From Citricoccus sp. CH26A (GTDB lineage: Bacteria; Actinomycetota; Actinomycetes; Actinomycetales; Micrococcaceae), in assembly GCF_000224415.1 (NCBI RefSeq), contig NZ_AFXQ01000008.1, forward strand, positions 62,001 to 126,000: a DNA stretch of 64,000 bases, written 5' to 3'. Numbering within the stretch: the stretch's first letter is position 1; each line of letters opens with the position of its first letter. Below the pieces are notes generated by a model. The model had not been told where the DNA came from, searched no databases, and saw only the letters and a list, made by a program, of their open reading frames with translations. Of this stretch, positions 1 to 64,000 are shown in pieces. Made by a program: the position numbers and the translations under genes.

Positions 1-1
1 G

Positions 2-370
2 GAGCCCTCCCACGGTCACGCCGTCACCCAGCGTCCCGGCACCCGCCATCCCCTCGACCGGGGAGCCCCGGGCCTGGCCGTGCAGGCGGGCATGGGGCCC
101 GAGGAGCTCGCCGAACTGACCGGGGGCCTGCCCCCGCGCCCGGAGGTGGAGCAGGCCCGGCAGCGCGGTTATGCCGTCAGCAACGACGAGGTGCTGGACG
201 GCGTCTCCTCCGTCGCCGTCCCCCTGCGCGTGGACGGGCACCCGCCGGCCGCCGTCGCGGTGGTGTACGCGACCCGCCAGCTGGACGTCGAGGCCCTGGG
301 CAGGAAGCTCGCGCTCAGCGCGGAGCGGGTCGCCGGCCGGCTCGGACAACGCCTGGCCACCGGCCACTGA
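2..370 (+). CDS. IclR-family transcriptional regulator, C-terminal part (5' end outside window)
   Basis: The reading frame is open from the window edge and ends at a stop at 368-370, leaving about 122 residues. They match the end of an IclR effector-binding domain: a HPLDRGAPGLAV segment near the start, then GYAVSNDEVLDGV and a VAVPLR strand, then PAAVAVVY. In this family the stretch closes the ligand-binding GAF-like fold; the N-terminal winged helix must lie upstream of base 1. The gene converges on the hpaI-like aldolase gene. IclR proteins often control aromatic catabolism, so a role in the neighbouring homoprotocatechuate genes is possible but not shown. Confidence 0.8.
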   Translation, partial: EPSHGHAVTQRPGTRHPLDRGAPGLAVQAGMGPEELAELTGGLPPRPEVEQARQRGYAVSNDEVLDGVSSVAVPLRVDGHPPAAVAVVYATRQLDVEALGRKLALSAERVAGRLGQRLATGH

Positions 371-440
371 GCCCTACGGCCACCGCGGCCGCGGTGAGGG
401 GAGCCCGCCAGACGGCCCGCCTGCACGGCGCACGGCAACC

Positions 441-466
441 GGCCCGCCCGGGGTACCGGGCGGGCC
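441..466. terminator. bidirectional hairpin terminator between convergent iclR and hpaI
   Basis: An 11-bp perfect GC stem (441-451 with 456-466) around a GGTA loop lies in the gap between two convergent genes. There is no clear U tract, as is common in high-GC actinobacteria. It would end both the IclR transcript and the hpaH-hpaI transcript. Confidence 0.55.
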
Positions 467-487
467 GGGCGGGCCGATGAGGGCCTG

Positions 488-1357
488 TCAGTAGGATCCG
501 CGCGGCGTCGAGGCCGTCGGCCCGGACGCAGCGCCGCCCGGACCGGGCCCCTGGCCCGGGTCCGGGCACCACGTGTCCGCGAGGGCCTCGGAGCCGCGGG
601 CCAGGAGCGCGACGTCGGCGCCGACGTTCACGAAGTCGGCCCCGGCCTCCACGTAGTCCCGGGCGTGGGCCTCGACGAAGGCGTTGACGCCCACGATCTT
701 CCCCGCGGCCTTGACCTCGGCGATGACCGTCTTGACGGCCGCCACGACGTCGGGATGCGCCTGCTGCCCGATCAGTCCCATGGTGGCGGACAGGTCGGAG
801 GGGCCGATGAAGACCCCGTCGACGCCGTCCACGGCGGCGATCTGCGCCGCGTTCTCCACGGCGGTGGCCGACTCGACCTGGACGAGGAGGGTCACCTGCG
901 CCCCGGCGTCCTGGAGGTACCCGACGGTCCGGTTCCACCGGCCGGACCGGGCCAGGGCCGAACCGACCCCGCGCACCCCGCGCGGCGGGTAGTGCATGGC
1001 CCGCACGGCCGCCTGCGCGTCCTGGACCGTGTGGACCATGGGCACCAGCACGTTCTGGGCGCCCAGGTCCAGGACCTGCTTGATGACCACCTCGTCCAGG
1101 GCGGGGACCCGCACGAGCGCGAGCGTGCCCGTGCCGGCGATCACCCGCAGCTGGGACTGGATGGACTCCAGGGACAGCGGGGCGTGCTCGGCGTCGATGA
1201 GGAGGTAGTCCAGCCCGGCACCCGCGCAGATCTCGGCGGCGGTGGGGTCCCCGGAGGACAGGAACATCCCGGCCACGGGGCGCCCACCGCGGTCCCGGAC
1301 GGCCTCGGCGGTGAACAGGTCCCCCAGGCTCGGTTCAGTGGTCACGCGAATCGGCAT
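488..1357 (-). CDS. hpaI: HpaI-type 2-keto-3-deoxy aldolase (4-hydroxy-2-oxo-heptane-1,7-dioate aldolase)
   Basis: The protein has 289 residues and is a class II pyruvate aldolase of the HpcH/HpaI family. It would split 4-hydroxy-2-oxoheptanedioate into pyruvate and succinate semialdehyde, the last step of homoprotocatechuate breakdown. The catalytic set is visible: H58 (DAEHAPL), R83 (VRVPAL), E162 (QVESA) and D188 (GPSDLS). These sit at a constant offset of 13 from His45, Arg70, Glu149 and Asp175 of E. coli HpaI. The ATG at 1357 lies inside the end of hpaH (16-bp overlap), so the two genes are translationally coupled. The last 25 or so residues are Gly/Pro-rich and extend past the usual family end. 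The family accepts several 2-oxo acids, so the exact substrate rests on context. Confidence 0.85.
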   Translation of the reverse strand: MPIRVTTEPSLGDLFTAEAVRDRGGRPVAGMFLSSGDPTAAEICAGAGLDYLLIDAEHAPLSLESIQSQLRVIAGTGTLALVRVPALDEVVIKQVLDLGAQNVLVPMVHTVQDAQAAVRAMHYPPRGVRGVGSALARSGRWNRTVGYLQDAGAQVTLLVQVESATAVENAAQIAAVDGVDGVFIGPSDLSATMGLIGQQAHPDVVAAVKTVIAEVKAAGKIVGVNAFVEAHARDYVEAGADFVNVGADVALLARGSEALADTWCPDPGQGPGPGGAASGPTASTPRGSY

Positions 1358-2127
1358 GTCACCGTTCCCAACGGTCCGTAGTCTGCGTACACGGTGTCCC
1401 CGGCGTAGACCCACATGGGCCGGGTGAAGGACCCGGCCAGGATGATCTCCCCGGCCTCGAGCACGTCCCCGTGCCCGGCGATCCGGTTGGCCAGCCAGTG
1501 CACCCCGTTGGCCGGGTGGTTCAGCACGCCGGCGGCCACGCCGGTCTCGATGATCTCCTCGTTGCGTGACAGGATGCCGGCGACCCAGCGCAGGTCCACG
1601 TCCCCGACGCCGACCGGGCGCCCGCCGAGCACCATGGAGCCCAGGGCGGCGTTGTCCGAGATGGTGTCCGTGATGGTGCGGCCCTTCATCTCGATGCGGG
1701 AGTCCAGCACCTCCAGGGCGGGCACCACGTACTCGGTGGCGCGCAGCACGTCCATCAGGTTCAGCCCGGGGCCGCGCAGCTCGTCCTTGAGCACGAAGGC
1801 CAGCTCCATCTCGATGCGCGGGTGGGTGTACCTGGCCCACTCGTACACGTGGCCGGACTCGACCACCTGGTCGTCGAAGATCACCCCGTAGTCCGGCTCG
1901 TCGATGCCGGTGGCCTCCTGCATGGCCTTGGAGGTCAGGCCGATCTTGTGGCCGACCTTGGTGCGGCCGGCCTCGACCTGTCGCTCGGCCCAGATGCGCT
2001 GGACGGCGTACGAGTCCTCGATCTGCATCTCGGGGTAGCGCGCGGTGAGCAACGGGACGGGCTGGCGGTCGATGCCGGCCCGGTGCAGTTCGTCGGCGAT
2101 CTTCACGTGGGTCTCATGGTCGAGCAA
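1342..2127 (-). CDS. hpaH: 2-oxo-hept-4-ene-1,7-dioate hydratase (HpaH-like)
   Basis: The protein has 261 residues and belongs to the FAH-fold hydratase/decarboxylase family (MhpD/HpaH). It would add water to 2-oxohept-4-ene-1,7-dioate to make the aldolase substrate. Features seen include GRTKVGHKIGLTS, IEMELAFVL (metal-binding acidic residues) and GMV-type glycine turns. I place the start at the TTG at 2127. It follows GGGAGGAG at 6-nt spacing and gives the family N-terminus LLDHETHVKIADEL. An upstream ATG at 2217 would translate through the palindromic operator at 2186-2197 and is unlikely. The 3' end overlaps hpaI by 16 bp. Confidence 0.82.
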   Translation of the reverse strand: MLDHETHVKIADELHRAGIDRQPVPLLTARYPEMQIEDSYAVQRIWAERQVEAGRTKVGHKIGLTSKAMQEATGIDEPDYGVIFDDQVVESGHVYEWARYTHPRIEMELAFVLKDELRGPGLNLMDVLRATEYVVPALEVLDSRIEMKGRTITDTISDNAALGSMVLGGRPVGVGDVDLRWVAGILSRNEEIIETGVAAGVLNHPANGVHWLANRIAGHGDVLEAGEIILAGSFTRPMWVYAGDTVYADYGPLGTVTCRFA

Positions 2128-2185
2128 GCTGGCTCCTCCCAGGGGGGCCCGTGGCATGCCGCCACGGGGTGGGCGTTGTGCCTCG

Positions 2186-2197
2186 ATCGTATACGAT
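2186..2197. promoter_or_regulatory. palindromic operator ATCGTATACGAT upstream of hpaH-hpaI (probable GntR/FCD site)
   Basis: A perfect 12-bp palindrome lies 59 bp upstream of the hpaH start. The same 12 bases recur at 10000-10011, upstream of the other catabolic operon. The core TCGTATACGA fits the T-N-G-T-N-N-A-C-N-A type of site known for FadR/FCD GntR proteins, and such a protein is encoded at 7633-8346. Binding is inferred. Confidence 0.75.
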
Positions 2198-2263
2198 AAC
2201 GGCGCGACCTGCGTCACATGTCGCGGCCCCTGTTGGGACGAGGCGGGGGCGGTGCCGGCAGGC

Positions 2264-3118
2264 TCAGGGCAGGATGCGCAACCGCCGGGCGGTGGCGACC
2301 GCCTCGACCCGGTTGTTGCAGTGCAGCTTCATCATCACCGAGCGCATGTAGCTCTTGACGGTCACCGGGCTGAGGGAGAGGCGCTCCCCGATCTCGGCGT
2401 AGCTGCAACCGAGGGCCACCTGCGACATCACGTCCATCTCCCGTCGGGTCAGCGCGGGCACCTCGGCCGGCACCGTCCCCCGGCGCTCGAGGCGCTCCGC
2501 CACCGCGCGCACGGCGGCGACCAGGGTGGGGTCGTGGCTGGAGTGGGCGATCGCGATGAGCTCGGAGTGCGCGGTGCGCACGGCCTCCTCGAGGTCCCGG
2601 GCGTCACCGGCACCGGCACTGTCGGCCAGGCCGATCATGGACACCCGACGGTCGACCTCGTCGCGCACGCGCAGCTCCTGGGCGATCGCGCGGCCGGTGG
2701 ACACCATGCCGTGGATCACCCGGTCCCCCACGGTGCCCGCCTGCCGCGTGGCGGCGTACAGCACGGCGCGCGGCCGCTGGCCCACCACCACGGGGATGGC
2801 CGCCATGGAGGAGAGCCCCTCGGCACTGACCACCTCGTCGAACTGGTGCGTGATGGACGGCGCGGTGACGTAGTCCTCGACGGTCAGCGGCCGGTCCCGG
2901 GCCATCGCCTCGCCGCCCAGCCCCTGGCCCACGGGCACCTGCTGCCCGGCCAGGACCCTGGTCCTGGCGCCCCGCAGCTCGGAGATCTCCAGGCGGCCGT
3001 CGTGCACGATCCCACCGAAGCACACGTCCGTGAGCGTCTCCTGGCGCACCTTGCGCAGCCACGCCCGGATGAGCTCCCGGTCATCAGGGCGCAGCAGTTC
3101 GACGGACGGGCTCAACAC
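2264..3118 (-). CDS. GAF-LuxR transcriptional regulator
   Basis: The protein has 284 residues. The N-terminal two thirds look like a GAF sensor domain (VGQGLGGEAMARDRPLTVEDY, then a VVVGQRPRAVLYAA strand). The C-terminus is a LuxR/NarL helix-turn-helix (LTRREMDVMSQVALG, YAEIGERLSLSPVTVKSYM). No receiver domain is present, so it probably senses a small molecule directly. The GTG at 3118 is chosen because GGAGAG lies 6 nt upstream; an ATG at 3160 would overlap the transporter terminator. Its place between the hydratase and the transporter suggests it regulates part of the aromatic cluster, but the ligand is unknown. Confidence 0.75.
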   Translation of the reverse strand: MLSPSVELLRPDDRELIRAWLRKVRQETLTDVCFGGIVHDGRLEISELRGARTRVLAGQQVPVGQGLGGEAMARDRPLTVEDYVTAPSITHQFDEVVSAEGLSSMAAIPVVVGQRPRAVLYAATRQAGTVGDRVIHGMVSTGRAIAQELRVRDEVDRRVSMIGLADSAGAGDARDLEEAVRTAHSELIAIAHSSHDPTLVAAVRAVAERLERRGTVPAEVPALTRREMDVMSQVALGCSYAEIGERLSLSPVTVKSYMRSVMMKLHCNNRVEAVATARRLRILP

Positions 3119-3134
3119 AGGCGGCTCTCCCCTC

Positions 3135-3152
3135 GTGTGTGATCCACAACAC
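3135..3152. promoter_or_regulatory. imperfect inverted repeat upstream of the LuxR-type gene
   Basis: The arms GTGTGTG and CACAACAC flank a central ATC (core TGTGATCCACA) 17 bp upstream of the regulator's GTG start. It could be an autoregulatory site. No second copy was found that would support a family. Confidence 0.3.
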
Positions 3153-3163
3153 TTTAGCAAACA

Positions 3164-3201
3164 AGGAAGCCACGGCCCGCGCTGCCGGGCCGTGGCTTCC
3201 T
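3164..3201 (-). terminator. terminator downstream of the MHS transporter gene
   Basis: A perfect 16-bp stem (3164-3179 with 3186-3201, loop CGCTGC) starts 15 bp after the transporter stop codon. On the minus strand a TTGTTTGC stretch follows, a weak U-rich tail. It separates the transporter transcript from the regulator gene. Confidence 0.8.
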
Positions 3202-3215
3202 GGGGTCGACGCGGA

Positions 3216-4670
3216 TCAGGCGGCGTTCACCGGCTCCGCGGTCGCCTCCTGGGCGCCGAGGTCGGATCCCTTGGTCTCGCGCAGCATGGCCAGGACCACC
3301 ACGCTGATCACCGCGATGCCCGAGAGCATCAGGCCCACGGCCCCGCCGCCGAAGGTCGCCATCAGGGTGGCCGCGGCCAGCGGCGGCAGGGCCCCGCCGA
3401 AGATCCCCGCCAGGCTGTAGGCCAGCCCGGCACCGGTGTAGCGGTACTCGGTCTGGAACAGCTCGGGCAGGAAGGACCCGGCGGCGCCGAAGCTCAGCCC
3501 GGCCACGACGAGCGTCCCGATCACGCCGAGGGTGAAGAACAGGAAGCTGCCCCCCTCCTCGGTCATCCCCGTGTTCAGCACCGGGAACATCACGAAGGAC
3601 CAGACCAGGCCGACCACGCCGGCCAGCAGCAGGGTGCCCCGGCGCCCGATGCGGTCGGAGAGGATTCCCGAGCCCACGGTGGCGATCGCGAAGAACACGG
3701 AGGTGATGACGCCGGTGGTCAGCACCTCGTTGCGCTCCAGCTGCAGCACGGTCGTGCCGTAGCTGGTGAGGAACGAGGTCCCGATGTAGAAGAAGGCGAA
3801 CAGGGAGCTGAAGGCCAGCCCGCCCAGCAGCATCTCCTTCCACTGCCGGCGCACGGACTCCCAGATCGGCAGGGTGCGGGGGGACGCCGACGCCCCGGCC
3901 GGCCCACCGGCCCGCACGTCCTCCGCCCGGGCCCTGGCCTCCGCGACGGCCTTGGCCTTGGCCGCCAGGAACACCGGGGTCTCCTCGATGCTCAGGCGGA
4001 TCCACAGGCCGACGATCACCAGGGCGGCGCTGAGGACGAACGGCACGCGCCAGCCGATCTCCATGAACGCCCCGGAGGAGTCCCCGAGGGTGATGTTGGT
4101 GACGAGGAAGGTGCCACTGGCCAGGCCGAACGCGATCGCCGGGCCGAGCATCGGCAGGGAGGCGAAGTAGCCGCGCAGCTTCGGCGGGGCGTACTCGGCG
4201 GCCATCAACGCGGCCCCGGCCCACTCACCGCCCACGGCGAACCCCTGCAGGAAGCGCAGGGTCACCAGCAGGATGGGGGCGACGACCGCGAAGGCCCCGA
4301 GGCTCGCCGGCGTCGGCAGCAGGCCGATCAGCACGGTGGCCACGCCCATGATCAGCAGGGTGGCCACGAGGGCCTTCTTGCGGCCGATCCGGTCTCCGAA
4401 GTGTCCGAAGATGACCGCACCCACGGGCCGCGCGAAGAAGGCGACCGCGAAGGTGGCGAAGGAGGCCACCAGGCCACCGGCCTCGCCCAGGGTGCCGAAG
4501 AAGAGGGTGGGGAACACCAGCGCCGCCGCGGTGCCGTAGATGAAGAAGTCGTAGTACTCGATGGTGGTGCCCACCGTGGTGGCGACGGCGACGCGGCCCA
4601 TCGGCGGCTTCTTGGCGGGCGCGGCGGCCTCGGTCAACGGCTGCTGCCGGTCATGGCTCATCAGGGTCAT
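3216..4670 (-). CDS. MFS transporter, metabolite:H+ symporter (MHS) type
   Basis: The protein has 484 residues and about 12 predicted membrane helices. Family motifs are clear: TIEYYDFFIYGT in helix 1, the loop 2-3 motif GHFGDRIGRKK, then RFLQGFAVGGEWAGA and the repeat SDRIGRRGTLL in the second half. MHS carriers import organic acids with protons. Given the neighbours, aromatic acids such as hydroxyphenylacetates are likely substrates, but this is context only. A hydrophilic Ala/Lys-rich segment after helix 6 is the usual central loop. The ATG at 4670 follows AGGAGA. It appears to be its own transcription unit, bounded by hairpins on both sides. Confidence 0.85.
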   Translation of the reverse strand: MTLMSHDRQQPLTEAAAPAKKPPMGRVAVATTVGTTIEYYDFFIYGTAAALVFPTLFFGTLGEAGGLVASFATFAVAFFARPVGAVIFGHFGDRIGRKKALVATLLIMGVATVLIGLLPTPASLGAFAVVAPILLVTLRFLQGFAVGGEWAGAALMAAEYAPPKLRGYFASLPMLGPAIAFGLASGTFLVTNITLGDSSGAFMEIGWRVPFVLSAALVIVGLWIRLSIEETPVFLAAKAKAVAEARARAEDVRAGGPAGASASPRTLPIWESVRRQWKEMLLGGLAFSSLFAFFYIGTSFLTSYGTTVLQLERNEVLTTGVITSVFFAIATVGSGILSDRIGRRGTLLLAGVVGLVWSFVMFPVLNTGMTEEGGSFLFFTLGVIGTLVVAGLSFGAAGSFLPELFQTEYRYTGAGLAYSLAGIFGGALPPLAAATLMATFGGGAVGLMLSGIAVISVVVLAMLRETKGSDLGAQEATAEPVNAA

Positions 4671-4696
4671 GGCCTCTCCTCAGTGCGGACGATCAA

Positions 4697-4712
4697 TGTG
4701 ATGCGCGCCACA
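4697..4712. promoter_or_regulatory. CRP/GlxR-like palindrome upstream of the MHS transporter
   Basis: TGTGA-N6-CCACA lies 27 bp upstream of the transporter start. It differs by one base from the TGTGA-N6-TCACA consensus of CRP/GlxR proteins. A candidate -10 (CATAGT, minus strand, 4711-4716) overlaps it, so binding there would probably repress. This could be the catabolite control point for uptake. Confidence 0.4.
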
Positions 4713-4730
4713 CTATGAGCCGAAAGGACC

Positions 4731-4760
4731 GCCCGTTACCTCCCGAAGGAGGTAACGGGC
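4731..4760 (-). terminator. second of two tandem hairpins after the dioxygenase gene
   Basis: A perfect 13-bp stem (4731-4743 with 4748-4760) has a CGAA tetraloop. On the minus strand it is followed by GGTCCTTTC. It lies just beyond another hairpin at 4769-4813, which suggests double termination of the catabolic operon. Confidence 0.7.
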
Positions 4761-4768
4761 CCAGACCA

Positions 4769-4813
4769 CGACGCCGGCCGGTCCCCCACGACGTGAGGTG
4801 CCGGCCGGCGTCG
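4769..4813 (-). terminator. first hairpin after the homoprotocatechuate dioxygenase gene
   Basis: A 13-bp perfect stem (4769-4781 with 4801-4813) and a 19-nt loop lie 12 bp beyond the dioxygenase stop. With the next hairpin it forms a tandem terminator. Confidence 0.6.
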
Positions 4814-4825
4814 GGAGACGACGGG

Positions 4826-5992
4826 TCAGAGCTGGTTGCCGAGCTTGAAGCCCTTGGCGGCCTCACCCTTCCAGGTGCCGGACTCGTCGCCCTCACGGGT
4901 GTAGGAGAACCCGTCGGCGCCGATGGTCACGTCCATCTCGGAGTCGTCGGTGCGGGCCACGACCTCCTTCGGGTTCCCGTCCAGGTCGAGCACCAGGGAG
5001 GCGTTGGTGTACCAGGACGGGACGACCGGGTTGCCCCAGAAGTCGCGGCGCTGGTTGTCGTGCACGTCCCAGGTGACGACCGGGTTGTCCGGGTCGCCGG
5101 TGTAGTAGTCCTGGGTGTAGATCTCGATCCGGTGGCCGTCCGGGTCCAGGATGTAGAGGTAGAAGGCGTTGGAGACGCCGTGGCGGCCGGGGCCGCGCTC
5201 GATCCGGTCGGAGATGCGCAGGGCGCCCATCTTGTCGCAGATCGCCAGGATGTTGTGCTTCTCATGAGTGGAGAACGCCACGTGGTGCATGCGCGGGCCG
5301 TCGCCGCCGGTCATGGCGGTGTCGTGGACGGTGGGCTTGCGCCGCATCCAGGCCGCGTACACGGTGCCGGCCTCGTCCTGGATGTCCTCGGTGACGCGGA
5401 AGCCCAGGTCCTGCATGAACTTCGTGGCGCGCGGCACGTCCGGGGTGACCTGGTTGAAGTGGTCCAGGCGCACCAGCGCCCCCGGGGTGTAGAGGTCGTA
5501 GCGCCAGGCCAGGCGCTCGACGTGCTCGACGTCGTAGAAGAACTCGTACGGGAAACCCAGCGGGTCCTCCACGCGCACCGAGTCGCCGATGCCCTTGGTG
5601 AAGCCCTCCGGGCGGCGCTCCACGCGGCAGCCGAGCTCCTCGTAGAACGCCACGGCCTTGTCCAGCTCCTCGGGGCTGCGCACCCGGTAGGAGAAGGCGG
5701 CCACGGCGGCCACCGGGCCCTTGCGCAGCACCAGGTTGTGGTGGATGAACTCCTCGAGGGAGCGCAGGTAGATGGTCTCCTCGTCCTCCTCGGTCACGGT
5801 CAGCCCGAGCACGTCCACGTAGAACTCACGGGACTTGGCCAGGTCGGTGACCACCAGCTCCATGTAGGCGCAGCGCAGGATGTCCGGCGCCGGGGCCTTC
5901 GGGGTGGGGATCGGGTTGTCGGAGTGGATGGGGGCCTCCTGGGAGACGTAGAAGCCCGAGGACGTCATCGTCCGGTCGTCGAGGTGGGTCAT
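4826..5992 (-). CDS. hpcB: homoprotocatechuate (3,4-dihydroxyphenylacetate) 2,3-dioxygenase, type I extradiol
   Basis: The protein has 388 residues with two VOC/glyoxalase-fold halves. It opens the catechol ring of 3,4-dihydroxyphenylacetate next to the hydroxyls, giving 5-carboxymethyl-2-hydroxymuconate semialdehyde. Metal ligands are H178 (RLDHFN), H237 (RMHHVAF) and E290 (HRIEIY). The acid/base histidine H223 (TVHDTAM), N180, H271 and Y280 are also present. All are offset by 23 from the well-studied Brevibacterium fuscum enzyme (His155, His214, Glu267, His200), which implies an extra N-terminal stretch of about 23 residues. Fe(II) versus Mn(II) use cannot be told from sequence. It is the last gene of the fusion-gntR-dehydrogenase-dioxygenase operon. 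Confidence 0.95.
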   Translation of the reverse strand: MTHLDDRTMTSSGFYVSQEAPIHSDNPIPTPKAPAPDILRCAYMELVVTDLAKSREFYVDVLGLTVTEEDEETIYLRSLEEFIHHNLVLRKGPVAAVAAFSYRVRSPEELDKAVAFYEELGCRVERRPEGFTKGIGDSVRVEDPLGFPYEFFYDVEHVERLAWRYDLYTPGALVRLDHFNQVTPDVPRATKFMQDLGFRVTEDIQDEAGTVYAAWMRRKPTVHDTAMTGGDGPRMHHVAFSTHEKHNILAICDKMGALRISDRIERGPGRHGVSNAFYLYILDPDGHRIEIYTQDYYTGDPDNPVVTWDVHDNQRRDFWGNPVVPSWYTNASLVLDLDGNPKEVVARTDDSEMDVTIGADGFSYTREGDESGTWKGEAAKGFKLGNQL

Positions 5993-6042
5993 GACTGGTC
6001 CTTGCTCTGGAAGGGAATGCTGGAAGGGGGAGGTGGGGGCGG

Positions 6043-7589
<1,547 letters not shown>

Positions 7590-7632
7590 CGTGGGGTCCT
7601 CTCGGTGGGGCAGGCGGACGGCTGGGGTGGGT

Positions 7633-8346
7633 TCAGTGCTGGTCGGCGGGCGCCATGGTGTCCATGTACGCCGCCAGGGTGTTGGCGCGGTGTTGCCGGG
7701 CGGCCGTCTCGATGTCCTGGAACGGGGCACCGGCGGCGATGAGGTCGAGCAGCTGGTCGTGCTCGGCCACGGACTGGGGTGCCCTGCCGGGCACGTGGGC
7801 GAAGGTCGACGAGCGCAACGCGGTCAGGCGGTTCCAGCCGCGGTGCACGAGGTCCAGGATGTGCGGGTTCTGGTGGTGCTCGAACAGGGTGGAGTGGAAC
7901 TCCTTGTTCAGGGCGGTGAACTCGACCGGGTCGAAGTCGTCCAGCAGGGCGCGCATCCGGGCGTTGATGACCCGGGCCCGCTCCAGTTCCCCGGCGGTGA
8001 CCAGCGGGGCGCACTGGGCCGTGGAGAAGCCCTCCACCAGCGCCAGCGTCTCCATGGTGTACCTGTACTCCTCGGGGTCCACGCCGACGACGGTCGCCCC
8101 CACGTTGCGCTCGTAGGAGACGAGGTCGTCGTGCTGGAGACGACGGATCGCCTCCCGCACCGGCACCACGGACATCCCGAGCTCCTCGGCCAGCTGGGCC
8201 AGGACGAGCCGGCTGCCCGGGGCGAAACGGCCCTGCTGGATGCCCTCGATCAGCGCCTGGTAGGCCCGGTCCGCCTTGGAGTGGCTCTCCGCGGGGACCA
8301 CGGTGTCCGGCACCCCCGCCGGCGCGGTGCCCCGGAGGGTGCTCAC
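7633..8346 (-). CDS. GntR-family (FCD subfamily) repressor of the aromatic operons
   Basis: The protein has 237 residues: a winged helix (about 22-88; YQALIEGIQQGRFAPGSRL, LAEELGMSVVPVREAI) followed by an all-helical FCD ligand domain. That domain holds the typical spaced acidic and histidine residues (NKEFHSTLF, VAEHDQLLDLI, ARQHRANT), likely a metal site that helps bind a carboxylate ligand. The GTG start at 8346 shares GTGA with the stop of the preceding gene, so translation is coupled. It sits inside the operon it most likely controls. Two identical palindromes (2186-2197, 10000-10011) match the FCD site type. The effector is probably a pathway acid; this is inference. Confidence 0.85.
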   Translation of the reverse strand: MSTLRGTAPAGVPDTVVPAESHSKADRAYQALIEGIQQGRFAPGSRLVLAQLAEELGMSVVPVREAIRRLQHDDLVSYERNVGATVVGVDPEEYRYTMETLALVEGFSTAQCAPLVTAGELERARVINARMRALLDDFDPVEFTALNKEFHSTLFEHHQNPHILDLVHRGWNRLTALRSSTFAHVPGRAPQSVAEHDQLLDLIAAGAPFQDIETAARQHRANTLAAYMDTMAPADQH

Positions 8347-9935
8347 CGGGACCGCTCCGCGTCCTGCGCGGCCCGGTACTCGGCGTAGCGCTGCTTCCAC
8401 TCGGCGTTCGGCGGGAACAGCCCGTCCACCGGGTGCCCCTCGGCCACGCGGTCGAACACCCAGGCGTCCTGCAGCTCCTGCGCGTAGGCGTCCTCGACGA
8501 CCTCGTGCAGCAGTGCCGGCGGGATGACCACCACGCCGTCGTCGTCGCCGACGATGATGTCCCCGGACTGCACGGTGGTGCCGCCGCAGGCGATGGTGCC
8601 ACCCACCTCCCAGGGCACGTGCCGGCGGCCGAGCACGGCCGGGTGGACGCCGCTGGAGTAGACCGGGATGTCCACCTCGGCGACGGCCGCGCTGTCCCGC
8701 ACGCCGCCGTCGGTGATCACGGCGTTGGCGCCGCGCACCTTGGCGCGCAGGGCCAGCACGTCCCCGAGGGTGCCGGTGCCGGTCTCCCCGCGGGCCTCCA
8801 TGACGACGACGTCGTCCTGCTCCACGGTGTCCATGGCCCGCTTCTGGGCGTTGAAGCCGCCGCCGAAGGCCTTGAACAGGTCCTCACGGTTGGGCACGTA
8901 GCGCAGGGTCTTGGCGTAACCCAGGATGCGCTGCCCGGGGTGCATGGGGCGCACGCCGTCGATCGTGGCGTTGTCGATGCCGCGCTTGCGCAACTGGGCG
9001 GTGATGGTGGCCACCGCGGTGGCGTTGATCGTGGCCTTCAGCTCCTCGGTGAGCAGTGAGCGGTCCGCCGTGGGCGCGGAGGGCACGTAGTGGAAACCCT
9101 CCGATCCGGCCCCGGTGGCGCCCTCCGCGGCCGGGACCGGCGGCAGGCCGGCGGCCTCGCGGGAGCCCCAGGCCTCCTCCCGCTGGGTGTCGTCGACCTT
9201 CGGCCCGTGTCCGTAGGGCGCCATCGGGTGCTCCCCGGCCACCACACGGGAGACGAGCCGTCCGGTGGAGGGAGCGTCGGGCGCATCGGGGGCGTCCACC
9301 TCCACCTCGACGACGTCACCCGGCTGGGCGACCGAGGAACCGGCCGGGGTGCCGGTCAGGATGACGTCCCCGGCCTCCAGGGTCATCAGCTGGGACAGGT
9401 CCGCCACCAGCTGGCCGAAGGGGAAGACGAGGTCGGCGGTGGTGTCGTCCTGCACCAGCTCGCCGTTGACCCACGTGCGCACGCGCAGCCCGGTCGGATC
9501 GACGGCGGCGGCGGGGATGACGCCCGGGCCCAGCGGGGTGTAGCCGTCGCCGGACTTGTTCTTGATGTTGGAGCCCTTGTCCGCGTGGCGCAGGTCGTAC
9601 AGGCCCCAGTCGTTCGCTGCGGTGATCCCGGAGACCTTGGACCAGCCCTCCTCCGGGGAGACCCGGCGGCAGTCCTCGCCGATGACCAGGGCGATCTCGC
9701 CCTCGTAGGCCAGCAGCTCGGTGCCGGCGGGGCGTTCGATCTCGGCACCCGTGGTGGCGATGGAGGTGCCGGCCTTGAGGAAGTAGCCGGGGAACTGCGG
9801 CGAGCGCCCGCGCTGGGCGATGCGCGAGGGGTAGTTCAGGTGCAGTGCGATGACCTTGCCCGGGCGGTGCTCACGGGTGGTGAAGTCCACGGGGCCGGTG
9901 GTCGGCACCGCCGTGCCCTCTGCGTTGTCTGCCAT
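8343..9935 (-). CDS. fusion protein: FAH-family isomerase/decarboxylase + RraA-like domain
   Basis: The protein has 530 residues. Residues about 25-215 form a fumarylacetoacetate-hydrolase fold with the metal ligands E78, E80 (YEGEIALVIG) and D109 (AANDWGLYD), plus the GTPAGSS loop, as in HpaG/HpcE. Residues about 215-300 are a Pro/Ala-rich linker. Residues about 300-480 match RraA/4-hydroxy-4-methyl-2-oxoglutarate aldolase-like proteins: GYAKTL, AVITDGGVRDSA with the conserved Arg-Asp, then GGTTVQSGDIIVGDDDG. Classical HpaG has two FAH halves, one decarboxylating and one isomerising. Here an RraA-like half may replace one of them. It is the first gene of the main operon, and its stop overlaps the gntR start by 4 bp. 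Confidence 0.85.
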   Translation of the reverse strand: MADNAEGTAVPTTGPVDFTTREHRPGKVIALHLNYPSRIAQRGRSPQFPGYFLKAGTSIATTGAEIERPAGTELLAYEGEIALVIGEDCRRVSPEEGWSKVSGITAANDWGLYDLRHADKGSNIKNKSGDGYTPLGPGVIPAAAVDPTGLRVRTWVNGELVQDDTTADLVFPFGQLVADLSQLMTLEAGDVILTGTPAGSSVAQPGDVVEVEVDAPDAPDAPSTGRLVSRVVAGEHPMAPYGHGPKVDDTQREEAWGSREAAGLPPVPAAEGATGAGSEGFHYVPSAPTADRSLLTEELKATINATAVATITAQLRKRGIDNATIDGVRPMHPGQRILGYAKTLRYVPNREDLFKAFGGGFNAQKRAMDTVEQDDVVVMEARGETGTGTLGDVLALRAKVRGANAVITDGGVRDSAAVAEVDIPVYSSGVHPAVLGRRHVPWEVGGTIACGGTTVQSGDIIVGDDDGVVVIPPALLHEVVEDAYAQELQDAWVFDRVAEGHPVDGLFPPNAEWKQRYAEYRAAQDAERSR

Positions 9936-9966
9936 GGTGTGTTGCGCCTCCGCGGTCAGGGGGTGG

Positions 9967-9989
9967 TCTGCGTCGTGTGATCTGCGTCG
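9967..9989. repeat. direct repeat TCTGCGTCG x2 in the operon leader
   Basis: TCTGCGTCG occurs at 9967-9975 and again at 9981-9989, 14 bp apart (between 1.3 and 1.4 helical turns). It lies between the operator at 10000-10011 and the start codon of the fusion gene. It may be a second protein site or just local similarity. Confidence 0.35.
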
Positions 9990-9999
9990 CTCACCACAG

Positions 10000-10011
10000 A
10001 TCGTATACGAT
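10000..10011. promoter_or_regulatory. palindromic operator ATCGTATACGAT upstream of the main catabolic operon
   Basis: This is the second exact copy of the 12-bp palindrome at 2186-2197. It lies 64 bp upstream of the fusion gene's start codon, almost the same distance as the first copy from hpaH (58 bp). It is the likely binding site of the operon's own GntR/FCD regulator. Confidence 0.75.
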
Positions 10012-10073
10012 TTCGCGCGGAGCGCAACACCCGGGCCGGACCGGGGCCCGGACCAGCGGGTCCTGCCGGGCGG

Positions 10074-10670
10074 TCAGGCCTCCGGTTGGAGGTACCAGGC
10101 GGCCGCGGCGCCGATCGCGCGGCCCAGGAGCAGCGAGAGCGCGATCGCCACGAGGACGGTGAATTCCGTGGAGAGCCCGGGCAGCAGTCCGGACAGCGCG
10201 CCGATGCCCACGGAGTAGGCGGACCAGAGGATGCCCGCCCCCAGCGAGTAGAGCATGAAGGCGCCCCAGGGGATGGGGGTGATGGCGCAGGCCACGTTCA
10301 TGGTCAACCGGCCCAAGGGGATGAAGCGCGAGGTCAGCACCCAGGAGACCGCGCCGTGGTCCAGGCGGTTCCGGGAGGCGTCCAGCGCCTTCCGCGCCCG
10401 TTCCCCGCTGAGCAGGCGCCAGTTCGCCACGTCCCGTTGCCGCACCAGTCCGTAGGTCGCCGCGTCCCCGATCAGGGCGCCGGCCAGCATGGACACCACC
10501 AGCAGGAAGCCGTTGGGCACGTTCTCCGTGGCCGACAGCGCACCGAGCGCGACGAAGACGGAGGTGCTCGGGACGGGCGGGAAGACCGCCGAGACGGCGA
10601 CCAGCATCATCCCGAGCGGATAGACCCAGGCGGAGTCCGCAGCGCCGAGCACCTCCCGCACCGCGTCCAT
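10074..10670 (-). CDS. DedA-family membrane protein
   Basis: The protein has about 198 residues and belongs to the SNARE-associated/DedA family of inner-membrane proteins linked to lipid transport and envelope upkeep. Visible features are a re-entrant-like segment VFPPVPSTSVFVALGAL, an IGDAATYGLVR stretch and the arginine-containing motif TSRFIPLGRLTMNVACA that matches the family's conserved FxRFxPxxR region. Four to five membrane helices are expected. I chose the ATG at 10670 because GGAGG lies about 11 nt upstream. An ATG at 10691 in frame is an alternative. It stands alone between the aromatic operon and the sulP gene. Confidence 0.75.
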   Translation of the reverse strand: MDAVREVLGAADSAWVYPLGMMLVAVSAVFPPVPSTSVFVALGALSATENVPNGFLLVVSMLAGALIGDAATYGLVRQRDVANWRLLSGERARKALDASRNRLDHGAVSWVLTSRFIPLGRLTMNVACAITPIPWGAFMLYSLGAGILWSAYSVGIGALSGLLPGLSTEFTVLVAIALSLLLGRAIGAAAAWYLQPEA

Positions 10671-10814
10671 CGGTCCACCGGCCTCCGTCATCGCTCGGGT
10701 GACTGACGGCACGCCAGCCCCCGACCGGGTGGCCCGGGCCGCCCGGTCACCACCAGCATGCCGCCGGTCACCGGTGCGGACCAAGACCCGGAGGGGAGGA
10801 ATCTGGCCGGCGGG

Positions 10815-12398
10815 TCAGTCCCCGGCAGCCAGCCGGCCGCGCAGGCGATCCCGCATGGCCGCGCTCGCCCGGTTCAGCCCGATGACCTCCACGGCCTTGC
10901 CGTACCGCGCGTACTTGTCCGTGATCGCGTCCAGGCTGGCCACGGTGGAGGCGTCCCAGACGTGGGAGCGGGACAGGTCGATCACGACCCGCTCCGGGTC
11001 CTCGAGATACTCGAACTGGGTGTAGAGGTCGTTCGAGGAGGCCCAGAACAAGGCCCCGTCGACCGTGTAGGTGGCGGTCGCGCCGCCGTCGGGACCGTCC
11101 TGGACCGCCCGGTGCACGGTGACCACGTGGGCCACCCGGCGGGCGAAGAGCACCATGGCCGCCAGCACCCCCAGGCCCACCCCGACGGCCAGGTTCCCCG
11201 TGGCCACGGTCGAGACCACCGTGATGAGCATGACCGTGGTCTCGGACTTCGGCATGGCCCGCAGGGTGGAGGGCCGGATCGAGTGCCAGTCGAAGGCCGA
11301 CCAGGCCACGAAGACCATCACGGCCACGAGCGCGGCCATGGGCACCATCGCCACGGCCTCCTCCAGCAGCACCGACAGCACCAGGACCATCACGCCGGCC
11401 GTGAGGGTGGACAGCCGCGTCCGCGCCCCGGCGACCTTGACGTTCATCATCGTCTGCCCGATCACCGCGCAGCCGCCCATGCCCCCGAAGAGACCGGCGA
11501 GGACGTTGGCCCCGCCCTGCCCCAGGGCCTCGCGGGTCTTGTCCGAGCGGGTGTCCGTGATGTCGTCCACCAGCTTGGCGGTCATGAGCGACTCGAGCAG
11601 CCCCACGACCGCCATGGCCAGCGCGTAGGGGCCGATCACCTCGAGCGTCTCCAGGGTGAGGGGGACGTCCGGGATGAGCAGGGAGGGCAGGGCGTCCGGG
11701 AGTTCGCCCTTGTCCCCCACGGTCGGCACCGCCAGCTGCGTGGCGATCACCAGCACGGTCACGACGACGATCGAGACCAGCGGGGCCGGGACCGCGGTGG
11801 TGAGCCGGGGCAGGACGAAGATGAGGGCCAGCCCGATCGCCACCAGCACGTAGACGACCCACGGCACCCCGATCAGGTCCGGCAGCTGGGAGACGAAGAC
11901 GAGGATGGCCAGGGCGTTGACGAAGCCGGTCATCACGCTGCGCGGGATGAACCGCATCAGCCGCGCGACGCCGAGCAGGCCCAGCAGGACCTGGATGACC
12001 CCGGCCAGGACGGCCGTGGCCAGCAGGTACTGGACGCCGTGGCTGGCCACCACCGGGGCGATCACGAGGGCCGTGGCCGCCGTGGCGGCGGAGATCATCG
12101 CCGGTCGCCCGCCGAGGAAGGCGATGGAGATGGCCATGACGGCGGTGGCGTACAGCCCCACCGTCGGGTCGACGCCGGCGATGAGCGAGAACGCGATGGC
12201 CTCCGGGATGAGGGCGAGCGCGACCACCAGCCCGGCGAGCACCTCGGTCTTCAGCCATCCCGGCCGCCGCAGCGTGGCCCGCACCGACATCCGGTCCTCC
12301 GGGCGGGCCCCGGAGGACCCCAGCGCCAGGTTCTGCCGGACCTCCGGATGGTTCGGTGCGGCGGGCTGTCCGGGGGACGGGGGCTTCTTGGATGACAT
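10815..12398 (-). CDS. SulP-family inorganic anion transporter with STAS domain
   Basis: The protein has 527 residues. A transmembrane core of about 12 helices begins near residue 45 with ALALIPEAIAFSLIAGVDP, the SulP signature region. It ends with a cytoplasmic STAS domain (VDGALFWASSNDLY, RVVIDLSRSHVWDASTVASLD). The family carries sulfate, bicarbonate or carboxylates such as C4-dicarboxylates; the substrate cannot be read from the sequence. The ATG at 12398 follows GAGG. A minus-strand TAGGGT at 12441-12446 would start the transcript about 35 nt upstream. The gene is divergent from the SRPBCC gene. Confidence 0.85.
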   Translation of the reverse strand: MSSKKPPSPGQPAAPNHPEVRQNLALGSSGARPEDRMSVRATLRRPGWLKTEVLAGLVVALALIPEAIAFSLIAGVDPTVGLYATAVMAISIAFLGGRPAMISAATAATALVIAPVVASHGVQYLLATAVLAGVIQVLLGLLGVARLMRFIPRSVMTGFVNALAILVFVSQLPDLIGVPWVVYVLVAIGLALIFVLPRLTTAVPAPLVSIVVVTVLVIATQLAVPTVGDKGELPDALPSLLIPDVPLTLETLEVIGPYALAMAVVGLLESLMTAKLVDDITDTRSDKTREALGQGGANVLAGLFGGMGGCAVIGQTMMNVKVAGARTRLSTLTAGVMVLVLSVLLEEAVAMVPMAALVAVMVFVAWSAFDWHSIRPSTLRAMPKSETTVMLITVVSTVATGNLAVGVGLGVLAAMVLFARRVAHVVTVHRAVQDGPDGGATATYTVDGALFWASSNDLYTQFEYLEDPERVVIDLSRSHVWDASTVASLDAITDKYARYGKAVEVIGLNRASAAMRDRLRGRLAAGD

Positions 12399-12440
12399 GG
12401 CGGTGCCTCGGGGACGGTGCGGCGGTGGAGGTGACGGCCC

Positions 12441-12446
12441 CACCCT
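12441..12446 (-). promoter_or_regulatory. -10-like TAGGGT for the sulP gene
   Basis: TAGGGT on the minus strand fits the TANNNT actinobacterial -10 pattern. It leaves a 5' leader of roughly 30-40 nt with a GAGG ribosome site. Confidence 0.4.
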
Positions 12447-12537
12447 AGCCCGGGTGGTCCCGTCACCGGCGGCGTGCGCGCGGCGGCGGGTGACGGCAGC
12501 GTGCGAACACCGCGGGTGAGGACAGTGCGGCCGTCCC

Positions 12538-12543
12538 TAGACT
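12538..12543 (+). promoter_or_regulatory. -10-like TAGACT giving a leaderless mRNA
   Basis: TAGACT ends 6 nt before the ATG at 12550, so transcription would begin at or next to the start codon. No Shine-Dalgarno sequence is present. Other genes here show the same layout. Confidence 0.5.
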
Positions 12544-12549
12544 GGGGCC

Positions 12550-13085
12550 ATGAGCGATCAGCCCGAGAGTGCATCAGGACGGACCAACCCGGAGACCGGC
12601 CTCCCGGTGTCCGCGCCCCAGGCCGCCTGGCCGGAACGGGTGGACACCGGTCCCCGTCAGGTCAGCTACCGGATCACCGTGAACGCCCCCGCCGCCGAGC
12701 TGTGGGCGCTGCTGGCCAACCCCCACCGGCACCACGAGGTGGACGGCTCGGAGTCGGTGCAGTACACCAGGACCGGGCCGACCCGGCTGGCGGTGGGTGA
12801 CGAGTTCACGATGGCGATGCGCAAGTTCGGCCTGCCCTACACGATGAGGCTGGTGACCACCGCCGCGGACGAGGACCGCGTGGTGGAGTGGCAGCACCCG
12901 GGCGGGCACCGCTGGCGCTGGCAGTTCGAGGACCGGGGGACGGCAGCACCACCGTCACCGAGACCTTCGACTACTCCTGGACGAAGCCGGTCGTGGCGCG
13001 CGCCTACGAACTGAGCCGGCGGCCGGCGGACAACGCCAACGGCATCCGGTCCTCGCTGACCCGGCTGGCTGGCCGGTACCTGTAG
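12550..13085 (+). pseudogene. SRPBCC (START-like) family protein, frameshifted as read
   Basis: The first frame gives a polyketide-cyclase/START-like fold (QVSYRITVNAPAAELWALL, HHEVDGSESVQY, VVEWQHPGGHRWRWQFED). The second frame completes it (TTVTETFDYSWTKPVVARAY, then SSLTRLAGRYL). The frames join at the G run 12935-12939; one added base restores a continuous protein of about 178 residues. Members bind lipids or small hydrophobic ligands, and no function can be assigned. The hydrolase gene follows after 11 bp, so the two are probably co-transcribed. The break is of the same kind as in four other genes of the window. Confidence 0.75.
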
Positions 13086-13096
13086 GGACGCCGACC

Positions 13097-14011
13097 ATGG
13101 AGTCCGCACAGATCGGTTCCCTGATCTCCGCCGTCGCCGACGACGGCACGCGCATCGCCGTCCAGCTCCTCGGCGCCGGATCCGGCCCGCCGGTCCTCGT
13201 CCTGCCGGGCGGGCCGTGCCGCTCGCCGGAGTACCTCGAGGACCTGGCCGGACTGGCCGGGGCCCGGCCGCTGGCCGTCCTGCACCCGCGCGGGACGCCG
13301 GCCACCGGAAGCCTGTCCCGGGGGTGGTGGGCGGACGCCGGTGACGTGGTGGCCGCGCTCGACGCCCTCGGGCTGGACCGTGCCGACGTGCTGGCCCACT
13401 CCGCGGGGGCGCAACTCGCGCTGGCCACGGTGGCCCAGCATCCGGACCGCGTGCGCTCCCTCCTACTGCTCACTCCGTCGCTGACCTGGCTCACCGACAC
13501 CGCGCACGACGGCGCGGCGATCGCCGGGCGTCGCACGGAGCCGGTGATCAGCCGGGCCATGGCCTCGCTGGCCGGCCCGACACCGGAGGACGAGGCCCGC
13601 TTCCAGGCCGATTCACCGGTCCAGCGCCCCGCCGGGTACGCGCGATGGACCCGGCGGGAGCAGGAGCATTCACCCCTCGGGTCGACCTCGCTCGCGGCCT
13701 CCGGTGCCTGGTCCCGGGACATCCCGGACGACGCCGCGCACCGCATCCGGCAGGCCGCCCTGCCTCCCACGCTCGTCATCGGCGGCACGGAGGACATCCT
13801 CGTCGGCGATGCCCCGGTCCGTGCAGGCGCCCGCGTGCTGGGAGCCCGACTGGAGATGATCGAGGACTGCGGCCACTATCCCTGGGTGGAGCAACCCGAG
13901 GCGTTCCGCGGGCTCGTGGATCCCTGGGTGGCACTGGACGCTCCCGGCCCCCGTGTCGAACAGCAGTCCGGCCGGCCCCGGTTGACGCGGGCGCCCCGCC
14001 ACCACTCCTGA
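13097..14011 (+). CDS. alpha/beta hydrolase
   Basis: The protein has 304 residues with an alpha/beta-hydrolase fold. VLVLPGGPCRSPEYL gives the oxyanion loop, AHSAGAQLAL the nucleophile elbow (AHSAG instead of the usual GxSxG), VIGGTEDILV the acid region, and EDCGHYPWVEQP the catalytic histidine. The HPRGTPATG segment resembles proline-iminopeptidase-like members. The substrate is unknown. The last 30 or so residues are polar and Arg/Pro-rich and may be disordered. It follows the SRPBCC gene closely and ends at a strong hairpin. Confidence 0.8.
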   Translation: MESAQIGSLISAVADDGTRIAVQLLGAGSGPPVLVLPGGPCRSPEYLEDLAGLAGARPLAVLHPRGTPATGSLSRGWWADAGDVVAALDALGLDRADVLAHSAGAQLALATVAQHPDRVRSLLLLTPSLTWLTDTAHDGAAIAGRRTEPVISRAMASLAGPTPEDEARFQADSPVQRPAGYARWTRREQEHSPLGSTSLAASGAWSRDIPDDAAHRIRQAALPPTLVIGGTEDILVGDAPVRAGARVLGARLEMIEDCGHYPWVEQPEAFRGLVDPWVALDAPGPRVEQQSGRPRLTRAPRHHS

Positions 14012-14023
14012 CGGCCCGCACCG

Positions 14024-14057
14024 GGACGGGCCCCGGCGATAGCGCCGGGGCCCGTCC
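14024..14057. terminator. bidirectional terminator between hydrolase and alcohol dehydrogenase genes
   Basis: A perfect 15-bp stem (14024-14038 with 14043-14057) has an ATAG loop and is placed between two convergent genes. Confidence 0.75.
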
Positions 14058-14087
14058 GGGTCAGGTGCGGATCGTCAACAGGACGGC

Positions 14088-15116
14088 TCACTCCTCCGTG
14101 TAGTCGATGACCACGCGGCCGGCGATCTTGCCGTGGTGCATCTCGTCCAGCACCGCGTTCACCTCGGACAGCGGACGCCGCGTGTAGGTGGGGTGGATCA
14201 GTCCGCGCGCGTAGAAGTCCAGCGCCTCGACCATGTCCTGGCGGGTCCCGACGATCGAGCCGCGGATCGTCAGGCCCTTCAGGACGATGTCGAAGATCGG
14301 CGCCGGGAAGTCTCCCGGCGGCAGCCCGTTGAACACGATCGTCCCGCCGCGGCGGGCCATGGCGATCGCCTGCCCGAAGGCCTTCGGGTGGACCGCGGTC
14401 ACGAGCACGCCGTGGGCCCCTCCGGTCTTCTTCAGGATCTCCTCGGCCGGTTCGGCCACGTTGGCGTTGACCAGGACCTCCGCACCGTGCTCCTGGGCCA
14501 GCGCCAGCTTGTCGTCGGCGACGTCCACGGCGACCACGCGCATCCCCATGGCCACGGCGTACTGGACGGCGATGTGTCCCAGCCCGCCGATGCCGGAGAT
14601 GACCACCCACTGGCCGGGACGGACCTCGGTCTGCTTCAGGCCCTTGTAGACGGTCACCCCGGCGCACAGTACGGGACCGACCTCGTACGGATCCGCGCCC
14701 TCCGGGATGATCGCCGCGAACCGCGCGTCCACCAGCATGTACTCCCCGAAGGAGCCGTCGACGGAGTAACCGCCGTTGGTCTGGCTCTCGCACAGGGTCT
14801 CCCAGCCGGTCCGGCAGTACTCACAGCTGCCGCACGCACTCGACAGCCAGGCGTTGCCGACCATCTGTCCCACGGACACGTCGGTCACCCCCTCGCCGAC
14901 CTTCTCGACGATGCCGACGCCCTCGTGCCCCGGGACGAAGGGCGGGGTGGGCTGCACGGGCCAGTCACCGTCCCGGGCATGCAGGTCGGTGTGGCACACG
15001 CCGGTGGAGATCAGCTTCACCAGCGCCTGGCCGGGCCCGGGTTCCGGGATGGGCAGGTCCTTGACGGTGAGGTCCTTGCCGAACGACTCGACGACGGCGG
15101 CCTTCATCATGCTCAT
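14088..15116 (-). CDS. zinc-dependent alcohol dehydrogenase (AdhP/AdhA-like)
   Basis: The protein has 342 residues and is a medium-chain dehydrogenase. Catalytic zinc ligands C41 (GVCHTD), H64 (GHEGVG) and C151 are visible. The structural zinc site has C95, C98, C101 and C109 (ACGSCEYC, TLCE). The nucleotide site is SGIGGLGHIAVQYA with VVAVDVAD, an acidic residue that favours NAD+. It oxidises primary alcohols such as ethanol to aldehydes. The aldehyde dehydrogenase gene lies 63 bp upstream on the same strand, so alcohol is likely taken to acid by one operon. The start at 15116 is preceded by AGGAGG. Confidence 0.9.
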   Translation of the reverse strand: MSMMKAAVVESFGKDLTVKDLPIPEPGPGQALVKLISTGVCHTDLHARDGDWPVQPTPPFVPGHEGVGIVEKVGEGVTDVSVGQMVGNAWLSSACGSCEYCRTGWETLCESQTNGGYSVDGSFGEYMLVDARFAAIIPEGADPYEVGPVLCAGVTVYKGLKQTEVRPGQWVVISGIGGLGHIAVQYAVAMGMRVVAVDVADDKLALAQEHGAEVLVNANVAEPAEEILKKTGGAHGVLVTAVHPKAFGQAIAMARRGGTIVFNGLPPGDFPAPIFDIVLKGLTIRGSIVGTRQDMVEALDFYARGLIHPTYTRRPLSEVNAVLDEMHHGKIAGRVVIDYTEE

Positions 15117-15179
15117 GGCATCCTCCTAGATGCAGGGAAAGGGGTGTGGTGTCCTGGGCGGTCGGGCTCGGGGCCGGGT

Positions 15180-16727
15180 CTAGAAGAAGCCCTGCTTGCC
15201 CTCGGCGTAGGACACCAGCAGGTTCTTGGTCTGCTGGTAGTGGTCCAGCATCATCAGGTGGTTCTCCCGGCCGATGCCGGAGGACTTGTACCCGCCGAAG
15301 GCGGAGTGCGCCGGATACGCGTGGTAGTTGTTCACCCAGACCCGGCCGGCCTGGATGGCCCGCCCGGCCCGGTAGGCGGTGTTCCCGTTGCGGGACCAGA
15401 CCCCGGCGCCCAGGCCGTAGAGGGTGTCGTTGGCGATGGCCATGGCGTCGTCGAAGTCCCGGAAGGTGGTCAGCGAGACCACCGGGCCGAAGATCTCCTC
15501 CTGGAAGATGCGCATGTCATTGGTGCCGCGGAAGATGGTCGGCTGCACGTAGTAGCCGCCCGCCAGGTCCCCGTCGACCTCTGCCGGCGCCCCGCCGATC
15601 AGCACCTCGGCGCCCTCCTGGCGGCCGATGTCCAGGTAGGACTTGATCTTCTCGAGCTGGTCGTTGGAGGCCTGGGCGCCCATCATGGTCTCCGGGTCCA
15701 GTGGGTTGCCCTGCTTGATGCGCCTCGTGCGCTCGACCACGGCGTCCAGGAAGCGGTCCGCGATCGACTCCTGGACCAGGGCACGGGACGGGCAGGTGCA
15801 GACCTCGCCCTGGTTGAGGGCGAACATGGTGAAGCCCTCCTGGGCCTTGTCCCAATAGGCGTCGTCCGCGGACATGACGTCCTCGAAGAAGACGTTGGGG
15901 GACTTGCCGCCCAGCTCCAGGGTCACCGGGATGAGGTTCTCGGAGGCGTACTGCATGATGAGCCGGCCCGTGGTGGTCTCACCCGTGAACGCGATCTTGC
16001 GGATGCGCTTGCTGGCGGCCAGCGGCTTGCCGGCCTCCAGGCCGAACCCGTTGACGATGTTCAACACGCCGGGAGGCAGCAGGTCCCCGATCAGCTCGGC
16101 GAGTACGAGGATGGAGGCCGGGGTCTGCTCGGCCGGCTTGAGCACCACCGCGTTGCCCGCGGCGAGTGCCGGTGCGAGCTTCCAGACGGCCATGAGGATC
16201 GGGAAGTTCCACGGGATGATCTGCCCGACCACCCCGAGCGGCTCGTGGTAGTGGTAGGCGGTGGTGTTCTCGTCCAGCTGGGACAGGCTGCCCTCCTGCG
16301 TGCGGATGGCACTGGCGAAGTAGCGGAAGTGGTCGATCGCCAGGGGGAGGTCGGCGTTGAGCGTCTCGCGGACGGCCTTGCCGTTGTCCCAGGTCTCGGC
16401 CACCGCGAGCATCTCCAGGTTCTGCTCCATGCGGTCCGCGATCCGGTTCAGGATCAGCGCCCGCTCCGCCGGCGACGTCCGGCCCCAGGCCGGCGCCGCG
16501 GCGTGGGCGGCGTCCAGTGCCGCCTCGATGTCCTCGGGCGTGCCCCGGCCGACCTCCGTGAACACCTGTCCGGTCACCGGGGTGGGGTTCTCGAAGTACT
16601 GGCCCTTCACCGGCGGGACCCACTCGCCGCCGATGTAGTGGTCGTAGCGGGGCCTGAAGCTGACCTTGGCACCCTCGGTGCCGGGGTTCGCGTAGACGGT
16701 GGTCTCGGGATCTGCGTAGACGGTCAT
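15180..16727 (-). CDS. acetaldehyde/aldehyde dehydrogenase (ExaC/AldB-like)
   Basis: The protein has 515 residues and is an NAD(P)+-dependent aldehyde dehydrogenase. [19 protein letters not shown] and FTGETTTGR line the cofactor site. Catalytic E271 (LELGGKSP) and C310 ([11 protein letters not shown]) are in place. The CTCPSR sequence and the length match the ExaC/AcoD group that uses acetaldehyde. It is the first gene of the pair with the alcohol dehydrogenase and is followed upstream by a GAF regulator and a DUF779 gene, a common association. The ATG at 16727 follows GAGGAG. A perfect CRP/GlxR-type palindrome lies 41 bp upstream. Confidence 0.92.
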
Positions 16728-16767
16728 GTCGACTCCTCGGGGATGGAACGGGCGCTACCCTGCGCTG

Positions 16768-16787
16768 ACTGTGACGGTACTCACAGT
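16768..16787. promoter_or_regulatory. perfect CRP/GlxR-type operator upstream of aldehyde dehydrogenase
   Basis: ACTGTGA-N6-TCACAGT is a perfect inverted repeat with 7-bp arms and contains the full TGTGA-N6-TCACA consensus. A cAMP-dependent regulator (GlxR/CRP type) is therefore a good candidate. In corynebacteria GlxR is known to act on ethanol-oxidation genes. Confidence 0.7.
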
Positions 16788-16833
16788 GGGGTTGCATCCA
16801 CGTTGCATCCGCGCGGGGCGTGCCCCCGGCCGG

Positions 16834-18359
16834 TCAGCCGCCCGCGGTGATCCGCTCGATCGTGCTCACGGCGAGCGCCCGGCGCGGCGAGTCGGCCGGC
16901 AGCATGCGCAACGCCGTCGACCACAGGTCCAGGTCCCCCGCGGCCTCCGGACGCCCCAGGTACGACCACAGTTGCTCGAGACCGGCGTCCTGCAGCACGG
17001 CCTCGCGCAGGTCCGCGTGCAGTTCCCGCCGGATCTCCAGGATGCCGGGTGCCTCGGAGCGCGGCAGCACCATCCCGACGGCGCAGCGCAGCGCCGTCTC
17101 CAGGTCACCGCGGCGCAGCGCGTCCCGGGCGAGGCCGGCGTCCGTGCGCAACGGCCCGCTGATGCGGTACGGGCGCGAGTCGAGCCCGACGGGGCCGGCG
17201 TCCCGTGCGCCCCCGGCCCGGCCGGCCCCGGGGGCCAGGCCCGGGGCCGACGGGCCCGGGGTGGACGGGCCCGTCCCGCCCTCCGCGAATCCGGCCAGCA
17301 TCCGGCGCAACCGGTGCAGCTCGGCCCGCAGGGTCACGTCCTGGCCGCGCCGGCCGTAGAGCATGTCCTCGAGCGCGGCCCCGTCCAGCCCGGGGCGTGC
17401 CAGTCCAGCAGGGTGAGGATCTCCGCGTGCCGGCCGGACACCTCGCGCAGGGCGGCGCCGTCCCGCCCCAGCCGGGCCGGCAGCACGCCGGTGACCCGCA
17501 GCAGCAGGTCCCGGCCCGCGTCCTCGTGCGCGGGAGCACCCGGACCGGGGGCCTCGCCGCCGATCGAGGCGGCCCGGCCGGACGCGGCGGTACGCACCGC
17601 CGGTCCCGCTCCGCGCGCCGCACGGCCGGGCACGACGACGGTGGAGCCGGCCACCCGGCCGGCTCCCGTCCGCTGCCACGTCAGTTCGACGGCGGAGGCC
17701 GCGGCGGCCAGCAGCGGCAGGGCCAGCGGGGAGACGGCCTCGTCCCCGCCGGTCAGGTCCAGCACGCCGAGGATCGACCCGTCCGCGGGGTCCCGCAGCG
17801 GCACCGCCGAGCAGCTCCAGGGGTGGACCACCGGGTGGAAGTGCTCGGCCCGGCTGACCTGCATGGGACGTCCGGTGGCCAGGGCGGCCCCGGGGGCGGA
17901 GGTTCCGACGGACGTCTCGGACCAGTCCGCTCCCGGCACGAAGCCCATCACCTCGGCGCGCCGGGCCGCGGCCGGGTCACCCTCCACCCAGAGCAGCTGG
18001 CCCGCGGCGTTGCCCAGGGCCACGATCAGTCCGGCGTCCGTCGCCGGCTGCACCAGCAGGCGGCGCACGACGGCCAGGACCCCCGCCAGGGGGTGCTCGC
18101 TGCGGGCATGGCGCAGGTCGTCGTCGGCGAGCACGGCGGGCGCCACCGAGGCGTCGATCCGGCCCCGGACGGCCAGGGACCGCCTCCAGGACTGGACCAC
18201 GTCCTCCCGCAGCGGACCGCCGTCCGGCAGCGGCAGGGCGGGGAGCCCGGGCGCGGACCCGGCGTCCCCCGCCGTGGCGCCGGCGGCCAGGGCCGCGAGC
18301 TCGTGGTGCGCCCGCTCCACGTGCCGCTGGTAGGAGGGCGCCGCGAGCCTGGGGATCAC
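16834..18359 (-). pseudogene. GAF-domain regulator of the AcoR type, frameshifted as read
   Basis: The N-terminal frame begins at the GTG at 18359. It has VVQSWRRSLAVRGRID, a GAF domain (LLWVEGDP, ADWSETSVGTSAPG, HPVVHPWSCSAVPL) and ILGVLDLTGG, as in AcoR-like activators. It then changes frame in the C/G run 17389-17395. The C-terminal frame continues with LDGAALEDMLYGRRGQ, LRAELHRLRRMLAG and a helical tail to the stop at 16834. One added base rejoins them into about 508 residues. No sigma-54 AAA domain is present, as in actinobacterial relatives that sit beside aldehyde dehydrogenases. The start shares GTGA with the DUF779 stop. It likely controls the alcohol/aldehyde genes. Confidence 0.75.
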
Positions 18360-18787
18360 CGAGGGTCCATCAGTCGCGAGCGGATGAGGAAGCGCTTGCC
18401 CTCGGGGGCCTCCACCGAGAACCCGGACCCCCGGCCGTCGACCACGTCCAGGGTCAGGTGGGTGTGCTTCCAGTACTCGAACTGCTCGCGGCTCATCCAG
18501 AACGGCAGCTCGGTGCCGTCGGGCAGGTCGAAGGTGCCCAGCAGGATGTCCGCGTCACCGGTGCGGAAGTCACCGTCCGGGAAGCACATCGGCGAGGAGC
18601 CGTCGCAACACCCGCCGGACTGGTGGAACATCAACGGCCCGTGGACCCGCTGGAGGGCCTGCACCAGGTCCAGCGCGGACCGGGTCATCCCGACGCGCGA
18701 GACCTGCTCACCGGGCACCTGGGGGCGGGCGTCGAGCACGGAGGGATGGCCGGCTCCACTCGGAGCCTCCGGGGACGCGGACGTCAT
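18356..18787 (-). CDS. DUF779 family protein
   Basis: The protein has 143 residues. It carries the family's cysteine-rich motif FHQSGGCCDGSSPMC and a C-terminal region with FWMSREQFEYWKHTHLTLDV and FLIRSRLMD. DUF779 genes are very often next to aldehyde dehydrogenase genes. A metal or redox role is plausible from the clustered Cys/His residues, but no function is assigned from sequence. It is translationally coupled (GTGA overlap) to the GAF regulator. Confidence 0.85.
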   Translation of the reverse strand: MTSASPEAPSGAGHPSVLDARPQVPGEQVSRVGMTRSALDLVQALQRVHGPLMFHQSGGCCDGSSPMCFPDGDFRTGDADILLGTFDLPDGTELPFWMSREQFEYWKHTHLTLDVVDGRGSGFSVEAPEGKRFLIRSRLMDPR

Positions 18788-18831
18788 CGCGGTCTCCTGG
18801 GGGTAGGGGATCCCCTCACCGTATCCTTAAA

Positions 18832-18847
18832 CGTGATCCGCGTCACG
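18832..18847. promoter_or_regulatory. CRP/GlxR-like palindrome upstream of DUF779
   Basis: CGTGA-N6-TCACG lies 45 bp upstream of the DUF779 start. It shares the GTGA-N6-TCAC core and spacing of the perfect site at 16768-16787. The same regulator may control both transcripts of the alcohol-oxidation block. Confidence 0.5.
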
Positions 18848-18959
18848 ATCAGGGAACCCGCGGGTGCGCACGGGGTCCTCCACCGGCGGGCCGGGGGGAC
18901 GACCGCGACCCACCGCCTCCCCGCACCGGCATCCCGGGCCTGACCGGGGACGGGACCGC

Positions 18960-19454
18960 TCAGGCGGTCCGGGCCCCGGCACGGCGCTCGGCCGCGGCGG
19001 CGATGTCCGCCAGGTCCTGGCGCATCGCCGTCCGGGAGACGGCCACCCCCAGTGGCGCCGTGAGGGCGCCCAGCAGCTTCCGCGCACGACCGCCGTGCGC
19101 GTGCTCGCCCTGGAAGCGCATCACCAGCTGGGTCCTCGGGGAGGCAACGGCGCCCCCGGTGACCGGCCGCAGCTCGAACTCAGTGCGGTAGCGCGTGCCG
19201 TGGGACTCGGCCTGCAGTTCGGTCCGGCGTCCGGGCTCGACGGCCGTGACGGTCATGTCCTCGGTGGCCTCCTGGCCGAACATCACCCGGGACTCCCGCC
19301 AGCGGGTGCCGACCCGGTAGCCGGTGTCCCCGGAGAGCCGTTCCACGCCGCGCACCCCGCCGAGCACCTGCGCGGTGCCCTCGAGGTCGGTCAACACCTC
19401 CCAGACGGCGGCGGCGGGGGCGTTGACGTGGACGACGACGGACAGTGGCTTCAT
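18960..19454 (-). CDS. SRPBCC family protein
   Basis: The protein has 164 residues from the ATG at 19454 (MKPLSVVVHVNAPAAAVWEV). It has the START-like pattern of a first strand, then VWEVLTDLEG, then alternating strands (GTRWRESRVMFG, TQLVMRFQGEHA) and a long C-terminal helix. Such proteins bind hydrophobic ligands. An in-frame ATG at 19511 is less likely because its extra residues are Arg/Pro-rich and unlike the family. No partner is evident. Confidence 0.7.
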   Translation of the reverse strand: MKPLSVVVHVNAPAAAVWEVLTDLEGTAQVLGGVRGVERLSGDTGYRVGTRWRESRVMFGQEATEDMTVTAVEPGRRTELQAESHGTRYRTEFELRPVTGGAVASPRTQLVMRFQGEHAHGGRARKLLGALTAPLGVAVSRTAMRQDLADIAAAAERRAGARTA

Positions 19455-19557
19455 GGGGACGGACCTCGGTGGACGGCAGGTGGAGCGGACGGGATCACCG
19501 TACCGCTCCACCTGCTGTCCGCTGAACCGTTCCGGCCCAGGACTGAACCGTTCGGGT

Positions 19558-21213
19558 TCAGTACGCCTTGACGCGCTGCTCGACGATCAGGTGGATGAGG
19601 GCGAACCGACCCTCGTCGTCGATCGCCTTGAGCGCGGCCTCCAGGGCGCCGGGCACCTCGGAGTCCTTCTCCACCCGCACGCCGAAGCCGCCGAAGGCCT
19701 CCGCAGTCTTGGCGAAATCGGGGTTCTTCAGCTGGGTGCCGGAGACGCGGCCCGGGTAGTCCCGCTCCTGGTGGGTGCGGATCGTGCCGTACTCCTGGTT
19801 GTCCATGACGATGATCAGCGGGGTGGCACCGTACTGTGCGGCCGTGGCCATCTCCTGGCCGTTCATCAGGAACTCGCCGTCACCGGCGATGGTCACCACG
19901 CGGCGGCCCGGGTAGTTCAGGGACGCCGCCACGGCGGACGGCACCGAGTAGCCCATCGAGCCGTTGCGGGCCGAGACCATGGCCGCGTAGGAGTTGGTCG
20001 GGAAGTAGCGGTGCGCCCAGTTGGTGTGCTCACCGGCGCCCAGGGTGATCATGGCGTCCTCGGGCAGGGACTGCACCAGGTTGGCCATGAGGGTGTCCAT
20101 GCGGGCCTGACCCTCGGAGGGCTCGGCCGGCGGCAGTGCGGCGAACGCCTCCTGCTCACGGCGCATCCGGGCGGTCCACTCCTTCCAGGAGTCCTTCACC
20201 TTGAGGTCCATGCGCACCAGGTCGCGCACGAACACGTCCGGCTTGGCCACGATCTGGTGGGAGACGGGGCCCGAGCGGCCGCGCAGGGACGGGTCGATGG
20301 TGACCAGGAAGTTCTTCTTGTCCCAGTGCTGGCGGATGGTGAAGCCGTCGGTGACGACGTCGCCCGGGACGGTGCCGACGAAGACGATGAGGTCGGTCTC
20401 CTCGAGCAGGTCATAGGTGGGCTTCGGGCGTCCGTAGCCGATCGGGCCCACGTAGGACGGCGAGTTGAAGGGCACGGTGCCCTCGGTGCGCCACTCGGCG
20501 GCGGCCGGGATGTGGTGCTCCTCCAGCCACGTGGTGAGCATCTCCGCGCCCTCGGTCGTCCAGTCGTTGCCACCGGTGATGAACAGCGGCTTGTCGGCCT
20601 CCTGCAGCGCGTCGTGGAGCGACTTCCAGTCCTCGACGGTCATGCCGCCGGGGGCCACCGGGATGCAGGGGTGCAGCGTGGCGTCGATCTGCTCCTTGAT
20701 GACGTCCTCGTGCAGGCCGACGATGACCGGGCCGGGGCGGCCGGAGCTGGCGGCGAACATGGCCTCGGCGACGATCTCGGAGGCGCGGCTGGCGTGGTCG
20801 AGGGTCATCACGCGCTTGGCGCCGGACTCGAACCACAGCTGCGGGTCGAACTCCTGGAACGCCTCCTTGCCGCGGTGCTCGAAGGGGATCAGGCCCACGA
20901 ACAGCACCATCGCGGTGGAGTCCTGCCAGGCGGTGTGCAGGCCCACGTGGGCGTTCGCGGCACCGGGGCCGCGGGTGACCATGGCGATGCCCGGGACCGG
21001 GTTCATCTTGCCGTCGGCCTCGGCCATGTAGGCAGCCCCGCCCTCGTGGCGGCAGATCACGTTCTCGATGGAGGAGTTGTGCAGGCCGTCCAGCACGTCC
21101 AGGTAACTCTCCCCGGGCACCGAATAGACGCGCTTCACGCCGTGGGCCTCCAGCGTGTCCACGATGACGTGGCCGGCGGACTTGGTCTCGGACGTGTTCT
21201 GCTCAGTGCTCAT
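19558..21213 (-). CDS. thiamine-diphosphate-dependent enzyme (acetolactate synthase-like)
   Basis: The protein has 551 residues in three domains. The N-terminal PYR domain has the cofactor-activating glutamate (E57 in ICRHEGGAAYMAEADGK), the middle domain is Rossmann-like, and the PP domain has AGDGEFLMNGQEM and DNQEYGT for Mg2+/ThDP binding. It resembles the acetolactate synthase large-subunit/benzoylformate decarboxylase superfamily. No small regulatory subunit or other branched-chain biosynthesis gene is nearby, so a catabolic 2-oxo-acid or sulfonate role is as likely as acetolactate synthesis. The ATG at 21213 follows AAGGAG. It is monocistronic here. Confidence 0.8.
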   Translation of the reverse strand: MSTEQNTSETKSAGHVIVDTLEAHGVKRVYSVPGESYLDVLDGLHNSSIENVICRHEGGAAYMAEADGKMNPVPGIAMVTRGPGAANAHVGLHTAWQDSTAMVLFVGLIPFEHRGKEAFQEFDPQLWFESGAKRVMTLDHASRASEIVAEAMFAASSGRPGPVIVGLHEDVIKEQIDATLHPCIPVAPGGMTVEDWKSLHDALQEADKPLFITGGNDWTTEGAEMLTTWLEEHHIPAAAEWRTEGTVPFNSPSYVGPIGYGRPKPTYDLLEETDLIVFVGTVPGDVVTDGFTIRQHWDKKNFLVTIDPSLRGRSGPVSHQIVAKPDVFVRDLVRMDLKVKDSWKEWTARMRREQEAFAALPPAEPSEGQARMDTLMANLVQSLPEDAMITLGAGEHTNWAHRYFPTNSYAAMVSARNGSMGYSVPSAVAASLNYPGRRVVTIAGDGEFLMNGQEMATAAQYGATPLIIVMDNQEYGTIRTHQERDYPGRVSGTQLKNPDFAKTAEAFGGFGVRVEKDSEVPGALEAALKAIDDEGRFALIHLIVEQRVKAY

Positions 21214-21467
21214 CAAGGCTCCTTGGACTGTGTGCGGCGGCGGCGGCACTGCCGCACCGCGACCCGGGTGTTCCCACGGGCGGGCCGGGGTGGACTCCGA
21301 GCAAAGATACCCCAGCGCGCCGGACCGCCCGTCACCTGTGGCGGGATGTGTCGTCAGTGAACTGATGATCTCCCGGGCCGGGCCCCGACCCGCCCCGCTG
21401 GCCCCTCCGGACGGCCCCGGGCGGGCACCCTCCGCCTCCCACCGGCCGGTGGCGGGGACGAATTCTG

Positions 21468-21477
21468 TCCTACAGGA
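21468..21477. promoter_or_regulatory. small inverted repeat upstream of the CGNR gene
   Basis: TCCTACAGGA (arms TCCT/AGGA) lies 23 bp before the CGNR start. The 287-bp intergenic region 21214-21500 otherwise holds no clear gene. This could be an autoregulatory site; the evidence is weak. Confidence 0.25.
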
Positions 21478-21500
21478 TCAACCGAAAGTACAGTGCTGAG

Positions 21501-22313
21501 ATGTTCTCCCCCCACACCACGCGCCGTCTCACTCAGGCCGCAGCCCTTGCCAATACCGCCGCCGGTGACCACGGCGGCCAGACCCTTCCCGAACGACTCG
21601 ACGAACAACACCTGGCCGACATCCTCGCCGACGTGTCCCCCCACGCCGGCGAGGCCCGTCCGGCCGGTGCCGAACCCCCCTCCAGTGCCACCCTGCGCTC
21701 GGTGCGCAAGTTGCGGGCCGCCATTGCCGGCATCTGGCACGATGCCGCTGCCGAGGACGCCGGGGCCGCCCTGGCGGGCATCAACCACCTGCTCTCCGCC
21801 GCCGGCCCCGTGCAACTGATCCTGCCCGGGGGGCCCGACGGCGAGAGGCCGGGCACCGCGGCCACGGCGCCGCACTCGGCGGGCGGGCCGGCACCGGGCT
21901 CCCCGGCCCGGACCCCGGCGGTCCTGGACGCCGGACGCGAGGGCGATCCCGCGGAGAAGGAGCTGTCCACCGCCTTCGCACTGGCGCTGACCGACGTGGC
22001 GCTGGCCGGGGAGCTCACCCGGTTGCGGACCTGTTCCGGGGAGGCGTGCGACAACGCCTTCGTGGACCTGACCCGCAACCGCTCCAAGCAGTTCTGCGAT
22101 GAGGCCAACTGCGCCAACCGGGCCCATGTCCGCGCCTACCGGGCGCGCCGGGCGGCCGAGGCGGGGGGCGAGGAGACCGGTGCGGTGTCCGCGGACCGGG
22201 ACGTGCGGCAGGACGCGGACCGCGACAGCGCCCCGGACGGGGAGGGTGCGAAACCCGGCAAGAAGGCGAAGAAGGACAAGGGCAAGAAGAAGTCCAAGAA
22301 GCACAAGAAGTAG
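21501..22313 (+). CDS. CGNR zinc-finger regulator with lysine-rich tail
   Basis: The protein has 270 residues. The N-terminal domain is helical and Ala-rich. The C-terminal CGNR zinc finger has C178, C183, C199 and C204 (RTCSGEACDNAFVDL, RSKQFCDEANCANRAHVRAY), which should bind zinc and DNA. A Pro/Gly-rich insert (about 108-150) separates the parts. After the finger there is an acidic stretch and then a tail of about 20 residues that is mostly lysine (GKKAKKDKGKKKSKK). This tail is unusual and could add non-specific DNA affinity. Target genes are unknown. Confidence 0.82.
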   Translation: MFSPHTTRRLTQAAALANTAAGDHGGQTLPERLDEQHLADILADVSPHAGEARPAGAEPPSSATLRSVRKLRAAIAGIWHDAAAEDAGAALAGINHLLSAAGPVQLILPGGPDGERPGTAATAPHSAGGPAPGSPARTPAVLDAGREGDPAEKELSTAFALALTDVALAGELTRLRTCSGEACDNAFVDLTRNRSKQFCDEANCANRAHVRAYRARRAAEAGGEETGAVSADRDVRQDADRDSAPDGEGAKPGKKAKKDKGKKKSKKHKK

Positions 22314-22319
22314 TGCGGG

Positions 22320-22358
22320 GACGCCGTGGGCACACCGCCGGGTGATGCCCACGGCGTC
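22320..22358. terminator. bidirectional terminator between CGNR gene and membrane protein gene
   Basis: A perfect 13-bp stem (22320-22332 with 22346-22358) and a 13-nt loop lie 6 bp after the CGNR stop and between convergent genes. Confidence 0.7.
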
Positions 22359-22399
22359 GATACCGGCCGGCGCTGCCGCGGCGCGGAGGCGGGGAGGGC

Positions 22400-22822
22400 C
22401 TAGTCGGACCCGGGGCTCTCGTCGGAGGCGGCGCGACCGGCCGCCTCCTCGCGCTTGCGGCGGGCCTCGGCCTTGCGCCGGGCCACGGCCTGCTGGTGCA
22501 GTTCCTCCGAGGAGCGGTGCACCCCGGAGCCCTGGGACAGGTGCTCCGGGTTGTCCTTGGCGGCCAGCTGCAGCATGGCCACCACCACGAGGGACACGAT
22601 GAAGAAGACGCCGAACGCGATCAGCCCGATGTCCACGCGCAGGGGGTTGTCCGAGCCTCCGGAGGCGGTGAACAGGGCGACCCCGCCGCCGACGACGGCC
22701 AGGGCGAAGGAGAAGACGAGTGGTCCCTTGATCGACGCCAGGAACCCGGGCCTGCCCTCGTCCTTGCGGGCCCCGGGCTGACGGGGGTCCCGGGACTGCG
22801 GGCCGGTGCTGGGCGTGCTCAC
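22400..22822 (-). CDS. small two-helix membrane protein, unknown function
   Basis: The protein has 140 residues from the GTG at 22822, which has AGGAG 8 nt upstream. A polar N-terminus is followed by two membrane helices (FSFALAVVGGGVALFTA and IGLIAFGVFFIVSLVVVAML). The C-terminus is a charged, probably coiled helix (ELHQQAVARRKAEARRKREE). I do not recognise a family. Both termini are predicted on the same side of the membrane. Confidence 0.65.
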   Translation of the reverse strand: MSTPSTGPQSRDPRQPGARKDEGRPGFLASIKGPLVFSFALAVVGGGVALFTASGGSDNPLRVDIGLIAFGVFFIVSLVVVAMLQLAAKDNPEHLSQGSGVHRSSEELHQQAVARRKAEARRKREEAAGRAASDESPGSD

Positions 22823-22937
22823 GAACTGTTCTCCTGGTCTACGGGTTCCGGTGCGGCGGCCGTGCGGGGCCGCGGCGCACCCGTCCATTCTACGGGGTGT
22901 AGAGAAACCCCTCGACCCCGCACCGGGAAACCGGCCC

Positions 22938-23528
22938 CTACCTGCGCGGGGCCCGTGGCTCGGCGGCCTCGCGGGCGGCCGGGCCGGCGTCGTGCCGGAA
23001 GCCGAAACCGGAGATGGCCAGGAGCACGGCGATGACGATGGCCCCGCCGCCGACGATGCCGAGCATCCCGTGCGGGTCCAGGTGCAGGAAGATCAGCAGG
23101 CCGATGCCGGACAGGATGCCGACGCCGCCCGTGTAGAGCTGGTCGCGCGCGGGCACGAACTCCCTGCGGTACCGCGCCCAGGCCACCACCTCGGCGAGGC
23201 CGGACCCGATGAGCGCGACCGCGGCGATCAGCCCGGCGACGAACGCCGTGCCGGCGAAGAGCAGGGCGATCGCGCCGACCATGAACACGGCCGCGGCGAT
23301 GGACAGCGGACCGCGCATGCCCTCGGGCACGGGCTCGCGGCGCAGGTACTCCCACAGCCCCGAACCGGAGAACACGAAGTACGCGGCCAGGCCGTACTTC
23401 AGCACGCCCAGCCCCGGCTCCTGCAGGAAGATGGTGGTCAGGCCGAAGATCGCGGCGATGAGGGCGCGCACGAGGATCGGCTTCCACATGATCGCGGCGG
23501 TCTCGACGGGGGCTTTTGCGGCAGGCAC
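22938..23528 (-). CDS. DUF308/HdeD-like six-helix membrane protein
   Basis: The protein has 196 residues with about six short hydrophobic helices in tandem hairpins (VLRALIAAIFGLTTI-like opening, FMVGAIALLFAGTAFVAGLI, LIGSGLAEVVAW, GILSGIGLLIFL). This is the pattern of HdeD/DUF308 proteins. The role is unknown. It lies 115 bp from the preceding two-helix protein and may share its transcript. Confidence 0.6.
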   Translation of the reverse strand: MPAAKAPVETAAIMWKPILVRALIAAIFGLTTIFLQEPGLGVLKYGLAAYFVFSGSGLWEYLRREPVPEGMRGPLSIAAAVFMVGAIALLFAGTAFVAGLIAAVALIGSGLAEVVAWARYRREFVPARDQLYTGGVGILSGIGLLIFLHLDPHGMLGIVGGGAIVIAVLLAISGFGFRHDAGPAAREAAEPRAPRR

Positions 23529-23580
23529 CCGTCCATTCTAGGCCGGGCGCCGGAACGGGCCGGCCGTGGCCGCTCCGCCC

Positions 23581-24975
23581 TCAGTGCTCGCCGGTGCGCA
23601 TCCACGCGTCGGAACGCGCCCGCAGCCCGAGCGTCACGGCGCGGGCTCCCATGAAGACGCCCGCGAAACCGGCCCACAGCAGCGCGAGCTGGACGCCGGC
23701 GCCCGGGGACTGGCCACCCTGCGCCGCGCCCGGGGCGAGCCACGCCAGTCCGGCGAGCGCGGGCAGGTACACCACCAGGTTCACGACGCCGGCCAGGGCC
23801 AGGTAGCGGGCGTCACCGGCCCCGATGAGCACGCCGTCCAGGACGAACACGAACCCGCTGACCGGTTGCGACGCCGCGAGCACCAGCAGGCCCGCGGTGG
23901 CGGCGGCCCGCACCGCCGGATCCGGCGTGAACAACGGCGGCAGCACCCAGGCCAGCACCGCCAGCAGCAGGCCGGTGACCAGCCCGAACCACAGGCTCCA
24001 CCGCACCATGGTGCCGGTCAGGGCGCGCGCCTCGTCCCTGCGGCCGGCGCCCAGCTCCCGGCCGATGAGCGCCTGGGCGGCGATCGCCAGCGCGTCGAGG
24101 GCGAAGGCCAGGGTGGAGTAGACGGTGAACACGAGCTGGTGCGCGGCGAGCGTGGCCACGCCCAGTCCCGTGGCGGCCATGACGGTGGCCAGGATGGCGA
24201 CCCTCAGGCTCGCGGTGCGCAACAGCAGCCAGGAGCCCACCTGCGCGGTCGCCCGCATGCCCGCCCACGACGGCGCCAGGCCGGTCCCGGCGGCACGGAA
24301 CCTGGGCAGCAGCACGGCCAGGTAGACGGCGAACATCCCCCACTGCACGATCGAGGTGCCCGCCGCGGACCCCGCCACGCCCAGGCCGAGGCCGTAGACC
24401 ATGAGGAAGTTCAGCCCGATGTTGAGGCCGAAGCCCACCCCGGCCACGGTCAGGGGCGTCCGGGTGTCCAGCAGTCCGCGCAGGATGCCGGTGGCGGCGA
24501 GCACGCCGAGCATGGCCGGGATGCCCGGCATGGACCACTGCAGGTAGGCGACCGCATGCTCCTGGACCGCCCCGTCCGCGCCGATCAGCCCGGCCAGCGG
24601 GGCGGCGGTGACCCAGCCGGCCACCGCGAGGGCGAGGCCGAGCAGCAGGGCCAGCCAGACGCCGTCGCGCCCGCGGTCCATGGCCGCTCGCCGGTTGCCC
24701 GCGCCCATGAAGCGGGACACCGCCGGGGTGGTCGAGTAGGCCAGGAAGATCATCAGCCCGGTCACGGTGTGCAGGATGGTGGTCCCCACCCCCACGCCGG
24801 CCAGTTGCGCCACGCCGAGGTGGCCGATGATCGCGGTGTCGGCGAGCAGGAACAGCGGCTCGGCCAGCAGGGCCCCGAAGGCCGGGACGGCCAGGGCGAG
24901 GATCTGCCGGGAGACCGGCCGGGTGTCGCGCGGGGCCGCCCGGTGTTCGGGGCGCTCGGCGTCCCGGGTGGTCAT
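23581..24975 (-). CDS. MATE-family efflux transporter (DinF-like)
   Basis: The protein has 464 residues and 12 predicted helices in two related halves. Family features include LALAVPAFGALLAEPLFLLADTA in helix 1, then GVGVGTTIL, LYGLxTR-type RGLLDTRTPLTVAG, and LAIAAQALIGRELGAGRRDEA. These match the DinF branch of MATE exporters. It probably expels organic cations or toxic metabolites with protons or sodium. The ATG at 24975 is used because longer frames enter the protease gene. It follows the CPBP protease gene by 26 bp. Confidence 0.85.
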   Translation of the reverse strand: MTTRDAERPEHRAAPRDTRPVSRQILALAVPAFGALLAEPLFLLADTAIIGHLGVAQLAGVGVGTTILHTVTGLMIFLAYSTTPAVSRFMGAGNRRAAMDRGRDGVWLALLLGLALAVAGWVTAAPLAGLIGADGAVQEHAVAYLQWSMPGIPAMLGVLAATGILRGLLDTRTPLTVAGVGFGLNIGLNFLMVYGLGLGVAGSAAGTSIVQWGMFAVYLAVLLPRFRAAGTGLAPSWAGMRATAQVGSWLLLRTASLRVAILATVMAATGLGVATLAAHQLVFTVYSTLAFALDALAIAAQALIGRELGAGRRDEARALTGTMVRWSLWFGLVTGLLLAVLAWVLPPLFTPDPAVRAAATAGLLVLAASQPVSGFVFVLDGVLIGAGDARYLALAGVVNLVVYLPALAGLAWLAPGAAQGGQSPGAGVQLALLWAGFAGVFMGARAVTLGLRARSDAWMRTGEH

Positions 24976-25001
24976 GGGCCCTCGGCGGTGGTCACGGTCC
25001 C

Positions 25002-25967
25002 TCAGCTGACGAGCGGCAGCAGCGTGTAGGCCACCACGATCGAGACGAGGTTGTTGAACACGTGCAGGATCACCACGAACGCCAGTGACCTGCCCGTGAG
25101 GACGTAGGTCACGCAGATGGCCGCCGCCAGGGTCAGATAGGGGACGACCTCCACGGGGTTGAACTGGAAGCCCGTGCTGATGAAGTGGATCATCGCGAAC
25201 AGCACCATGGAGATCGCCACGCAGACCCAGACGTTGATGTACCGGGAGAGCTTGCCGATCATCAGGTGCCGGAAGATGTACTCCTCCACGAGGGGTGCCA
25301 TCAGCACGGTCACCAGGAGCATGGGCAGGAAGTCGACCTGGGTGGTCATCTCCTCGATGGCCAGCTGGTTGGCGCTCTTGATCGGCTCGCCGGCCGCGAA
25401 CACCACGAGGGCGTTGACCATGATGCACGCGAACCAGACACCCGGGATGAGGCCCGCCTTCAGCCAGCCCCGGTCCCGGAAGGTCTGGAAGGACCGTACG
25501 AACGGCCGCCAGCAGGCGATGAGCACCAGCGCGGAGAGCACCGCGTAGGAGATGAGGTTCACGGCGAAGGTGAACGAGGCCGTGTTGACGGTGCCGTCGG
25601 CGTCCGTGAACCGGTCCATGAACCCCGGGACCAGGGCCACGACCGCCGCGCCGCCCAGGATGAAGATCAGCACGTACGCCAGGACCGTGGCCAGGTCCAT
25701 CCACGTGAAGGGTCCCGGGTCCAGCACGATCCGCTCGCGCTGTGCCCGCCCCGGCCAGCCCGGGGGGATGCCACCAGGTCCACCGTGGGCCGGCTGGACA
25801 CCGGACGGAGCGCCCGGCATCCCGGCGGTGCGGGGGCCCGATCCGGGGTGACCGTACCGTTGTCCCCGCTTCGGCCACCCGGGCGGGATGTCCTGCGCGG
25901 CGGACTGCGGGCCCGGCGGCGGGGCGGAGTGCTGGTACTGCGGTGCCTGCCGCGGGTCCTGGGTCAT
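25002..25967 (-). CDS. CPBP family intramembrane metalloprotease
   Basis: The protein has 321 residues. The first 75 are Pro/Gly/Gln-rich and hydrophilic and hold two copies of the short repeat IPPGWPxRxQR (near 28 and 67). About eight membrane helices follow. The CAAX-protease/Abi motifs are E228-E229-x3-R233 (LVEEYIFRHLM), FAMIHF and HVFNN. The family includes type II CAAX-like proteases and bacteriocin-immunity proteins. The substrate is not known. The disordered N-terminus is probably cytoplasmic. Confidence 0.82.
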   Translation of the reverse strand: MTQDPRQAPQYQHSAPPPGPQSAAQDIPPGWPKRGQRYGHPGSGPRTAGMPGAPSGVQPAHGGPGGIPPGWPGRAQRERIVLDPGPFTWMDLATVLAYVLIFILGGAAVVALVPGFMDRFTDADGTVNTASFTFAVNLISYAVLSALVLIACWRPFVRSFQTFRDRGWLKAGLIPGVWFACIMVNALVVFAAGEPIKSANQLAIEEMTTQVDFLPMLLVTVLMAPLVEEYIFRHLMIGKLSRYINVWVCVAISMVLFAMIHFISTGFQFNPVEVVPYLTLAAAICVTYVLTGRSLAFVVILHVFNNLVSIVVAYTLLPLVS

Positions 25968-25997
25968 GAGGCCATGCTATCGGCGGGCCCCGAGGGG

Positions 25998-27107
25998 TCA
26001 GGCGCTGCCGCGGGTGAAGATCGCGGCACGGACGTCGTCGTCCTCCTCGAGCCCGGCCCCGAGCGCCGAGCCGATCGTGGCCAGCCCGCCCACGAACCAG
26101 GCGAGCTTGAGGTACTGGGGGAAGTGCGCGGGGTCTCCCGTGACCTCCGCGAACACGTCGGGGTCCACCAGCAGCAGGGCGCCGGCCAGGGCCGCCGCGA
26201 ACAGCCCCACGTGCAGCACCATCACCCCGATCAGCACGGAGGAGACCGTGGCGATGTTGAACACGGCGACCTGCTCACGCTCGGCGCGGCGCCGCGGCCT
26301 CTCCCACAGGTTCGCGCCGACCACGAGGGACACCGTCACGGACAGGACGGCCACGGCGCCCACGAGCGCCATCTGCAGCCCGTTGTACTCCGCCGAGAGC
26401 AGCCACAGGTCGGTGGTGATGAGGGTCAGTGCACCGGTCGCCAAGGCAGCGGACAGCGATCGGGACAGGCTCGCGGCGAGCAGCCACGGCCGGTTGGCAC
26501 GGATGGTGCCGAGCAGCAGCCGGGCGTTCGAGGACCCCACCCGCCAGGCGAACAGCCCACCGCTCTCGGCACCGCGGTCCTCGACGTCCGTGGCCAGTTG
26601 GCGCGCCGCGTCCACGGCGGCCCGCAGTTGCTGCGGCGAGGGATCGCTCTCATCCGGGTCCAGGCCCAGGATCCGTGCGACGACGTCACGCACCGCGTCC
26701 GCGACGCCCACCCCCGCCAGGTCCAGGGACACGACCCCGGCTGAGTGCGCGGGGGAGACCTGCGCGGTCAGCGTGTGCCGGCCCTGCCGCAACGGTTCCT
26801 CGCACACGCCGACCGCGAGGTCCCAGTCCCGGTCGAGCATGCAGTCCCGCGTGGACTCGAGAAGGTCCAGCGAGTCGTCGTCCTCGGCATCCCCGAGGTG
26901 TCCCCGCTCCACCTGGACCTGCCAGGACAACCCCGGGTAGGCGGTTGCCAGACCCTCCTCGAGTTCCGCGGCCAGGGCTCCCTCCTGCGCCGGAACGGAC
27001 ACGTCCGCCCGGATCAGCACGCCCAGCCGGACGATGGTCCCGGGACGGGTCGGGTCCGCGCCCGGGGCCCGGTGCTCCGAGGCCCCTGCCCCGTCCGGTG
27101 CCCTCAC
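25998..27107 (-). CDS. unknown membrane protein coupled to the ABC exporter
   Basis: The protein has 369 residues from the GTG at 27107, which overlaps the ABC exporter stop by GTGA. The first 220 or so residues are soluble, with an opening strand RLGVLIRADVSVPAQEG and acidic stretches (LGDAEDDDSLDLL). Four membrane helices follow (around SLSRSLSAALATGALTLITT, LVGAVAVLSVTVSLVVGANL, SSVLIGVMVLHVGLFAAAL, WFVGGLATIGSALGAGL). I do not recognise the family. The tight coupling implies that it is made with, and may act with, the heterodimeric exporter. Confidence 0.75.
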   Translation of the reverse strand: MRAPDGAGASEHRAPGADPTRPGTIVRLGVLIRADVSVPAQEGALAAELEEGLATAYPGLSWQVQVERGHLGDAEDDDSLDLLESTRDCMLDRDWDLAVGVCEEPLRQGRHTLTAQVSPAHSAGVVSLDLAGVGVADAVRDVVARILGLDPDESDPSPQQLRAAVDAARQLATDVEDRGAESGGLFAWRVGSSNARLLLGTIRANRPWLLAASLSRSLSAALATGALTLITTDLWLLSAEYNGLQMALVGAVAVLSVTVSLVVGANLWERPRRRAEREQVAVFNIATVSSVLIGVMVLHVGLFAAALAGALLLVDPDVFAEVTGDPAHFPQYLKLAWFVGGLATIGSALGAGLEEDDDVRAAIFTRGSA

Positions 27108-29359
27108 CGGTCGCGGATCCCGGACTCGTCCGGCTCGGGGTCCGTCACCACGGGCCCGGGACCCGTCACCAGGGGAACGGAGCCGGTCACGACGGGGACC
27201 GGACCGGCACCGGCCGGGACCGTCCCCTCGCCGCTGACCGGCAAGGCTCCGGTGCCCGGCGAGAGGGCCTCCGCCTCGGCGTCGAGGTCCACGCCCGCGG
27301 TGAACTGGGACATGTACAGCCGGTGATAGGCGCCCCCGGCGGCGAGCAGCTGATCGTGGGAGCCCTGCTCCACGATGTCCCCGTGCTCCATCACCAGGAT
27401 CACGTCCGCGTCGCGGATGGTGGACAACCGGTGGGCGATGACGAACGAGGTCCGGTCGGTCCGCAGCGCCGCCATGGCCTCCTGGACCAGCACCTCGGTC
27501 CGGGTGTCCACGGACGAGGTGGCCTCGTCCAGGATCAGCAGGGCGGGATCGGCCAGGAAGGCGCGGGCGATCGTGATGAGCTGGCGCTCCCCGGCGGAGA
27601 CGTTGGCGCCCTCGTCCTCGATGACCGTGTCGTAGCCGTCTGGCAGGGTGTGCACGAAGCGGTCCACGAAGGTGGCCCGCGCCGCGGCCACGACCTCCTC
27701 GTCCATGGCGTCCAGCCGCCCGTACCGGATGTTCTCCCGGATGGTCCCGCCGAACAGGACGGCGTCCTGCAGCACCATGCCCACCTGGCCGCGCAGCACG
27801 CCCCGTTGCAGGGAGCGGATGTCCACGCCGTCGAGGCGGATCGCGCCGGCGTCGATCTCGTAGAACCGCATGATGAGGTTCACCAGCGTGGTCTTCCCGG
27901 CACCGGTGGGCCCCACGATGGCGATGGTGTGCCCGGGCTCGGCGGTCAGGGACAGGTCCGTGATGAGCGGCTTCTCCGGGGTGTAGGAGAAGGCCACGTG
28001 GTCGAACTCGATCCGCCCGAGCACCGGCCGGGCCAGGTCCGCCGGCCGGCGCCCGGACGGGTCCAGGGTGCCCGCGCGCTCCTGGTCGGCCAGGTCCGGG
28101 TCCTGTTCCTCGGCGTCGAGCAGCTCGAAGATCCGCTCGGCGGAGGCCACGCCGGAGATGAGCATGTTGGACATGCCCGCCACCTGGCCCAGCGGCTGGT
28201 TGAACTCCCGCGAGTACTGGATGAAGGCCGTGACGGCGCCGAGGGTCATCTGGCCCGTGGCCACCCGCAGACCGCCCACCACGGCGATGCCCACGTAGCC
28301 GAGGTAGTTCACCCACTGCATGATCGGCATGATCATCCCGGAGTAGAACTGTGCCCGGAACGAGGCCTCGTAGAGCTCCTCGTTGCGCTCGTCGAAGCGG
28401 GCGCCCATGTCCTGCTGACGGCCGAACGCCGTCACCAGCTCGTGCCCCGTGAAGGACTCCTCGATGTGGCCGTTGAGCCGGCCGGTGTTCTTCCACTGGG
28501 CGGTGAACAGCTTCTGCGACTTCGAGCCGATGATCCCCACCACCACGCCGGACAACGGGAGCGCGATCAACGCGATGAGCGCCAGCTGCCAGGACAGCCA
28601 GAACATCATGATGACGATGCCGATGATCGTCAGCGCCGAGTAGACCAGGGTGGCGAACGCCTGCTGCATGGCCTGCTGGACGTTGTCCACGTCATTGGTC
28701 GTCCGGGACAGCAGGTCACCGCGCTGCCGGGTGTCGAAGTAGCTCAGCGGCAGGCGGTTGACCTTGGCCTCGATGTCCTGGCGCAACCGGTAGACCACGC
28801 GCATGACGATGTCGTTCAGGACCCGCCCCTGCAGCCACATGAACAGCTGGGCCACCACGTACATGCCGAGCACGATGAGGATGAGCCGGGCCAGTTCCGC
28901 GAAGTCGATGCCCTGGCCGGGCACGAAGTCCATCCCGGACAGCATCTCCGCCGCCTGGGCCTGGCCGGTGGCGCGCAACCCGTCGATGACCTGTTCGGCG
29001 GTCATGCCGGCCGGCATCTGGGCCGAGACCAGGCCGCCGAAGATCACGTTCATCGCGTCACCGAGGATGGCGGGGGCCCAGACGTTGAAGACCACGGCCA
29101 CGACGACCAGCACCACGACCAGCGTCATGCCGGTCCGCTCGGGCCCGAAGGTGGCGAACAGGCGCTTGGCCGAGGGCCAGAACGCCTTGGCCCTGCGGGG
29201 AACCGCGGTGTCGCCCCACTCGTCCGGTCCCACGCTGTCCTGCAGCTCGGCGATCTCCTCGTCCGTGATCGCGACGGCGTCGCCGGCACCCTGTCCCCGG
29301 CGGTCCGCCGCGCGCAGGGCCCTCCGGCCCCTCTTCCGGTTCGCTCCGTCCGCGCTCAT
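27104..29359 (-). CDS. ABC exporter half-transporter, consensus-catalytic subunit
   Basis: The protein has 751 residues: a long charged N-terminus, a six-helix ABC membrane domain (about 70-420), then the nucleotide-binding domain. Walker A is GPTGAGKTT and Walker B LLILDEATSSVD with the catalytic Glu, but the signature is altered (NVSAGERQ instead of LSGGQ). Paired with the next gene, whose signature is intact but whose Walker B is altered, it forms an asymmetric heterodimer of the TM287/288 or LmrCD kind. The C-terminal 70 residues hold short repeats (PVVTG, PLVTG, PVVTD) and are likely disordered. ATGA and GTGA overlaps link it to both neighbours. Confidence 0.88.
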   Translation of the reverse strand: MSADGANRKRGRRALRAADRRGQGAGDAVAITDEEIAELQDSVGPDEWGDTAVPRRAKAFWPSAKRLFATFGPERTGMTLVVVLVVVAVVFNVWAPAILGDAMNVIFGGLVSAQMPAGMTAEQVIDGLRATGQAQAAEMLSGMDFVPGQGIDFAELARLILIVLGMYVVAQLFMWLQGRVLNDIVMRVVYRLRQDIEAKVNRLPLSYFDTRQRGDLLSRTTNDVDNVQQAMQQAFATLVYSALTIIGIVIMMFWLSWQLALIALIALPLSGVVVGIIGSKSQKLFTAQWKNTGRLNGHIEESFTGHELVTAFGRQQDMGARFDERNEELYEASFRAQFYSGMIMPIMQWVNYLGYVGIAVVGGLRVATGQMTLGAVTAFIQYSREFNQPLGQVAGMSNMLISGVASAERIFELLDAEEQDPDLADQERAGTLDPSGRRPADLARPVLGRIEFDHVAFSYTPEKPLITDLSLTAEPGHTIAIVGPTGAGKTTLVNLIMRFYEIDAGAIRLDGVDIRSLQRGVLRGQVGMVLQDAVLFGGTIRENIRYGRLDAMDEEVVAAARATFVDRFVHTLPDGYDTVIEDEGANVSAGERQLITIARAFLADPALLILDEATSSVDTRTEVLVQEAMAALRTDRTSFVIAHRLSTIRDADVILVMEHGDIVEQGSHDQLLAAGGAYHRLYMSQFTAGVDLDAEAEALSPGTGALPVSGEGTVPAGAGPVPVVTGSVPLVTGPGPVVTDPEPDESGIRDR

Positions 29360-31113
29360 GCCACTTCCTCCGCACTGATCTGGGAGTCGACGATCTCCCG
29401 GTAGGTCTCCGACGTCGCGAGCAGTTCCTCGTGGGTGCCACGGCCGACGATCCGGCCCTCGTCCAGGACCAGGATCTGGTCGGCATCGGTGATGGTGGAG
29501 ACGCGCTGGGCCACGATGATCGTGGTGGCCCCCCGGGTGTACCCGGTCAGGGCCTGGCGCAACCGGGCGTCGGTCGTGACGTCGAGCGCCGAGAACGAGT
29601 CGTCGAACACGTAGACCCGGGGCCGGGCCACGAGCGCCCGGGCGATGCACAGGCGCTGGCGCTGGCCCCCGGAGACGTTGGTGCCGCCCTGGGAGATCGC
29701 GGAGTCCAGTCCGGTGCGGGCCGCCTCCCCCTCCCCCGTCGTGCGGTCCCGGACGAATTCCGTGGCCTGGGCCGTGTCCAGGGCCGCCCACAGATCGGCG
29801 TCCGTGGCCTCGGGGTTGCCGAACCGGAGGTTGTCCGCCACGGACCCGGAGAACAGGAACGGCTTCTGGGGGACCAGTCCCACGGCCGCGGTGAGCGAGG
29901 CCCTGGCCTGCTCGGTCACCGGCACCCCGTCGATGAGGACCTCTCCGCCGGTGGCGTCGTAGAGCCGGGGGATGAGGTTCACCAGCGTCGACTTGCCCGA
30001 ACCGGTGGAGCCGATGATCGCGGTCGTGCGGCCCGGCTCGGCGGTGAAGGAGATGCCGTCCAGCACGGGCGACTCCGCACCCGGGTAGGCGAAGCGGACA
30101 TCGCGCAGTTCCACCCGGCCCTCCTGGCGCTCGGGCACCCTCGGGGCGGCCGGTTCCCGGAGCGAACCGGAGGTGGACAGCACCTCACCGATGCGCCGGG
30201 CACAGACGACGGCCCGCGGAAGCATCATGAACATGAAGGTGCCCATCATGACGGCCATGAGGATCTGCAGGAGGTACTGCATGAACGCGGTCAGGGCGCC
30301 GACCTCCACGAGTCCCTGGTCCACGCGCAGGCCGCCGAACCAGAGCACGGCGGCGGTGGCCAGGTGCAGGACCATGGTGATGACCGGGCCCATCAGGACG
30401 AACAACCGGCCGATCCGGACCGAGGTGTCCGTCAGCGCGGCATTGGCGTCGGTGAACCGCTGGGCCTCGTGGCGTTCCCGGACGAAGGCGCGGACCACGC
30501 GGATGCCCATGATCTGTTCGCGCATCACGCCGTTCACGCCGTCGATGTTGTCCTGCATCCGTTCGAACAACGGCATGAGGGTGCGCACGAGCAGGCCGAC
30601 GATGACCAGCAGCAGGGGAACCGAGACCCACACGAGCCAGGACAGGCCGGGATCCTCCTGGATCGCCATGATGATGCCGCCGATGGACATGATCGGGACC
30701 ATGACCATGAAGTTCAGCGCCATGAGCACGACCATCTGCACCTGCTGGACGTCGTTCGTGCCGCGGGTGATGAGGGTGGGGGCGCCGAAGCGTCCGACCT
30801 CCTCGGCGGAGAACCCGTCCACCTGGGAGTACACGGCCTTGCGGACGTCCCGGCCGAGGGCCATCGCCACACGGGCGCCGAACCACACGGCGGCGATCGC
30901 CGTGGCCACCTGGACGATGGCGACGCCGAGCATCACCGCCCCGGTCCGCCAGATGTAGCCGGTATCACCCCGGGCGATGCCGTCGTCGATGATGTCGGCG
31001 TTCAGGCTCGGCAGGTACAGCGTGGCCAGGGTGGCGGCCAGTTGCAGCACCAGGACCGCTACGACGGAGCGCCAGTAGGGCCTGCCGTAGTGCCGGACGA
31101 GTTTCCAGAGCAC
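29356..31113 (-). CDS. ABC exporter half-transporter, degenerate-site subunit
   Basis: The protein has 585 residues with six membrane helices and a C-terminal nucleotide-binding domain. Walker A is GSTGSGKST and the signature NVSGGQRQR is intact. Walker B reads YVFDDSFSALD, with Asp in place of the catalytic Glu, as in the degenerate subunit of heterodimeric exporters. It would export drugs, lipids or peptides with the next gene product. The GTG at 31113 has GGGAG at 7-nt spacing. It is the first of three coupled genes (ATGA overlap with the second). Confidence 0.88.
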   Translation of the reverse strand: MLWKLVRHYGRPYWRSVVAVLVLQLAATLATLYLPSLNADIIDDGIARGDTGYIWRTGAVMLGVAIVQVATAIAAVWFGARVAMALGRDVRKAVYSQVDGFSAEEVGRFGAPTLITRGTNDVQQVQMVVLMALNFMVMVPIMSIGGIIMAIQEDPGLSWLVWVSVPLLLVIVGLLVRTLMPLFERMQDNIDGVNGVMREQIMGIRVVRAFVRERHEAQRFTDANAALTDTSVRIGRLFVLMGPVITMVLHLATAAVLWFGGLRVDQGLVEVGALTAFMQYLLQILMAVMMGTFMFMMLPRAVVCARRIGEVLSTSGSLREPAAPRVPERQEGRVELRDVRFAYPGAESPVLDGISFTAEPGRTTAIIGSTGSGKSTLVNLIPRLYDATGGEVLIDGVPVTEQARASLTAAVGLVPQKPFLFSGSVADNLRFGNPEATDADLWAALDTAQATEFVRDRTTGEGEAARTGLDSAISQGGTNVSGGQRQRLCIARALVARPRVYVFDDSFSALDVTTDARLRQALTGYTRGATTIIVAQRVSTITDADQILVLDEGRIVGRGTHEELLATSETYREIVDSQISAEEVA

Positions 31114-31340
31114 GGTTCACTCCCGGGTCATAGTGGGGTCCGCGAAGGATCCGCTTCGACGGACGAGGGTGGCGGGACCGTGACGGGACCCCGTGACCGC
31201 GCGCCAGGGCCGTGGCGGGGTGGCGGGAGGTCGGGGACCGGAATGGTCCGTGGTCCATCATGCCCTACCCGGTTCGCCGCCGGGGCCGTTGCGGGCCCGG
31301 TGGGAGGGATCCCGCAGGATCGGAATCACCCGGCCGCAGG

Positions 31341-31370
31341 GGCCCGGGGTGCGCGCCGCGGCCCCGGGCC
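31341..31370 (-). terminator. GC-rich hairpin after the MBL-fold hydrolase gene
   Basis: A 9-bp perfect stem (31341-31349 with 31362-31370) begins 8 bp beyond the hydrolase stop on the minus strand. The rest of the 264-bp gap up to the ABC gene shows no gene. Confidence 0.45.
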
Positions 31371-31377
31371 GGGGGGA

Positions 31378-32229
31378 TCAGGTCAGGTGGTCGCAGCGGC
31401 CCTCGGCCCAGTCCGCGTGGCGCTGCGCGGAGCGGTGCATCACGGCGCGGGCCTCCGCGGTGATGCAGCCGGTGAAGTTGTCGTAGAGCCGGTCGTAGTC
31501 GTACCGGTCCAGGTAGTCGGCGATCCGCAGCGCCACCCGCCCGGACAGGGGCAGGTAGTTCGGGAAGGACCGCATGAACGTGGTCCAGGCCCGGTCCCGC
31601 GCCACGCCCACGGTGTCCCCGGCCAGCAGCACCCCCCGCCCGTCCTCGGCGGTGTAGTGCACCACCACGCTGCCCGGGAAGTGGCCACCGGGCTGGGAGG
31701 CCGTGACCCCGGGCAGGGGTTCGATCGTTCCGGACCACAGTTCCAGGTTCCCCGGCCGCCGGGCCAGCCACGCGGCGTCGGGCGCGGAGACGTAGACCGG
31801 TACGCCGTCGAACGCCTCGGACCAGTCCGACTGGACCCCGTACATGTGCGGGTGGGAGGCGATGATCCCGGCCAGCCCGCCGAGGCCGGCCACCGCCTCC
31901 ACGGCCGCCCGGTCGATGTGGGCGGGGACGTCCACCAGGAGGTTCCCGGCCGGCGTCGTCAGCAGCTTGGCATGCTGGCCGATCCCGACCCCGCCGCGCA
32001 CCGGCAGCGCCCAGAGGCCCGGCTCCAGCGGGGCCGGTTGCACGCGGGCACCACCGGAGCGCAGGGCGCCGACGGTCGTCCAGCGCTGGCCGTCGGCCGG
32101 GACCCACTGGCGGTCGTCGGCGCAGATCGCGCACGTCCCGGGCAGGGCGTCCGGGTCGTGTTCCACCCCGCAGGTGGTGCACAGCACGGTCCGGTCCCAC
32201 GGCTGGTCAGGTGTCGGCTGGGTGTCCAT
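31378..32229 (-). CDS. metallo-beta-lactamase-fold hydrolase with N-terminal zinc-ribbon-like segment
   Basis: The protein has 283 residues. The N-terminus has two CxxC pairs (VLCTTCGVEH, TCAICADDRQW) that look like a small zinc ribbon. The MBL fold follows: NLLVDVPAHIDR, ASHPHMYGVQ in place of the HxHxDH motif, GGHFPGSVVVHY and LLAGDTVG. The metal loop keeps two histidines but lacks the usual Asp-His, so metal binding may be partial or catalysis changed. The ending DYDRLYDNFTG is typical of a family of MBL proteins of unknown role. Confidence 0.72.
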   Translation of the reverse strand: MDTQPTPDQPWDRTVLCTTCGVEHDPDALPGTCAICADDRQWVPADGQRWTTVGALRSGGARVQPAPLEPGLWALPVRGGVGIGQHAKLLTTPAGNLLVDVPAHIDRAAVEAVAGLGGLAGIIASHPHMYGVQSDWSEAFDGVPVYVSAPDAAWLARRPGNLELWSGTIEPLPGVTASQPGGHFPGSVVVHYTAEDGRGVLLAGDTVGVARDRAWTTFMRSFPNYLPLSGRVALRIADYLDRYDYDRLYDNFTGCITAEARAVMHRSAQRHADWAEGRCDHLT

Positions 32230-32280
32230 GGTCAGTGCAGTGTAGGCGGCGCGCCGCGGGACGGGACAGGCCCCGGGGCG

Positions 32281-33228
32281 TCAGCCCCCGGCCCACTCGT
32301 GGGAGGCCTTGTTGCGCAGGCCGACCAGTTCCAGCGCCCTGCGCTCCAGGGACTGGTCCTGTTCGGTCACCGCCCGCCACTGCTTGACCGGCACGGCCTT
32401 GCCGTTCGTCCCGGTGGAGACCATCACGGTGAGCCCGTGGGCGATCAGCTTGGGCTCGCGCTCGCGGCGGTCCCCCGCCCGGGCGCGGATGGAGACGTGC
32501 ATGGAGCGTGCCGAGGTGTGGACCAGGCGGGCCTCGATCTCCACCAGGTCCCCCACCCGCACCGGCTGGTAGAAGCGGACGCCGCCGGCGAAGACCGCCA
32601 CGACCGGCAGCCCGGACCAGCGGGAGGCACAGACGTTGGCGGCCTCGTCGATCCAGCGCATCACGGCCCCGGCCTGGACCTTCTCCCCCGGGTAGACCTC
32701 CCGGGTGTTGGCCACGAAGCGCAACACCACGGTCTCGGCGGTCAGCTCCCCCTCCGGGGGCGGGGCGGACACCATGGCCTCCTCCACCTCACGGCGGATG
32801 GTGCCGCGGACCCTGGCCAACCGCGCGCGCTCCAGCTCCTCCGGGGTAGTCGGTTCCCACGGACGGACGGGCACCGGTGCACCGGCGTCGTCCACGGCCA
32901 CGTAGACCATGACGCACTCGGTGCACACCACGGCCTTGCCGTGCTCGTCCCGGGTGTCCGGCAGCACCACCCGGGTCTGCACGTGCACCGAGGTCCGGCC
33001 CGTGTACACCACGCGGGCCTCGACGATCACGCGGGTCTCCACGGGCACCGGGTTGGCGAAGTGCATGTTCCCCACGTAGGAACCCACCACGTCGCCCCCG
33101 GACCAGCTGGCGGCCGCGGCGTAGGCCGTCTTGTCGATCCAGGTCATCACGGTTCCGGCGTCGACCGAGCCGTCCGGGTGGTCATAGGCCTCGGCACGGA
33201 ACTGGAGGGCGACGGAACTTCGGGGCAT
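32281..33228 (-). CDS. double-hotdog acyl-CoA thioesterase (first paralogue)
   Basis: The protein has 315 residues made of two hotdog domains. Each has the helix motif (GTVMTWIDKTAYAAAASWSG; GAVMRWIDEAANVCASRW) and a following strand with TGRTSVHV or TSARSMHV. This is the BFIT/ACOT-like arrangement that hydrolyses fatty acyl-CoA. Acidic residues in both hotdog helices are present. The gene is divergent from a clear paralogue at 33365-34360, separated by 136 bp. The cellular substrate is not known. Confidence 0.85.
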   Translation of the reverse strand: MPRSSVALQFRAEAYDHPDGSVDAGTVMTWIDKTAYAAAASWSGGDVVGSYVGNMHFANPVPVETRVIVEARVVYTGRTSVHVQTRVVLPDTRDEHGKAVVCTECVMVYVAVDDAGAPVPVRPWEPTTPEELERARLARVRGTIRREVEEAMVSAPPPEGELTAETVVLRFVANTREVYPGEKVQAGAVMRWIDEAANVCASRWSGLPVVAVFAGGVRFYQPVRVGDLVEIEARLVHTSARSMHVSIRARAGDRREREPKLIAHGLTVMVSTGTNGKAVPVKQWRAVTEQDQSLERRALELVGLRNKASHEWAGG

Positions 33229-33351
33229 GACACGAAACTAGCACCCGTGACGTACGCCACGTTGCCGCCATTCTCACCCAGCGGAACCGGAGGCAGGTGC
33301 GCGGGGCGGGCCGGCGGACGTTCACGTTCGGCCGGACACGGCGCACCACGG

Positions 33352-33357
33352 CAGAAT
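33352..33357 (+). promoter_or_regulatory. -10-like CAGAAT, leaderless promoter of the second thioesterase
   Basis: CAGAAT ends 7 nt before the ATG at 33365. It overlaps the alternative upstream ATG at 33356, which argues for the downstream start. Confidence 0.45.
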
Positions 33358-33364
33358 GGAGGTC

Positions 33365-34360
33365 ATGGAGACCGCCCCACATCCGGCCGCGCCCGTCGGC
33401 GAGCGCCGGCACGAGATGACCCTGCGCTTCCTGGCCGCCCCCACGGACCGGGGCCACGCCGGGACGGTGGACGCCGGACGGGTCCTGGAGTGGATCGACA
33501 AGGCCGCGTTCGCCGCGGCCACCGCGTGGTCCGGTTCCTACTGCGTGACGGCCTACGTGGGGAACATCCACTTCCACGATCCGGTGCAGGTCGGCGAGAT
33601 GGTCGAGATCACCGCCACGGTGCTCTACACCGGCCGCAGCTCGATGCACATCAACACCATGGTCCGCTCCGGGGATCCGAAGACCGGGCTCCTCGAGGAG
33701 CGGGCCCGCTGCCTGGTGATCTTCGTGGCGGTGGACGGCGCCGGGCGCTCCACCCCGGTCCCGGAGTTCGTGCCCCGCACGCTGGAACAGCAACTCGCCC
33801 GGGACTACGCCGTCTCCCGCATCCCGGTCCGGGACGAGATCGGCGCCGAGCTGAAGAAGCAGACGTACACGGACGCCGGGACGGCCGAGAAGGTGGTCCT
33901 GCGCTTCCTGGCCGTGCCCACGGACGTCAACTGGGGCGGCAAGGTCCACGGCGGGATCGTCATGGAGTGGATCGACCAGGCCGCCTACCTCTGTTCCTCC
34001 CGGTACTGCGGGCGGGACACCGTGGCCGTGTTCTCCGGGGGCATCCGCTTCCTGCAGCCCCTGCACATCGGGGACCTCGTGGAGGTCGAGGCACGCCTGA
34101 TCTACACGGGCAACAAGGGCATGCACATCGCCGTGGAGGTCCGCTCGGGGGATCCCAAGGGCACCGAACTGCACCTGACCACCAATTGCATCACCGTGAT
34201 GGTGGCCCGTGACGACGAGGGCACCTCCGTGCCCGTGACCCCCTGGGTGCCCGTCACCGAGGAGGACCGTCGCCTGTGGCAGCACGCCCGCGACCTCCTG
34301 GCCATCCGCGGCCGGGCCCCGGGCAACCGGCTGCCCAACCATCTCCTGGAGGAGGCCTGA
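33365..34360 (+). CDS. double-hotdog acyl-CoA thioesterase (second paralogue)
   Basis: The protein has 331 residues and again two hotdog domains (AGRVLEWIDKAAFAAATAW; GGIVMEWIDQAAYLCSSRY), each followed by TGRSSMHI or TGNKGMHI. It parallels the divergent gene product along its whole length, so the pair arose by duplication. I start at the ATG at 33365 because the ATG three codons earlier lies within the predicted -10 element. The stop overlaps the HEAT-repeat gene start by one base (TGATG). Confidence 0.87.
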   Translation: METAPHPAAPVGERRHEMTLRFLAAPTDRGHAGTVDAGRVLEWIDKAAFAAATAWSGSYCVTAYVGNIHFHDPVQVGEMVEITATVLYTGRSSMHINTMVRSGDPKTGLLEERARCLVIFVAVDGAGRSTPVPEFVPRTLEQQLARDYAVSRIPVRDEIGAELKKQTYTDAGTAEKVVLRFLAVPTDVNWGGKVHGGIVMEWIDQAAYLCSSRYCGRDTVAVFSGGIRFLQPLHIGDLVEVEARLIYTGNKGMHIAVEVRSGDPKGTELHLTTNCITVMVARDDEGTSVPVTPWVPVTEEDRRLWQHARDLLAIRGRAPGNRLPNHLLEEA

Positions 34361-34740
34361 TGGACACCCGAGACTGGGACGTGAACCTGCCGGGTTCACC
34401 GGACCTGCCCGCACGCGCCCCGGCCCGGCCCGCCGCCGTGCTGGCGGGACTGGACAGCGACGACCGGCAGGTCCGTGAGGCGAGCTGCCGGGTGGCCGCC
34501 GCGCAGGGCATCACCGAGGCCGCCGGCCCGCTCGAGCGGTTGCTCACCGACCCGGACCCGCGCGTGCGCAGCGCAGCCGCCCAGGCCCTGGGGGCGGTGG
34601 GCCGGGAGAGCGCCGCCCGGGCCCTGAACGGGCTGCTCATGGACCCGGACTCCGTGCTGGCCTCCGCCGCGGAGGACGCCCTGGTGCAGATCGCGGACCG
34701 CCTGGACCGTCCCGACCTGCGCCCCCGCACCGAGTACTGA
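34360..34740 (+). CDS. HEAT-repeat protein
   Basis: The protein has 126 residues. Tandem helical repeats of about 31 residues are visible (LDSDDRQVREASCRVAAAQG, LTDPDPRVRSAAAQALGAVG, LMDPDSVLASAAEDALVQIA). They match HEAT/PBS-lyase-type repeats, a protein-interaction scaffold. The start is coupled (TGATG) to the thioesterase gene and preceded by GGAGGAGG. A partner protein is not evident. Confidence 0.78.
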   Translation: MDTRDWDVNLPGSPDLPARAPARPAAVLAGLDSDDRQVREASCRVAAAQGITEAAGPLERLLTDPDPRVRSAAAQALGAVGRESAARALNGLLMDPDSVLASAAEDALVQIADRLDRPDLRPRTEY

Positions 34741-34755
34741 GGCCTCCCGCCCCGG

Positions 34756-34761
34756 TACCCT
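34756..34761 (+). promoter_or_regulatory. -10-like TACCCT before rlmC
   Basis: TACCCT ends 10 nt before the ATG at 34772, giving at most a few untranslated bases. No ribosome binding site is seen. Confidence 0.4.
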
Positions 34762-34771
34762 TGAGGGCACC

Positions 34772-35977
34772 ATGCAATGCCCCCATTTCGACGCCGGCGA
34801 GTGCCGGTCCTGCCCGCTGATGGGCGTCCCGTACCCCCGGCAACTGGCGGATAAGCAGGCCGGGGTGCGGGCCCTGCTGGACCCGGTGGCCGGGGCCACG
34901 GCCCCGGACGGCACGGACCTCTGGCTGGACCCGGTCGCCTCGGCCGAGTCGGGTTTCCGCAACAAGGCCAAGATGGTCGTCACGGGCACCGCCGCCCGCC
35001 CGCGGCTGGGCATCCTGGACCCCCGCCAGCACCCGAAACACCACGACGGCCGGGGGGTGGACCTGCGCGACTGCGGGCTCTACGAACCCGCCCTCGGCGC
35101 CGCCTTCCCGCACCTGGCCGCGGTCATCACCGCCGCCGGGCTCACCCCCTACGACGTGGGGTCCCGTAGCGGCGAGCTCAAGCACGTCATCACCACCCTC
35201 TCCCCGGACGGCGGGCTGATGGTCCGCTTCGTGCTGCGCTCCACGGACCAGCTCCCGGCCCTGCGCCGCGCCGTCCCCGCCCTGCTCAGGGCCCTGCCGC
35301 ACGCCGAGGTGGTCACCGCCAACATCCTCCCGCAGCACCAGGCCCTGCTCGAGGGCGAGGAGGAGATCCACCTGGCCGGGGACCAGACCCTGACCATGCG
35401 CCTGAACGGCGTCCCGCTGCACCTGCGCCCGCAGGGCTTCTTCCAGACCAACACGGCAGTGGCCGCCCGCCTCTACGCCGAGGCCTCCGCCTGGCTGGAC
35501 ACCACGGACGCCGCCAGCGTGTGGGACCTGTACTGCGGCGTGGGCGGTTTCGGCTTCCAGCTCGCCGAGGTCCGGCACGGTGACGGCCCGCTGCCCGTAG
35601 GCGCCCCGCGGCAGGTGTGGGGCCTGGAGACCAGCGCGGACGCCGTGGCCGCCGCCCGGATGACCGCCGGGGAACTGGGGGTCCAGGACCGGGTGCGCTT
35701 CGCCGTCGGGGACGCCACGGACCCGGCGCACCGGCCGGACGGGCTGCCGGACGCCGTGGTGGTCAATCCGCCGCGGCGCGGCATCGGCGAGGACCTGGCT
35801 GGCTGGCTGGAGACCTCGGGCGTCCCCCACGTGCTGTACTCCAGCTGCAGCGCGACCACGCTGGCGAGGGACCTGGCGCGGATGCCCGGTCACGTCCCGG
35901 TCCGGGCCCGGCTGGTGGACATGTTCCCGCAGACCGGACACTACGAGGTGCTCGTGCAGCTGCGGCGGCGGGACTGA
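34772..35977 (+). CDS. rlmC: 23S rRNA (uracil-5-)-methyltransferase RlmC-like
   Basis: The protein has 401 residues and is a SAM-dependent RNA m5U methyltransferase. C3, C11 and C14 (MQCPHFDAGECRSC) plus the later cysteine in DLRDCGLY form the [4Fe-4S] site, at the same first three positions as E. coli RumB/RlmC. The SAM loop is LYCGVGGFGFQL, the catalytic Cys is in YSSCSATTLARDL, and the general-base region is DMFPQTGHYE. There is no TRAM domain, which separates it from RumA. The modified base (U747 in E. coli) is inferred from the family. Confidence 0.87.
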   Translation: MQCPHFDAGECRSCPLMGVPYPRQLADKQAGVRALLDPVAGATAPDGTDLWLDPVASAESGFRNKAKMVVTGTAARPRLGILDPRQHPKHHDGRGVDLRDCGLYEPALGAAFPHLAAVITAAGLTPYDVGSRSGELKHVITTLSPDGGLMVRFVLRSTDQLPALRRAVPALLRALPHAEVVTANILPQHQALLEGEEEIHLAGDQTLTMRLNGVPLHLRPQGFFQTNTAVAARLYAEASAWLDTTDAASVWDLYCGVGGFGFQLAEVRHGDGPLPVGAPRQVWGLETSADAVAAARMTAGELGVQDRVRFAVGDATDPAHRPDGLPDAVVVNPPRRGIGEDLAGWLETSGVPHVLYSSCSATTLARDLARMPGHVPVRARLVDMFPQTGHYEVLVQLRRRD

Positions 35978-36169
35978 ACCGCCGCGCCGCCCGCCCGGCC
36001 GCACCCCGGACCCGGTGATCGCACCCACCGGCCCCAGTGATTCCGGCCACCCTTTCACCGGCAGCACACCGCGCCGCAGGGTCCCGTGGCTAGCATGAGC
36101 CGCAAGGCTCCCCGCGGGCCATCCGTCCACACGACCGTCCGAGGACCATCCGAGGAACAGGAAGACCGC

Positions 36170-39100
36170 ATGCACCCCCTGACCAAGCCCGTCACCCTGA
36201 CCGGGCCGGCCCGACGTCACACGCTCCGCCACTTCCGTGCCGTGATCTTCGACATGGACGGCGTGGTCACGGACACCGCCGGAGTGCATGCCCAGGCGTG
36301 GAAGGACCTGTTCGACTCCTCGATCAGTGCCGTCGGGGCGCTGCCGCAGAACGTCGCCGCGGTGCAGGCCGACCCGGCCTGCCTGCGCCCCTTCGACGCC
36401 GCGAGCGACTACCTCGCCCACGTGGACGGCAGGCCCCGCGAGGACGGGGTCCGCTCGTTCTTCGCCTCGCGCGGCCTGGTCGTCCCGGAGGCCGCCGCGC
36501 TCCTCGGTTCGGACGGCGAGCCGGTCCCCGTGGCACCGGCGGCGGGCCCGACGCCGGCGCCCGGCCGGGGCGGGCACCTCACCGTCCAGGCCCTCGCGGC
36601 GAAGAAGCAGGGCTTCTTCGAGGCCGTGCTGGCCCGGGACGGCGTCCGGGTCTTCCCCGAGGCCCTCGAGCTGCTCACGCGGCTGCGCTACGAGGCGGTG
36701 CCCACCGCGCTGGTGACCTCCTCCCGGAACTCGACGGCGGTGCTCAGCGCCGGACACGTCCAGCGGTTGTTCGACGTGGTGGTGGACGGCAACACGGCGC
36801 TTGAGCTGGGACTGCCCGGCAAGCCGGACCCGGCCATGTTCCACCTCGCGGCCCAGGAGCTCGGGGTGGAGCCCGCTGACGCGATCGTGCTCGAGGACGC
36901 CGCCTCCGGGGTCCAGGCGGCACGTGACGGTGGCTTCGGCCTGGTGGTCGGCGTGGACCGGGCGCAGGATCCCGGGCGCCTCAAGCAGGCCGGGGCCGAC
37001 GTGGTGGTCGAGGACTTCACCGAGCTGCAGTTGGACCAGCGCACCACCCGCCCCTTCGACCCGGCCTGGGTGCTCGCCTACGACGACTACGACCCGGCCG
37101 AGGAGGGCACCCGGGAGGCGCTGTGCACCCTGGCCAACGGCTACTGGGGCACCCGCGGGTCCGTCCCCGGCACCACCGCCGACGCCGTCCACTACCCGGG
37201 CACCTACCTGGCCGGGATCTTCAACCGGTTGGAGTCCACGGTCCAGGGCCGCACGGTGGAGACCGAGCACATGGTCAACAGCCCGGACTGGACCTACATG
37301 CGGGTGACCCTGCCCGGCGGGGACGAGCTGCTGCCGGGCAACCCGGACATGATCTCCTACCGCCAGGAGCTGGACCTGCGCCGGGGCCTGCTGACCCGCA
37401 CCTCCCGGTTCCGGGACCGGCACGGACGCACCACGCGCGTGACCACCCGGCAGTTCCAGTCCTTCGCCGGTCACCACCTGGCGGCCCTGGAGCTGACGGT
37501 GGAGGCGGAGGACTGGTCCGGCCACGCCACGGTCCGGTCGATGGTCGACGGCCGGGTGGCCAACCAGAACGTGCCCGATGACCGCGGACTGTCCGCACAC
37601 CACTGGGAGCCGGTGCAGTCCCGCGAACTGGACGGCGAGACCGTGCTGCTCGAGACCGTGACCACCCAGTCCCGGGTATACGTGGCCATGGCCGCCCGCA
37701 CCCGCTTCCAGTCCCCCGCGGACGCCGCGGAGCCCCTCCGGACCCCGGTCGAGCTCGGCCCGATGGTGGCCGGCCACGACATCGAGATCGAACTGACCGA
37801 GGGCGTGCCGGTGATGTTCGACAAGATCGTGGCCGCGTCCAACACGCATGACCACGCCGTCTCCACCGTGTGGCACAACGCGGCCAAGCGGATCGAGCGG
37901 ACCGGTTCCTTCCGCCAGCTGCTGACCTACCACGAGGAGATGTGGGGCATCAACTGGAACCGCTTCGCCGTGAAGCTGGAACCGATCCAGGAGCAGCCCG
38001 AGATCATGCCCGAGGCCTTCAGCGGCCTGTACGGGTTCCTGGGCGCCAACCAGCGCCACCAGCTGGCCCTGAACCTGCACACCTTCCACGTGCTGCAGAC
38101 CTCCTTCGGCTCCCGCCGGGACCTCGATGCCGGGCTCGGCGCCCGGGGCCTGCACGGCGAGGGCTACCGGGGCCACGTCTTCTGGGACGAGATCTTCGTC
38201 TATCCGATGCTCACCCTGCGCCGTCCCGAGCTGACGCGCGGGCTGCTGATGTACCGCTACCGGCGCCTGGGCGAGGCCCGGGCCAACGCCCGCGCGGAGG
38301 GTTTCCAGGGCGCCATGTTCCCCTGGCAGTCCGGTTCGGACGGACGGGAGGAGACGCCCACCGAGCTGTGGAACCCGCGGTCCGAGATGTGGATGCCGGA
38401 CAACTCGCACAACCAGCGCCACGTCTCCCTCGCGGTCGCGTACTCGGTCCTGCGCTACATCGAGGCCACGCGGGACCACAGCTTCATCTCGGACTACGGG
38501 GCGGAGATGCTGGTGGAGATCAGCCGCTTCTTCGTCTCCATGACCCACTACAACGAGGAACGGGGGCAGTACGAGCTCCACGGGGTGATGGGGCCGGACG
38601 AGTACCACGACGGTTACCCGGGCACCCCCGGCTCGGGACTGCGGAACAACGCCTACACGAACGTGTTGCTGTCCTGGGTGCTCTCCGAGACGGTGCGCCT
38701 GGTCCGCTGGCTGGACGGCCTGGATGACCCGCTGACCGAGTGGCTGGACGTGTTCCAGGACGAGCTGGACCTGTGGGAGCAGATCAGCCTGAGGCTGCGG
38801 GTGCCCTTCCAGGAGGGCGGGGTGATGAGCCAGTTCGACGGCTATGAGGACCTCGAGGAGTTCGACTGGGACCACTACCGGGACACGTACGGCAACATCG
38901 GCCGGCTGGACCTGATCCTGCAGGCCGAGGGGGACTCGACCAACCGGTACAAGCTCTCCAAGCAGGCGGACGTGCTCATGCTCGCCTACCTGTTCTCCTC
39001 GGAGGAGCTGCAGGGCATCCTCGAGCGAATGGGGTACCACTTCACCTCGGCCGATTTCGCCGCCACGGTGGAGTACTACCTGGAGCGCACCTCCCACGGG

Positions 39101-39592
39101 TCCACCCTGTCCCGCCTGGTGCACGGCTGGGTGGCCGCCCGCACCGACCGGTCCAGTTCCTGGCGCCTGTTCGAGGAGGCGCTCGAGGCCGACCTCTCGG
39201 ACACGCAGGGCGGCACCACCCGGGAGGGCATCCACCTGGGGGCGATGGCGGGCACGGTGGACATGGTCATCCGTTGCTACGCCGGTGTGGAGACCCGGTC
39301 GGACACCCTCTGGCTGCACCCCCTGCTGCCGCTGGAGGCCTCGGGCGTGCAGTTCACCATCCGCTACCGCAAGCAGCCGTTGAGCGTGCGCATCACGCAG
39401 TACTGCATCACGCTGGAGCTGCTGGAGGGCTCGGCCCGGCCGATCCACCTGAACGTGGAGGGCCGGGAGAAGACCATGCATCCCGGGGAGAAGTGGACAG
39501 TGCCCCTGCTGAACCGGCACCCGTCCCTGACCGCCTCGGTGGACCCCATGGCCTGCGTCTCCCCGGACGCCAACCGGCTCGGGATCCTCTGA
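36170..39592 (+). CDS. beta-phosphoglucomutase / GH65 glycoside phosphorylase fusion
   Basis: The protein has 1140 residues. Residues about 20-310 are a HAD phosphatase of the beta-PGM type (FDMDGVVTDTAG, ALVTSSRN, GKPDPAMF, VLEDAASGVQAA). Residues about 325-1100 are a family 65 glycoside hydrolase/phosphorylase (GYWGTRGS, WDEIFVYPML, catalytic Glu in GVMGPDEYHDGYPG). Together they would phosphorolyse an alpha-glucoside (maltose, trehalose, kojibiose or nigerose) to beta-glucose-1-phosphate and convert that to glucose-6-phosphate. The ATG at 36170 follows AGGA; a longer frame from 36086 reads through a likely -10 (TAGCAT, 36091-36096). The stop overlaps the next gene's start. Confidence 0.88.
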   Translation: MHPLTKPVTLTGPARRHTLRHFRAVIFDMDGVVTDTAGVHAQAWKDLFDSSISAVGALPQNVAAVQADPACLRPFDAASDYLAHVDGRPREDGVRSFFASRGLVVPEAAALLGSDGEPVPVAPAAGPTPAPGRGGHLTVQALAAKKQGFFEAVLARDGVRVFPEALELLTRLRYEAVPTALVTSSRNSTAVLSAGHVQRLFDVVVDGNTALELGLPGKPDPAMFHLAAQELGVEPADAIVLEDAASGVQAARDGGFGLVVGVDRAQDPGRLKQAGADVVVEDFTELQLDQRTTRPFDPAWVLAYDDYDPAEEGTREALCTLANGYWGTRGSVPGTTADAVHYPGTYLAGIFNRLESTVQGRTVETEHMVNSPDWTYMRVTLPGGDELLPGNPDMISYRQELDLRRGLLTRTSRFRDRHGRTTRVTTRQFQSFAGHHLAALELTVEAEDWSGHATVRSMVDGRVANQNVPDDRGLSAHHWEPVQSRELDGETVLLETVTTQSRVYVAMAARTRFQSPADAAEPLRTPVELGPMVAGHDIEIELTEGVPVMFDKIVAASNTHDHAVSTVWHNAAKRIERTGSFRQLLTYHEEMWGINWNRFAVKLEPIQEQPEIMPEAFSGLYGFLGANQRHQLALNLHTFHVLQTSFGSRRDLDAGLGARGLHGEGYRGHVFWDEIFVYPMLTLRRPELTRGLLMYRYRRLGEARANARAEGFQGAMFPWQSGSDGREETPTELWNPRSEMWMPDNSHNQRHVSLAVAYSVLRYIEATRDHSFISDYGAEMLVEISRFFVSMTHYNEERGQYELHGVMGPDEYHDGYPGTPGSGLRNNAYTNVLLSWVLSETVRLVRWLDGLDDPLTEWLDVFQDELDLWEQISLRLRVPFQEGGVMSQFDGYEDLEEFDWDHYRDTYGNIGRLDLILQAEGDSTNRYKLSKQADVLMLAYLFSSEELQGILERMGYHFTSADFAATVEYYLERTSHGSTLSRLVHGWVAARTDRSSSWRLFEEALEADLSDTQGGTTREGIHLGAMAGTVDMVIRCYAGVETRSDTLWLHPLLPLEASGVQFTIRYRKQPLSVRITQYCITLELLEGSARPIHLNVEGREKTMHPGEKWTVPLLNRHPSLTASVDPMACVSPDANRLGIL

Positions 39593-40728
39593 TGAGCGGT
39601 GCCGGCTCCCTGGTGGGCGGACGGGCCGTCGTCGCCGCGCCCATGGCCGGCGGCCCGTCGACGTGGCAGCTCGCCGCCGCCGTGACCCGGGCGGGCGGGA
39701 TCGGCTTCCTCGCGGCGGGGATGCGCCCGGTCGATCGGCTCGTGCAGGACGTGGCCAGCGCCCGTGGCGCCCTGGAGGGCACGGAGCGCGCCGTCCTCGG
39801 GGTCAACCTCTTCGTCCCCGAACCGGCGAACACCGCTGTCCCCGGGGACCGGAAGGCACCCGGTTCTCCGGCCCGACGCCGGCGCGCGGAGGCGGTGCGC
39901 CGGTACCGTTCCGGCCTGCTCGCCGAGGCCCGGCGCCTGGGCGTGGAGCTGCCGGCCCCGGAGGCCCTCGACCCGGACGCGATGGACGGCTGGGAGGCCA
40001 AGCTCGAGGCGGCCGAGGCCGGTGCCTGGCCGCTGGTGACCTTCACCTTCGGCCTGCCCGAGGCGTCCGTGTTCGACCGCCTGCACGCCGCCGGATCGGT
40101 GCTGGGGGTGACCGTGACCAGTGCCGCCGAGGCGCTCCGCGCCCTCGACCACGGGGCGGACGTGCTCTGCGTCCAGGGCCCGCAGGCCGGCGGCCACCGG
40201 TCGGTGCACGACCCCGCCGCCGACCCCGGCACCACGCCGCTGCTGGCCCTGCTGGCCGAGGTGCGGGCCGCCGTCGGGACCGGTGCCGGGCAGGACGTCC
40301 CGCTGTGGGCCGCCGGCGGGATCATGGATGCCGCCGGCGTGCGCCGGGTGCTGGCCGCGGGCGCGACGGCGGCGCAGTGCGGCACCGCGTTCCTGCTCGC
40401 GGACGAGGCGGGAACCTCGGCCCTGCAGCGCGCCGCCCTGGAGCGGTCCGCGTCCGGAACGGGCTTCGCGCACCCGGACGGTTCGGCACGGACCGCGCTG
40501 ACCCGCGCCTATTCCGGCCGCTGGGCCCGGGGACTGGAGAACCGGTTCATGCGCGGGCACGCGGACGCCCCGGCCGCCTACCCGGAGGTCAATGTCCTCA
40601 CCGGGCCGCTGCGCCAGGCCGCCACCGCGGCCGGGGACGCGGAGTCGGTGAGCCTGTGGGCCGGCGTCGGGGCCGCGGCCGTGCGCGCCGCCCCGGCCGC
40701 GGAGATCGTCCGGGACCTGACGCCCTGA
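39592..40728 (+). CDS. nitronate monooxygenase-like FMN protein
   Basis: The protein has 378 residues and a TIM-barrel nitronate monooxygenase/2-nitropropane dioxygenase fold. AAPMAGGPSTWQLAAAV starts the barrel, GVNLFVPEP, VTFTFGLPE and VLCVQGPQAGGHRS bind FMN and place the active-site His, and AAGGIMDAAGVRRVLAAGA with AQCGTAFL bind the phosphate. It would oxidise toxic alkyl nitronates. The ATG overlaps the stop of the sugar-phosphorylase gene (TGATG), but no shared pathway is obvious. Confidence 0.85.
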   Translation: MSGAGSLVGGRAVVAAPMAGGPSTWQLAAAVTRAGGIGFLAAGMRPVDRLVQDVASARGALEGTERAVLGVNLFVPEPANTAVPGDRKAPGSPARRRRAEAVRRYRSGLLAEARRLGVELPAPEALDPDAMDGWEAKLEAAEAGAWPLVTFTFGLPEASVFDRLHAAGSVLGVTVTSAAEALRALDHGADVLCVQGPQAGGHRSVHDPAADPGTTPLLALLAEVRAAVGTGAGQDVPLWAAGGIMDAAGVRRVLAAGATAAQCGTAFLLADEAGTSALQRAALERSASGTGFAHPDGSARTALTRAYSGRWARGLENRFMRGHADAPAAYPEVNVLTGPLRQAATAAGDAESVSLWAGVGAAAVRAAPAAEIVRDLTP

Positions 40729-40748
40729 CCCGGGGCCCCTGCCCCGGG
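40729..40748 (+). terminator. hairpin directly after the nitronate monooxygenase stop
   Basis: An 8-bp perfect GC stem (40729-40736 with 40741-40748) and a CCCT loop begin at the base after the stop codon. It ends the fusion-monooxygenase transcript. There is no U tract. Confidence 0.5.
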
Positions 40749-40824
40749 GACGCACGAGCACCGGGCCCGGATCCCGGCCTGAGGACCAGACCCCGGGATG
40801 ACGCGGCGGCCGCCCGGACCGGCC

Positions 40825-40830
40825 TAGGGT
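40825..40830 (+). promoter_or_regulatory. -10-like TAGGGT, leaderless promoter of the histidine kinase gene
   Basis: TAGGGT ends 8 nt before the GTG at 40839. A GGATGAC element at 40796-40802 sits near the -35 position and resembles elements before the response regulator and ABC genes. Confidence 0.5.
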
Positions 40831-40838
40831 GGGACACC

Positions 40839-42118
40839 GTGAATCCCCTGCGCCGCCTCGACACCTGGTTCCGCAGCCACCCGATCCTCATGGACGTGCT
40901 GGTGGCGTGCCTGCTGGTGCTGTTCATCCCCCACTGGCCGTCGGGGCGGTGGCCCCGGTCTCCGGGGGCATGGACCGCTTCTGGCCGTGGCAGCTCTTCG
41001 CCTTCCTCTGTGCCGTGGGCCAGTTGGCCCCGTGGGCGATCCGGCGGTGGAGGCCGGTGCTGTCCGCCGGGATCGTGGTGTTCTTCTGCGTGCTGCAGCT
41101 GGTGCTCGGGGCGGACCTGCTGCCCTCGCTCATCGCCGTCCCGATGACGGTGCACAACCTGGCCGCCCACGGGCCGCGCTGGGCCTCTTTCGCTGGTCTC
41201 GGCACGGCCCTGACCGGGGCGGTCCTCAACGGCATCAAGGTCGCCTACGCGCCGGCTCCGCCCTACAGCCCCGATGCGGCGGCCGTCATGGACAACGGTT
41301 CCGGTTTCGAGGGCCAGCCCGCCGCTGAACTGGCCGTCATCGCCTCGGCCATCGCGATCGCCTGCGCGGCGATCGTGCTGGCGGCCTGGGCGTTCGGGGA
41401 CCTGGCCCGGACCCGGCGACTGGCCATGGAGCAGTTGCGGGACCGGGCCCGTCAGCTCGAGGTCGAGGCCGCCCAGGAGCGGGCCCTGGCCGCCGCCGAC
41501 GAACGCAACCACATCGCGCGCGAGATGCATGACATCGTCGCCCACTCGCTCCAGGTGATCATCACCCAGGCGGACGGCGGCCGGTACGCCGGGGCGCAGG
41601 ACCCGGCGGTCGCCGTCGGGACCCTGCAGACCATCTCGGACACCGGACGCCGCGCGCTGGGCGAGATGCGTCGGCTGCTGGGGGTGCTCCGCGGACCGGA
41701 GGCGGTGGAGCTCCATCCGCAGCCGGGGTTGGCGGACGTGGACGACCTGGTCGAGACGATCCGGCTGACCGGGCTGGAGGTGGACTTCGCGGTCGAGGGG
41801 ACCCCGCGCCGCGAGCTGCCGGCCGGCGGGGAGCTCGCCGCGTACCGCGCGCTCCAGGGGGCGCTGACCAACACGGTCCGCCACGGCGGCCCGAACGCCC
41901 GTGCGATGGCCCGGCTGGGCTGGACGGCCCGGGGACTGGAGATCAGCGTGCACGACGACGGCCGAGGGGCCGCCGCGTCCGCGCAGACCAGCGGCTCGGG
42001 CCAGGGGTTGACCGGACTGCGCGAGCGGATCGGCCTGTTCGGCGGTTCCGTGACGGCGGCACCGCGCCAGGGCGGCGGGTTCAGCGTGCAGGCCACGGTG
42101 CCGTACCAGGAGGTCTGA
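40839..42118 (+). pseudogene. sensor histidine kinase (DesK/NarL-partner type), frameshifted as read
   Basis: The first frame starts at the GTG at 40839 (NPLRRLDTWFRSHPILMDVL) and shifts at the G run 40943-40946. One added base joins it to the second frame (AVAPVSGGMDRFWPWQLFAF) to give about 426 residues. Four or more membrane helices precede the kinase core: HisKA_3 with the phosphoacceptor in IAREMHDIVAHSLQV, and an HATPase domain with LTNTVRHGG, VHDDGRG and GLTGLRERI. It is the partner of the LuxR-type response regulator downstream. The signal is unknown; such kinases often sense membrane or cell-wall stress. Confidence 0.82.
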
Positions 42119-42157
42119 ACCCGTCGGGCACGGCGGTCGGCCGATCGTCATCGCCGA

Positions 42158-42207
42158 GAGGACATGTCCGTGTGGGCCCCCGGGGGACACGTCCTCCCGG
42201 GGATGAC
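42158..42207. promoter_or_regulatory. cluster of palindromes upstream of the response regulator
   Basis: GAGGACATGTCC (42158-42169) and GGACACGTCCTC (42185-42196) form an inverted repeat with one mismatch, and each holds its own palindromic core 25 bp apart. Next to it, GTCCTCC-CGG-GGATGAC (42191-42207) resembles GTCATCC-N4-GGATGAC at 46475-46492. These are likely NarL-type response-regulator sites; binding is inferred. Confidence 0.5.
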
Positions 42208-42227
42208 GGATGCCCGATGATGGAGGG

Positions 42228-42956
42228 GTGATCCCAGACCCCGCCCCGATCCGCGTCGCCCTCGTGGACGACCAGCAACTGGTCCGCTCCGGACTGGGCA
42301 TGCTCGTGAACTCCCAGCCGGACCTGGAGGTCGTCGGCGAGGCCTCTACGGGCCGGGAGGCCGTGGCCTCGCCCTCCGTCCGCGGCGCGGACGTCATCCT
42401 GATGGACGTCCGCATGCCCCAGCTGGACGGCATCGCCGCCACCCGCGCCCTGCTCGGCGAGGGGGACGACGGCGGCCGCGCACCGGGCGGGGTGGGTGCG
42501 GTGGATGGCCCGCGCGTGGTGGTGCTGACGACCTTCGACCTGGACGAGTACGCGCTGGAGGCGATCGAGGCCGGCGCCTCGGGGTTCCTGCTCAAGGACG
42601 CCCCGCCCGAGGAGCTGCTGGCGGCCATCCGCACCGTGCACCGCGGGGATGCGGTCATCGCCCCCTCGACCACCCGCCGGCTGCTCGACCACATGGCCCC
42701 CACGCTGCGCCGGGACCACGCGGCCGACCGCCGCCGGGAGCGGGAGTCCGCCGCGGTGGACTCCCTGACCCCGCGCGAGCGCGAGGTCCTGGAGCTCATG
42801 TCCCGCGGGGACTCGAACCAGGAGATCGCCACCGGGCTGTTCCTGTCCGAGGCCACGGTGAAGACCCACGTGGGGCGGGTCCTGGCCAAGCTCGGGGCCC
42901 GGGACCGGGTGCAGGCCGTGGTCACCGCCTACCGCACCGGCGTGGCGCATCCCTGA
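42228..42956 (+). CDS. NarL/LuxR-family response regulator
   Basis: The protein has 242 residues: a receiver domain (IRVALVDDQQLVRSG, phosphoacceptor Asp in ILMDVRMPQLDG, VVVLTTFDLDEY, GFLLKDAPPEEL) and a LuxR helix-turn-helix (LTPREREVLELMSRG, NQEIATGLFLSEATVKTH). A Gly/Asp-rich loop of about 20 residues inside the receiver is longer than usual. The GTG at 42228 fits a leaderless start (GATGAT 6 nt before it). An ATG at 42210 in frame is possible. It is the partner of the kinase at 40839-42118. Confidence 0.88.
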   Translation: MIPDPAPIRVALVDDQQLVRSGLGMLVNSQPDLEVVGEASTGREAVASPSVRGADVILMDVRMPQLDGIAATRALLGEGDDGGRAPGGVGAVDGPRVVVLTTFDLDEYALEAIEAGASGFLLKDAPPEELLAAIRTVHRGDAVIAPSTTRRLLDHMAPTLRRDHAADRRRERESAAVDSLTPREREVLELMSRGDSNQEIATGLFLSEATVKTHVGRVLAKLGARDRVQAVVTAYRTGVAHP

Positions 42957-43051
42957 CCGGCGTGCCGGGTCTCGGTCTCCGGGCCCACGACCTGTCATGG
43001 TGTGCAGATCAGCATCATTGAGGAAGAGCGAAGAGGAGAGGAGACCAGGCC

Positions 43052-43771
43052 ATGACCGACCAGGCGACGAGGCTGCACGAGTTGCTCCTGGGCGCGGAGG
43101 ACATCAGCGGCTTCCTGGACGAGCTCGTCGCGGCCACGGCGCAGTCCCTGACCGGGCTGGCGGGCGAGGTGTGGTGCGCAATCCTGCTGGTCCGCCCGAA
43201 GCGACCCGCCACCGTGGCCTCCTCCGATCCTCGCGCCCAGGCCCTCGACGAGGTGCAGTACGACTTCGGTGAGGGCCCCTGCCTCACCGCCGCCCGCGAG
43301 GGCCGGTTGGTGTACCTGACGGACACCCTCGAGGAATCCCGCTGGCCCAGCTACCGCCAGGCGGCCGCCGAGGCCGGTGTGCGGTCCGCCCTGGGTGTTC
43401 CCCTGGACCTGGGCGGGGAGGCCGTGGCCGCCCTGGACGTCTACTCGGACCGCCCCCACGCCTTCGACGCGGACAGCATGGAGATTGTGCACAGGCAGGC
43501 GGTGGCCCTGTCCACCACGATGCGCCTGGTGGTCCGCATGGCCCGGCACCGGGACGTCGAGACCGACCTGCGGGCGGCACTGACGTCGCGGACCTCCATC
43601 GACCTGGCCGTGGGGATCCTGATGGGCCGGAACCACTGCTCCCAGCAGGAGGCGGTGGAGATGCTCCGGCACGCCTCCAACCGGCGGAACACCAAGCTGC
43701 GGGACCTGGCGGAGGAGCTCGTCCGCTCCGTGGGCGACGGCCGGGCGGCGGCCACGCACTTCGTGGACTGA
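43052..43771 (+). CDS. GAF-ANTAR RNA-binding antiterminator
   Basis: The protein has 239 residues. The N-terminal GAF domain (YDFGEGPCLTAAREGRLVYL, GVRSALGVPLDLGGEAVAAL) is followed by an ANTAR domain (ALTSRTSIDLAVGILMGRN, QQEAVEMLRHASNRRNTKLRDLA). ANTAR proteins bind dual RNA hairpins and prevent termination. The GAF part probably senses a small molecule or redox state. The ATG at 43052 follows a long purine-rich run (GAGGAGAGGAGACC). Its target RNA is unknown. Confidence 0.87.
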   Translation: MTDQATRLHELLLGAEDISGFLDELVAATAQSLTGLAGEVWCAILLVRPKRPATVASSDPRAQALDEVQYDFGEGPCLTAAREGRLVYLTDTLEESRWPSYRQAAAEAGVRSALGVPLDLGGEAVAALDVYSDRPHAFDADSMEIVHRQAVALSTTMRLVVRMARHRDVETDLRAALTSRTSIDLAVGILMGRNHCSQQEAVEMLRHASNRRNTKLRDLAEELVRSVGDGRAAATHFVD

Positions 43772-43860
43772 CCTCCCCCCGGGGTGCCCTCCTCCGGAGC
43801 CGGGGCCGTCCGCGCCCACGTCACGGAGGACTTCACTGTGACCCGCCCCACGGGGATGCC

Positions 43861-43866
43861 TATAAT
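43861..43866 (+). promoter_or_regulatory. consensus -10 TATAAT
   Basis: A perfect TATAAT hexamer stands out in this GC-rich DNA. A -35-like TGTGAC is 18 bp upstream (43837-43842). Transcription would start near 43873 and cover the small ORF and the amidotransferase-like gene, suggesting strong expression. Confidence 0.6.
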
Positions 43867-43922
43867 GGCCCGAGGTCGAGCCATGGCCGCGAAGATCTTT
43901 GACGACCCTCGAGGACGACGCC

Positions 43923-44165
43923 ATGGCCCCATTCATCGCCCCCCGGGCTGCCCCGCAGCCACCCGTCGGCGGTACCCCGCACTCCCCCCGTACCCCGGTG
44001 ACCGACCACGCCGCCGGACCCGACGATGCCGCTGTGCCCGAGGGTGCCGCCGGGGCTGAGAGGACCGTGCCCGCTGACGCCCCCGCCTGCAGTGCGACCG
44101 GCAGTGCGCCGTCCGCGACGGAACCGTCCCCCGGGCCGCAGTCGCCGAGCCGGCAGGGGGCCTGA
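43923..44165 (+). CDS. small Pro/Ala-rich protein, unknown
   Basis: The protein has 80 residues, rich in Pro, Ala, Gly and Ser, and low in complexity. The ATG at 43923 has GAGGA 7 nt upstream; an in-frame TTG at 43899 is possible. It ends 2 bp before the amidotransferase-like gene, so both would come from the TATAAT promoter. No family is recognised. It could be a disordered partner of the next protein, or only a translated leader that couples translation. Confidence 0.45.
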   Translation: MAPFIAPRAAPQPPVGGTPHSPRTPVTDHAAGPDDAAVPEGAAGAERTVPADAPACSATGSAPSATEPSPGPQSPSRQGA

Positions 44166-44167
44166 CG

Positions 44168-44791
44168 GTGGCGGGAATCGTCGGAGAGATCGCCTTCCAC
44201 GGGGACAAGGCCGACCTGGCCACGGTGTGCAGCATGGCCGAGGCCCAGACCCATGCCCCGTACGGATTCGGGACGAGCAGCTGGGGGTGGGTCGCCCTGG
44301 GACATCAGCGCCACGGGGCCTCGCCCGCACCCCACGGCGCGGCCCAGCCCCTCGCGGATGACCGCCTCGGCCTCGGACTCGTGCTCGCCGGGGAGGTCGC
44401 CAATCGCGAGTCGCTGCGGGAGGAATTGGACGGGGACTTCCCCTTCCGCGGCACAGGGGGCGCCGAGGTCGCCCTGGCCGCCTATCACCGGTGGGGGGAA
44501 CGCTTCGCGGCGCGGCTCGAGGGGTCGTTCGCCCTGGCGGTCGTGGACGCGTTCAGGGAGAAGGTCCTGCTGACCCGGGACGCGGACGGGACCATGCCCC
44601 TCTACCTCGCGCGGGGCCCAGGCCTCGTGCGCTTCGCCTCCGCCACCGAGTCCCTGCACGCCGTCAGCGGGCCGTACCCCTCGAACGGGGTCCACCCGGT
44701 CCCGCCGGGCACCGTCCTCCTGTTCGAGCCCTCGGGGCGTTCCGTCACGAGGGTGCTCGGGGATCAGGACGCGCAGGGAGTGGATGCCTGA
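44168..44791 (+). CDS. stand-alone class II glutamine-amidotransferase-like protein without catalytic residues
   Basis: The protein has 207 residues from the GTG at 44168. It aligns along its whole length with the N-terminal glutaminase domain of AsnB-type asparagine synthetases: ALGHQRHGAS for the LGHRRLSI motif, QPLADDRLGLGLVLAGEVAN for the QPM-NGEIYN region, EVALAAYHRWGERFAARLEG, and LLTRDADGTMPLY for the RDRxGxKPLYY motif. The catalytic Cys after Met is Ala (MAGIVG), the oxyanion Asn of NGE is Ala74, and the conserved Asp of SDTE is Gly98. It therefore should not hydrolyse glutamine. No synthetase domain follows. It may have become a binding or regulatory protein. Confidence 0.75.
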   Translation: MAGIVGEIAFHGDKADLATVCSMAEAQTHAPYGFGTSSWGWVALGHQRHGASPAPHGAAQPLADDRLGLGLVLAGEVANRESLREELDGDFPFRGTGGAEVALAAYHRWGERFAARLEGSFALAVVDAFREKVLLTRDADGTMPLYLARGPGLVRFASATESLHAVSGPYPSNGVHPVPPGTVLLFEPSGRSVTRVLGDQDAQGVDA

Positions 44792-44818
44792 CGGCCGGCC
44801 CGCCCGTGCCGGCCGCGG

Positions 44819-46336
44819 TCAGCCGGCGGCCGGCACCCAGAGCATGGTGGCGACGGCCCAGAGCAGGATGCACGCCAGCACGTAGGGCATGGTGACGCGC
44901 AGCATGTTGCCCCGCGTCACGGTCGGCCCCGGCGTGTCCGCGCGCTGGTGCGAGAGGGCCAGCAGGTACGCCAGCTCGATGCGCGCCGGGCTCGTCAGCG
45001 TCCCCAGTCCGGCCGCCGCGTTCTGGGAGGCCATCACCCACAGGGGGTCCACGCCCAGGGCGTGTGCCGAGGCCGTCTGGGTGCCGCCGAACATCGAGTT
45101 GGCGCCGGTGTTGGAGGCGGTGATGTATCCGCCCAGCCCGCCGATCCACGGCACCAGCAGCAGGTAACCCGCGCCCAGGACGGTCAGCGCCCCGGCCAGG
45201 GACTGGGCCAGCCCGCCCCCGGAGACCGCGTAGCCCAGCAGCAGGTACAGGGCGGTGGGCACGGCGGTGCCCCGCCACATCCGCCAGGTCTCCCCGGGCA
45301 ACCGCACCCGGTGGTCGCGGTCGAGGGACAGCACCACGATGCCGCTGAGGGCCCCGGCCGTGGACCACAGGGCCGGCGACCCGATGACCGCGCCCAGGGC
45401 TCCCGGCAGGAGGAACCGCTCCACCATCTGCCCGGCGATGGTCCCGATCAGCAGCACCAGGTAGGGCGTCAGGGCCCGCCACGGGGTGGGGCCCAGCCGT
45501 CCCCGGTTGATCACCAGGGCCCAGAGGGCGGACATCAGCAGGGACCCGACGGCGCCCGCCACGGCGGTGCCCAGCAGCAGGTTCGCGCCGAGCACGAGGC
45601 CGGCCAGGGCCAGTCCGGAGACCAGGCCGGTGGCGATCCACACGGCATAGGCGGAGCGGGGCAGGCCGGCGCGGCCGGCCCGGCCGGGCTCGCGCCCTCC
45701 CGCCGTGTCCCCGGCGCCCCTCCGGGCCAGCTCGGCGGCACCACGGCCTGCCACGACCGCGGCCACCGCACCGGAACCGGCGAACGCCAGGACGTTGAAC
45801 ACCCCGGAGGCCAGGCCGAGGTCCAGCAGCGATACCCCGGCGATCCCCGACCCGAGCAGGGTGCCCGGGGCCATGGAGCCCCACGGGGCCACGGCCAGTC
45901 CGAGCAGTGCCAGCGTGGCGGCGCGCACGGGGGTGAAGCCGAGGGAGAGCAACAGGGGCAGGCCGATCATGACGGACACCCCGAAACCGGTCACCGACTC
46001 CAGGAACGGCACCACCCCGGACACCATCAGCAGGGCCGAGGCCACCGTGGGACCACCGCCGGCCGAGAGCCAGCCGGCGATGCGCTGCTGCGCGCCGCCG
46101 CGGTCCATGACCCGGGAGAGCAGGATGCCACCGGCGATGATGCCCAGCACCTCCACCAGCGTGCCCATCCCCGCGGCGAACGCTCCGGCCAGCTCGGCCG
46201 GGGCCGTGCGGAACCACAACAGCCCGGCCAGCAGGGCGGTCACCAGGCCGGTCCCCGGAGCCACCCAGGCCGGGACCGGCACCACGAGCAGGGCCAGGGT
46301 CAGCACGATGGGCAGCGCGGCCATGAACACGTCCAC
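44819..46336 (-). CDS. L-lactate permease (LctP) family transporter
   Basis: The protein has 505 residues and about 13 membrane helices. LctP-like features are VVPFLESVTGFGVSVMIGLPLL, LGLAVAPWGSMAPGT, YITASNTGANSMFGGTQ and MASQNAAAGLGTLTSPAR. These proteins import lactate or glycolate with protons. The GTG at 46336 is used because GGAGG lies 5 nt upstream; longer frames are Pro/Gly-rich and run through palindromic DNA. No lactate dehydrogenase gene is adjacent, so the substrate is open. It is convergent with the amidotransferase-like gene. Confidence 0.82.
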   Translation of the reverse strand: MDVFMAALPIVLTLALLVVPVPAWVAPGTGLVTALLAGLLWFRTAPAELAGAFAAGMGTLVEVLGIIAGGILLSRVMDRGGAQQRIAGWLSAGGGPTVASALLMVSGVVPFLESVTGFGVSVMIGLPLLLSLGFTPVRAATLALLGLAVAPWGSMAPGTLLGSGIAGVSLLDLGLASGVFNVLAFAGSGAVAAVVAGRGAAELARRGAGDTAGGREPGRAGRAGLPRSAYAVWIATGLVSGLALAGLVLGANLLLGTAVAGAVGSLLMSALWALVINRGRLGPTPWRALTPYLVLLIGTIAGQMVERFLLPGALGAVIGSPALWSTAGALSGIVVLSLDRDHRVRLPGETWRMWRGTAVPTALYLLLGYAVSGGGLAQSLAGALTVLGAGYLLLVPWIGGLGGYITASNTGANSMFGGTQTASAHALGVDPLWVMASQNAAAGLGTLTSPARIELAYLLALSHQRADTPGPTVTRGNMLRVTMPYVLACILLWAVATMLWVPAAG

Positions 46337-46424
46337 CGCAGCCTCCGTCCCCTCCTGCCATCCCTGCAGGTCCGTCCATGTGGCGGGCGGGCCGAGCGCC
46401 GCCCCCGGGAATGCTACCGGTCCA

Positions 46425-46464
46425 CCCGGACTCCGGGTGCCCCGTAGTCCTCCCGGAGTCCGGG
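46425..46464. promoter_or_regulatory. long inverted repeat between the permease and ABC genes
   Basis: CCCGGACTCCGGG (46425-46437) is mirrored exactly by CCCGGAGTCCGGG (46452-46464). Each 13-mer is itself nearly palindromic. It lies 88 bp upstream of the permease start and could be a dual operator in this divergent promoter region. Confidence 0.5.
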
Positions 46465-46474
46465 ACACCCCCGA

Positions 46475-46492
46475 GTCATCCCGGAGGATGAC
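46475..46492. promoter_or_regulatory. palindrome GTCATCC-N4-GGATGAC upstream of the ABC operon
   Basis: A perfect 7-bp inverted repeat is centred about 77 bp upstream of the ABC ATPase start. A close relative (GTCCTCC-N3-GGATGAC) precedes the response regulator at 42191-42207, and GGATGAC precedes the kinase gene. Confidence 0.5.
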
Positions 46493-46560
46493 CCGGATCC
46501 ACCCCGGAACGGCACCCCAGAACGATCCGCGTGCCCCGTCGGGCGGCCAGAGTGGATGTC

Positions 46561-47403
46561 ATGAACCCCACGACTGACCTCACCGCGAGCGTGCCCGCCC
46601 CCTCCGGACCCCCCGCCACCGACTCCTCCGCCACCAGCAGGTCCGCCGGCGCCACCGCACCGTCGTCGGGGGCCGCCGCGACGGCGGTCTCCGCGCGCGG
46701 CCTGGTCAAGACCTATGGCCGGGGCGAGGCCGCCGTCCGCGCGCTGGCCGGTGTGGACGTCGACTTCGCCGCCGGGCGCTTCACCGCGATCATGGGCCCC
46801 TCCGGTTCGGGCAAGTCGACCCTCATGCACTGCCTGGCCGGACTGGACACCGCGGACGCGGGCCGGATCGTCCTGGGCGGCCAGGAGATCACCGGTCTCG
46901 GTGACACCGCGCTGACCCGGTTGCGCCGGGACCGGATCGGGTTCGTCTTCCAGGCCTTCAACCTGGTCCCCACCCTGACGGCGGAGCAGAACATCGTGCT
47001 GCCGCTGGACCTGGCCGGGAGGCCGGTGGACCGGGACTGGCTCGCCGACGTCGTGGGGATCCTCGGTCTCGGCGACCGGCTCGGGCACAAGCCGCACGAG
47101 CTCTCCGGCGGCCAGCAGCAGCGCGTGGCCGTGGCCCGGGCACTGCTCACCCGCCCGGACGTGGTGTTCGGCGACGAGCCGACCGGCAACCTGGACTCCG
47201 CCACGGGGGCCGAGGTGCTCTCCCTGCTGCGCCGGTCCTCCCGGGAGATGGGCCAGACCGTCATCATGGTCACCCACGACCCGGTGGCCGCCTCCTACGC
47301 GGACCGCGTCGTGCTCCTCGAGGACGGACGGCTGGCCGGCGAGATCAGCGATCCGACCCCCGAGAACGTGCTGGCCTCCCTGGCGAAGCTGGGGGTGGCC
47401 TGA
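46561..47403 (+). CDS. MacB/LolD-type ABC transporter ATP-binding protein
   Basis: The protein has 280 residues. A Ser/Ala/Thr-rich N-terminal stretch of about 45 residues precedes a canonical ATPase: Walker A GPSGSGKST, Q-loop FVFQAFNLVPTLT, signature LSGGQQQRVAVARAL, Walker B VVFGDEPTGNLDS and the H-loop in MVTHDP. It powers the FtsX-type permease encoded 3 bp downstream. The ATG at 46561 has CAGAGT 7 nt before it, suggesting leaderless expression. The longer frame (46531) would overlap this element. Confidence 0.9.
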   Translation: MNPTTDLTASVPAPSGPPATDSSATSRSAGATAPSSGAAATAVSARGLVKTYGRGEAAVRALAGVDVDFAAGRFTAIMGPSGSGKSTLMHCLAGLDTADAGRIVLGGQEITGLGDTALTRLRRDRIGFVFQAFNLVPTLTAEQNIVLPLDLAGRPVDRDWLADVVGILGLGDRLGHKPHELSGGQQQRVAVARALLTRPDVVFGDEPTGNLDSATGAEVLSLLRRSSREMGQTVIMVTHDPVAASYADRVVLLEDGRLAGEISDPTPENVLASLAKLGVA

Positions 47404-47406
47404 GCC

Positions 47407-50094
47407 ATGCTCACGCTCGCACTCTCGCAACTGAGGGACCAGCCGCGCCGGTACGTCTCGGTGCTGCTGGCCATCGTCATCGGGGTCACCTTCCTGGCCT
47501 CCGCCCTCCTTGTGGGTTCCTCGTCGACCGCCAGCCTGCGCAACTCCCTGGGCGCCACCTACTCCCGCGCCGATCTCGTCATCGCCCCCGCCCCCGACGC
47601 CGGTTTCGAGACCCGGGAGGAACTGGCCGCGGCGGCCGGTACGTCCGCGGAGCCGGGCCCGCTGCAGGACGTGGACGGCGTCCGGGAGGCCTACCCGCAC
47701 GTCCTCACGCCCGTGGGCGTCAAGCGCCCGGCGGACCGGCAGGGCGCGGGCACGTGGGGTCCGACCACGGACTACGCGCAGGTGGCCAGCGTCCCGCAGG
47801 ACCCGTCCCTGGTCCCCGAGGACCTCGTGGCGGGCCGCTACCCGGCCGCCGGGTCGGCCTCCGAGATCGTCCTGGACGAGCGCACCGCCCGGGACTTCGG
47901 GCTCGACGTCGGCTCCGGCACCTTCCTGATGTCCGGGACGACGGCCTACGCTCCCGGTCGCAAGGTCACCGTGGTCGGGCTCGCCGAGGTCTCCCAGGAC
48001 CCGAACGCCATCGGCGCCATCCAGGTCCGCGGCGACGAAGCCCTGACCGTTCAGCTCACGGCCGACTCCCTGGTCGCGGCCCTGCCCGATGACGCCGCCG
48101 GCGCGCTCAGCACCGAGGAGCAGGCCGCTGAGGCGGAGATCGCCGAGGCCATGACCGCACGGTACGCCGAGCACGTGCTGGTCCGCCTCGAGCCCGGGGC
48201 CAACCGTGACGCGGTCGCGGCCGCCCTGCAGGACGCCGCCGACGCCGAGGGGCTGGCCGTCACCGTGGCCACCCCGGACGTGCAGGCGCAGCGGCAGATG
48301 GCGCAGATGACGGGCTCCGACGTCTTCGTCTGGGTGCTGGGGGCGTTCGCCGCCATCGCCCTGCTGGTCACCGCCCTGGTCATCGCCAACACCTTCTCCG
48401 TGCTCGTGGCCCAGCGGTCCCGGGACCTGGCCCTGCAGCGCGCCCTGGGCGCCTCGCGGCGGCAGGTCCGCGGCTCCGTGCTGGCCGAGGCTGGGATCGT
48501 GGGACTGGCCGGGGGCGTGCTCGGCGTCGCCGTGGCCTGCGGCCTGGTCGCCGTGCTCGTCGCCTGGGGCGCCACCAACGAGGGCTTCGGCTTCCTGACC
48601 TTCGAGGCCACCTCCCGGGACCTCATCGTCTCGATCGCCGTGGGCGTGCTGCTGACCGTGATCGCCTCCTCCTCGGCCGCCGTCGCCGCCACCCGGGTCT
48701 CCCCGCTCGAGGCGATGCGCCCGCGGGAGGACGCCGCCCTGGGCAACCGGGCCGGCGTCGTGCGCCTGGTGGCCGGTGCCCTGCTGCTCGTGGCTGGTGC
48801 CGCGGGGCTGGTCTGGGGTGCCGCGAACGTCAACCTGGGGGTCGCCGTCGCCGGCGGGGCCCTGTCCTTCGTGGGCGTGCTGATGCTGGCGGTGCTGTTC
48901 GTCCCCGCCGTCGTGTCCGTGATGGGCCGGGCGGCACGCCCGGCCGGGGTACCCGGGCGGATGGCCCGGCTCAACGCGGTGCGCAATCCCGGACGGACCG
49001 CGGCCACCGCGGCCGCGCTGCTGATCGGCACCACCCTGGTGGCCATGATGCTGACCGGTGGCCGTACCGCGCAGGTGCAGATGGACACCATCTTCCGAGC
49101 CGAGTTCCCGGTCGACCTGCAGGTCGGGCTGGCCGCCGACGGCGGTGCCGCCGAACGCGATCGGGTCGCCGCCCTGGACGGCGTGGGCGCCGCGGTGCTG
49201 TTGCTGCCCGCGGGCACCGCCGACGTCGAGGACAACCCCGCGGCCGTGTACGCCGCCGACCCCACGCAGCTGCGCGAGGTCGTGGCCGGGTTGCCGGTCG
49301 GCGAGGCGGAGCGCCTGGGCGAGCCCGGCACCGTCCTGGTGCCGAACACCGTGGAGTCCGGGACCCTGACGGTGAGCGGGCCGGAGGGGTCCCGGCAGTT
49401 CGACACCGTCCTGAGCGCCTCCTCCGCCCTGGTGCCGGTGATCTCCCTCGAGGATGCCCGGGCCCTGGGCCTGGAGCCGGGGACCGGTGCGGGGACGACC
49501 GCCGGCTCCGGGGAGGTGGAGGCCACCCCGCAGCTGTGGCTGCAGGCCGGGGAGAACATCACCCTCGACGGCCTGCAGGAGCTGAACACGGCGGTGGCCC
49601 AGGCCGCCGGGGTGAACCAGGAACAGGTCAGCGGCGAACTGGCCGTGCGGCTGCTGTTCACCGTGATCATCGACGGCATGCTCATGGTCGTCACGGCCCT
49701 GCTGGCGGTCTCGGTGCTCATCGCCCTGATCGGCGTGGCCAACACCCTGTCCCTGTCCGCCATCGAGCGCACCCGGGAGAACTCCCTGATGCGGGCCCTC
49801 GGCCTGACCCGCGGCGGGTTGCGCGGCATGCTCGCCCTGGAGGCGGTGCTGATCTCCGGGGTGGCGGCCCTCATCGGCAGCACGCTGGGCACCGTCTACG
49901 GCGGCTTCGGCGCCCACACGGTGTTCGGGGAGATGGCCGCCGGCATCGGCCAGTCGGTCGTCTGGCCGGCCGTGCCGTGGCCCGAGCTCGGACTGATCGT
50001 GCTGGTCTCGGTGGCCGCCGGGCTGCTCGCCTCCGTGGCACCGTCCCGGCGGGCCGTCCGGCTCTCCCCGGTGCAGGGGCTGGCCACGACCTGA
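47407..50094 (+). CDS. FtsX-family ABC transporter permease
   Basis: The protein has 895 residues. It opens with QLRDQPRRYVSVLLAIVIGVTFLA (first helix), then a large extracellular MacB-like domain, then three helices ending in the FtsX motif LALQRALGASRRQVRGSVL. A second set follows (RLNAVRNPGRTAATAAALLIG, another external domain, and ENSLMRALGLTRGGLRGML), as in double-FtsX permeases. Such transporters move antimicrobial peptides, lipids or lipoproteins, or transmit force to cell-wall enzymes. It forms a two-gene operon with the ATPase and is a likely target of the two-component system at 40839-42956. Confidence 0.88.
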   Translation: MLTLALSQLRDQPRRYVSVLLAIVIGVTFLASALLVGSSSTASLRNSLGATYSRADLVIAPAPDAGFETREELAAAAGTSAEPGPLQDVDGVREAYPHVLTPVGVKRPADRQGAGTWGPTTDYAQVASVPQDPSLVPEDLVAGRYPAAGSASEIVLDERTARDFGLDVGSGTFLMSGTTAYAPGRKVTVVGLAEVSQDPNAIGAIQVRGDEALTVQLTADSLVAALPDDAAGALSTEEQAAEAEIAEAMTARYAEHVLVRLEPGANRDAVAAALQDAADAEGLAVTVATPDVQAQRQMAQMTGSDVFVWVLGAFAAIALLVTALVIANTFSVLVAQRSRDLALQRALGASRRQVRGSVLAEAGIVGLAGGVLGVAVACGLVAVLVAWGATNEGFGFLTFEATSRDLIVSIAVGVLLTVIASSSAAVAATRVSPLEAMRPREDAALGNRAGVVRLVAGALLLVAGAAGLVWGAANVNLGVAVAGGALSFVGVLMLAVLFVPAVVSVMGRAARPAGVPGRMARLNAVRNPGRTAATAAALLIGTTLVAMMLTGGRTAQVQMDTIFRAEFPVDLQVGLAADGGAAERDRVAALDGVGAAVLLLPAGTADVEDNPAAVYAADPTQLREVVAGLPVGEAERLGEPGTVLVPNTVESGTLTVSGPEGSRQFDTVLSASSALVPVISLEDARALGLEPGTGAGTTAGSGEVEATPQLWLQAGENITLDGLQELNTAVAQAAGVNQEQVSGELAVRLLFTVIIDGMLMVVTALLAVSVLIALIGVANTLSLSAIERTRENSLMRALGLTRGGLRGMLALEAVLISGVAALIGSTLGTVYGGFGAHTVFGEMAAGIGQSVVWPAVPWPELGLIVLVSVAAGLLASVAPSRRAVRLSPVQGLATT

Positions 50095-50218
50095 TCGGCC
50101 GGTGCGCACGATCGGAGTCGACCCTGGGACCCGCGCGGTCCTAGGGTCGGCTCCATGAGCACCGGACCCGCAGGCCGACGCGATGCCCTCCGGGCTGGGC
50201 GACCGGGCCTGCCGCGGG

Positions 50219-50247
50219 GTGACAGGGGATACGGCGCGGCCCACACT
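50219..50247 (+). promoter_or_regulatory. promoter of the araC-type gene (GTGACA-17-CACACT)
   Basis: A -35-like GTGACA (50219-50224), a 17-bp spacer and a -10-like CACACT (50242-50247) end 6 nt before the GTG at 50254. This fits a leaderless transcript. Confidence 0.5.
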
Positions 50248-50253
50248 GGAGCG

Positions 50254-51081
50254 GTGAGGGACCAACGCCTCGAGCATGATGCCGCCGCCCGGCGCGCCGT
50301 CAGCTTCATCACGGAACGGGCCGCTGAACCGATCACGGTGGCGGACATGGCCGATGCCGCCGGTTACAGCCCGTTCCACTTCACGCGCCTGTTCGCGGAC
50401 CGCGTCCGCGTCACCCCGAACCGGTTCCTGGCCGGGGTCCGTTTCCACCGGGCCAAGCAACTGCTGCTGGCCGGGGACGATCCGGTCATCGACATCTGCC
50501 ACGAGGTCGGCTTCTCCTCCCCCGGCACCTTCACCCGCCGGTTCCGTGAGGAGGTGGGCGTGGCGCCGTCCGCCCTGCGGCAGCTGGCGGACGAGCTGTC
50601 CGTCTCGACGCCGGCCCCGTTCACCCTCTACCCGGACGGTGTCACCGAGGCGGACCTCGCCGAGGGCCTGCCGCACCCGGCCACCGGCCTGCTCGGCACG
50701 GTGGACGGAACCGTCCACCTGTCGCCCGGCCTGGGCAGCGGCCCCGGACTGGACGCACTGGTCTGGATCGGCTTCTACCCCACGCCCTCGCCCACCGGGC
50801 TGCCCGTGACCGGCGTCCTGCGCCTCGGTGAGGGCTCGTTCCGGCTGCCCCTGCTGGCCTCGGCCCCCTGGCTGCTGGCAACCGCCGTGCCGGCCACGGC
50901 GGAGCCCCGGGACCACCTGGCCAGCCCGCGCCCCGCCGTCGGGATCCATCCCCGGCCGCTCAGCGGCACCGCCACCGTCCGGCTCGCGCTGGCCCCCGCC
51001 GCCCCGTGGCAGTTCCCGGTGCTCTCCGCCCTGCCGGTGCTCGTGCCGGCACACCACCACTTCCTTAGGAGGACGTCATGA
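50254..51081 (+). CDS. AraC-family regulator with C-terminal effector-like domain
   Basis: The protein has 275 residues from the GTG at 50254. Two helix-turn-helix motifs lie at the N-terminus (ITVADMADAAGYSPFHFTRLF; DPVIDICHEVGFSSPGTFTRRF). A beta-rich domain of about 150 residues follows, with no recognised family. An ATG at 50155 is in frame and has its own TAGGGT, but the 33 extra codons use A or T at the third position far more often than the rest of the gene, so the later start is favoured. The stop overlaps the VOC gene by ATGA. Confidence 0.8.
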   Translation: MRDQRLEHDAAARRAVSFITERAAEPITVADMADAAGYSPFHFTRLFADRVRVTPNRFLAGVRFHRAKQLLLAGDDPVIDICHEVGFSSPGTFTRRFREEVGVAPSALRQLADELSVSTPAPFTLYPDGVTEADLAEGLPHPATGLLGTVDGTVHLSPGLGSGPGLDALVWIGFYPTPSPTGLPVTGVLRLGEGSFRLPLLASAPWLLATAVPATAEPRDHLASPRPAVGIHPRPLSGTATVRLALAPAAPWQFPVLSALPVLVPAHHHFLRRTS

Positions 51082-51914
51082 CCGACCACGTGCCCACCGC
51101 CAACACCGACTCCATCGGCATCAGCCACGGATCACCCGTCTGGGTGGACCTCACCGTCCCCGACCTCGCCGAGGTCAGGCCCTTCTACGAGATCATCTTC
51201 GGGTGGCATTTCGAGGACTACGGCGAGGAGTTCGGCCACTATCACATGATCACCAACGGCGGCGCCCACGTGGGCGGGGCGATGTCCCAGTCCGGGGACG
51301 GGTCCGGACAACCGGCCGCCTGGTCCGTCTACCTCAAGAGCAACGACATCACCCGGTCCCTGGCGGACACCGCCGCGGCCGGCGGGAGCGTGCTCGTGCC
51401 GGCCATGCCGGTGGGCGACCTCGGGCAGATGGGCGTGGTCACCACGCCCGGAGGCGAGGCCCTGGGCGTCTGGCAGAACGGGACGTTCGGCGGCTTCACG
51501 ATGACCCGGACCGTGGGTTCGCCCGTGTGGTTCGAGGTGATGAGCTTCGACTTCGACGCAGACGCCGAGTACTACCGATCCGTCTGGGGCTGGGAGCCGA
51601 CGCCGCTGGACATGGCCTCCGGTGCGGAGGACCCGGGCACCCGCTACGCGAACAACCGTCCCGGGGAGGCGGCCACGGCCGGACTGTGCGAGGCCGACCC
51701 GTCCTGGTTCCCCGAGGGGACGCCGTCCTATTGGCGGGCGTACTTCATCGTGGAGAACGCGGACGAGGCCGCCCGGACGATCACCAGCCTCGGCGGCTCG
51801 GTCCTCGACGGTCCCATGGACACCCCTTTCGGCCGCCTCGCCACGGTGGCCGACCCCGCCGGGGCGAGCTTCCAGATCGCCCAGATGCCCCAGGAGGACC
51901 AGGCCCGCCGGTAG
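51078..51914 (+). CDS. VOC (glyoxalase/bleomycin resistance) superfamily protein
   Basis: The protein has 278 residues with two VOC modules (SPVWVDLTVPDLAEVRPFYEIIFGW; SPVWFEVMSFDFDADAEYYRSVWGWE). It resembles the CFP32/DUF-type tandem-VOC proteins of actinobacteria rather than a known dioxygenase; the metal ligands are not evident. A strong ribosome site (AGGAGGACGTC) and the ATGA overlap tie it to the AraC regulator, which probably controls it. It may bind or detoxify an electrophilic ligand. Confidence 0.8.
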   Translation: MTDHVPTANTDSIGISHGSPVWVDLTVPDLAEVRPFYEIIFGWHFEDYGEEFGHYHMITNGGAHVGGAMSQSGDGSGQPAAWSVYLKSNDITRSLADTAAAGGSVLVPAMPVGDLGQMGVVTTPGGEALGVWQNGTFGGFTMTRTVGSPVWFEVMSFDFDADAEYYRSVWGWEPTPLDMASGAEDPGTRYANNRPGEAATAGLCEADPSWFPEGTPSYWRAYFIVENADEAARTITSLGGSVLDGPMDTPFGRLATVADPAGASFQIAQMPQEDQARR

Positions 51915-51954
51915 GACCTCAGCCGGCCTGGCCGGCGGCGACGTCCGCCACGGC

Positions 51955-52407
51955 TCAGAACGGCCGGCGGCGCAGGATCTCGGGGAACACGGCGGACAAC
52001 AGGGGCGCCACCCCGCAGCCGTCGGGGGCGGCGGGTGCCTTCGGGTCCATCCAGGCCAGTTGGTCGATCTCCGCGTTGGGCTCCGGCACCTCGTTGCGGG
52101 CCAGCGGTCGCAACAGCGCGAAGACCTCAGAGTGCAGGAGGCGCCCGTCCTCGTTGGCCGCGGGGGTGTCGAACCCGCCGAGGTACTCGAGGTCCTCGGC
52201 CGGCACGGCCAGGCCGGTCTCCTCGGCGAGCTCCCGGACGGCGGTCTGGAGCGGGGACTCCTCGTCGCGGTGCTTCCCGCCGGGGAACATGAACATCGTG
52301 GTGCCGGTCTTGCGGACGGTCAGGACCTGCCCGTCGGGCCGGTACAGGACCACGGCGGACACCAGGATCCGGTTCTCGGCCTCGACACCGCCCAGGGGAT
52401 TGCTCAC
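51955..52407 (-). CDS. Nudix hydrolase
   Basis: The protein has 150 residues. The full Nudix box is G44-x5-E50-x7-R58-E59-L-x-E62-E63-x-G65-L, where the glutamates bind Mg2+. The surrounding sequence (VSAVVLYRPDGQVLTVRK, MFMFPGGKHRDEE) is typical of NUDIX proteins of broad nucleoside-diphosphate specificity, such as MutT-like house-cleaning enzymes. The substrate is undefined. It is convergent with the VOC gene. Confidence 0.87.
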   Translation of the reverse strand: MSNPLGGVEAENRILVSAVVLYRPDGQVLTVRKTGTTMFMFPGGKHRDEESPLQTAVRELAEETGLAVPAEDLEYLGGFDTPAANEDGRLLHSEVFALLRPLARNEVPEPNAEIDQLAWMDPKAPAAPDGCGVAPLLSAVFPEILRRRPF

Positions 52408-52525
52408 GGGACCATCTTCTCCCGTTCGCGGGGGAAACGGCGCAGATGACGGACCCTGGCGTGTTGGCGGTCCGGGCCGAGGCGGACGGCCCGTCAGGGC
52501 GTGGCGGCCGGGCGCGGGCCGGTCC

Positions 52526-52531
52526 TAGGGT
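52526..52531 (+). promoter_or_regulatory. -10-like TAGGGT, leaderless promoter
   Basis: TAGGGT ends 7 nt before the GTG at 52539. The sequence CTAGGGTGGG is almost the same as that before the kinase gene at 40824-40833. Confidence 0.5.
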
Positions 52532-52538
52532 GGGGACC

Positions 52539-53180
52539 GTGACCGACCTCTGGCCCCTGATCCACGCCGAGCGCGCCGCCCTGGCCGATGACCTCGCCAC
52601 CCTGACCGACGAGCAGTGGAAGCGGACCACGCTGGCCACGGAGTGGACGGTGGAGGAGGTCGTCGCGCACCTGTCCGCCGCGGCCGCCACCGGCCGGTGG
52701 GCGTGGCTGAAGAGCATCATCGGGGCCGGCCTGAACCCGGCGGTGCACAACAACCGCCGCCTGGCCGAGCACCTCGGCACCACCCCGGCCGGGACGCTGG
52801 AGACCTTCCGCCAGGTCATCGGTTCCACCACGGTCCCGACGAACAACCTGGCCGCCTGGCTGGGAGAGGTGGTCGTCCACGGTGAGGACATCCGGGAGCC
52901 GCTGAGCCTGCAGCGGACCTACCCGCGGGAGGTGCTCGTGGTGCTGCTCGAGTTCTTCGAGTCCTCGAACTTCACGGTGCCCTCCAAGGCGCGCGCCCGG
53001 GGCCTGACCCTGGTCGCCACGGACCTGGGGCGCTGGGTCGGGGCCGGCCCCGAGGTCCAGGGCACCGCCAGGGACCTGATCATGGCCATGGCCGGACGAG
53101 CGGTGCCGCTCGAGCGGTTCTCCGGGCCGGGCGCCCTCGACTTCGACGCCCGGGGCCAGCGCCCCTCCCAGAAACGCTGA
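52539..53180 (+). CDS. maleylpyruvate isomerase-family (DinB-like) mycothiol-dependent protein
   Basis: The protein has 213 residues, a four-helix DinB-like fold of the TIGR03083 group. The metal ligands H44 (VVAHLSA), E110 and H114 (LGEVVVHGED) have the E-x3-H spacing of this family. The conserved EWTVEEVVAHL and RxPL regions are present. In actinobacteria such enzymes use mycothiol as a thiol cofactor. The reaction is unknown. The GTG at 52539 is favoured by the TAGGGT element; it is convergent with the lysE-type gene. Confidence 0.78.
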   Translation: MTDLWPLIHAERAALADDLATLTDEQWKRTTLATEWTVEEVVAHLSAAAATGRWAWLKSIIGAGLNPAVHNNRRLAEHLGTTPAGTLETFRQVIGSTTVPTNNLAAWLGEVVVHGEDIREPLSLQRTYPREVLVVLLEFFESSNFTVPSKARARGLTLVATDLGRWVGAGPEVQGTARDLIMAMAGRAVPLERFSGPGALDFDARGQRPSQKR

Positions 53181-53191
53181 ACGCCCCTCCC

Positions 53192-53929
53192 TCAGCCCAG
53201 GGCCAGCTTCGCGGCGATGGCCACCATCACCACGCCGACCACGAGGTCCACGATCCGCCAGGTGCGGGGGGTGTCCAGCACGGGGGCCAGGGCCCGCGCG
53301 CCCAGTCCCAGGGTGAGGAACCAGAGGGCGGAACCGGTCACCGCACCGGCGGCGAAGACCCACTTGTCCGCCCCGTAGGAGTTGGCCAGCGTGCCCAGCA
53401 TGACCACCGTGTCCAGGATGGCGTGCGGGTTGAGCATCGAGACGGACAGTGCCGTGAGGACCACGACGTGCGCGGGGGTCGCGGACCGCTCCCGGGCGCG
53501 GAGCCGGACCGCGAGCGCGGGCCTCGTGGCCACCGCGACGCCGCCCGCGCCGCCCTCGTCCCGGGGCCGGACCGCCGGGACCCCCTCGCCCGCCGGATCC
53601 TCGTCGACCCCTGCCGGGCCGGCGTCGGGCACGGGCGGTTCCGTCCGGCGGGGGGCGAACGCCGAGCGGAACGAGCGGGACGCGAACCAGAGCAGGTACG
53701 CCACTCCGGCCCAGGTCAGCGCCTGCAACACCCAGGGGGCGCGCTCGGCGACCACGCCGACCCCGGCGGTGCCGGCGAAGATCAGCACCAGGTCACCGGC
53801 CAGGCAGACGGCCAGGGTGAGCATCAGCCGGTCGCGGCGGATCGCCTGGCGCATGATGAACAGGCTCTGGGCACCGATGGCCACGATGAGGGCGAGGCAG
53901 GTCAGCAGACCGGTCAGGAAGATCGTCAC
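53192..53929 (-). CDS. lysE: LysE/ArgO-family amino acid exporter
   Basis: The protein has 245 residues and about six helices. LysE motifs include FLTGLLTCLALIVAIGAQSLFI, AGDLVLIFAGTAGVG and SVSMLNPHAILDTVVMLG. It exports lysine and arginine. The cytoplasmic loop between helices 3 and 4 carries a Pro/Gly/Asp-rich insert of about 50 residues. The GTG start at 53929 has a -10-like TAGCGT 6 nt upstream and no ribosome site. It is divergent from its likely regulator LysG. Confidence 0.87.
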   Translation of the reverse strand: MTIFLTGLLTCLALIVAIGAQSLFIMRQAIRRDRLMLTLAVCLAGDLVLIFAGTAGVGVVAERAPWVLQALTWAGVAYLLWFASRSFRSAFAPRRTEPPVPDAGPAGVDEDPAGEGVPAVRPRDEGGAGGVAVATRPALAVRLRARERSATPAHVVVLTALSVSMLNPHAILDTVVMLGTLANSYGADKWVFAAGAVTGSALWFLTLGLGARALAPVLDTPRTWRIVDLVVGVVMVAIAAKLALG

Positions 53930-53935
53930 CCGGTC

Positions 53936-53941
53936 ACGCTA
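53936..53941 (-). promoter_or_regulatory. -10-like TAGCGT, leaderless promoter of lysE
   Basis: On the minus strand TAGCGT lies 6 nt before the GTG at 53929. It is followed directly by the presumed LysG control region. Confidence 0.45.
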
Positions 53942-53970
53942 GGGCGGCCATCACCTTCCGTTCCACCTGC

Positions 53971-53986
53971 ATATCCTTCAGGGTAT
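53971..53986. promoter_or_regulatory. LysR-type imperfect dyad in the lysE-lysG gap
   Basis: ATATCC-N4-GGGTAT is an AT-rich dyad in the 70-bp divergent gap. It fits the T-N11-A shape of LysR-type sites. It lies 42 bp from lysE and 14 bp from lysG. Confidence 0.4.
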
Positions 53987-53999
53987 TAAGCTTTCCTTC

Positions 54000-54893
54000 A
54001 TGAACACCGAGCACCTGCGGGCCCTGGCCGCCGCCGTGGACGAGGGCACCTTCGACGCGGCCGCGGCCTCGCTGCGCATCTCCGGCTCGGCCTTCTCCCA
54101 GCGGATCCGCTCCCTGGAGAAGGACGTCGGACAGGTGCTGCTGACGCGCACCGTCCCGGTCGGCACGACGGCGGCCGGCGACCGGATGCTGCGCCTGGCC
54201 CGCCAGGTCGCGGTCCTGGAGGAGGAGGCCCGGCGCTCGCTCGGGCAGGGCACCGGAGGCCGGGCCGTGCTGTCCGTGGCGGTCAACGCGGACTCACTGG
54301 CCACGTGGTTCGTGGAGGTGCTGCAGCAGGCGGCGACCTGGGACGACGCCGTGCTGCAGTTGCACCTGGAGGACCAGGAGCACACGCACGAACTGCTGCG
54401 CCAGGGCACCGTGATCGCCGCGGTCACCGAGAGCCCGGCCCCGGTCTCCGGGTGCGTGACCATGGAACTGGGCACGATGGTCTACCACCCGGTGGCGGCG
54501 TCGTCCCTGCTGGACCGGTACCGCCGCCCGGACGGCTCGGTGGACTTCACGGCCGTGCCAGTGCAGGACTTCGGCAGCCGGGACAACCTGCAGCGATCCC
54601 GGCTGGCGGCCTGGCGCGAGGACCGCCCCGGGACCGACGCCCTGCCGCCCCGGCACCAGGTCCCCACGGTCCACGGGTTCAACGCGGCGGTGGCGGCCGG
54701 ACTGGGCTGGGGCATGATCCCGGCCGGCCAGTTGCCCGGGGGCGTGCTGGAGGGCAGCCACCCGGACCTGGTGGTGATCCCCGAACTCGAGCAGGCACGG
54801 GTGCCGTTGCACTGGCAGCGGTGGTCCGCCGGGACCCCGGCGCTGGACCGGCTCACGGCCGCCGTGCAGCTGGCCGCGCGCAACATGACCTGA
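54000..54893 (+). CDS. lysG: LysG/ArgP-type LysR-family regulator
   Basis: The protein has 297 residues. An N-terminal winged helix (LRALAAAVDEGTFDAAAASL, SGSAFSQRIRSLEKDVGQVL) is followed by the co-inducer domain (AVLSVAVNADSLATWFVEVL, TVIAAVTESPAPVSGCV, GWGMIPAGQLP). SGSAFSQRIRSLE is typical of ArgP/LysG. In corynebacteria LysG activates lysE when lysine, arginine or histidine is abundant. The divergent layout with lysE supports this role here. Confidence 0.88.
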   Translation: MNTEHLRALAAAVDEGTFDAAAASLRISGSAFSQRIRSLEKDVGQVLLTRTVPVGTTAAGDRMLRLARQVAVLEEEARRSLGQGTGGRAVLSVAVNADSLATWFVEVLQQAATWDDAVLQLHLEDQEHTHELLRQGTVIAAVTESPAPVSGCVTMELGTMVYHPVAASSLLDRYRRPDGSVDFTAVPVQDFGSRDNLQRSRLAAWREDRPGTDALPPRHQVPTVHGFNAAVAAGLGWGMIPAGQLPGGVLEGSHPDLVVIPELEQARVPLHWQRWSAGTPALDRLTAAVQLAARNMT

Positions 54894-54953
54894 ATCCCGC
54901 GGCCGGTGGTGTGGACTGGTGGTCCCGGCGACCGCCCCACCCGAAGGACCCGC

Positions 54954-56012
54954 ATGACCTCGACAGACCGCCCCGCCCCCGCACACGTGCTCCTGCTGGG
55001 CTTCGGCGCCATCGGCCGGCAGGTTGCCCTGCAGTTGGCCCCGGAACGCGAGGCCGGCGCCGTCCGGGTGTGGGCGGCCGAGCGGGACGTGGCCGCCAGC
55101 CGGCACCGCGCGCTGCCCGGGGTCGAGCTCGTCACCACCGGAGCGGACCTGGACTGCCTGAACTGGTCCGATGTCCTCGGCGAGGCGGACCTGGTGGTGG
55201 AGTGCGCCGGAGTGGTCCCGGCCGGCCAGTACGGGCCGGCCGTCATCGCCGCGGGGACCGACCTGGTCCTGACGAGCGTGGGCGCCCTGGCCGATCCGGG
55301 CATCGCGCGGCGGTTGCTGGCCGGCCCCGGCCGGCTCTGGGTGACCTCCGGGGCGATCGGCGGTTTCGACGTCCTGGGGGCCGCGGCGGACGCCGGCGGG
55401 CTCGACCGCGTGCGGATCCGCACCACCAAGCGCCCCACCTCGCTGTTGCGCCCCTGGATGTCCCCCGCCGAACAGGACGAGCTCTCAGCCCTGCGTCCGG
55501 GCGATGCGCCGGTGACCGTGTTCACCGGTGGGCCGGCGGAGGCCATCGAACGGTTCCCGGCCAACGTCAACGTCGCGGTCGGCCTGGCCTGGGCCACGCG
55601 GGGCCGGCCGGCCGCCGTCGGGTCCGAGGGCGGCCGGACAGCGACCGACGGGACCGAGGGCGGCGGGATGGAAGCCGGCGGGATGGAAGCCGGCGGGAGT
55701 GAGACCGGTGGACGTGGGGCCGGCGGGACAGAGACCGGCGGGGCCGCGCGGGGAGCGGATGAGGTCGCGCTGTTGCAGCGCTCCCTGGACCGGGTCCGGG
55801 TGGAGCTGGTCGCCGACCCCGCCGTCGGGCGCAGCCGGCACGAGATCCTCGCCGAGGGCCTGGCCGGCCGCTTCGAGCTCGCCTTCGAGTCCGCGCCGAG
55901 TCCGGAGAACCCGAAGACCTCCGGGCTGACCGCGCTCTCCGTCGCCCGGACGGTCCGCGAGGCCCTTCGCGCCGCGGCCGACCGCCGGGGTTACGAGCAC
56001 GCCGCGCGGTGA
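54954..56012 (+). CDS. aspartate dehydrogenase-like protein (NadX family) with repeat insert
   Basis: The protein has 352 residues. The Rossmann site is HVLLLGFGAIGRQVA. Further family features are ADLVVECAG, TSVGALADPGI, VTSGAIGGFDVL and FPANVNVAVGLAWA. NadX oxidises L-aspartate to iminoaspartate with NAD(P)+. After ANVNVAV, where the C-terminal domain should continue, there is a Gly/Glu-rich insert of about 45 residues from a 15-bp tandem repeat. Then VALLQRSLDRVRVELVADP resumes the domain. The ATG at 54954 has GAAGGA. Quinolinate synthase genes are not adjacent, so a NAD-synthesis role is open. Confidence 0.78.
   Translation: MTSTDRPAPAHVLLLGFGAIGRQVALQLAPEREAGAVRVWAAERDVAASRHRALPGVELVTTGADLDCLNWSDVLGEADLVVECAGVVPAGQYGPAVIAAGTDLVLTSVGALADPGIARRLLAGPGRLWVTSGAIGGFDVLGAAADAGGLDRVRIRTTKRPTSLLRPWMSPAEQDELSALRPGDAPVTVFTGGPAEAIERFPANVNVAVGLAWATRGRPAAVGSEGGRTATDGTEGGGMEAGGMEAGGSETGGRGAGGTETGGAARGADEVALLQRSLDRVRVELVADPAVGRSRHEILAEGLAGRFELAFESAPSPENPKTSGLTALSVARTVREALRAAADRRGYEHAAR
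55631..55735 (+). repeat. 15-bp tandem repeat inside the nadX-like gene (about 7 units)
   Basis: Seven consecutive 15-bp units begin with CGG(C/T)GG or a near form. Two adjacent copies (55661-55675 and 55676-55690) are identical (CGGCGGGATGGAAGC). The period keeps the frame and encodes a five-residue unit, mainly A/T-G-G-x-E. Copy-number change would not break the gene. Confidence 0.85.
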
Positions 56013-56064
56013 TCCGCCCGGCGTGTCCCACCGTGCAGCGTGCTCGTGACTCGTGGGACGGGCC

Positions 56065-56574
56065 TCAGTCCTCCGGGATCGCGTACTCCGCACCGGATGC
56101 CGTGCGTTCCAGCAGGGACTCGTCCACGAGGTACCGGCGGAGCATCGCCACGTCCGGGTGGAAGACGCGCAACCGCTGGTTCAGCTCCGCCTCGGCGAGC
56201 ACCTCACCGGGTTCCAGCGCGTGGTCCCGCACCCAGCGCAGCAGCTCGGTGCGCTCGGTCGGGGCGGCGGGCATGGCGGTGACGCGCGGGCCGTCGAGGA
56301 ACTTCCCGACGCCGGCCCGCGCCTTCCCCGAGTCCTCACCCCCGGGTGCCGCGAGGGTCGACCGCAGGGCGGCTCCGTCCACGGCGAGGGAGCCGTCGTC
56401 GTCCTCCGTCAGGATTCCGAGGTCGAGCCAGGACCGGAGGGCCTTCTGCTCGCGGGTGTTCAGCGCGGCGCGAGCGGCCGGGTCCAGCCGGTCAAGCACC
56501 GCACGGGCGAAGACGGTGCGGGCCGCCTCGTTGCCGAGGGCGGCCAGCACCGGCTTCCAGTCGGAGGTGATCAC
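56065..56574 (-). CDS. DUF2087 domain protein
   Basis: The protein has 169 residues from the GTG at 56574, which overlaps the SDR stop by GTGA. The N-terminal half is helical (WKPVLAALGNEAARTVFARAVL). The C-terminal half matches DUF2087: YLVDESLLERTASGAEYAI preceded by LNQRLRVFHPDVAMLRRYL, a small winged-helix-like module. This suggests a transcription regulator, perhaps of the coupled SDR gene. An N-terminal extension to 56646 is unlikely because it is Arg-rich and overlaps the SDR. Confidence 0.72.
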   Translation of the reverse strand: MITSDWKPVLAALGNEAARTVFARAVLDRLDPAARAALNTREQKALRSWLDLGILTEDDDGSLAVDGAALRSTLAAPGGEDSGKARAGVGKFLDGPRVTAMPAAPTERTELLRWVRDHALEPGEVLAEAELNQRLRVFHPDVAMLRRYLVDESLLERTASGAEYAIPED

Positions 56575-57344
56575 CGGCCCACGTAGCCGGCATCGGCGTG
56601 GATGACGGTACCCGTGACGTAGGAGGAGGCGTCCGAGGCGAGCCACAGGGTGGCCTCGGCGATCTCCCGCGGCTTGCCGAAGCGGTTCAGCAGGGACAGC
56701 TGCGGGGCATAGGACTCCTCGTCGAGCCCGAACTCCTCGAGGGCGCCGCGCAGCATCGGGGTGTCGATGGCGCCCGGGGCCACGGAGTTCACGCGGATGC
56801 CGTGCTGGCCGTTCTCCATGGCCGCGACCTTGGTCATGCCCACCACGCCGTGCTTGGCGGCCACGTAGGCGATGTTGTTGGGCTGGGGGCGGAAGCCGGA
56901 GACGGAGGAGATGTTGATGATGGAGCCACCGTCCCCCTGGGCGATCATCTGCTGCAGTTCGTACTTCTGGCTCAGCGCGGCGCCCTTGAGGTCCACGGAC
57001 ATCAGCCGGTCCCAGTAGTCCTCGTCGAACTCACTGGCCAGGCCGTTGTCCGGGGTCAGGGCGGCGTTGTTCACGGCCACGTCGAGACGGCCGAAACGCT
57101 CCACGGTGGCCTCCACCATGGCCTTGACCTGCGCGGAGTCGGAGACGTCCACCTTCACGAACAGGGCCTGGGCCCCGGTGTCCGCGGTGATGGACTCGGC
57201 GGCCTGCCTGCCCTTCTCCTCATTGAAGTCGGCGATCACCACGTTGGCGCCGGCCTCGGCGAAGAGGCGGGCGGTCGCCTCGCCCATGCCCATGGCGGCA
57301 CCGGTGACGATGGCGGTCTTGCCTTCGAGGACGGGGAAAGTCAT
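56571..57344 (-). CDS. short-chain dehydrogenase/reductase (SDR)
   Basis: The protein has 257 residues and is a classical SDR. TGAAMGMGEA binds the dinucleotide, D39 (VVIADFN) favours NAD+, and NNAAL stabilises the core. The catalytic triad is S147 (INISSVSG), Y160 and K164 (AYVAAKHG). The C-terminus YVTGTVIHADAGYVGR is normal for the family. The substrate is not known. A good ribosome site (AAGGAG) precedes the ATG. It is co-translated with the DUF2087 gene. Confidence 0.9.
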   Translation of the reverse strand: MTFPVLEGKTAIVTGAAMGMGEATARLFAEAGANVVIADFNEEKGRQAAESITADTGAQALFVKVDVSDSAQVKAMVEATVERFGRLDVAVNNAALTPDNGLASEFDEDYWDRLMSVDLKGAALSQKYELQQMIAQGDGGSIINISSVSGFRPQPNNIAYVAAKHGVVGMTKVAAMENGQHGIRVNSVAPGAIDTPMLRGALEEFGLDEESYAPQLSLLNRFGKPREIAEATLWLASDASSYVTGTVIHADAGYVGR

Positions 57345-57367
57345 GTCATACTCCTTGGTTGGTTCGG

Positions 57368-57379
57368 ATGCGGTCGCAT
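57368..57379. promoter_or_regulatory. inverted repeat upstream of the SDR gene
   Basis: ATGCG-GT-CGCAT lies 24 bp before the SDR start. On the minus strand a -35-like TTGACC (57390-57395) is 17 bp away from it, so the palindrome overlaps the expected -10 position and could be a repressor site. Confidence 0.35.
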
Positions 57380-57458
57380 TTCACCCCACGGTCAACAACG
57401 TCCGGCGCGGCGGGGTGGGCCCCTCGTCGGAACGGTCGGGAAATTTCGGGACGGCCTG

Positions 57459-58658
57459 TCAGGAGCCGGCGAGCATGTCCAGCACGAGGGGCTTGACCCT
57501 CGAGCCGTAGAGCTCGATAGAGCCCATCATGTACTCGTGCGGCAGGGAACCGTTGCCGTACTTCATGCCGAAGCGGCTCGCTCCGAGCGCTGTCACGCTG
57601 CGCGCGATCTTCCGCGCCACGGTCTCCGGGGAACCCAGGTGCAGGGCCCCGTGTTCGATCTCCTGGCGGAACTGGATGGGGCTGGGGGCCGGCCAGCCTC
57701 GTTCGGCGCCGAGCTTGCGGATGGCGGCCTCCCAGTGCGGGTAGTACATCTCCGCGGCCCGTTCGTCCGTCTCGGCCACGAAACCGTGGGAGTGGACGGC
57801 CACGCGGCGGGCCTCGTGGCCGAACTCGTCGATCGAGCGGCGGTAGAGCTGGGCGAACGGGGCGAACCGCTCGGGAGCACCGCCGATGATCGCCAGCTCC
57901 AGGCCCATCCCGTGCTTCGCGGCACGCACCACCGACGCCGGGGTGCCGCCCACCGCCACCCAGGTCGGCAACCCGTGATCGTGCGCCGTCGTCGGGAACA
58001 CGGACTGGCGCTGCAGCGCGGCCCGGGTGGTGCCCTGCCACGTGACCGGACCCTCCGTGCGCAGCTGCGCGAACAGGTCCAGCTTCTCCTCGAAGAGCCG
58101 CTCGTAGTCCTGCAGGTCGTAACCGAACAGCGGGAAGGACTCGATGAAGGAGCCCCGGCCCAGTGAGACCTCGGCGCGACCGTCCGAGACGGCGTCGAGG
58201 GTGGCGAAGCGCTGGTAGACGCGCACGGGGTCGTCCGAGGAGAGCACGGTCACGGCGGAGATCAGCTTGAGGTGCCCGGTCTTCGAGGCGATCGCGGACA
58301 GCACCGTCTCGGGCGAGGAGACGGAGTAGTCCGGACGATGGTGCTCCCCGATGCCCAGCACGTCCACGCCGGACTGGTCCGCCAGGACGCCCTCGGCCAC
58401 GAGGTTGCGCAGCACCTCGGGGTGGTCCAGCGGTCTGCCGTCCAGGGAGTGCGTCACGTCCCCGAAGGTGTGCAGGCCGAACTCCAGCGTGCCCTCCGGC
58501 AGGGACCCGGCCCGCTCGGTGCTCGGGTTCGGGTGCGGGGCGGCGTGGGCGGCGGGACCCGCGGCGGGTGCGGGGCCGTCGTCGGGCCGGGCGGCGCGCG
58601 CCTGGGCAGGGTGGTTCGGCTCGGTCTCGGGGCGGGGATTCTCGGTCACGTCAGGCAC
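57459..58658 (-). CDS. LLM-class flavin-dependent oxidoreductase
   Basis: The protein has 399 residues from a GTG at 58658. The first 50 or so are Pro/Ala-rich and probably disordered. The luciferase-like TIM barrel then follows (LEFGLHTFGDVTHSLDG, GVDVLGIGEHHRPDYSVSSP, LGRGSFIESFPLFGYDLQDY, VAVGGTPASVVRAAKHG). These enzymes use reduced flavin (F420 or FMN). The extended N-terminus could be a start mis-call. The next in-frame GTG is four codons later, and the first ATG lies well inside the barrel. The substrate is unknown. Confidence 0.83.
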   Translation of the reverse strand: MPDVTENPRPETEPNHPAQARAARPDDGPAPAAGPAAHAAPHPNPSTERAGSLPEGTLEFGLHTFGDVTHSLDGRPLDHPEVLRNLVAEGVLADQSGVDVLGIGEHHRPDYSVSSPETVLSAIASKTGHLKLISAVTVLSSDDPVRVYQRFATLDAVSDGRAEVSLGRGSFIESFPLFGYDLQDYERLFEEKLDLFAQLRTEGPVTWQGTTRAALQRQSVFPTTAHDHGLPTWVAVGGTPASVVRAAKHGMGLELAIIGGAPERFAPFAQLYRRSIDEFGHEARRVAVHSHGFVAETDERAAEMYYPHWEAAIRKLGAERGWPAPSPIQFRQEIEHGALHLGSPETVARKIARSVTALGASRFGMKYGNGSLPHEYMMGSIELYGSRVKPLVLDMLAGS

Positions 58659-58758
58659 AACGTGCGCGGTGACCGGATCATTCCTTCAGTTTTGAATCAC
58701 TCGGGTGCGGCCGGGAGCCCCGTGTGAGCGGCCCGCGGCGCCAGGGTGCACGTGCGGA

Positions 58759-59016
58759 TCAGAAGAACCCGGCGAAGCGCCCGACGATCGCCAGGATCAC
58801 GAAGACCGCCACCAGGACGAGGACCAGGACGAGCCAGGCCTTGCCCTTGGCACCCTCGCCGGGCTTCTCGACGTCCATGTCCGGGTTCGTGGGACCCACC
58901 CCGGTGCCCTCGGCCGGCGGGGTGTCCCCCTCGATGCTGTGCCCCGTGCTCTCCCGCGTGGCCTTGGCGGCCTCGTCGCGGTCGTGCCGGGCGTCTTCGG
59001 AGCTGAGGTCTGCCAT
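58759..59016 (-). CDS. small single-span membrane protein
   Basis: The protein has 85 residues. A charged, Asp/Glu-rich N-terminal region carries PTNPDMDVEKPGEGAKGK, followed by one membrane helix (AWLVLVLVLVAVFVILAIV) and a short FAGFF end. This matches a conserved actinobacterial family of unknown role (DUF6480-like). The ATG start is clear of neighbours. Confidence 0.65.
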   Translation of the reverse strand: MADLSSEDARHDRDEAAKATRESTGHSIEGDTPPAEGTGVGPTNPDMDVEKPGEGAKGKAWLVLVLVLVAVFVILAIVGRFAGFF

Positions 59017-59099
59017 GCTGGCCTGCCTTCCACGGTGGGTGTACGCATCCCGCGCACGCCCTCAGGCTAACAAGCCCCCGGCCCCGCCGTGGACCGGGA

Positions 59100-59756
59100 T
59101 CAGGCGGGACCCGTGGTGATCCCGTTGCTCAACTGGCGGTCGGCCGCCTGGAGCAGTTCGAAGGCCAGCCGGGCCGCCTCCCGCGCCGGTTCCTGGGCCC
59201 ACTGCGGGACCTGGGTCGCCGGGTCCAGGCGGTCGAACGCCACGGTGCCGCCGATGCCCACGACGAATCCGAACCGGGCCGAGTGGGTCTCCACCGGCCC
59301 ATCGCCGAACAGGCAGACCAGGCCGGCGCCGCCCGTCGAGGCGTCCACGAACACCTGGGTCGGGGAGAACCTCAACTGCGGGGTCAGCCCGGACTGCACC
59401 GTCCCGGCGCCGCCGCTGCTCCAGCGCTGCCGGACCGTGACGTCCCAGCGTCCGCCGGGATCCGGGGTGGCGTGGGGCTCACCGGCCGCGCGCAGCCGCA
59501 ACTGGGCCAGGGCGAACCGTGCCCGATCGGCCCAGGCCTCGGGAAGCTCCGGCGGGCCGGTCAGTTCCCAGTCCCGGATCAGCAACCGGTGGTGGAACAC
59601 CGTGGGCCGGTACACCGTGCCGCGGGCCGTGCTGCCGAGCCTGCTGCCGAGACTGGCGCTGAGGGACAACCGGGTCCCGAAACCGTCCGGGCTGTCATCC
59701 ACCTCTTCCCAGTCGTGGCGGGTCACCGTCTCGGTGAGTTCGAGAATCGTGTCCAT
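59100..59756 (-). CDS. conserved hypothetical protein
   Basis: The protein has about 218 residues from the ATG at 59756 (MDTILELTETVTRHDWEEV). In-frame ATGs also occur at 59774, 59792, 59798 and 59810, spelling an odd Met-rich lead-in (MQRDMKMERGTDMRQGTEM). The true start is therefore uncertain. The body has beta-strand-like segments (FGTRLSLSASLGSRL, TVYRPTVFHHRLLIRDWEL, AGLVCLFGDGPVE, FGFVVGIGG) and a C-terminal helix. I do not recognise a family. There is no signal peptide or membrane helix. Confidence 0.6.
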   Translation of the reverse strand: MDTILELTETVTRHDWEEVDDSPDGFGTRLSLSASLGSRLGSTARGTVYRPTVFHHRLLIRDWELTGPPELPEAWADRARFALAQLRLRAAGEPHATPDPGGRWDVTVRQRWSSGGAGTVQSGLTPQLRFSPTQVFVDASTGGAGLVCLFGDGPVETHSARFGFVVGIGGTVAFDRLDPATQVPQWAQEPAREAARLAFELLQAADRQLSNGITTGPA

Positions 59757-59942
59757 CTCCGTGCCCTGTCTCATGTCCGTACCCCGTTCCATCTTCATGT
59801 CCCGTTGCATCTCTACGAACAGGACATCACCCCACCCTCGGTGCCCCCTATGCCGGTCCTGTGCTGAACCTGTGTCTGCGGAACCGGCGCCCGGGGCCCG
59901 TTTCCGGATCTCCGCGCCCCCGTGAGCGCGGCACATCGGTCT

Positions 59943-61565
59943 TCACACGGTGGCGTGCCGTGGACGCCATCCCTGCGTCACGCCCAGACTATGCCGCCAG
60001 CCCGGCAGACCACCACCGTGAATTCCGGAAACGGCGAGGTCAGGCGGCCTCCGGGCCCTCCGGCGACCCCGAGGCGGGCAGTGCCACGGTGAACACGGTC
60101 CGGCCGGGAGCGGATTCCACGGTGGCCTCCCCCCGTGGGCGTGGGCCACCGAGCGCACGATCGACAGCCCCAGGCCCGTGGAACCCTCCCGAGCGGCGCG
60201 AGCGGTATCCCCCCGCACGAAGCGGTCGAACAACCCGGGCATCAGCTGCGGATCGATCCCGGGCCCATCGTCCTGCACGGTCAGCCTCACGGTCCCGACG
60301 CCGTCCGCGACCTCCTGCTGGAGGCGCACCAGCACGGTCGTCCCGTCCGGCGTGTGCTTCCGGGCGTTGCCCAGCAGGTTGGCCACCAGCTGGGCGAGTT
60401 GCTGCCGGTCGCCCAGCACCGTCACGGGTTCCTCGGGGACGTCCACCGTCCAGTGGTGGTCCCGGCCGGCGGCCGTGGCGTCCATGACGGCGTCCATCAC
60501 CAGTTCGCCCAGGTCGACCTCGCCGCGCCGGATCTCGCGCCCGGCGTCGAGCCGGGCCAGCAGCAGCAGGTCCTCGACGAGGGACCCCATCCGGTCCGAC
60601 TGCTGCAACACCCGTCCCAGCGCGTCCTGGCCGCGGTCGGTCAGGGGCTCGGTCAGCCGGATCATCTCGGCATAACCGCGCACGGCAGCCAGCGGGGTGC
60701 GCAGCTCGTGCGAGGCGTCCGCCACGAAGGTGCGCAGGCGCTGCTCAGAGCGGTTGCGCTGCTCGATGGCCACGTCCACGGAGCCGATCAACTGGTTCAG
60801 CGCGAATCCCACGTCCCCCACCTCGTTCCCGGGTTCGGCCAGTTCACGGCGGACGCGGTACTTCGCCAGCGAGACCTCGCCGGAGCCCATGGGCACGTCC
60901 GCCACGCGCGCCGCAGCCTGGGACACCTCGCCGAGCGGACGCAGCGACCGGCGGATCCACCACCAGCACAGCAGTCCCCCCAGCACGAGGGCGGCCAGCG
61001 AGCCGAGGACCTGCACCCTGGCCAGGTTGGCCTTCGTCTTGTCCACCGCCAGCGTGGGCAATCCGACGACAGCGGCGCCGTCGTCGTCCACAACCTCCGA
61101 GTGAACGAAGAACTGGCCCTCGTCCAGGTTCAGGGTGCGGATCATCTGGACGTCGAACACGCCCTCTCGTTCCTCCTCGGACAGGCTCTCCACCCGCGCG
61201 TCCTGCGCCTGCTGGGCCCGCAAGGTCTCATCGACCAGGGCGGCCAGCTTCTCCACGTCCGGCGCGGAGAGCTCCACCTCGTTCCCGTTCGCGTCCAACC
61301 GTGCGGCCTGGTGCACCTGGTTGCCGGACGTGAGGAACAGCAGCATCCCCTCGGGCTGTCCGGAGGCGTCCAGCGGGCTGCGGCCGGTGAAGGCCGGTGC
61401 GTCCCGGGAGCCGCGCCACAGGAAGTTGTACGTGCGGTCCCAGGCCTGGTCCACTCTCTGCACCACCTGGGCGTCCACGGTGCGCCCGGTCAGGGCCAGG
61501 GAGGTCAGGGTGAAGACACTGAGCACCACGGCCAGCAGCGCCACGACGCCGGCCGCGGTCCTCAC
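59943..61565 (-). CDS. OmpR-type sensor histidine kinase, C-terminus altered by an apparent frameshift
   Basis: The protein has 540 residues as read. A first membrane helix (AAGVVALLAVVLSVFTLTSL), an external domain of about 150 residues, a second helix, HAMP, HisKA (ADASHELRTPLAAVRGYAE) and HATPase (LVANLLGNARKHTPDG, DDGPGIDP, STGLGLSIVRSVAHAHGG) are in order. After HAHGG the frame turns Pro/Arg-rich. Adding one base in the C run 60129-60134 yields EATVESAPGRTVFTVALP and a stop at 60040, the normal family ending. The GTG at 61565 leaves a very short cytoplasmic N-terminus; the true start may lie upstream. The response regulator gene ends 159 bp upstream. Confidence 0.82.
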   Translation of the reverse strand: MRTAAGVVALLAVVLSVFTLTSLALTGRTVDAQVVQRVDQAWDRTYNFLWRGSRDAPAFTGRSPLDASGQPEGMLLFLTSGNQVHQAARLDANGNEVELSAPDVEKLAALVDETLRAQQAQDARVESLSEEEREGVFDVQMIRTLNLDEGQFFVHSEVVDDDGAAVVGLPTLAVDKTKANLARVQVLGSLAALVLGGLLCWWWIRRSLRPLGEVSQAAARVADVPMGSGEVSLAKYRVRRELAEPGNEVGDVGFALNQLIGSVDVAIEQRNRSEQRLRTFVADASHELRTPLAAVRGYAEMIRLTEPLTDRGQDALGRVLQQSDRMGSLVEDLLLLARLDAGREIRRGEVDLGELVMDAVMDATAAGRDHHWTVDVPEEPVTVLGDRQQLAQLVANLLGNARKHTPDGTTVLVRLQQEVADGVGTVRLTVQDDGPGIDPQLMPGLFDRFVRGDTARAAREGSTGLGLSIVRSVAHAHGGRPPWNPLPAGPCSPWHCPPRGRRRARRPPDLAVSGIHGGGLPGWRHSLGVTQGWRPRHATV

Positions 61566-61724
61566 GGCCAGGCTCGTCCGCCGACGACGGCCACCGGGCG
61601 AGCCGTCTGCGCCGGAGCGGGCCGCCGAGAGCGGTGGCCTGCCCGGGGCCGGGGGAACGGTGCCGTGCGCGCACCGGGCGATGGGCCGGATGACGGTCCG
61701 GTCGATGAGGTCACCGTGGCCGCC

Positions 61725-62531
61725 TCAGGTGGCCGGCCGCAGGACGTAACCGGCGCCCCGGACGGTGTGGATCATCGGTTCGCGGCCGGCGTCGATCTTC
61801 TTGCGCAGGTACGAGATGTAGAGCTCGACGATATTGGCCTGCCCACCGAAGTCGTACTGCCAGACCCGGTCCAGGATCTGCGCCTTGGACAGCACGGCCC
61901 GGGGATTCTCCATGAGGTATCGCAGCAGGTTGAACTGGGTGGCGGTCAGGTCCACCGGATCCCCGCCGCGCGTGACCTCATGGGTGCGGACGTTGAGCAC
62001 CAGGTCCCCCACCACCAGCTCGTCCGAGTCCTGGGCGGCCACCCCGGAGCGCTGGACCAGCCGGTGCAGGCGGATCAGCACCTCCTCCAGGGAGAAGGGC
62101 TTGGTGACGTAGTCGTCCCCACCGGCGGCCAAACCGCGGATGCGGTCGTCCACCGAGTCCCGGGCGGTGAGGAACAGCGCCGGCACGTCGGGACGGAAGG
62201 AGCGGATCCGGTCCAGCACCTGCAGACCGTCCAGCTCGGGCAGCATCCAGTCCAGGACCAGCACGTCCGGCTGGGCGTTGCGGGCGGTCTCGACGGCGGC
62301 GTGTCCGGCATGCGCGACGTGCACCTCCCAGCCGCACAGGGTCAGGCCCATGGAGACCAGGTCCGCCAGCATCGGCTCGTCGTCCACGACGAGGGCGCGC
62401 AGGGCGCTGCCGTCCGGATGGGAGAGCTTCGGCAGGATCTCGTGCAGGGCCGCGAGGGAGGTCGGCGATCCGGCGGCCGAGGGTCCTGCGGCCGGGGAGC
62501 CGGAGGACAGGCCAGGAAGTGACGAGTTCAT
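61725..62531 (-). CDS. OmpR/PhoB-family response regulator
   Basis: The protein has 268 residues. A Pro/Ala/Ser-rich N-terminal stretch of about 40 residues precedes the receiver (RALVVDDEPMLADLVSMGL, phosphoacceptor Asp in VLVLDWMLPELDG, LFLTARDSVDDRI, DDYVTKPFSLEE). A winged helix follows (LTATQFNLLRYLMENP, ILDRVWQYDF, YISYLRKKIDAGREP, IHTVRGAGYVLRP). It is the partner of the kinase at 59943-61565, in the TcrX/PrrA-like branch of actinobacterial regulators. The stimulus is unknown. Confidence 0.9.
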   Translation of the reverse strand: MNSSLPGLSSGSPAAGPSAAGSPTSLAALHEILPKLSHPDGSALRALVVDDEPMLADLVSMGLTLCGWEVHVAHAGHAAVETARNAQPDVLVLDWMLPELDGLQVLDRIRSFRPDVPALFLTARDSVDDRIRGLAAGGDDYVTKPFSLEEVLIRLHRLVQRSGVAAQDSDELVVGDLVLNVRTHEVTRGGDPVDLTATQFNLLRYLMENPRAVLSKAQILDRVWQYDFGGQANIVELYISYLRKKIDAGREPMIHTVRGAGYVLRPAT

Positions 62532-62677
62532 GGTGCGCTCCTAGAGGCGGACGGGCGGGAGGACGGGGGTGCCCACATCCCAGTCCAGACCCCTATCCTG
62601 TCAGGGGATTCTGCCCTACCTGTGCTCAGGCTGTGAAGAGGTCGTGCCGCCACCCTTGGCGGCGGTGCCCGCATCCG

Positions 62678-63712
62678 TCACCGCTGACCCCCGTTCCCGG
62701 CGGCGGTGCGGCGCAGCACCTCGGGCCAGGGCGTCGGGGAGACGCCCAGCTCTCGCTCCGTGGCTGTGGCATCGATGACCCAGGGGCCGGTGAACTGGTA
62801 CTGGACCCCCTGCAGCTCGCGCACGAAGGGGACCACGGCGCCCAGCGCCGTCACTGCCCAGGCCGGGAACCTCGAGGTCCTCACCATCGGCTTCCCGGCG
62901 ACGGCCAGGACCTCGGCCAGCAGCTCACGCTGGCTGCGCGGCGGATTTGTGGCGGCGAACCAGATCCGGCCGTGGGCCGCCCGGTCCGCAGCGGCGGCGA
63001 CGACGGTGGCGGCGACATCGTCCACGTCGCTCCAGGAGTGGGGCAGGTCCGGGTCGCCGATGAACACGGCCCGCTTCCCGGCCAGTGCGCCCGGGACGAG
63101 GCGGGTGGCCATGCCGTTGGCCCCCACGCCGGTGCCGACGTAGTCCGAGGCACGCACGATCACGGCGCGGATCCGTCCGGACCGGTGGGCTGCCAGCGCC
63201 TCCCGGTCCATGCTTCCCCGCAGCACGCCCTTGTGGTCCGTTCCGTCCTCCGGGGAACCGGGCGTGAGCACGGACCTCTGCTGCTGCGGGCCGTACATGT
63301 ACAGGTTGGACACGGTGGCCAGCACCGCACCGGTGGACCCGGCGGCAGCCAGCAGGGCGGTCTGCAGCGGTGGCCATTCGGCCTCCCACCGGGTGTAGTC
63401 ACCGGGGTTCATGCAGTTGTAGATCACCGCGGCACCCGTGGCGGCCCGGGTCAGGGCGGGGGTGTCCGCGGCGTCGAGGGGGAGGCGGCGGACCCCGGGG
63501 ATGGCCGGACCGGCACCGGAGCGGCTGACCAGCACCACGGTGTGTCCCCGGCCGGCCAGCAGGGAGGCGGTGGCGCGGCCGACGGGCCCCGCGCCGAGGA
63601 TGAGGTGGTGCGAGGAACCCGGCGAGGGGGCCGGGACGGGGCCCGGTGAAGACACCGGGACACGGTGTGGTGAAGGGTCCTGGGCGGGCGTCTGGGACGG
63701 CATCGGGGACAT
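62678..63712 (-). CDS. NAD(P)-binding epimerase/oxidoreductase-like protein
   Basis: The protein has 344 residues, an extended-SDR (NAD-dependent epimerase-like) fold. HHLILGAGPVGRATASLLAG is the dinucleotide site, VVLVSRSG its second strand, and NLYMYGP stands in for the usual YxxxK region. VRASDYVGTGV, SDVDDVAATVVAAA and ATNPPRSQRELL are typical of the fold. The catalytic Tyr-x3-Lys is not clearly kept, so an atypical reductase or regulator is possible. The ATG at 63712 follows AAGGAA. About 40 disordered residues precede the domain. Confidence 0.75.
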   Translation of the reverse strand: MSPMPSQTPAQDPSPHRVPVSSPGPVPAPSPGSSHHLILGAGPVGRATASLLAGRGHTVVLVSRSGAGPAIPGVRRLPLDAADTPALTRAATGAAVIYNCMNPGDYTRWEAEWPPLQTALLAAAGSTGAVLATVSNLYMYGPQQQRSVLTPGSPEDGTDHKGVLRGSMDREALAAHRSGRIRAVIVRASDYVGTGVGANGMATRLVPGALAGKRAVFIGDPDLPHSWSDVDDVAATVVAAAADRAAHGRIWFAATNPPRSQRELLAEVLAVAGKPMVRTSRFPAWAVTALGAVVPFVRELQGVQYQFTGPWVIDATATERELGVSPTPWPEVLRRTAAGNGGQR

Positions 63713-63865
63713 GTGGTTTCCTTCGGACGGGGTGGCCGGGGCAGGCCTGCAGGGACACGAGCACTGCTCTCGGACCCAGGATGACAGCCCGCATGAACGA
63801 ATCCGCACAGGATGGACAATCCACCCGGTCCTGCCGGTCTGATCCGTCCATTCCAGCAGGAATGC

Positions 63866-64000
63866 TCAGCGGTTGCGGGAGAACAGCATCACCGCACAGC
63901 CGGCGGCCAGGACGGTGAGCAGGATCAGGGCGGCCGGCACGAGCGCCCAGAGGTCGCCCACGATCCCCAGTCCCACGGAGAACCCGCCCATGCACAGGTA
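63866..64000 (-). CDS. membrane protein, C-terminal fragment (5' end outside window)
   Basis: An open frame runs from the window edge to the stop at 63866, giving 44 residues. A glycine-rich turn (MGGFSVGLGIVGDLW) is followed by one hydrophobic helix (ALVPAALILLTVLAAGCAVM) and the short end LFSRNR. The family cannot be told from this part. Confidence 0.5.
   Translation of the reverse strand, partial: YLCMGGFSVGLGIVGDLWALVPAALILLTVLAAGCAVMLFSRNR

Follow-up and report, generated by a model that had tools for sequence, protein, structure and literature searches.

A stand-alone pseudo-glutaminase of Citricoccus: a class II glutaminase domain with its catalytic residues replaced and apparently maintained by selection

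Features of the locus

The window, a stretch of 64,000 nucleotides of DNA from Citricoccus (Micrococcaceae), contains a short gene for a class II glutaminase domain that stands alone and lacks the residues needed for catalysis, referred to here as the pseudo-glutaminase. The features of the locus are collected in Table 1. The reading frame of 207 amino acids opens with a GTG codon at 44168, directly preceded by the Shine-Dalgarno-like sequence AGGGGG, and closes with a stop codon at 44789-44791. Codon use is near normal, as an earlier note on this DNA had stated, with a GC3 of 0.91 compared with 0.94-0.95 in the neighbouring genes.

Table 1. Positions of the pseudo-glutaminase gene and associated features in the window
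Feature	Position	Strand	Evidence or remark
GAF-ANTAR regulator, upstream of the pseudo-glutaminase	43052..43771	+	Pfam; synteny, empty sites
Dyad TCAC-n-GTGA, possible operator	43833..43841	+	Overlaps the -35 hexamer
Putative sigma-70-like promoter GTGACC-17-TATAAT (10/12)	43838..43866	+	Expected in shuffles 0.0
Leader block GGCCGCGA-n5-T-n2-GACGA-n2-CTCGAGGA	43885..43915	+	Alignment of six upstream regions
Upstream ORF, 80 codons	43923..44165	+	Stop codon (TGA) ends 2 nt 5' of the pseudo-glutaminase start codon
Stand-alone pseudo-glutaminase (catalytically dead class II glutaminase domain)	44168..44791	+	ORF, Pfam and NCBIfam matches, AlphaFold model

The product matches the Pfam families GATase_7 (PF13537; E = 6.8e-23, 81.4 bits against a gathering score of 25) and GATase_6 (E = 7e-21). 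The highest scoring NCBIfam model was TIGR03104 and not AsnB, with residues 1-166 of the protein matched to positions 1-168 of the 589 in the model (E = 5e-36); the score of 124.1 bits lies far below the equivalog cut-off of 570.1 bits. The earlier reading of the protein as the glutaminase domain of AsnB is therefore correct as to the class II fold, but the match is that of a truncated TIGR03104-type amidotransferase rather than an orphan AsnB domain.

Alignment with intact relatives confirmed the three replacements that had been proposed from the sequence of the window protein: the catalytic cysteine is replaced by Ala2, the oxyanion residue Asn74 by Ala74 and Asp98 by Gly98. Gly75 and the arginine at alignment position 49 (Arg49; position 48 in the window protein) are retained. 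With alanine at position 2, the N-terminal cysteine nucleophile, which is exposed by removal of the initiator methionine, is missing, and on this sequence catalysis by the known class II glutaminase mechanism would be impossible. A mis-called start codon concealing the cysteine was considered and rejected, the frame upstream having no conserved start and the Shine-Dalgarno sequence being located at the start that was called. The frame terminates where the linker of full-length proteins starts, before any ATP-pyrophosphatase domain with the SGGxDSS loop that serves as the criterion for asparagine synthetase B, and the lack of a synthetase domain reported earlier was thus borne out.

Predicted fold

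An AlphaFold model of the pseudo-glutaminase, built with 29 aligned rows, had a pLDDT of 86 and a pTM of 0.85, with values below 50 pLDDT at loop 51-56 and at the last few residues. The best solved relative was TsnB9 (Z 27.4), followed by AsnB of E. coli (1ct9; Z 25.5 over 191 residues, 2.6 Å) and by PurF and GlmS, each with a Z score of about 22. The class II glutaminase layout that the earlier note had seen in the residues is accordingly also predicted at the level of structure.

Conservation of the losses in Citricoccus

Homologues of the pseudo-glutaminase were present in six of eight Citricoccus genomes, all of them stand-alone proteins with open frames, and were absent from G004 and G006. 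Identity to the window protein was 90% for G003, 60% for G002 and 47-50% for G007, G001 and G005. Two sub-lineages are distinguished below, clade A comprising the window genome (G000), G003 and G002, and clade B comprising G001, G005 and G007; the proteins of the two are only about 47% identical.

The cysteine is lost in all six homologues (Ala, Ala, Gly, and in three the codon is absent), and no orthologue with an intact nucleophile came to light among them. Asn74 is likewise lost in each (Ala, Ala, Thr, Asp, Asp, Asp), as is Leu50, which adjoins Arg49. Only two of the six, G000 and G003, have lost Asp98, which the other four retain; Arg49 is retained in clade A and replaced by proline in clade B, and Gly75 is present throughout. 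The earlier note had raised the question of whether the Ala/Ala/Gly pattern as such is conserved. The exact set is common only to the window protein and its nearest relative, G003; the alignment indicates that it is the inactivation, and not this signature, that is conserved among the homologues.

In a control set of 47 non-redundant full-length relatives, the cysteine was found in 45, the asparagine in 43 and the aspartate in 46, and all proteins that deviate at these positions belong to a single genus, g21 (Enteractinococcus). Since the three residues are near-universal in full-length proteins, their loss from the window protein cannot be attributed to chance or misalignment. A total of 76 alignment columns are near-invariant in the intact relatives; 34 of these are retained by all six homologues and 14 by none. 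The 14 columns include nucleophile, oxyanion and substrate-contact positions, among them the cysteine, the aspartate of RGPD, Leu50, Asn74, the threonine of SDTE, Met120, and both the leucine (L140) and the lysine (K143) of DRLGIKP. Some of the 14 presumably correspond to positions that line the ammonia tunnel or contact the synthetase domain in AsnB. Newly fixed residues in the stand-alone proteins are few (9 columns), and for this reason no new binding surface can be indicated.

Selection on the gene

The ratio of dN to dS between G000 and G003 was 0.13-0.25, depending on the method used. With one-ratio codon models omega was 0.12-0.18 in clade A and 0.19-0.24 in clade B, and 0.15-0.21 over both, compared with 0.04-0.16 for three neighbouring genes, so that constraint on the pseudo-glutaminase is somewhat weaker than on the genes around it. 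A model with omega fixed at 1 was rejected (2dlnL of 62-311, that is, 31-156 log units worse), and neutrality was rejected within each sub-lineage separately. The six open frames at about 47% identity between sub-lineages, together with these omega values, exclude a simple relic, and the codon models indicate that the fold of the pseudo-glutaminase is maintained by purifying selection. The earlier note had named decay as the finding that would tell against its reading; no sign of decay is visible in the sequence.

Origin of the stand-alone domain

A survey of 295 genomes from the family and 396 from the order placed the remaining relatives that match the domain in open frames of about 590 amino acids or more. 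In a tree of the domain the six stand-alone proteins form one clade (support 100/98) beside full-length proteins of Micrococcaceae, and this clade persisted after the addition of four Enteractinococcus sequences (99/96). A grouping of clade A alone with Enteractinococcus was rejected by tree tests (p = 0.008) and that of clade B alone was borderline (p = 0.056); support of 66/54 is too low to establish Enteractinococcus as the sister of the stand-alone proteins. All six stand-alone proteins end at one point, the linker that precedes the synthetase. On a tree whose branches are long, one truncation in an ancestor of Citricoccus is the simplest reading. An ancestral amidotransferase of the TIGR03104 type, AsnB-like and composed of glutaminase and synthetase, would have lost its synthetase half, and the nucleophile and oxyanion residues of the glutaminase would have been lost before the Citricoccus species that carry the gene diverged.

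The pseudo-glutaminase thus has in common with the TIGR03104 family a homologous glutaminase domain and a neighbouring position in the tree, but differs in lacking the synthetase domain, the cysteine, Asn74 and the partner gene, TIGR03103. No protein in Citricoccus scored above the cut-off for TIGR03104. The partner, a synthetase/acetyltransferase, had no match above cut-off in any of the eight Citricoccus genomes and was also missing from all 13 other genomes tested; membership of the N-acetylglutaminylglutamine pathway was rejected on these grounds. These 13 are Micrococcales genomes that have TIGR03104-type genes, and the lack of TIGR03103 makes the name N-acetylglutaminylglutamine amidotransferase doubtful for the TIGR03104-type proteins of these organisms.

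Upstream region

The putative promoter is situated approximately 300 nt upstream of the pseudo-glutaminase and is conserved in G003. Each of the six genes is preceded, within 400 nt, by exactly one dyad of the form TCAC-n(1-3)-GTGA, in every case 5' of the leader block. Five of the eight genomes of Citricoccus gave a match to the leader block, a single one in each and only upstream of the pseudo-glutaminase, the block of G002 having diverged beyond the search pattern; it was found in none of 12 full-length relatives tested. The 3' end of the block, CTCGAGGA, resembles a good Shine-Dalgarno sequence for the short upstream ORF.

The upstream ORF varies in length (80 codons in G000, 60 in G003, 29 in G002, 45 in G007, 49 in G001 and 45 in G005), but in all six genomes exactly 2 nt separate its stop codon, TGA in five and TAA in G002, from the start codon of the gene, an arrangement found in none of 22 full-length relatives. 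The changes in length remain in frame and dN of the peptide is close to dS, from which it seems that translation up to the start codon is preserved and not the peptide itself. A selected small protein was therefore rejected and the ORF is treated as a leader, not as a product. A conserved RNA fold of the leader was also rejected, the z-scores (-1.4, -0.3 and -2.7) being inconsistent, and no Rfam family matched upstream of the pseudo-glutaminase.

Clades A and B carry the gene at different loci and yet have this 5' region in common, which indicates that the unit belongs to the gene. Such a dedicated unit, consisting of dyad, leader and upstream ORF, had escaped the earlier note and appears from the alignments to be conserved in both sub-lineages. 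The pseudo-glutaminase would then be expressed from its own promoter and regulated, and the position of the upstream ORF suggests that ribosomes may pass from it into the gene by termination-reinitiation.

Possible function

A non-enzymatic role is the most likely one for a protein of this sequence, and the binding of a partner or ligand is the best inference as to its nature: the retained fold would bind another protein, or else a small molecule that is not glutamine, without catalysis. Taking the evidence as a whole, we consider it probable that the gene encodes a Citricoccus-specific pseudo-glutaminase, truncated, inactivated and under selection, which is furnished with its own promoter and a coupled leader and acts as a non-catalytic binding protein. 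The earlier suggestion of selection for a non-enzymatic role is upheld in respect of the kept fold and of purifying selection, but not in respect of glutamine sensing, which is considered below.

A more specific and distinctly tentative version holds that the dead class II glutaminase forms a dedicated regulatory module, in which an operator-controlled promoter and a coupled leader ORF govern a cytoplasmic binding or switch protein, its target possibly being a GAF-ANTAR regulator or an amidotransferase. If this were so, it would to our knowledge be the first case of a regulatory role for a class II pseudo-glutaminase that stands alone.

Alternatively, the protein may be an auxiliary subunit that docks on a class II amidotransferase or an ATP-pyrophosphatase synthetase such as AsnB, modulating the enzyme or replacing a lost domain. 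The predicted fold is best matched by AsnB and TsnB9, packing of the N-terminal domains is a feature of the AsnB dimer, and four other GATase_7 proteins encoded in the genome could serve as partners. However, neither sub-lineage has a synthetase linked to the pseudo-glutaminase gene, and the columns lost include M120, L140 and K143, whose residues in full-length proteins, to judge from AsnB, probably point towards the tunnel or towards the synthetase domain. Docking of this kind is regarded as unlikely.

The neighbourhood of the gene raises a further possibility. In clade A, the GAF-ANTAR gene and then the pseudo-glutaminase are flanked by a two-component system on one side and a lactate permease on the other, while in G004, G006, G001 and G007 the response regulator directly adjoins the permease with neither gene between. 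Since G004 is nearer to the window genome than is G002, it has probably lost the gene pair, and the absence of the pseudo-glutaminase from G004 and G006 shows that it can be lost. Beside the locus in G004, ABC transporter ATPase and permease genes are tandem-duplicated (L143, 8574-16068), and the lactate permease match of the same genome (G004:C28:178803-180437) contains one in-frame TGA, representing either a possible pseudogene or a sequencing error. In clade B the pseudo-glutaminase is preceded by an MFS transporter and is not linked to a GAF-ANTAR gene.

The occupation of one site by the pair in clade A would accord with a partnership in which the pseudo-glutaminase acts as sensor for the GAF-ANTAR protein encoded next to it. 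There is precedent in the pairs AmiC-AmiR and NasS-NasT, in each of which an ANTAR RNA-binding protein is kept inactive by a protein that binds a ligand (PMC3795266). As in these pairs, a protein with a ligand-binding fold is encoded beside an ANTAR protein, here in clade A only, and full-length relatives adjoin a GAF-ANTAR gene in four genomes of g31 and in L045, the GAF-ANTAR protein of the latter being 60% identical to that of the window. The partners in the known pairs, however, have folds of a small-molecule-binding (transport) superfamily, and GAF-ANTAR proteins possess a sensory GAF domain of their own. Although GAF-ANTAR and pseudo-glutaminase genes co-occur in the same six genomes, this is weak evidence because the GAF-ANTAR genes of clade B are unlinked and distant, the best being only 44-45% identical. 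Dual hexaloop ANTAR hairpins were found in none of the upstream regions tested, and an ANTAR RNA target 5' of the pseudo-glutaminase was rejected for that reason. GAF-ANTAR genes are moreover so numerous in the family that adjacency carries little weight, and a partnership of this kind is retained solely as a rival, and quite an unlikely one. Across Micrococcaceae, GAF-ANTAR regulators have been strongly multiplied, being present at E 1e-30 in 144 of 290 genomes, some of which have many copies.

A slowly decaying remnant without function would explain the loss of the catalytic residues and of the synthetase half, the different replacements in the sub-lineages and the absence of the gene from two of the eight genomes. 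It is nonetheless improbable, given that all six frames have stayed open at such divergence, that neutral evolution was rejected for each sub-lineage by itself and that the upstream leader and start context are conserved; the codon-model test of selection largely refutes it. The glutamine sensor suggested by the earlier note, binding its ligand without hydrolysis, could appeal to the retained fold, to Gly75 and, in clade A, to Arg49, but the residues that bind glutamine are not conserved (Asn74 and Leu50 are gone in all six proteins, clade B has lost Arg49, and two members of clade A have lost Asp98), so that the glutamine site was rejected as the object of selection and such a sensor is highly improbable.

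Comparison with known glutaminase domains

Beta-lactam synthetase and carbapenam synthetase (1jgt and 1q15) are AsnB-like enzymes with an inactive N-terminal domain. They resemble the pseudo-glutaminase in having the class II glutaminase fold (Z 20 and 15, respectively) without glutaminase function, but in them the inactive domain is joined to a functional synthetase, whereas that of Citricoccus stands alone. EgtC and the glutaminase domain of GlmS share the fold (Z 17 and 22, respectively) and are stand-alone or separable class II glutaminases, but both are catalytically active, with the cysteine in place. In human carbamoyl phosphate synthetase 1, the glutaminase-like S2 domain has been kept after loss of the catalytic cysteine (PMC4655335); this domain, however, is a class I glutaminase, differs in fold and forms part of a large enzyme.

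The known inactive glutaminase domains are parts of larger enzymes, in which they can be regarded as structural leftovers. The pseudo-glutaminase, which stands alone, is under selection and has its own conserved upstream region, cannot be accounted for as a scaffold for a synthetase attached to it. What sets it apart from these domains is that it stands alone and yet is selected. A limited search of the open-access literature found neither an account of an inactive glutamine amidotransferase as a pseudoenzyme nor a description of this gene of Citricoccus. The gene is dispensable and has gene-minus relatives within the genus, and it offers a small, clean test case for the passage of an enzyme domain to a non-catalytic protein.

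Partial loss of the same residues was observed in Enteractinococcus (L023, L025, L029 and L031), which also belongs to Micrococcaceae. Asn74 is lost in all four of these homologues and the cysteine in two, where it is replaced by serine or threonine; Arg49 is replaced by proline in two. Unlike the stand-alone proteins, they are full-length, with a synthetase domain and an intact SGGLDSS loop, and from their sequences they are probably enzymes that use ammonia or have been repurposed. The opposite of the situation in Citricoccus was observed in Cellulomonas marina (L073, 4001-5137), where a TIGR03104-type gene of 379 amino acids has intact glutaminase residues and an internal deletion that removes the P-loop of the synthetase.
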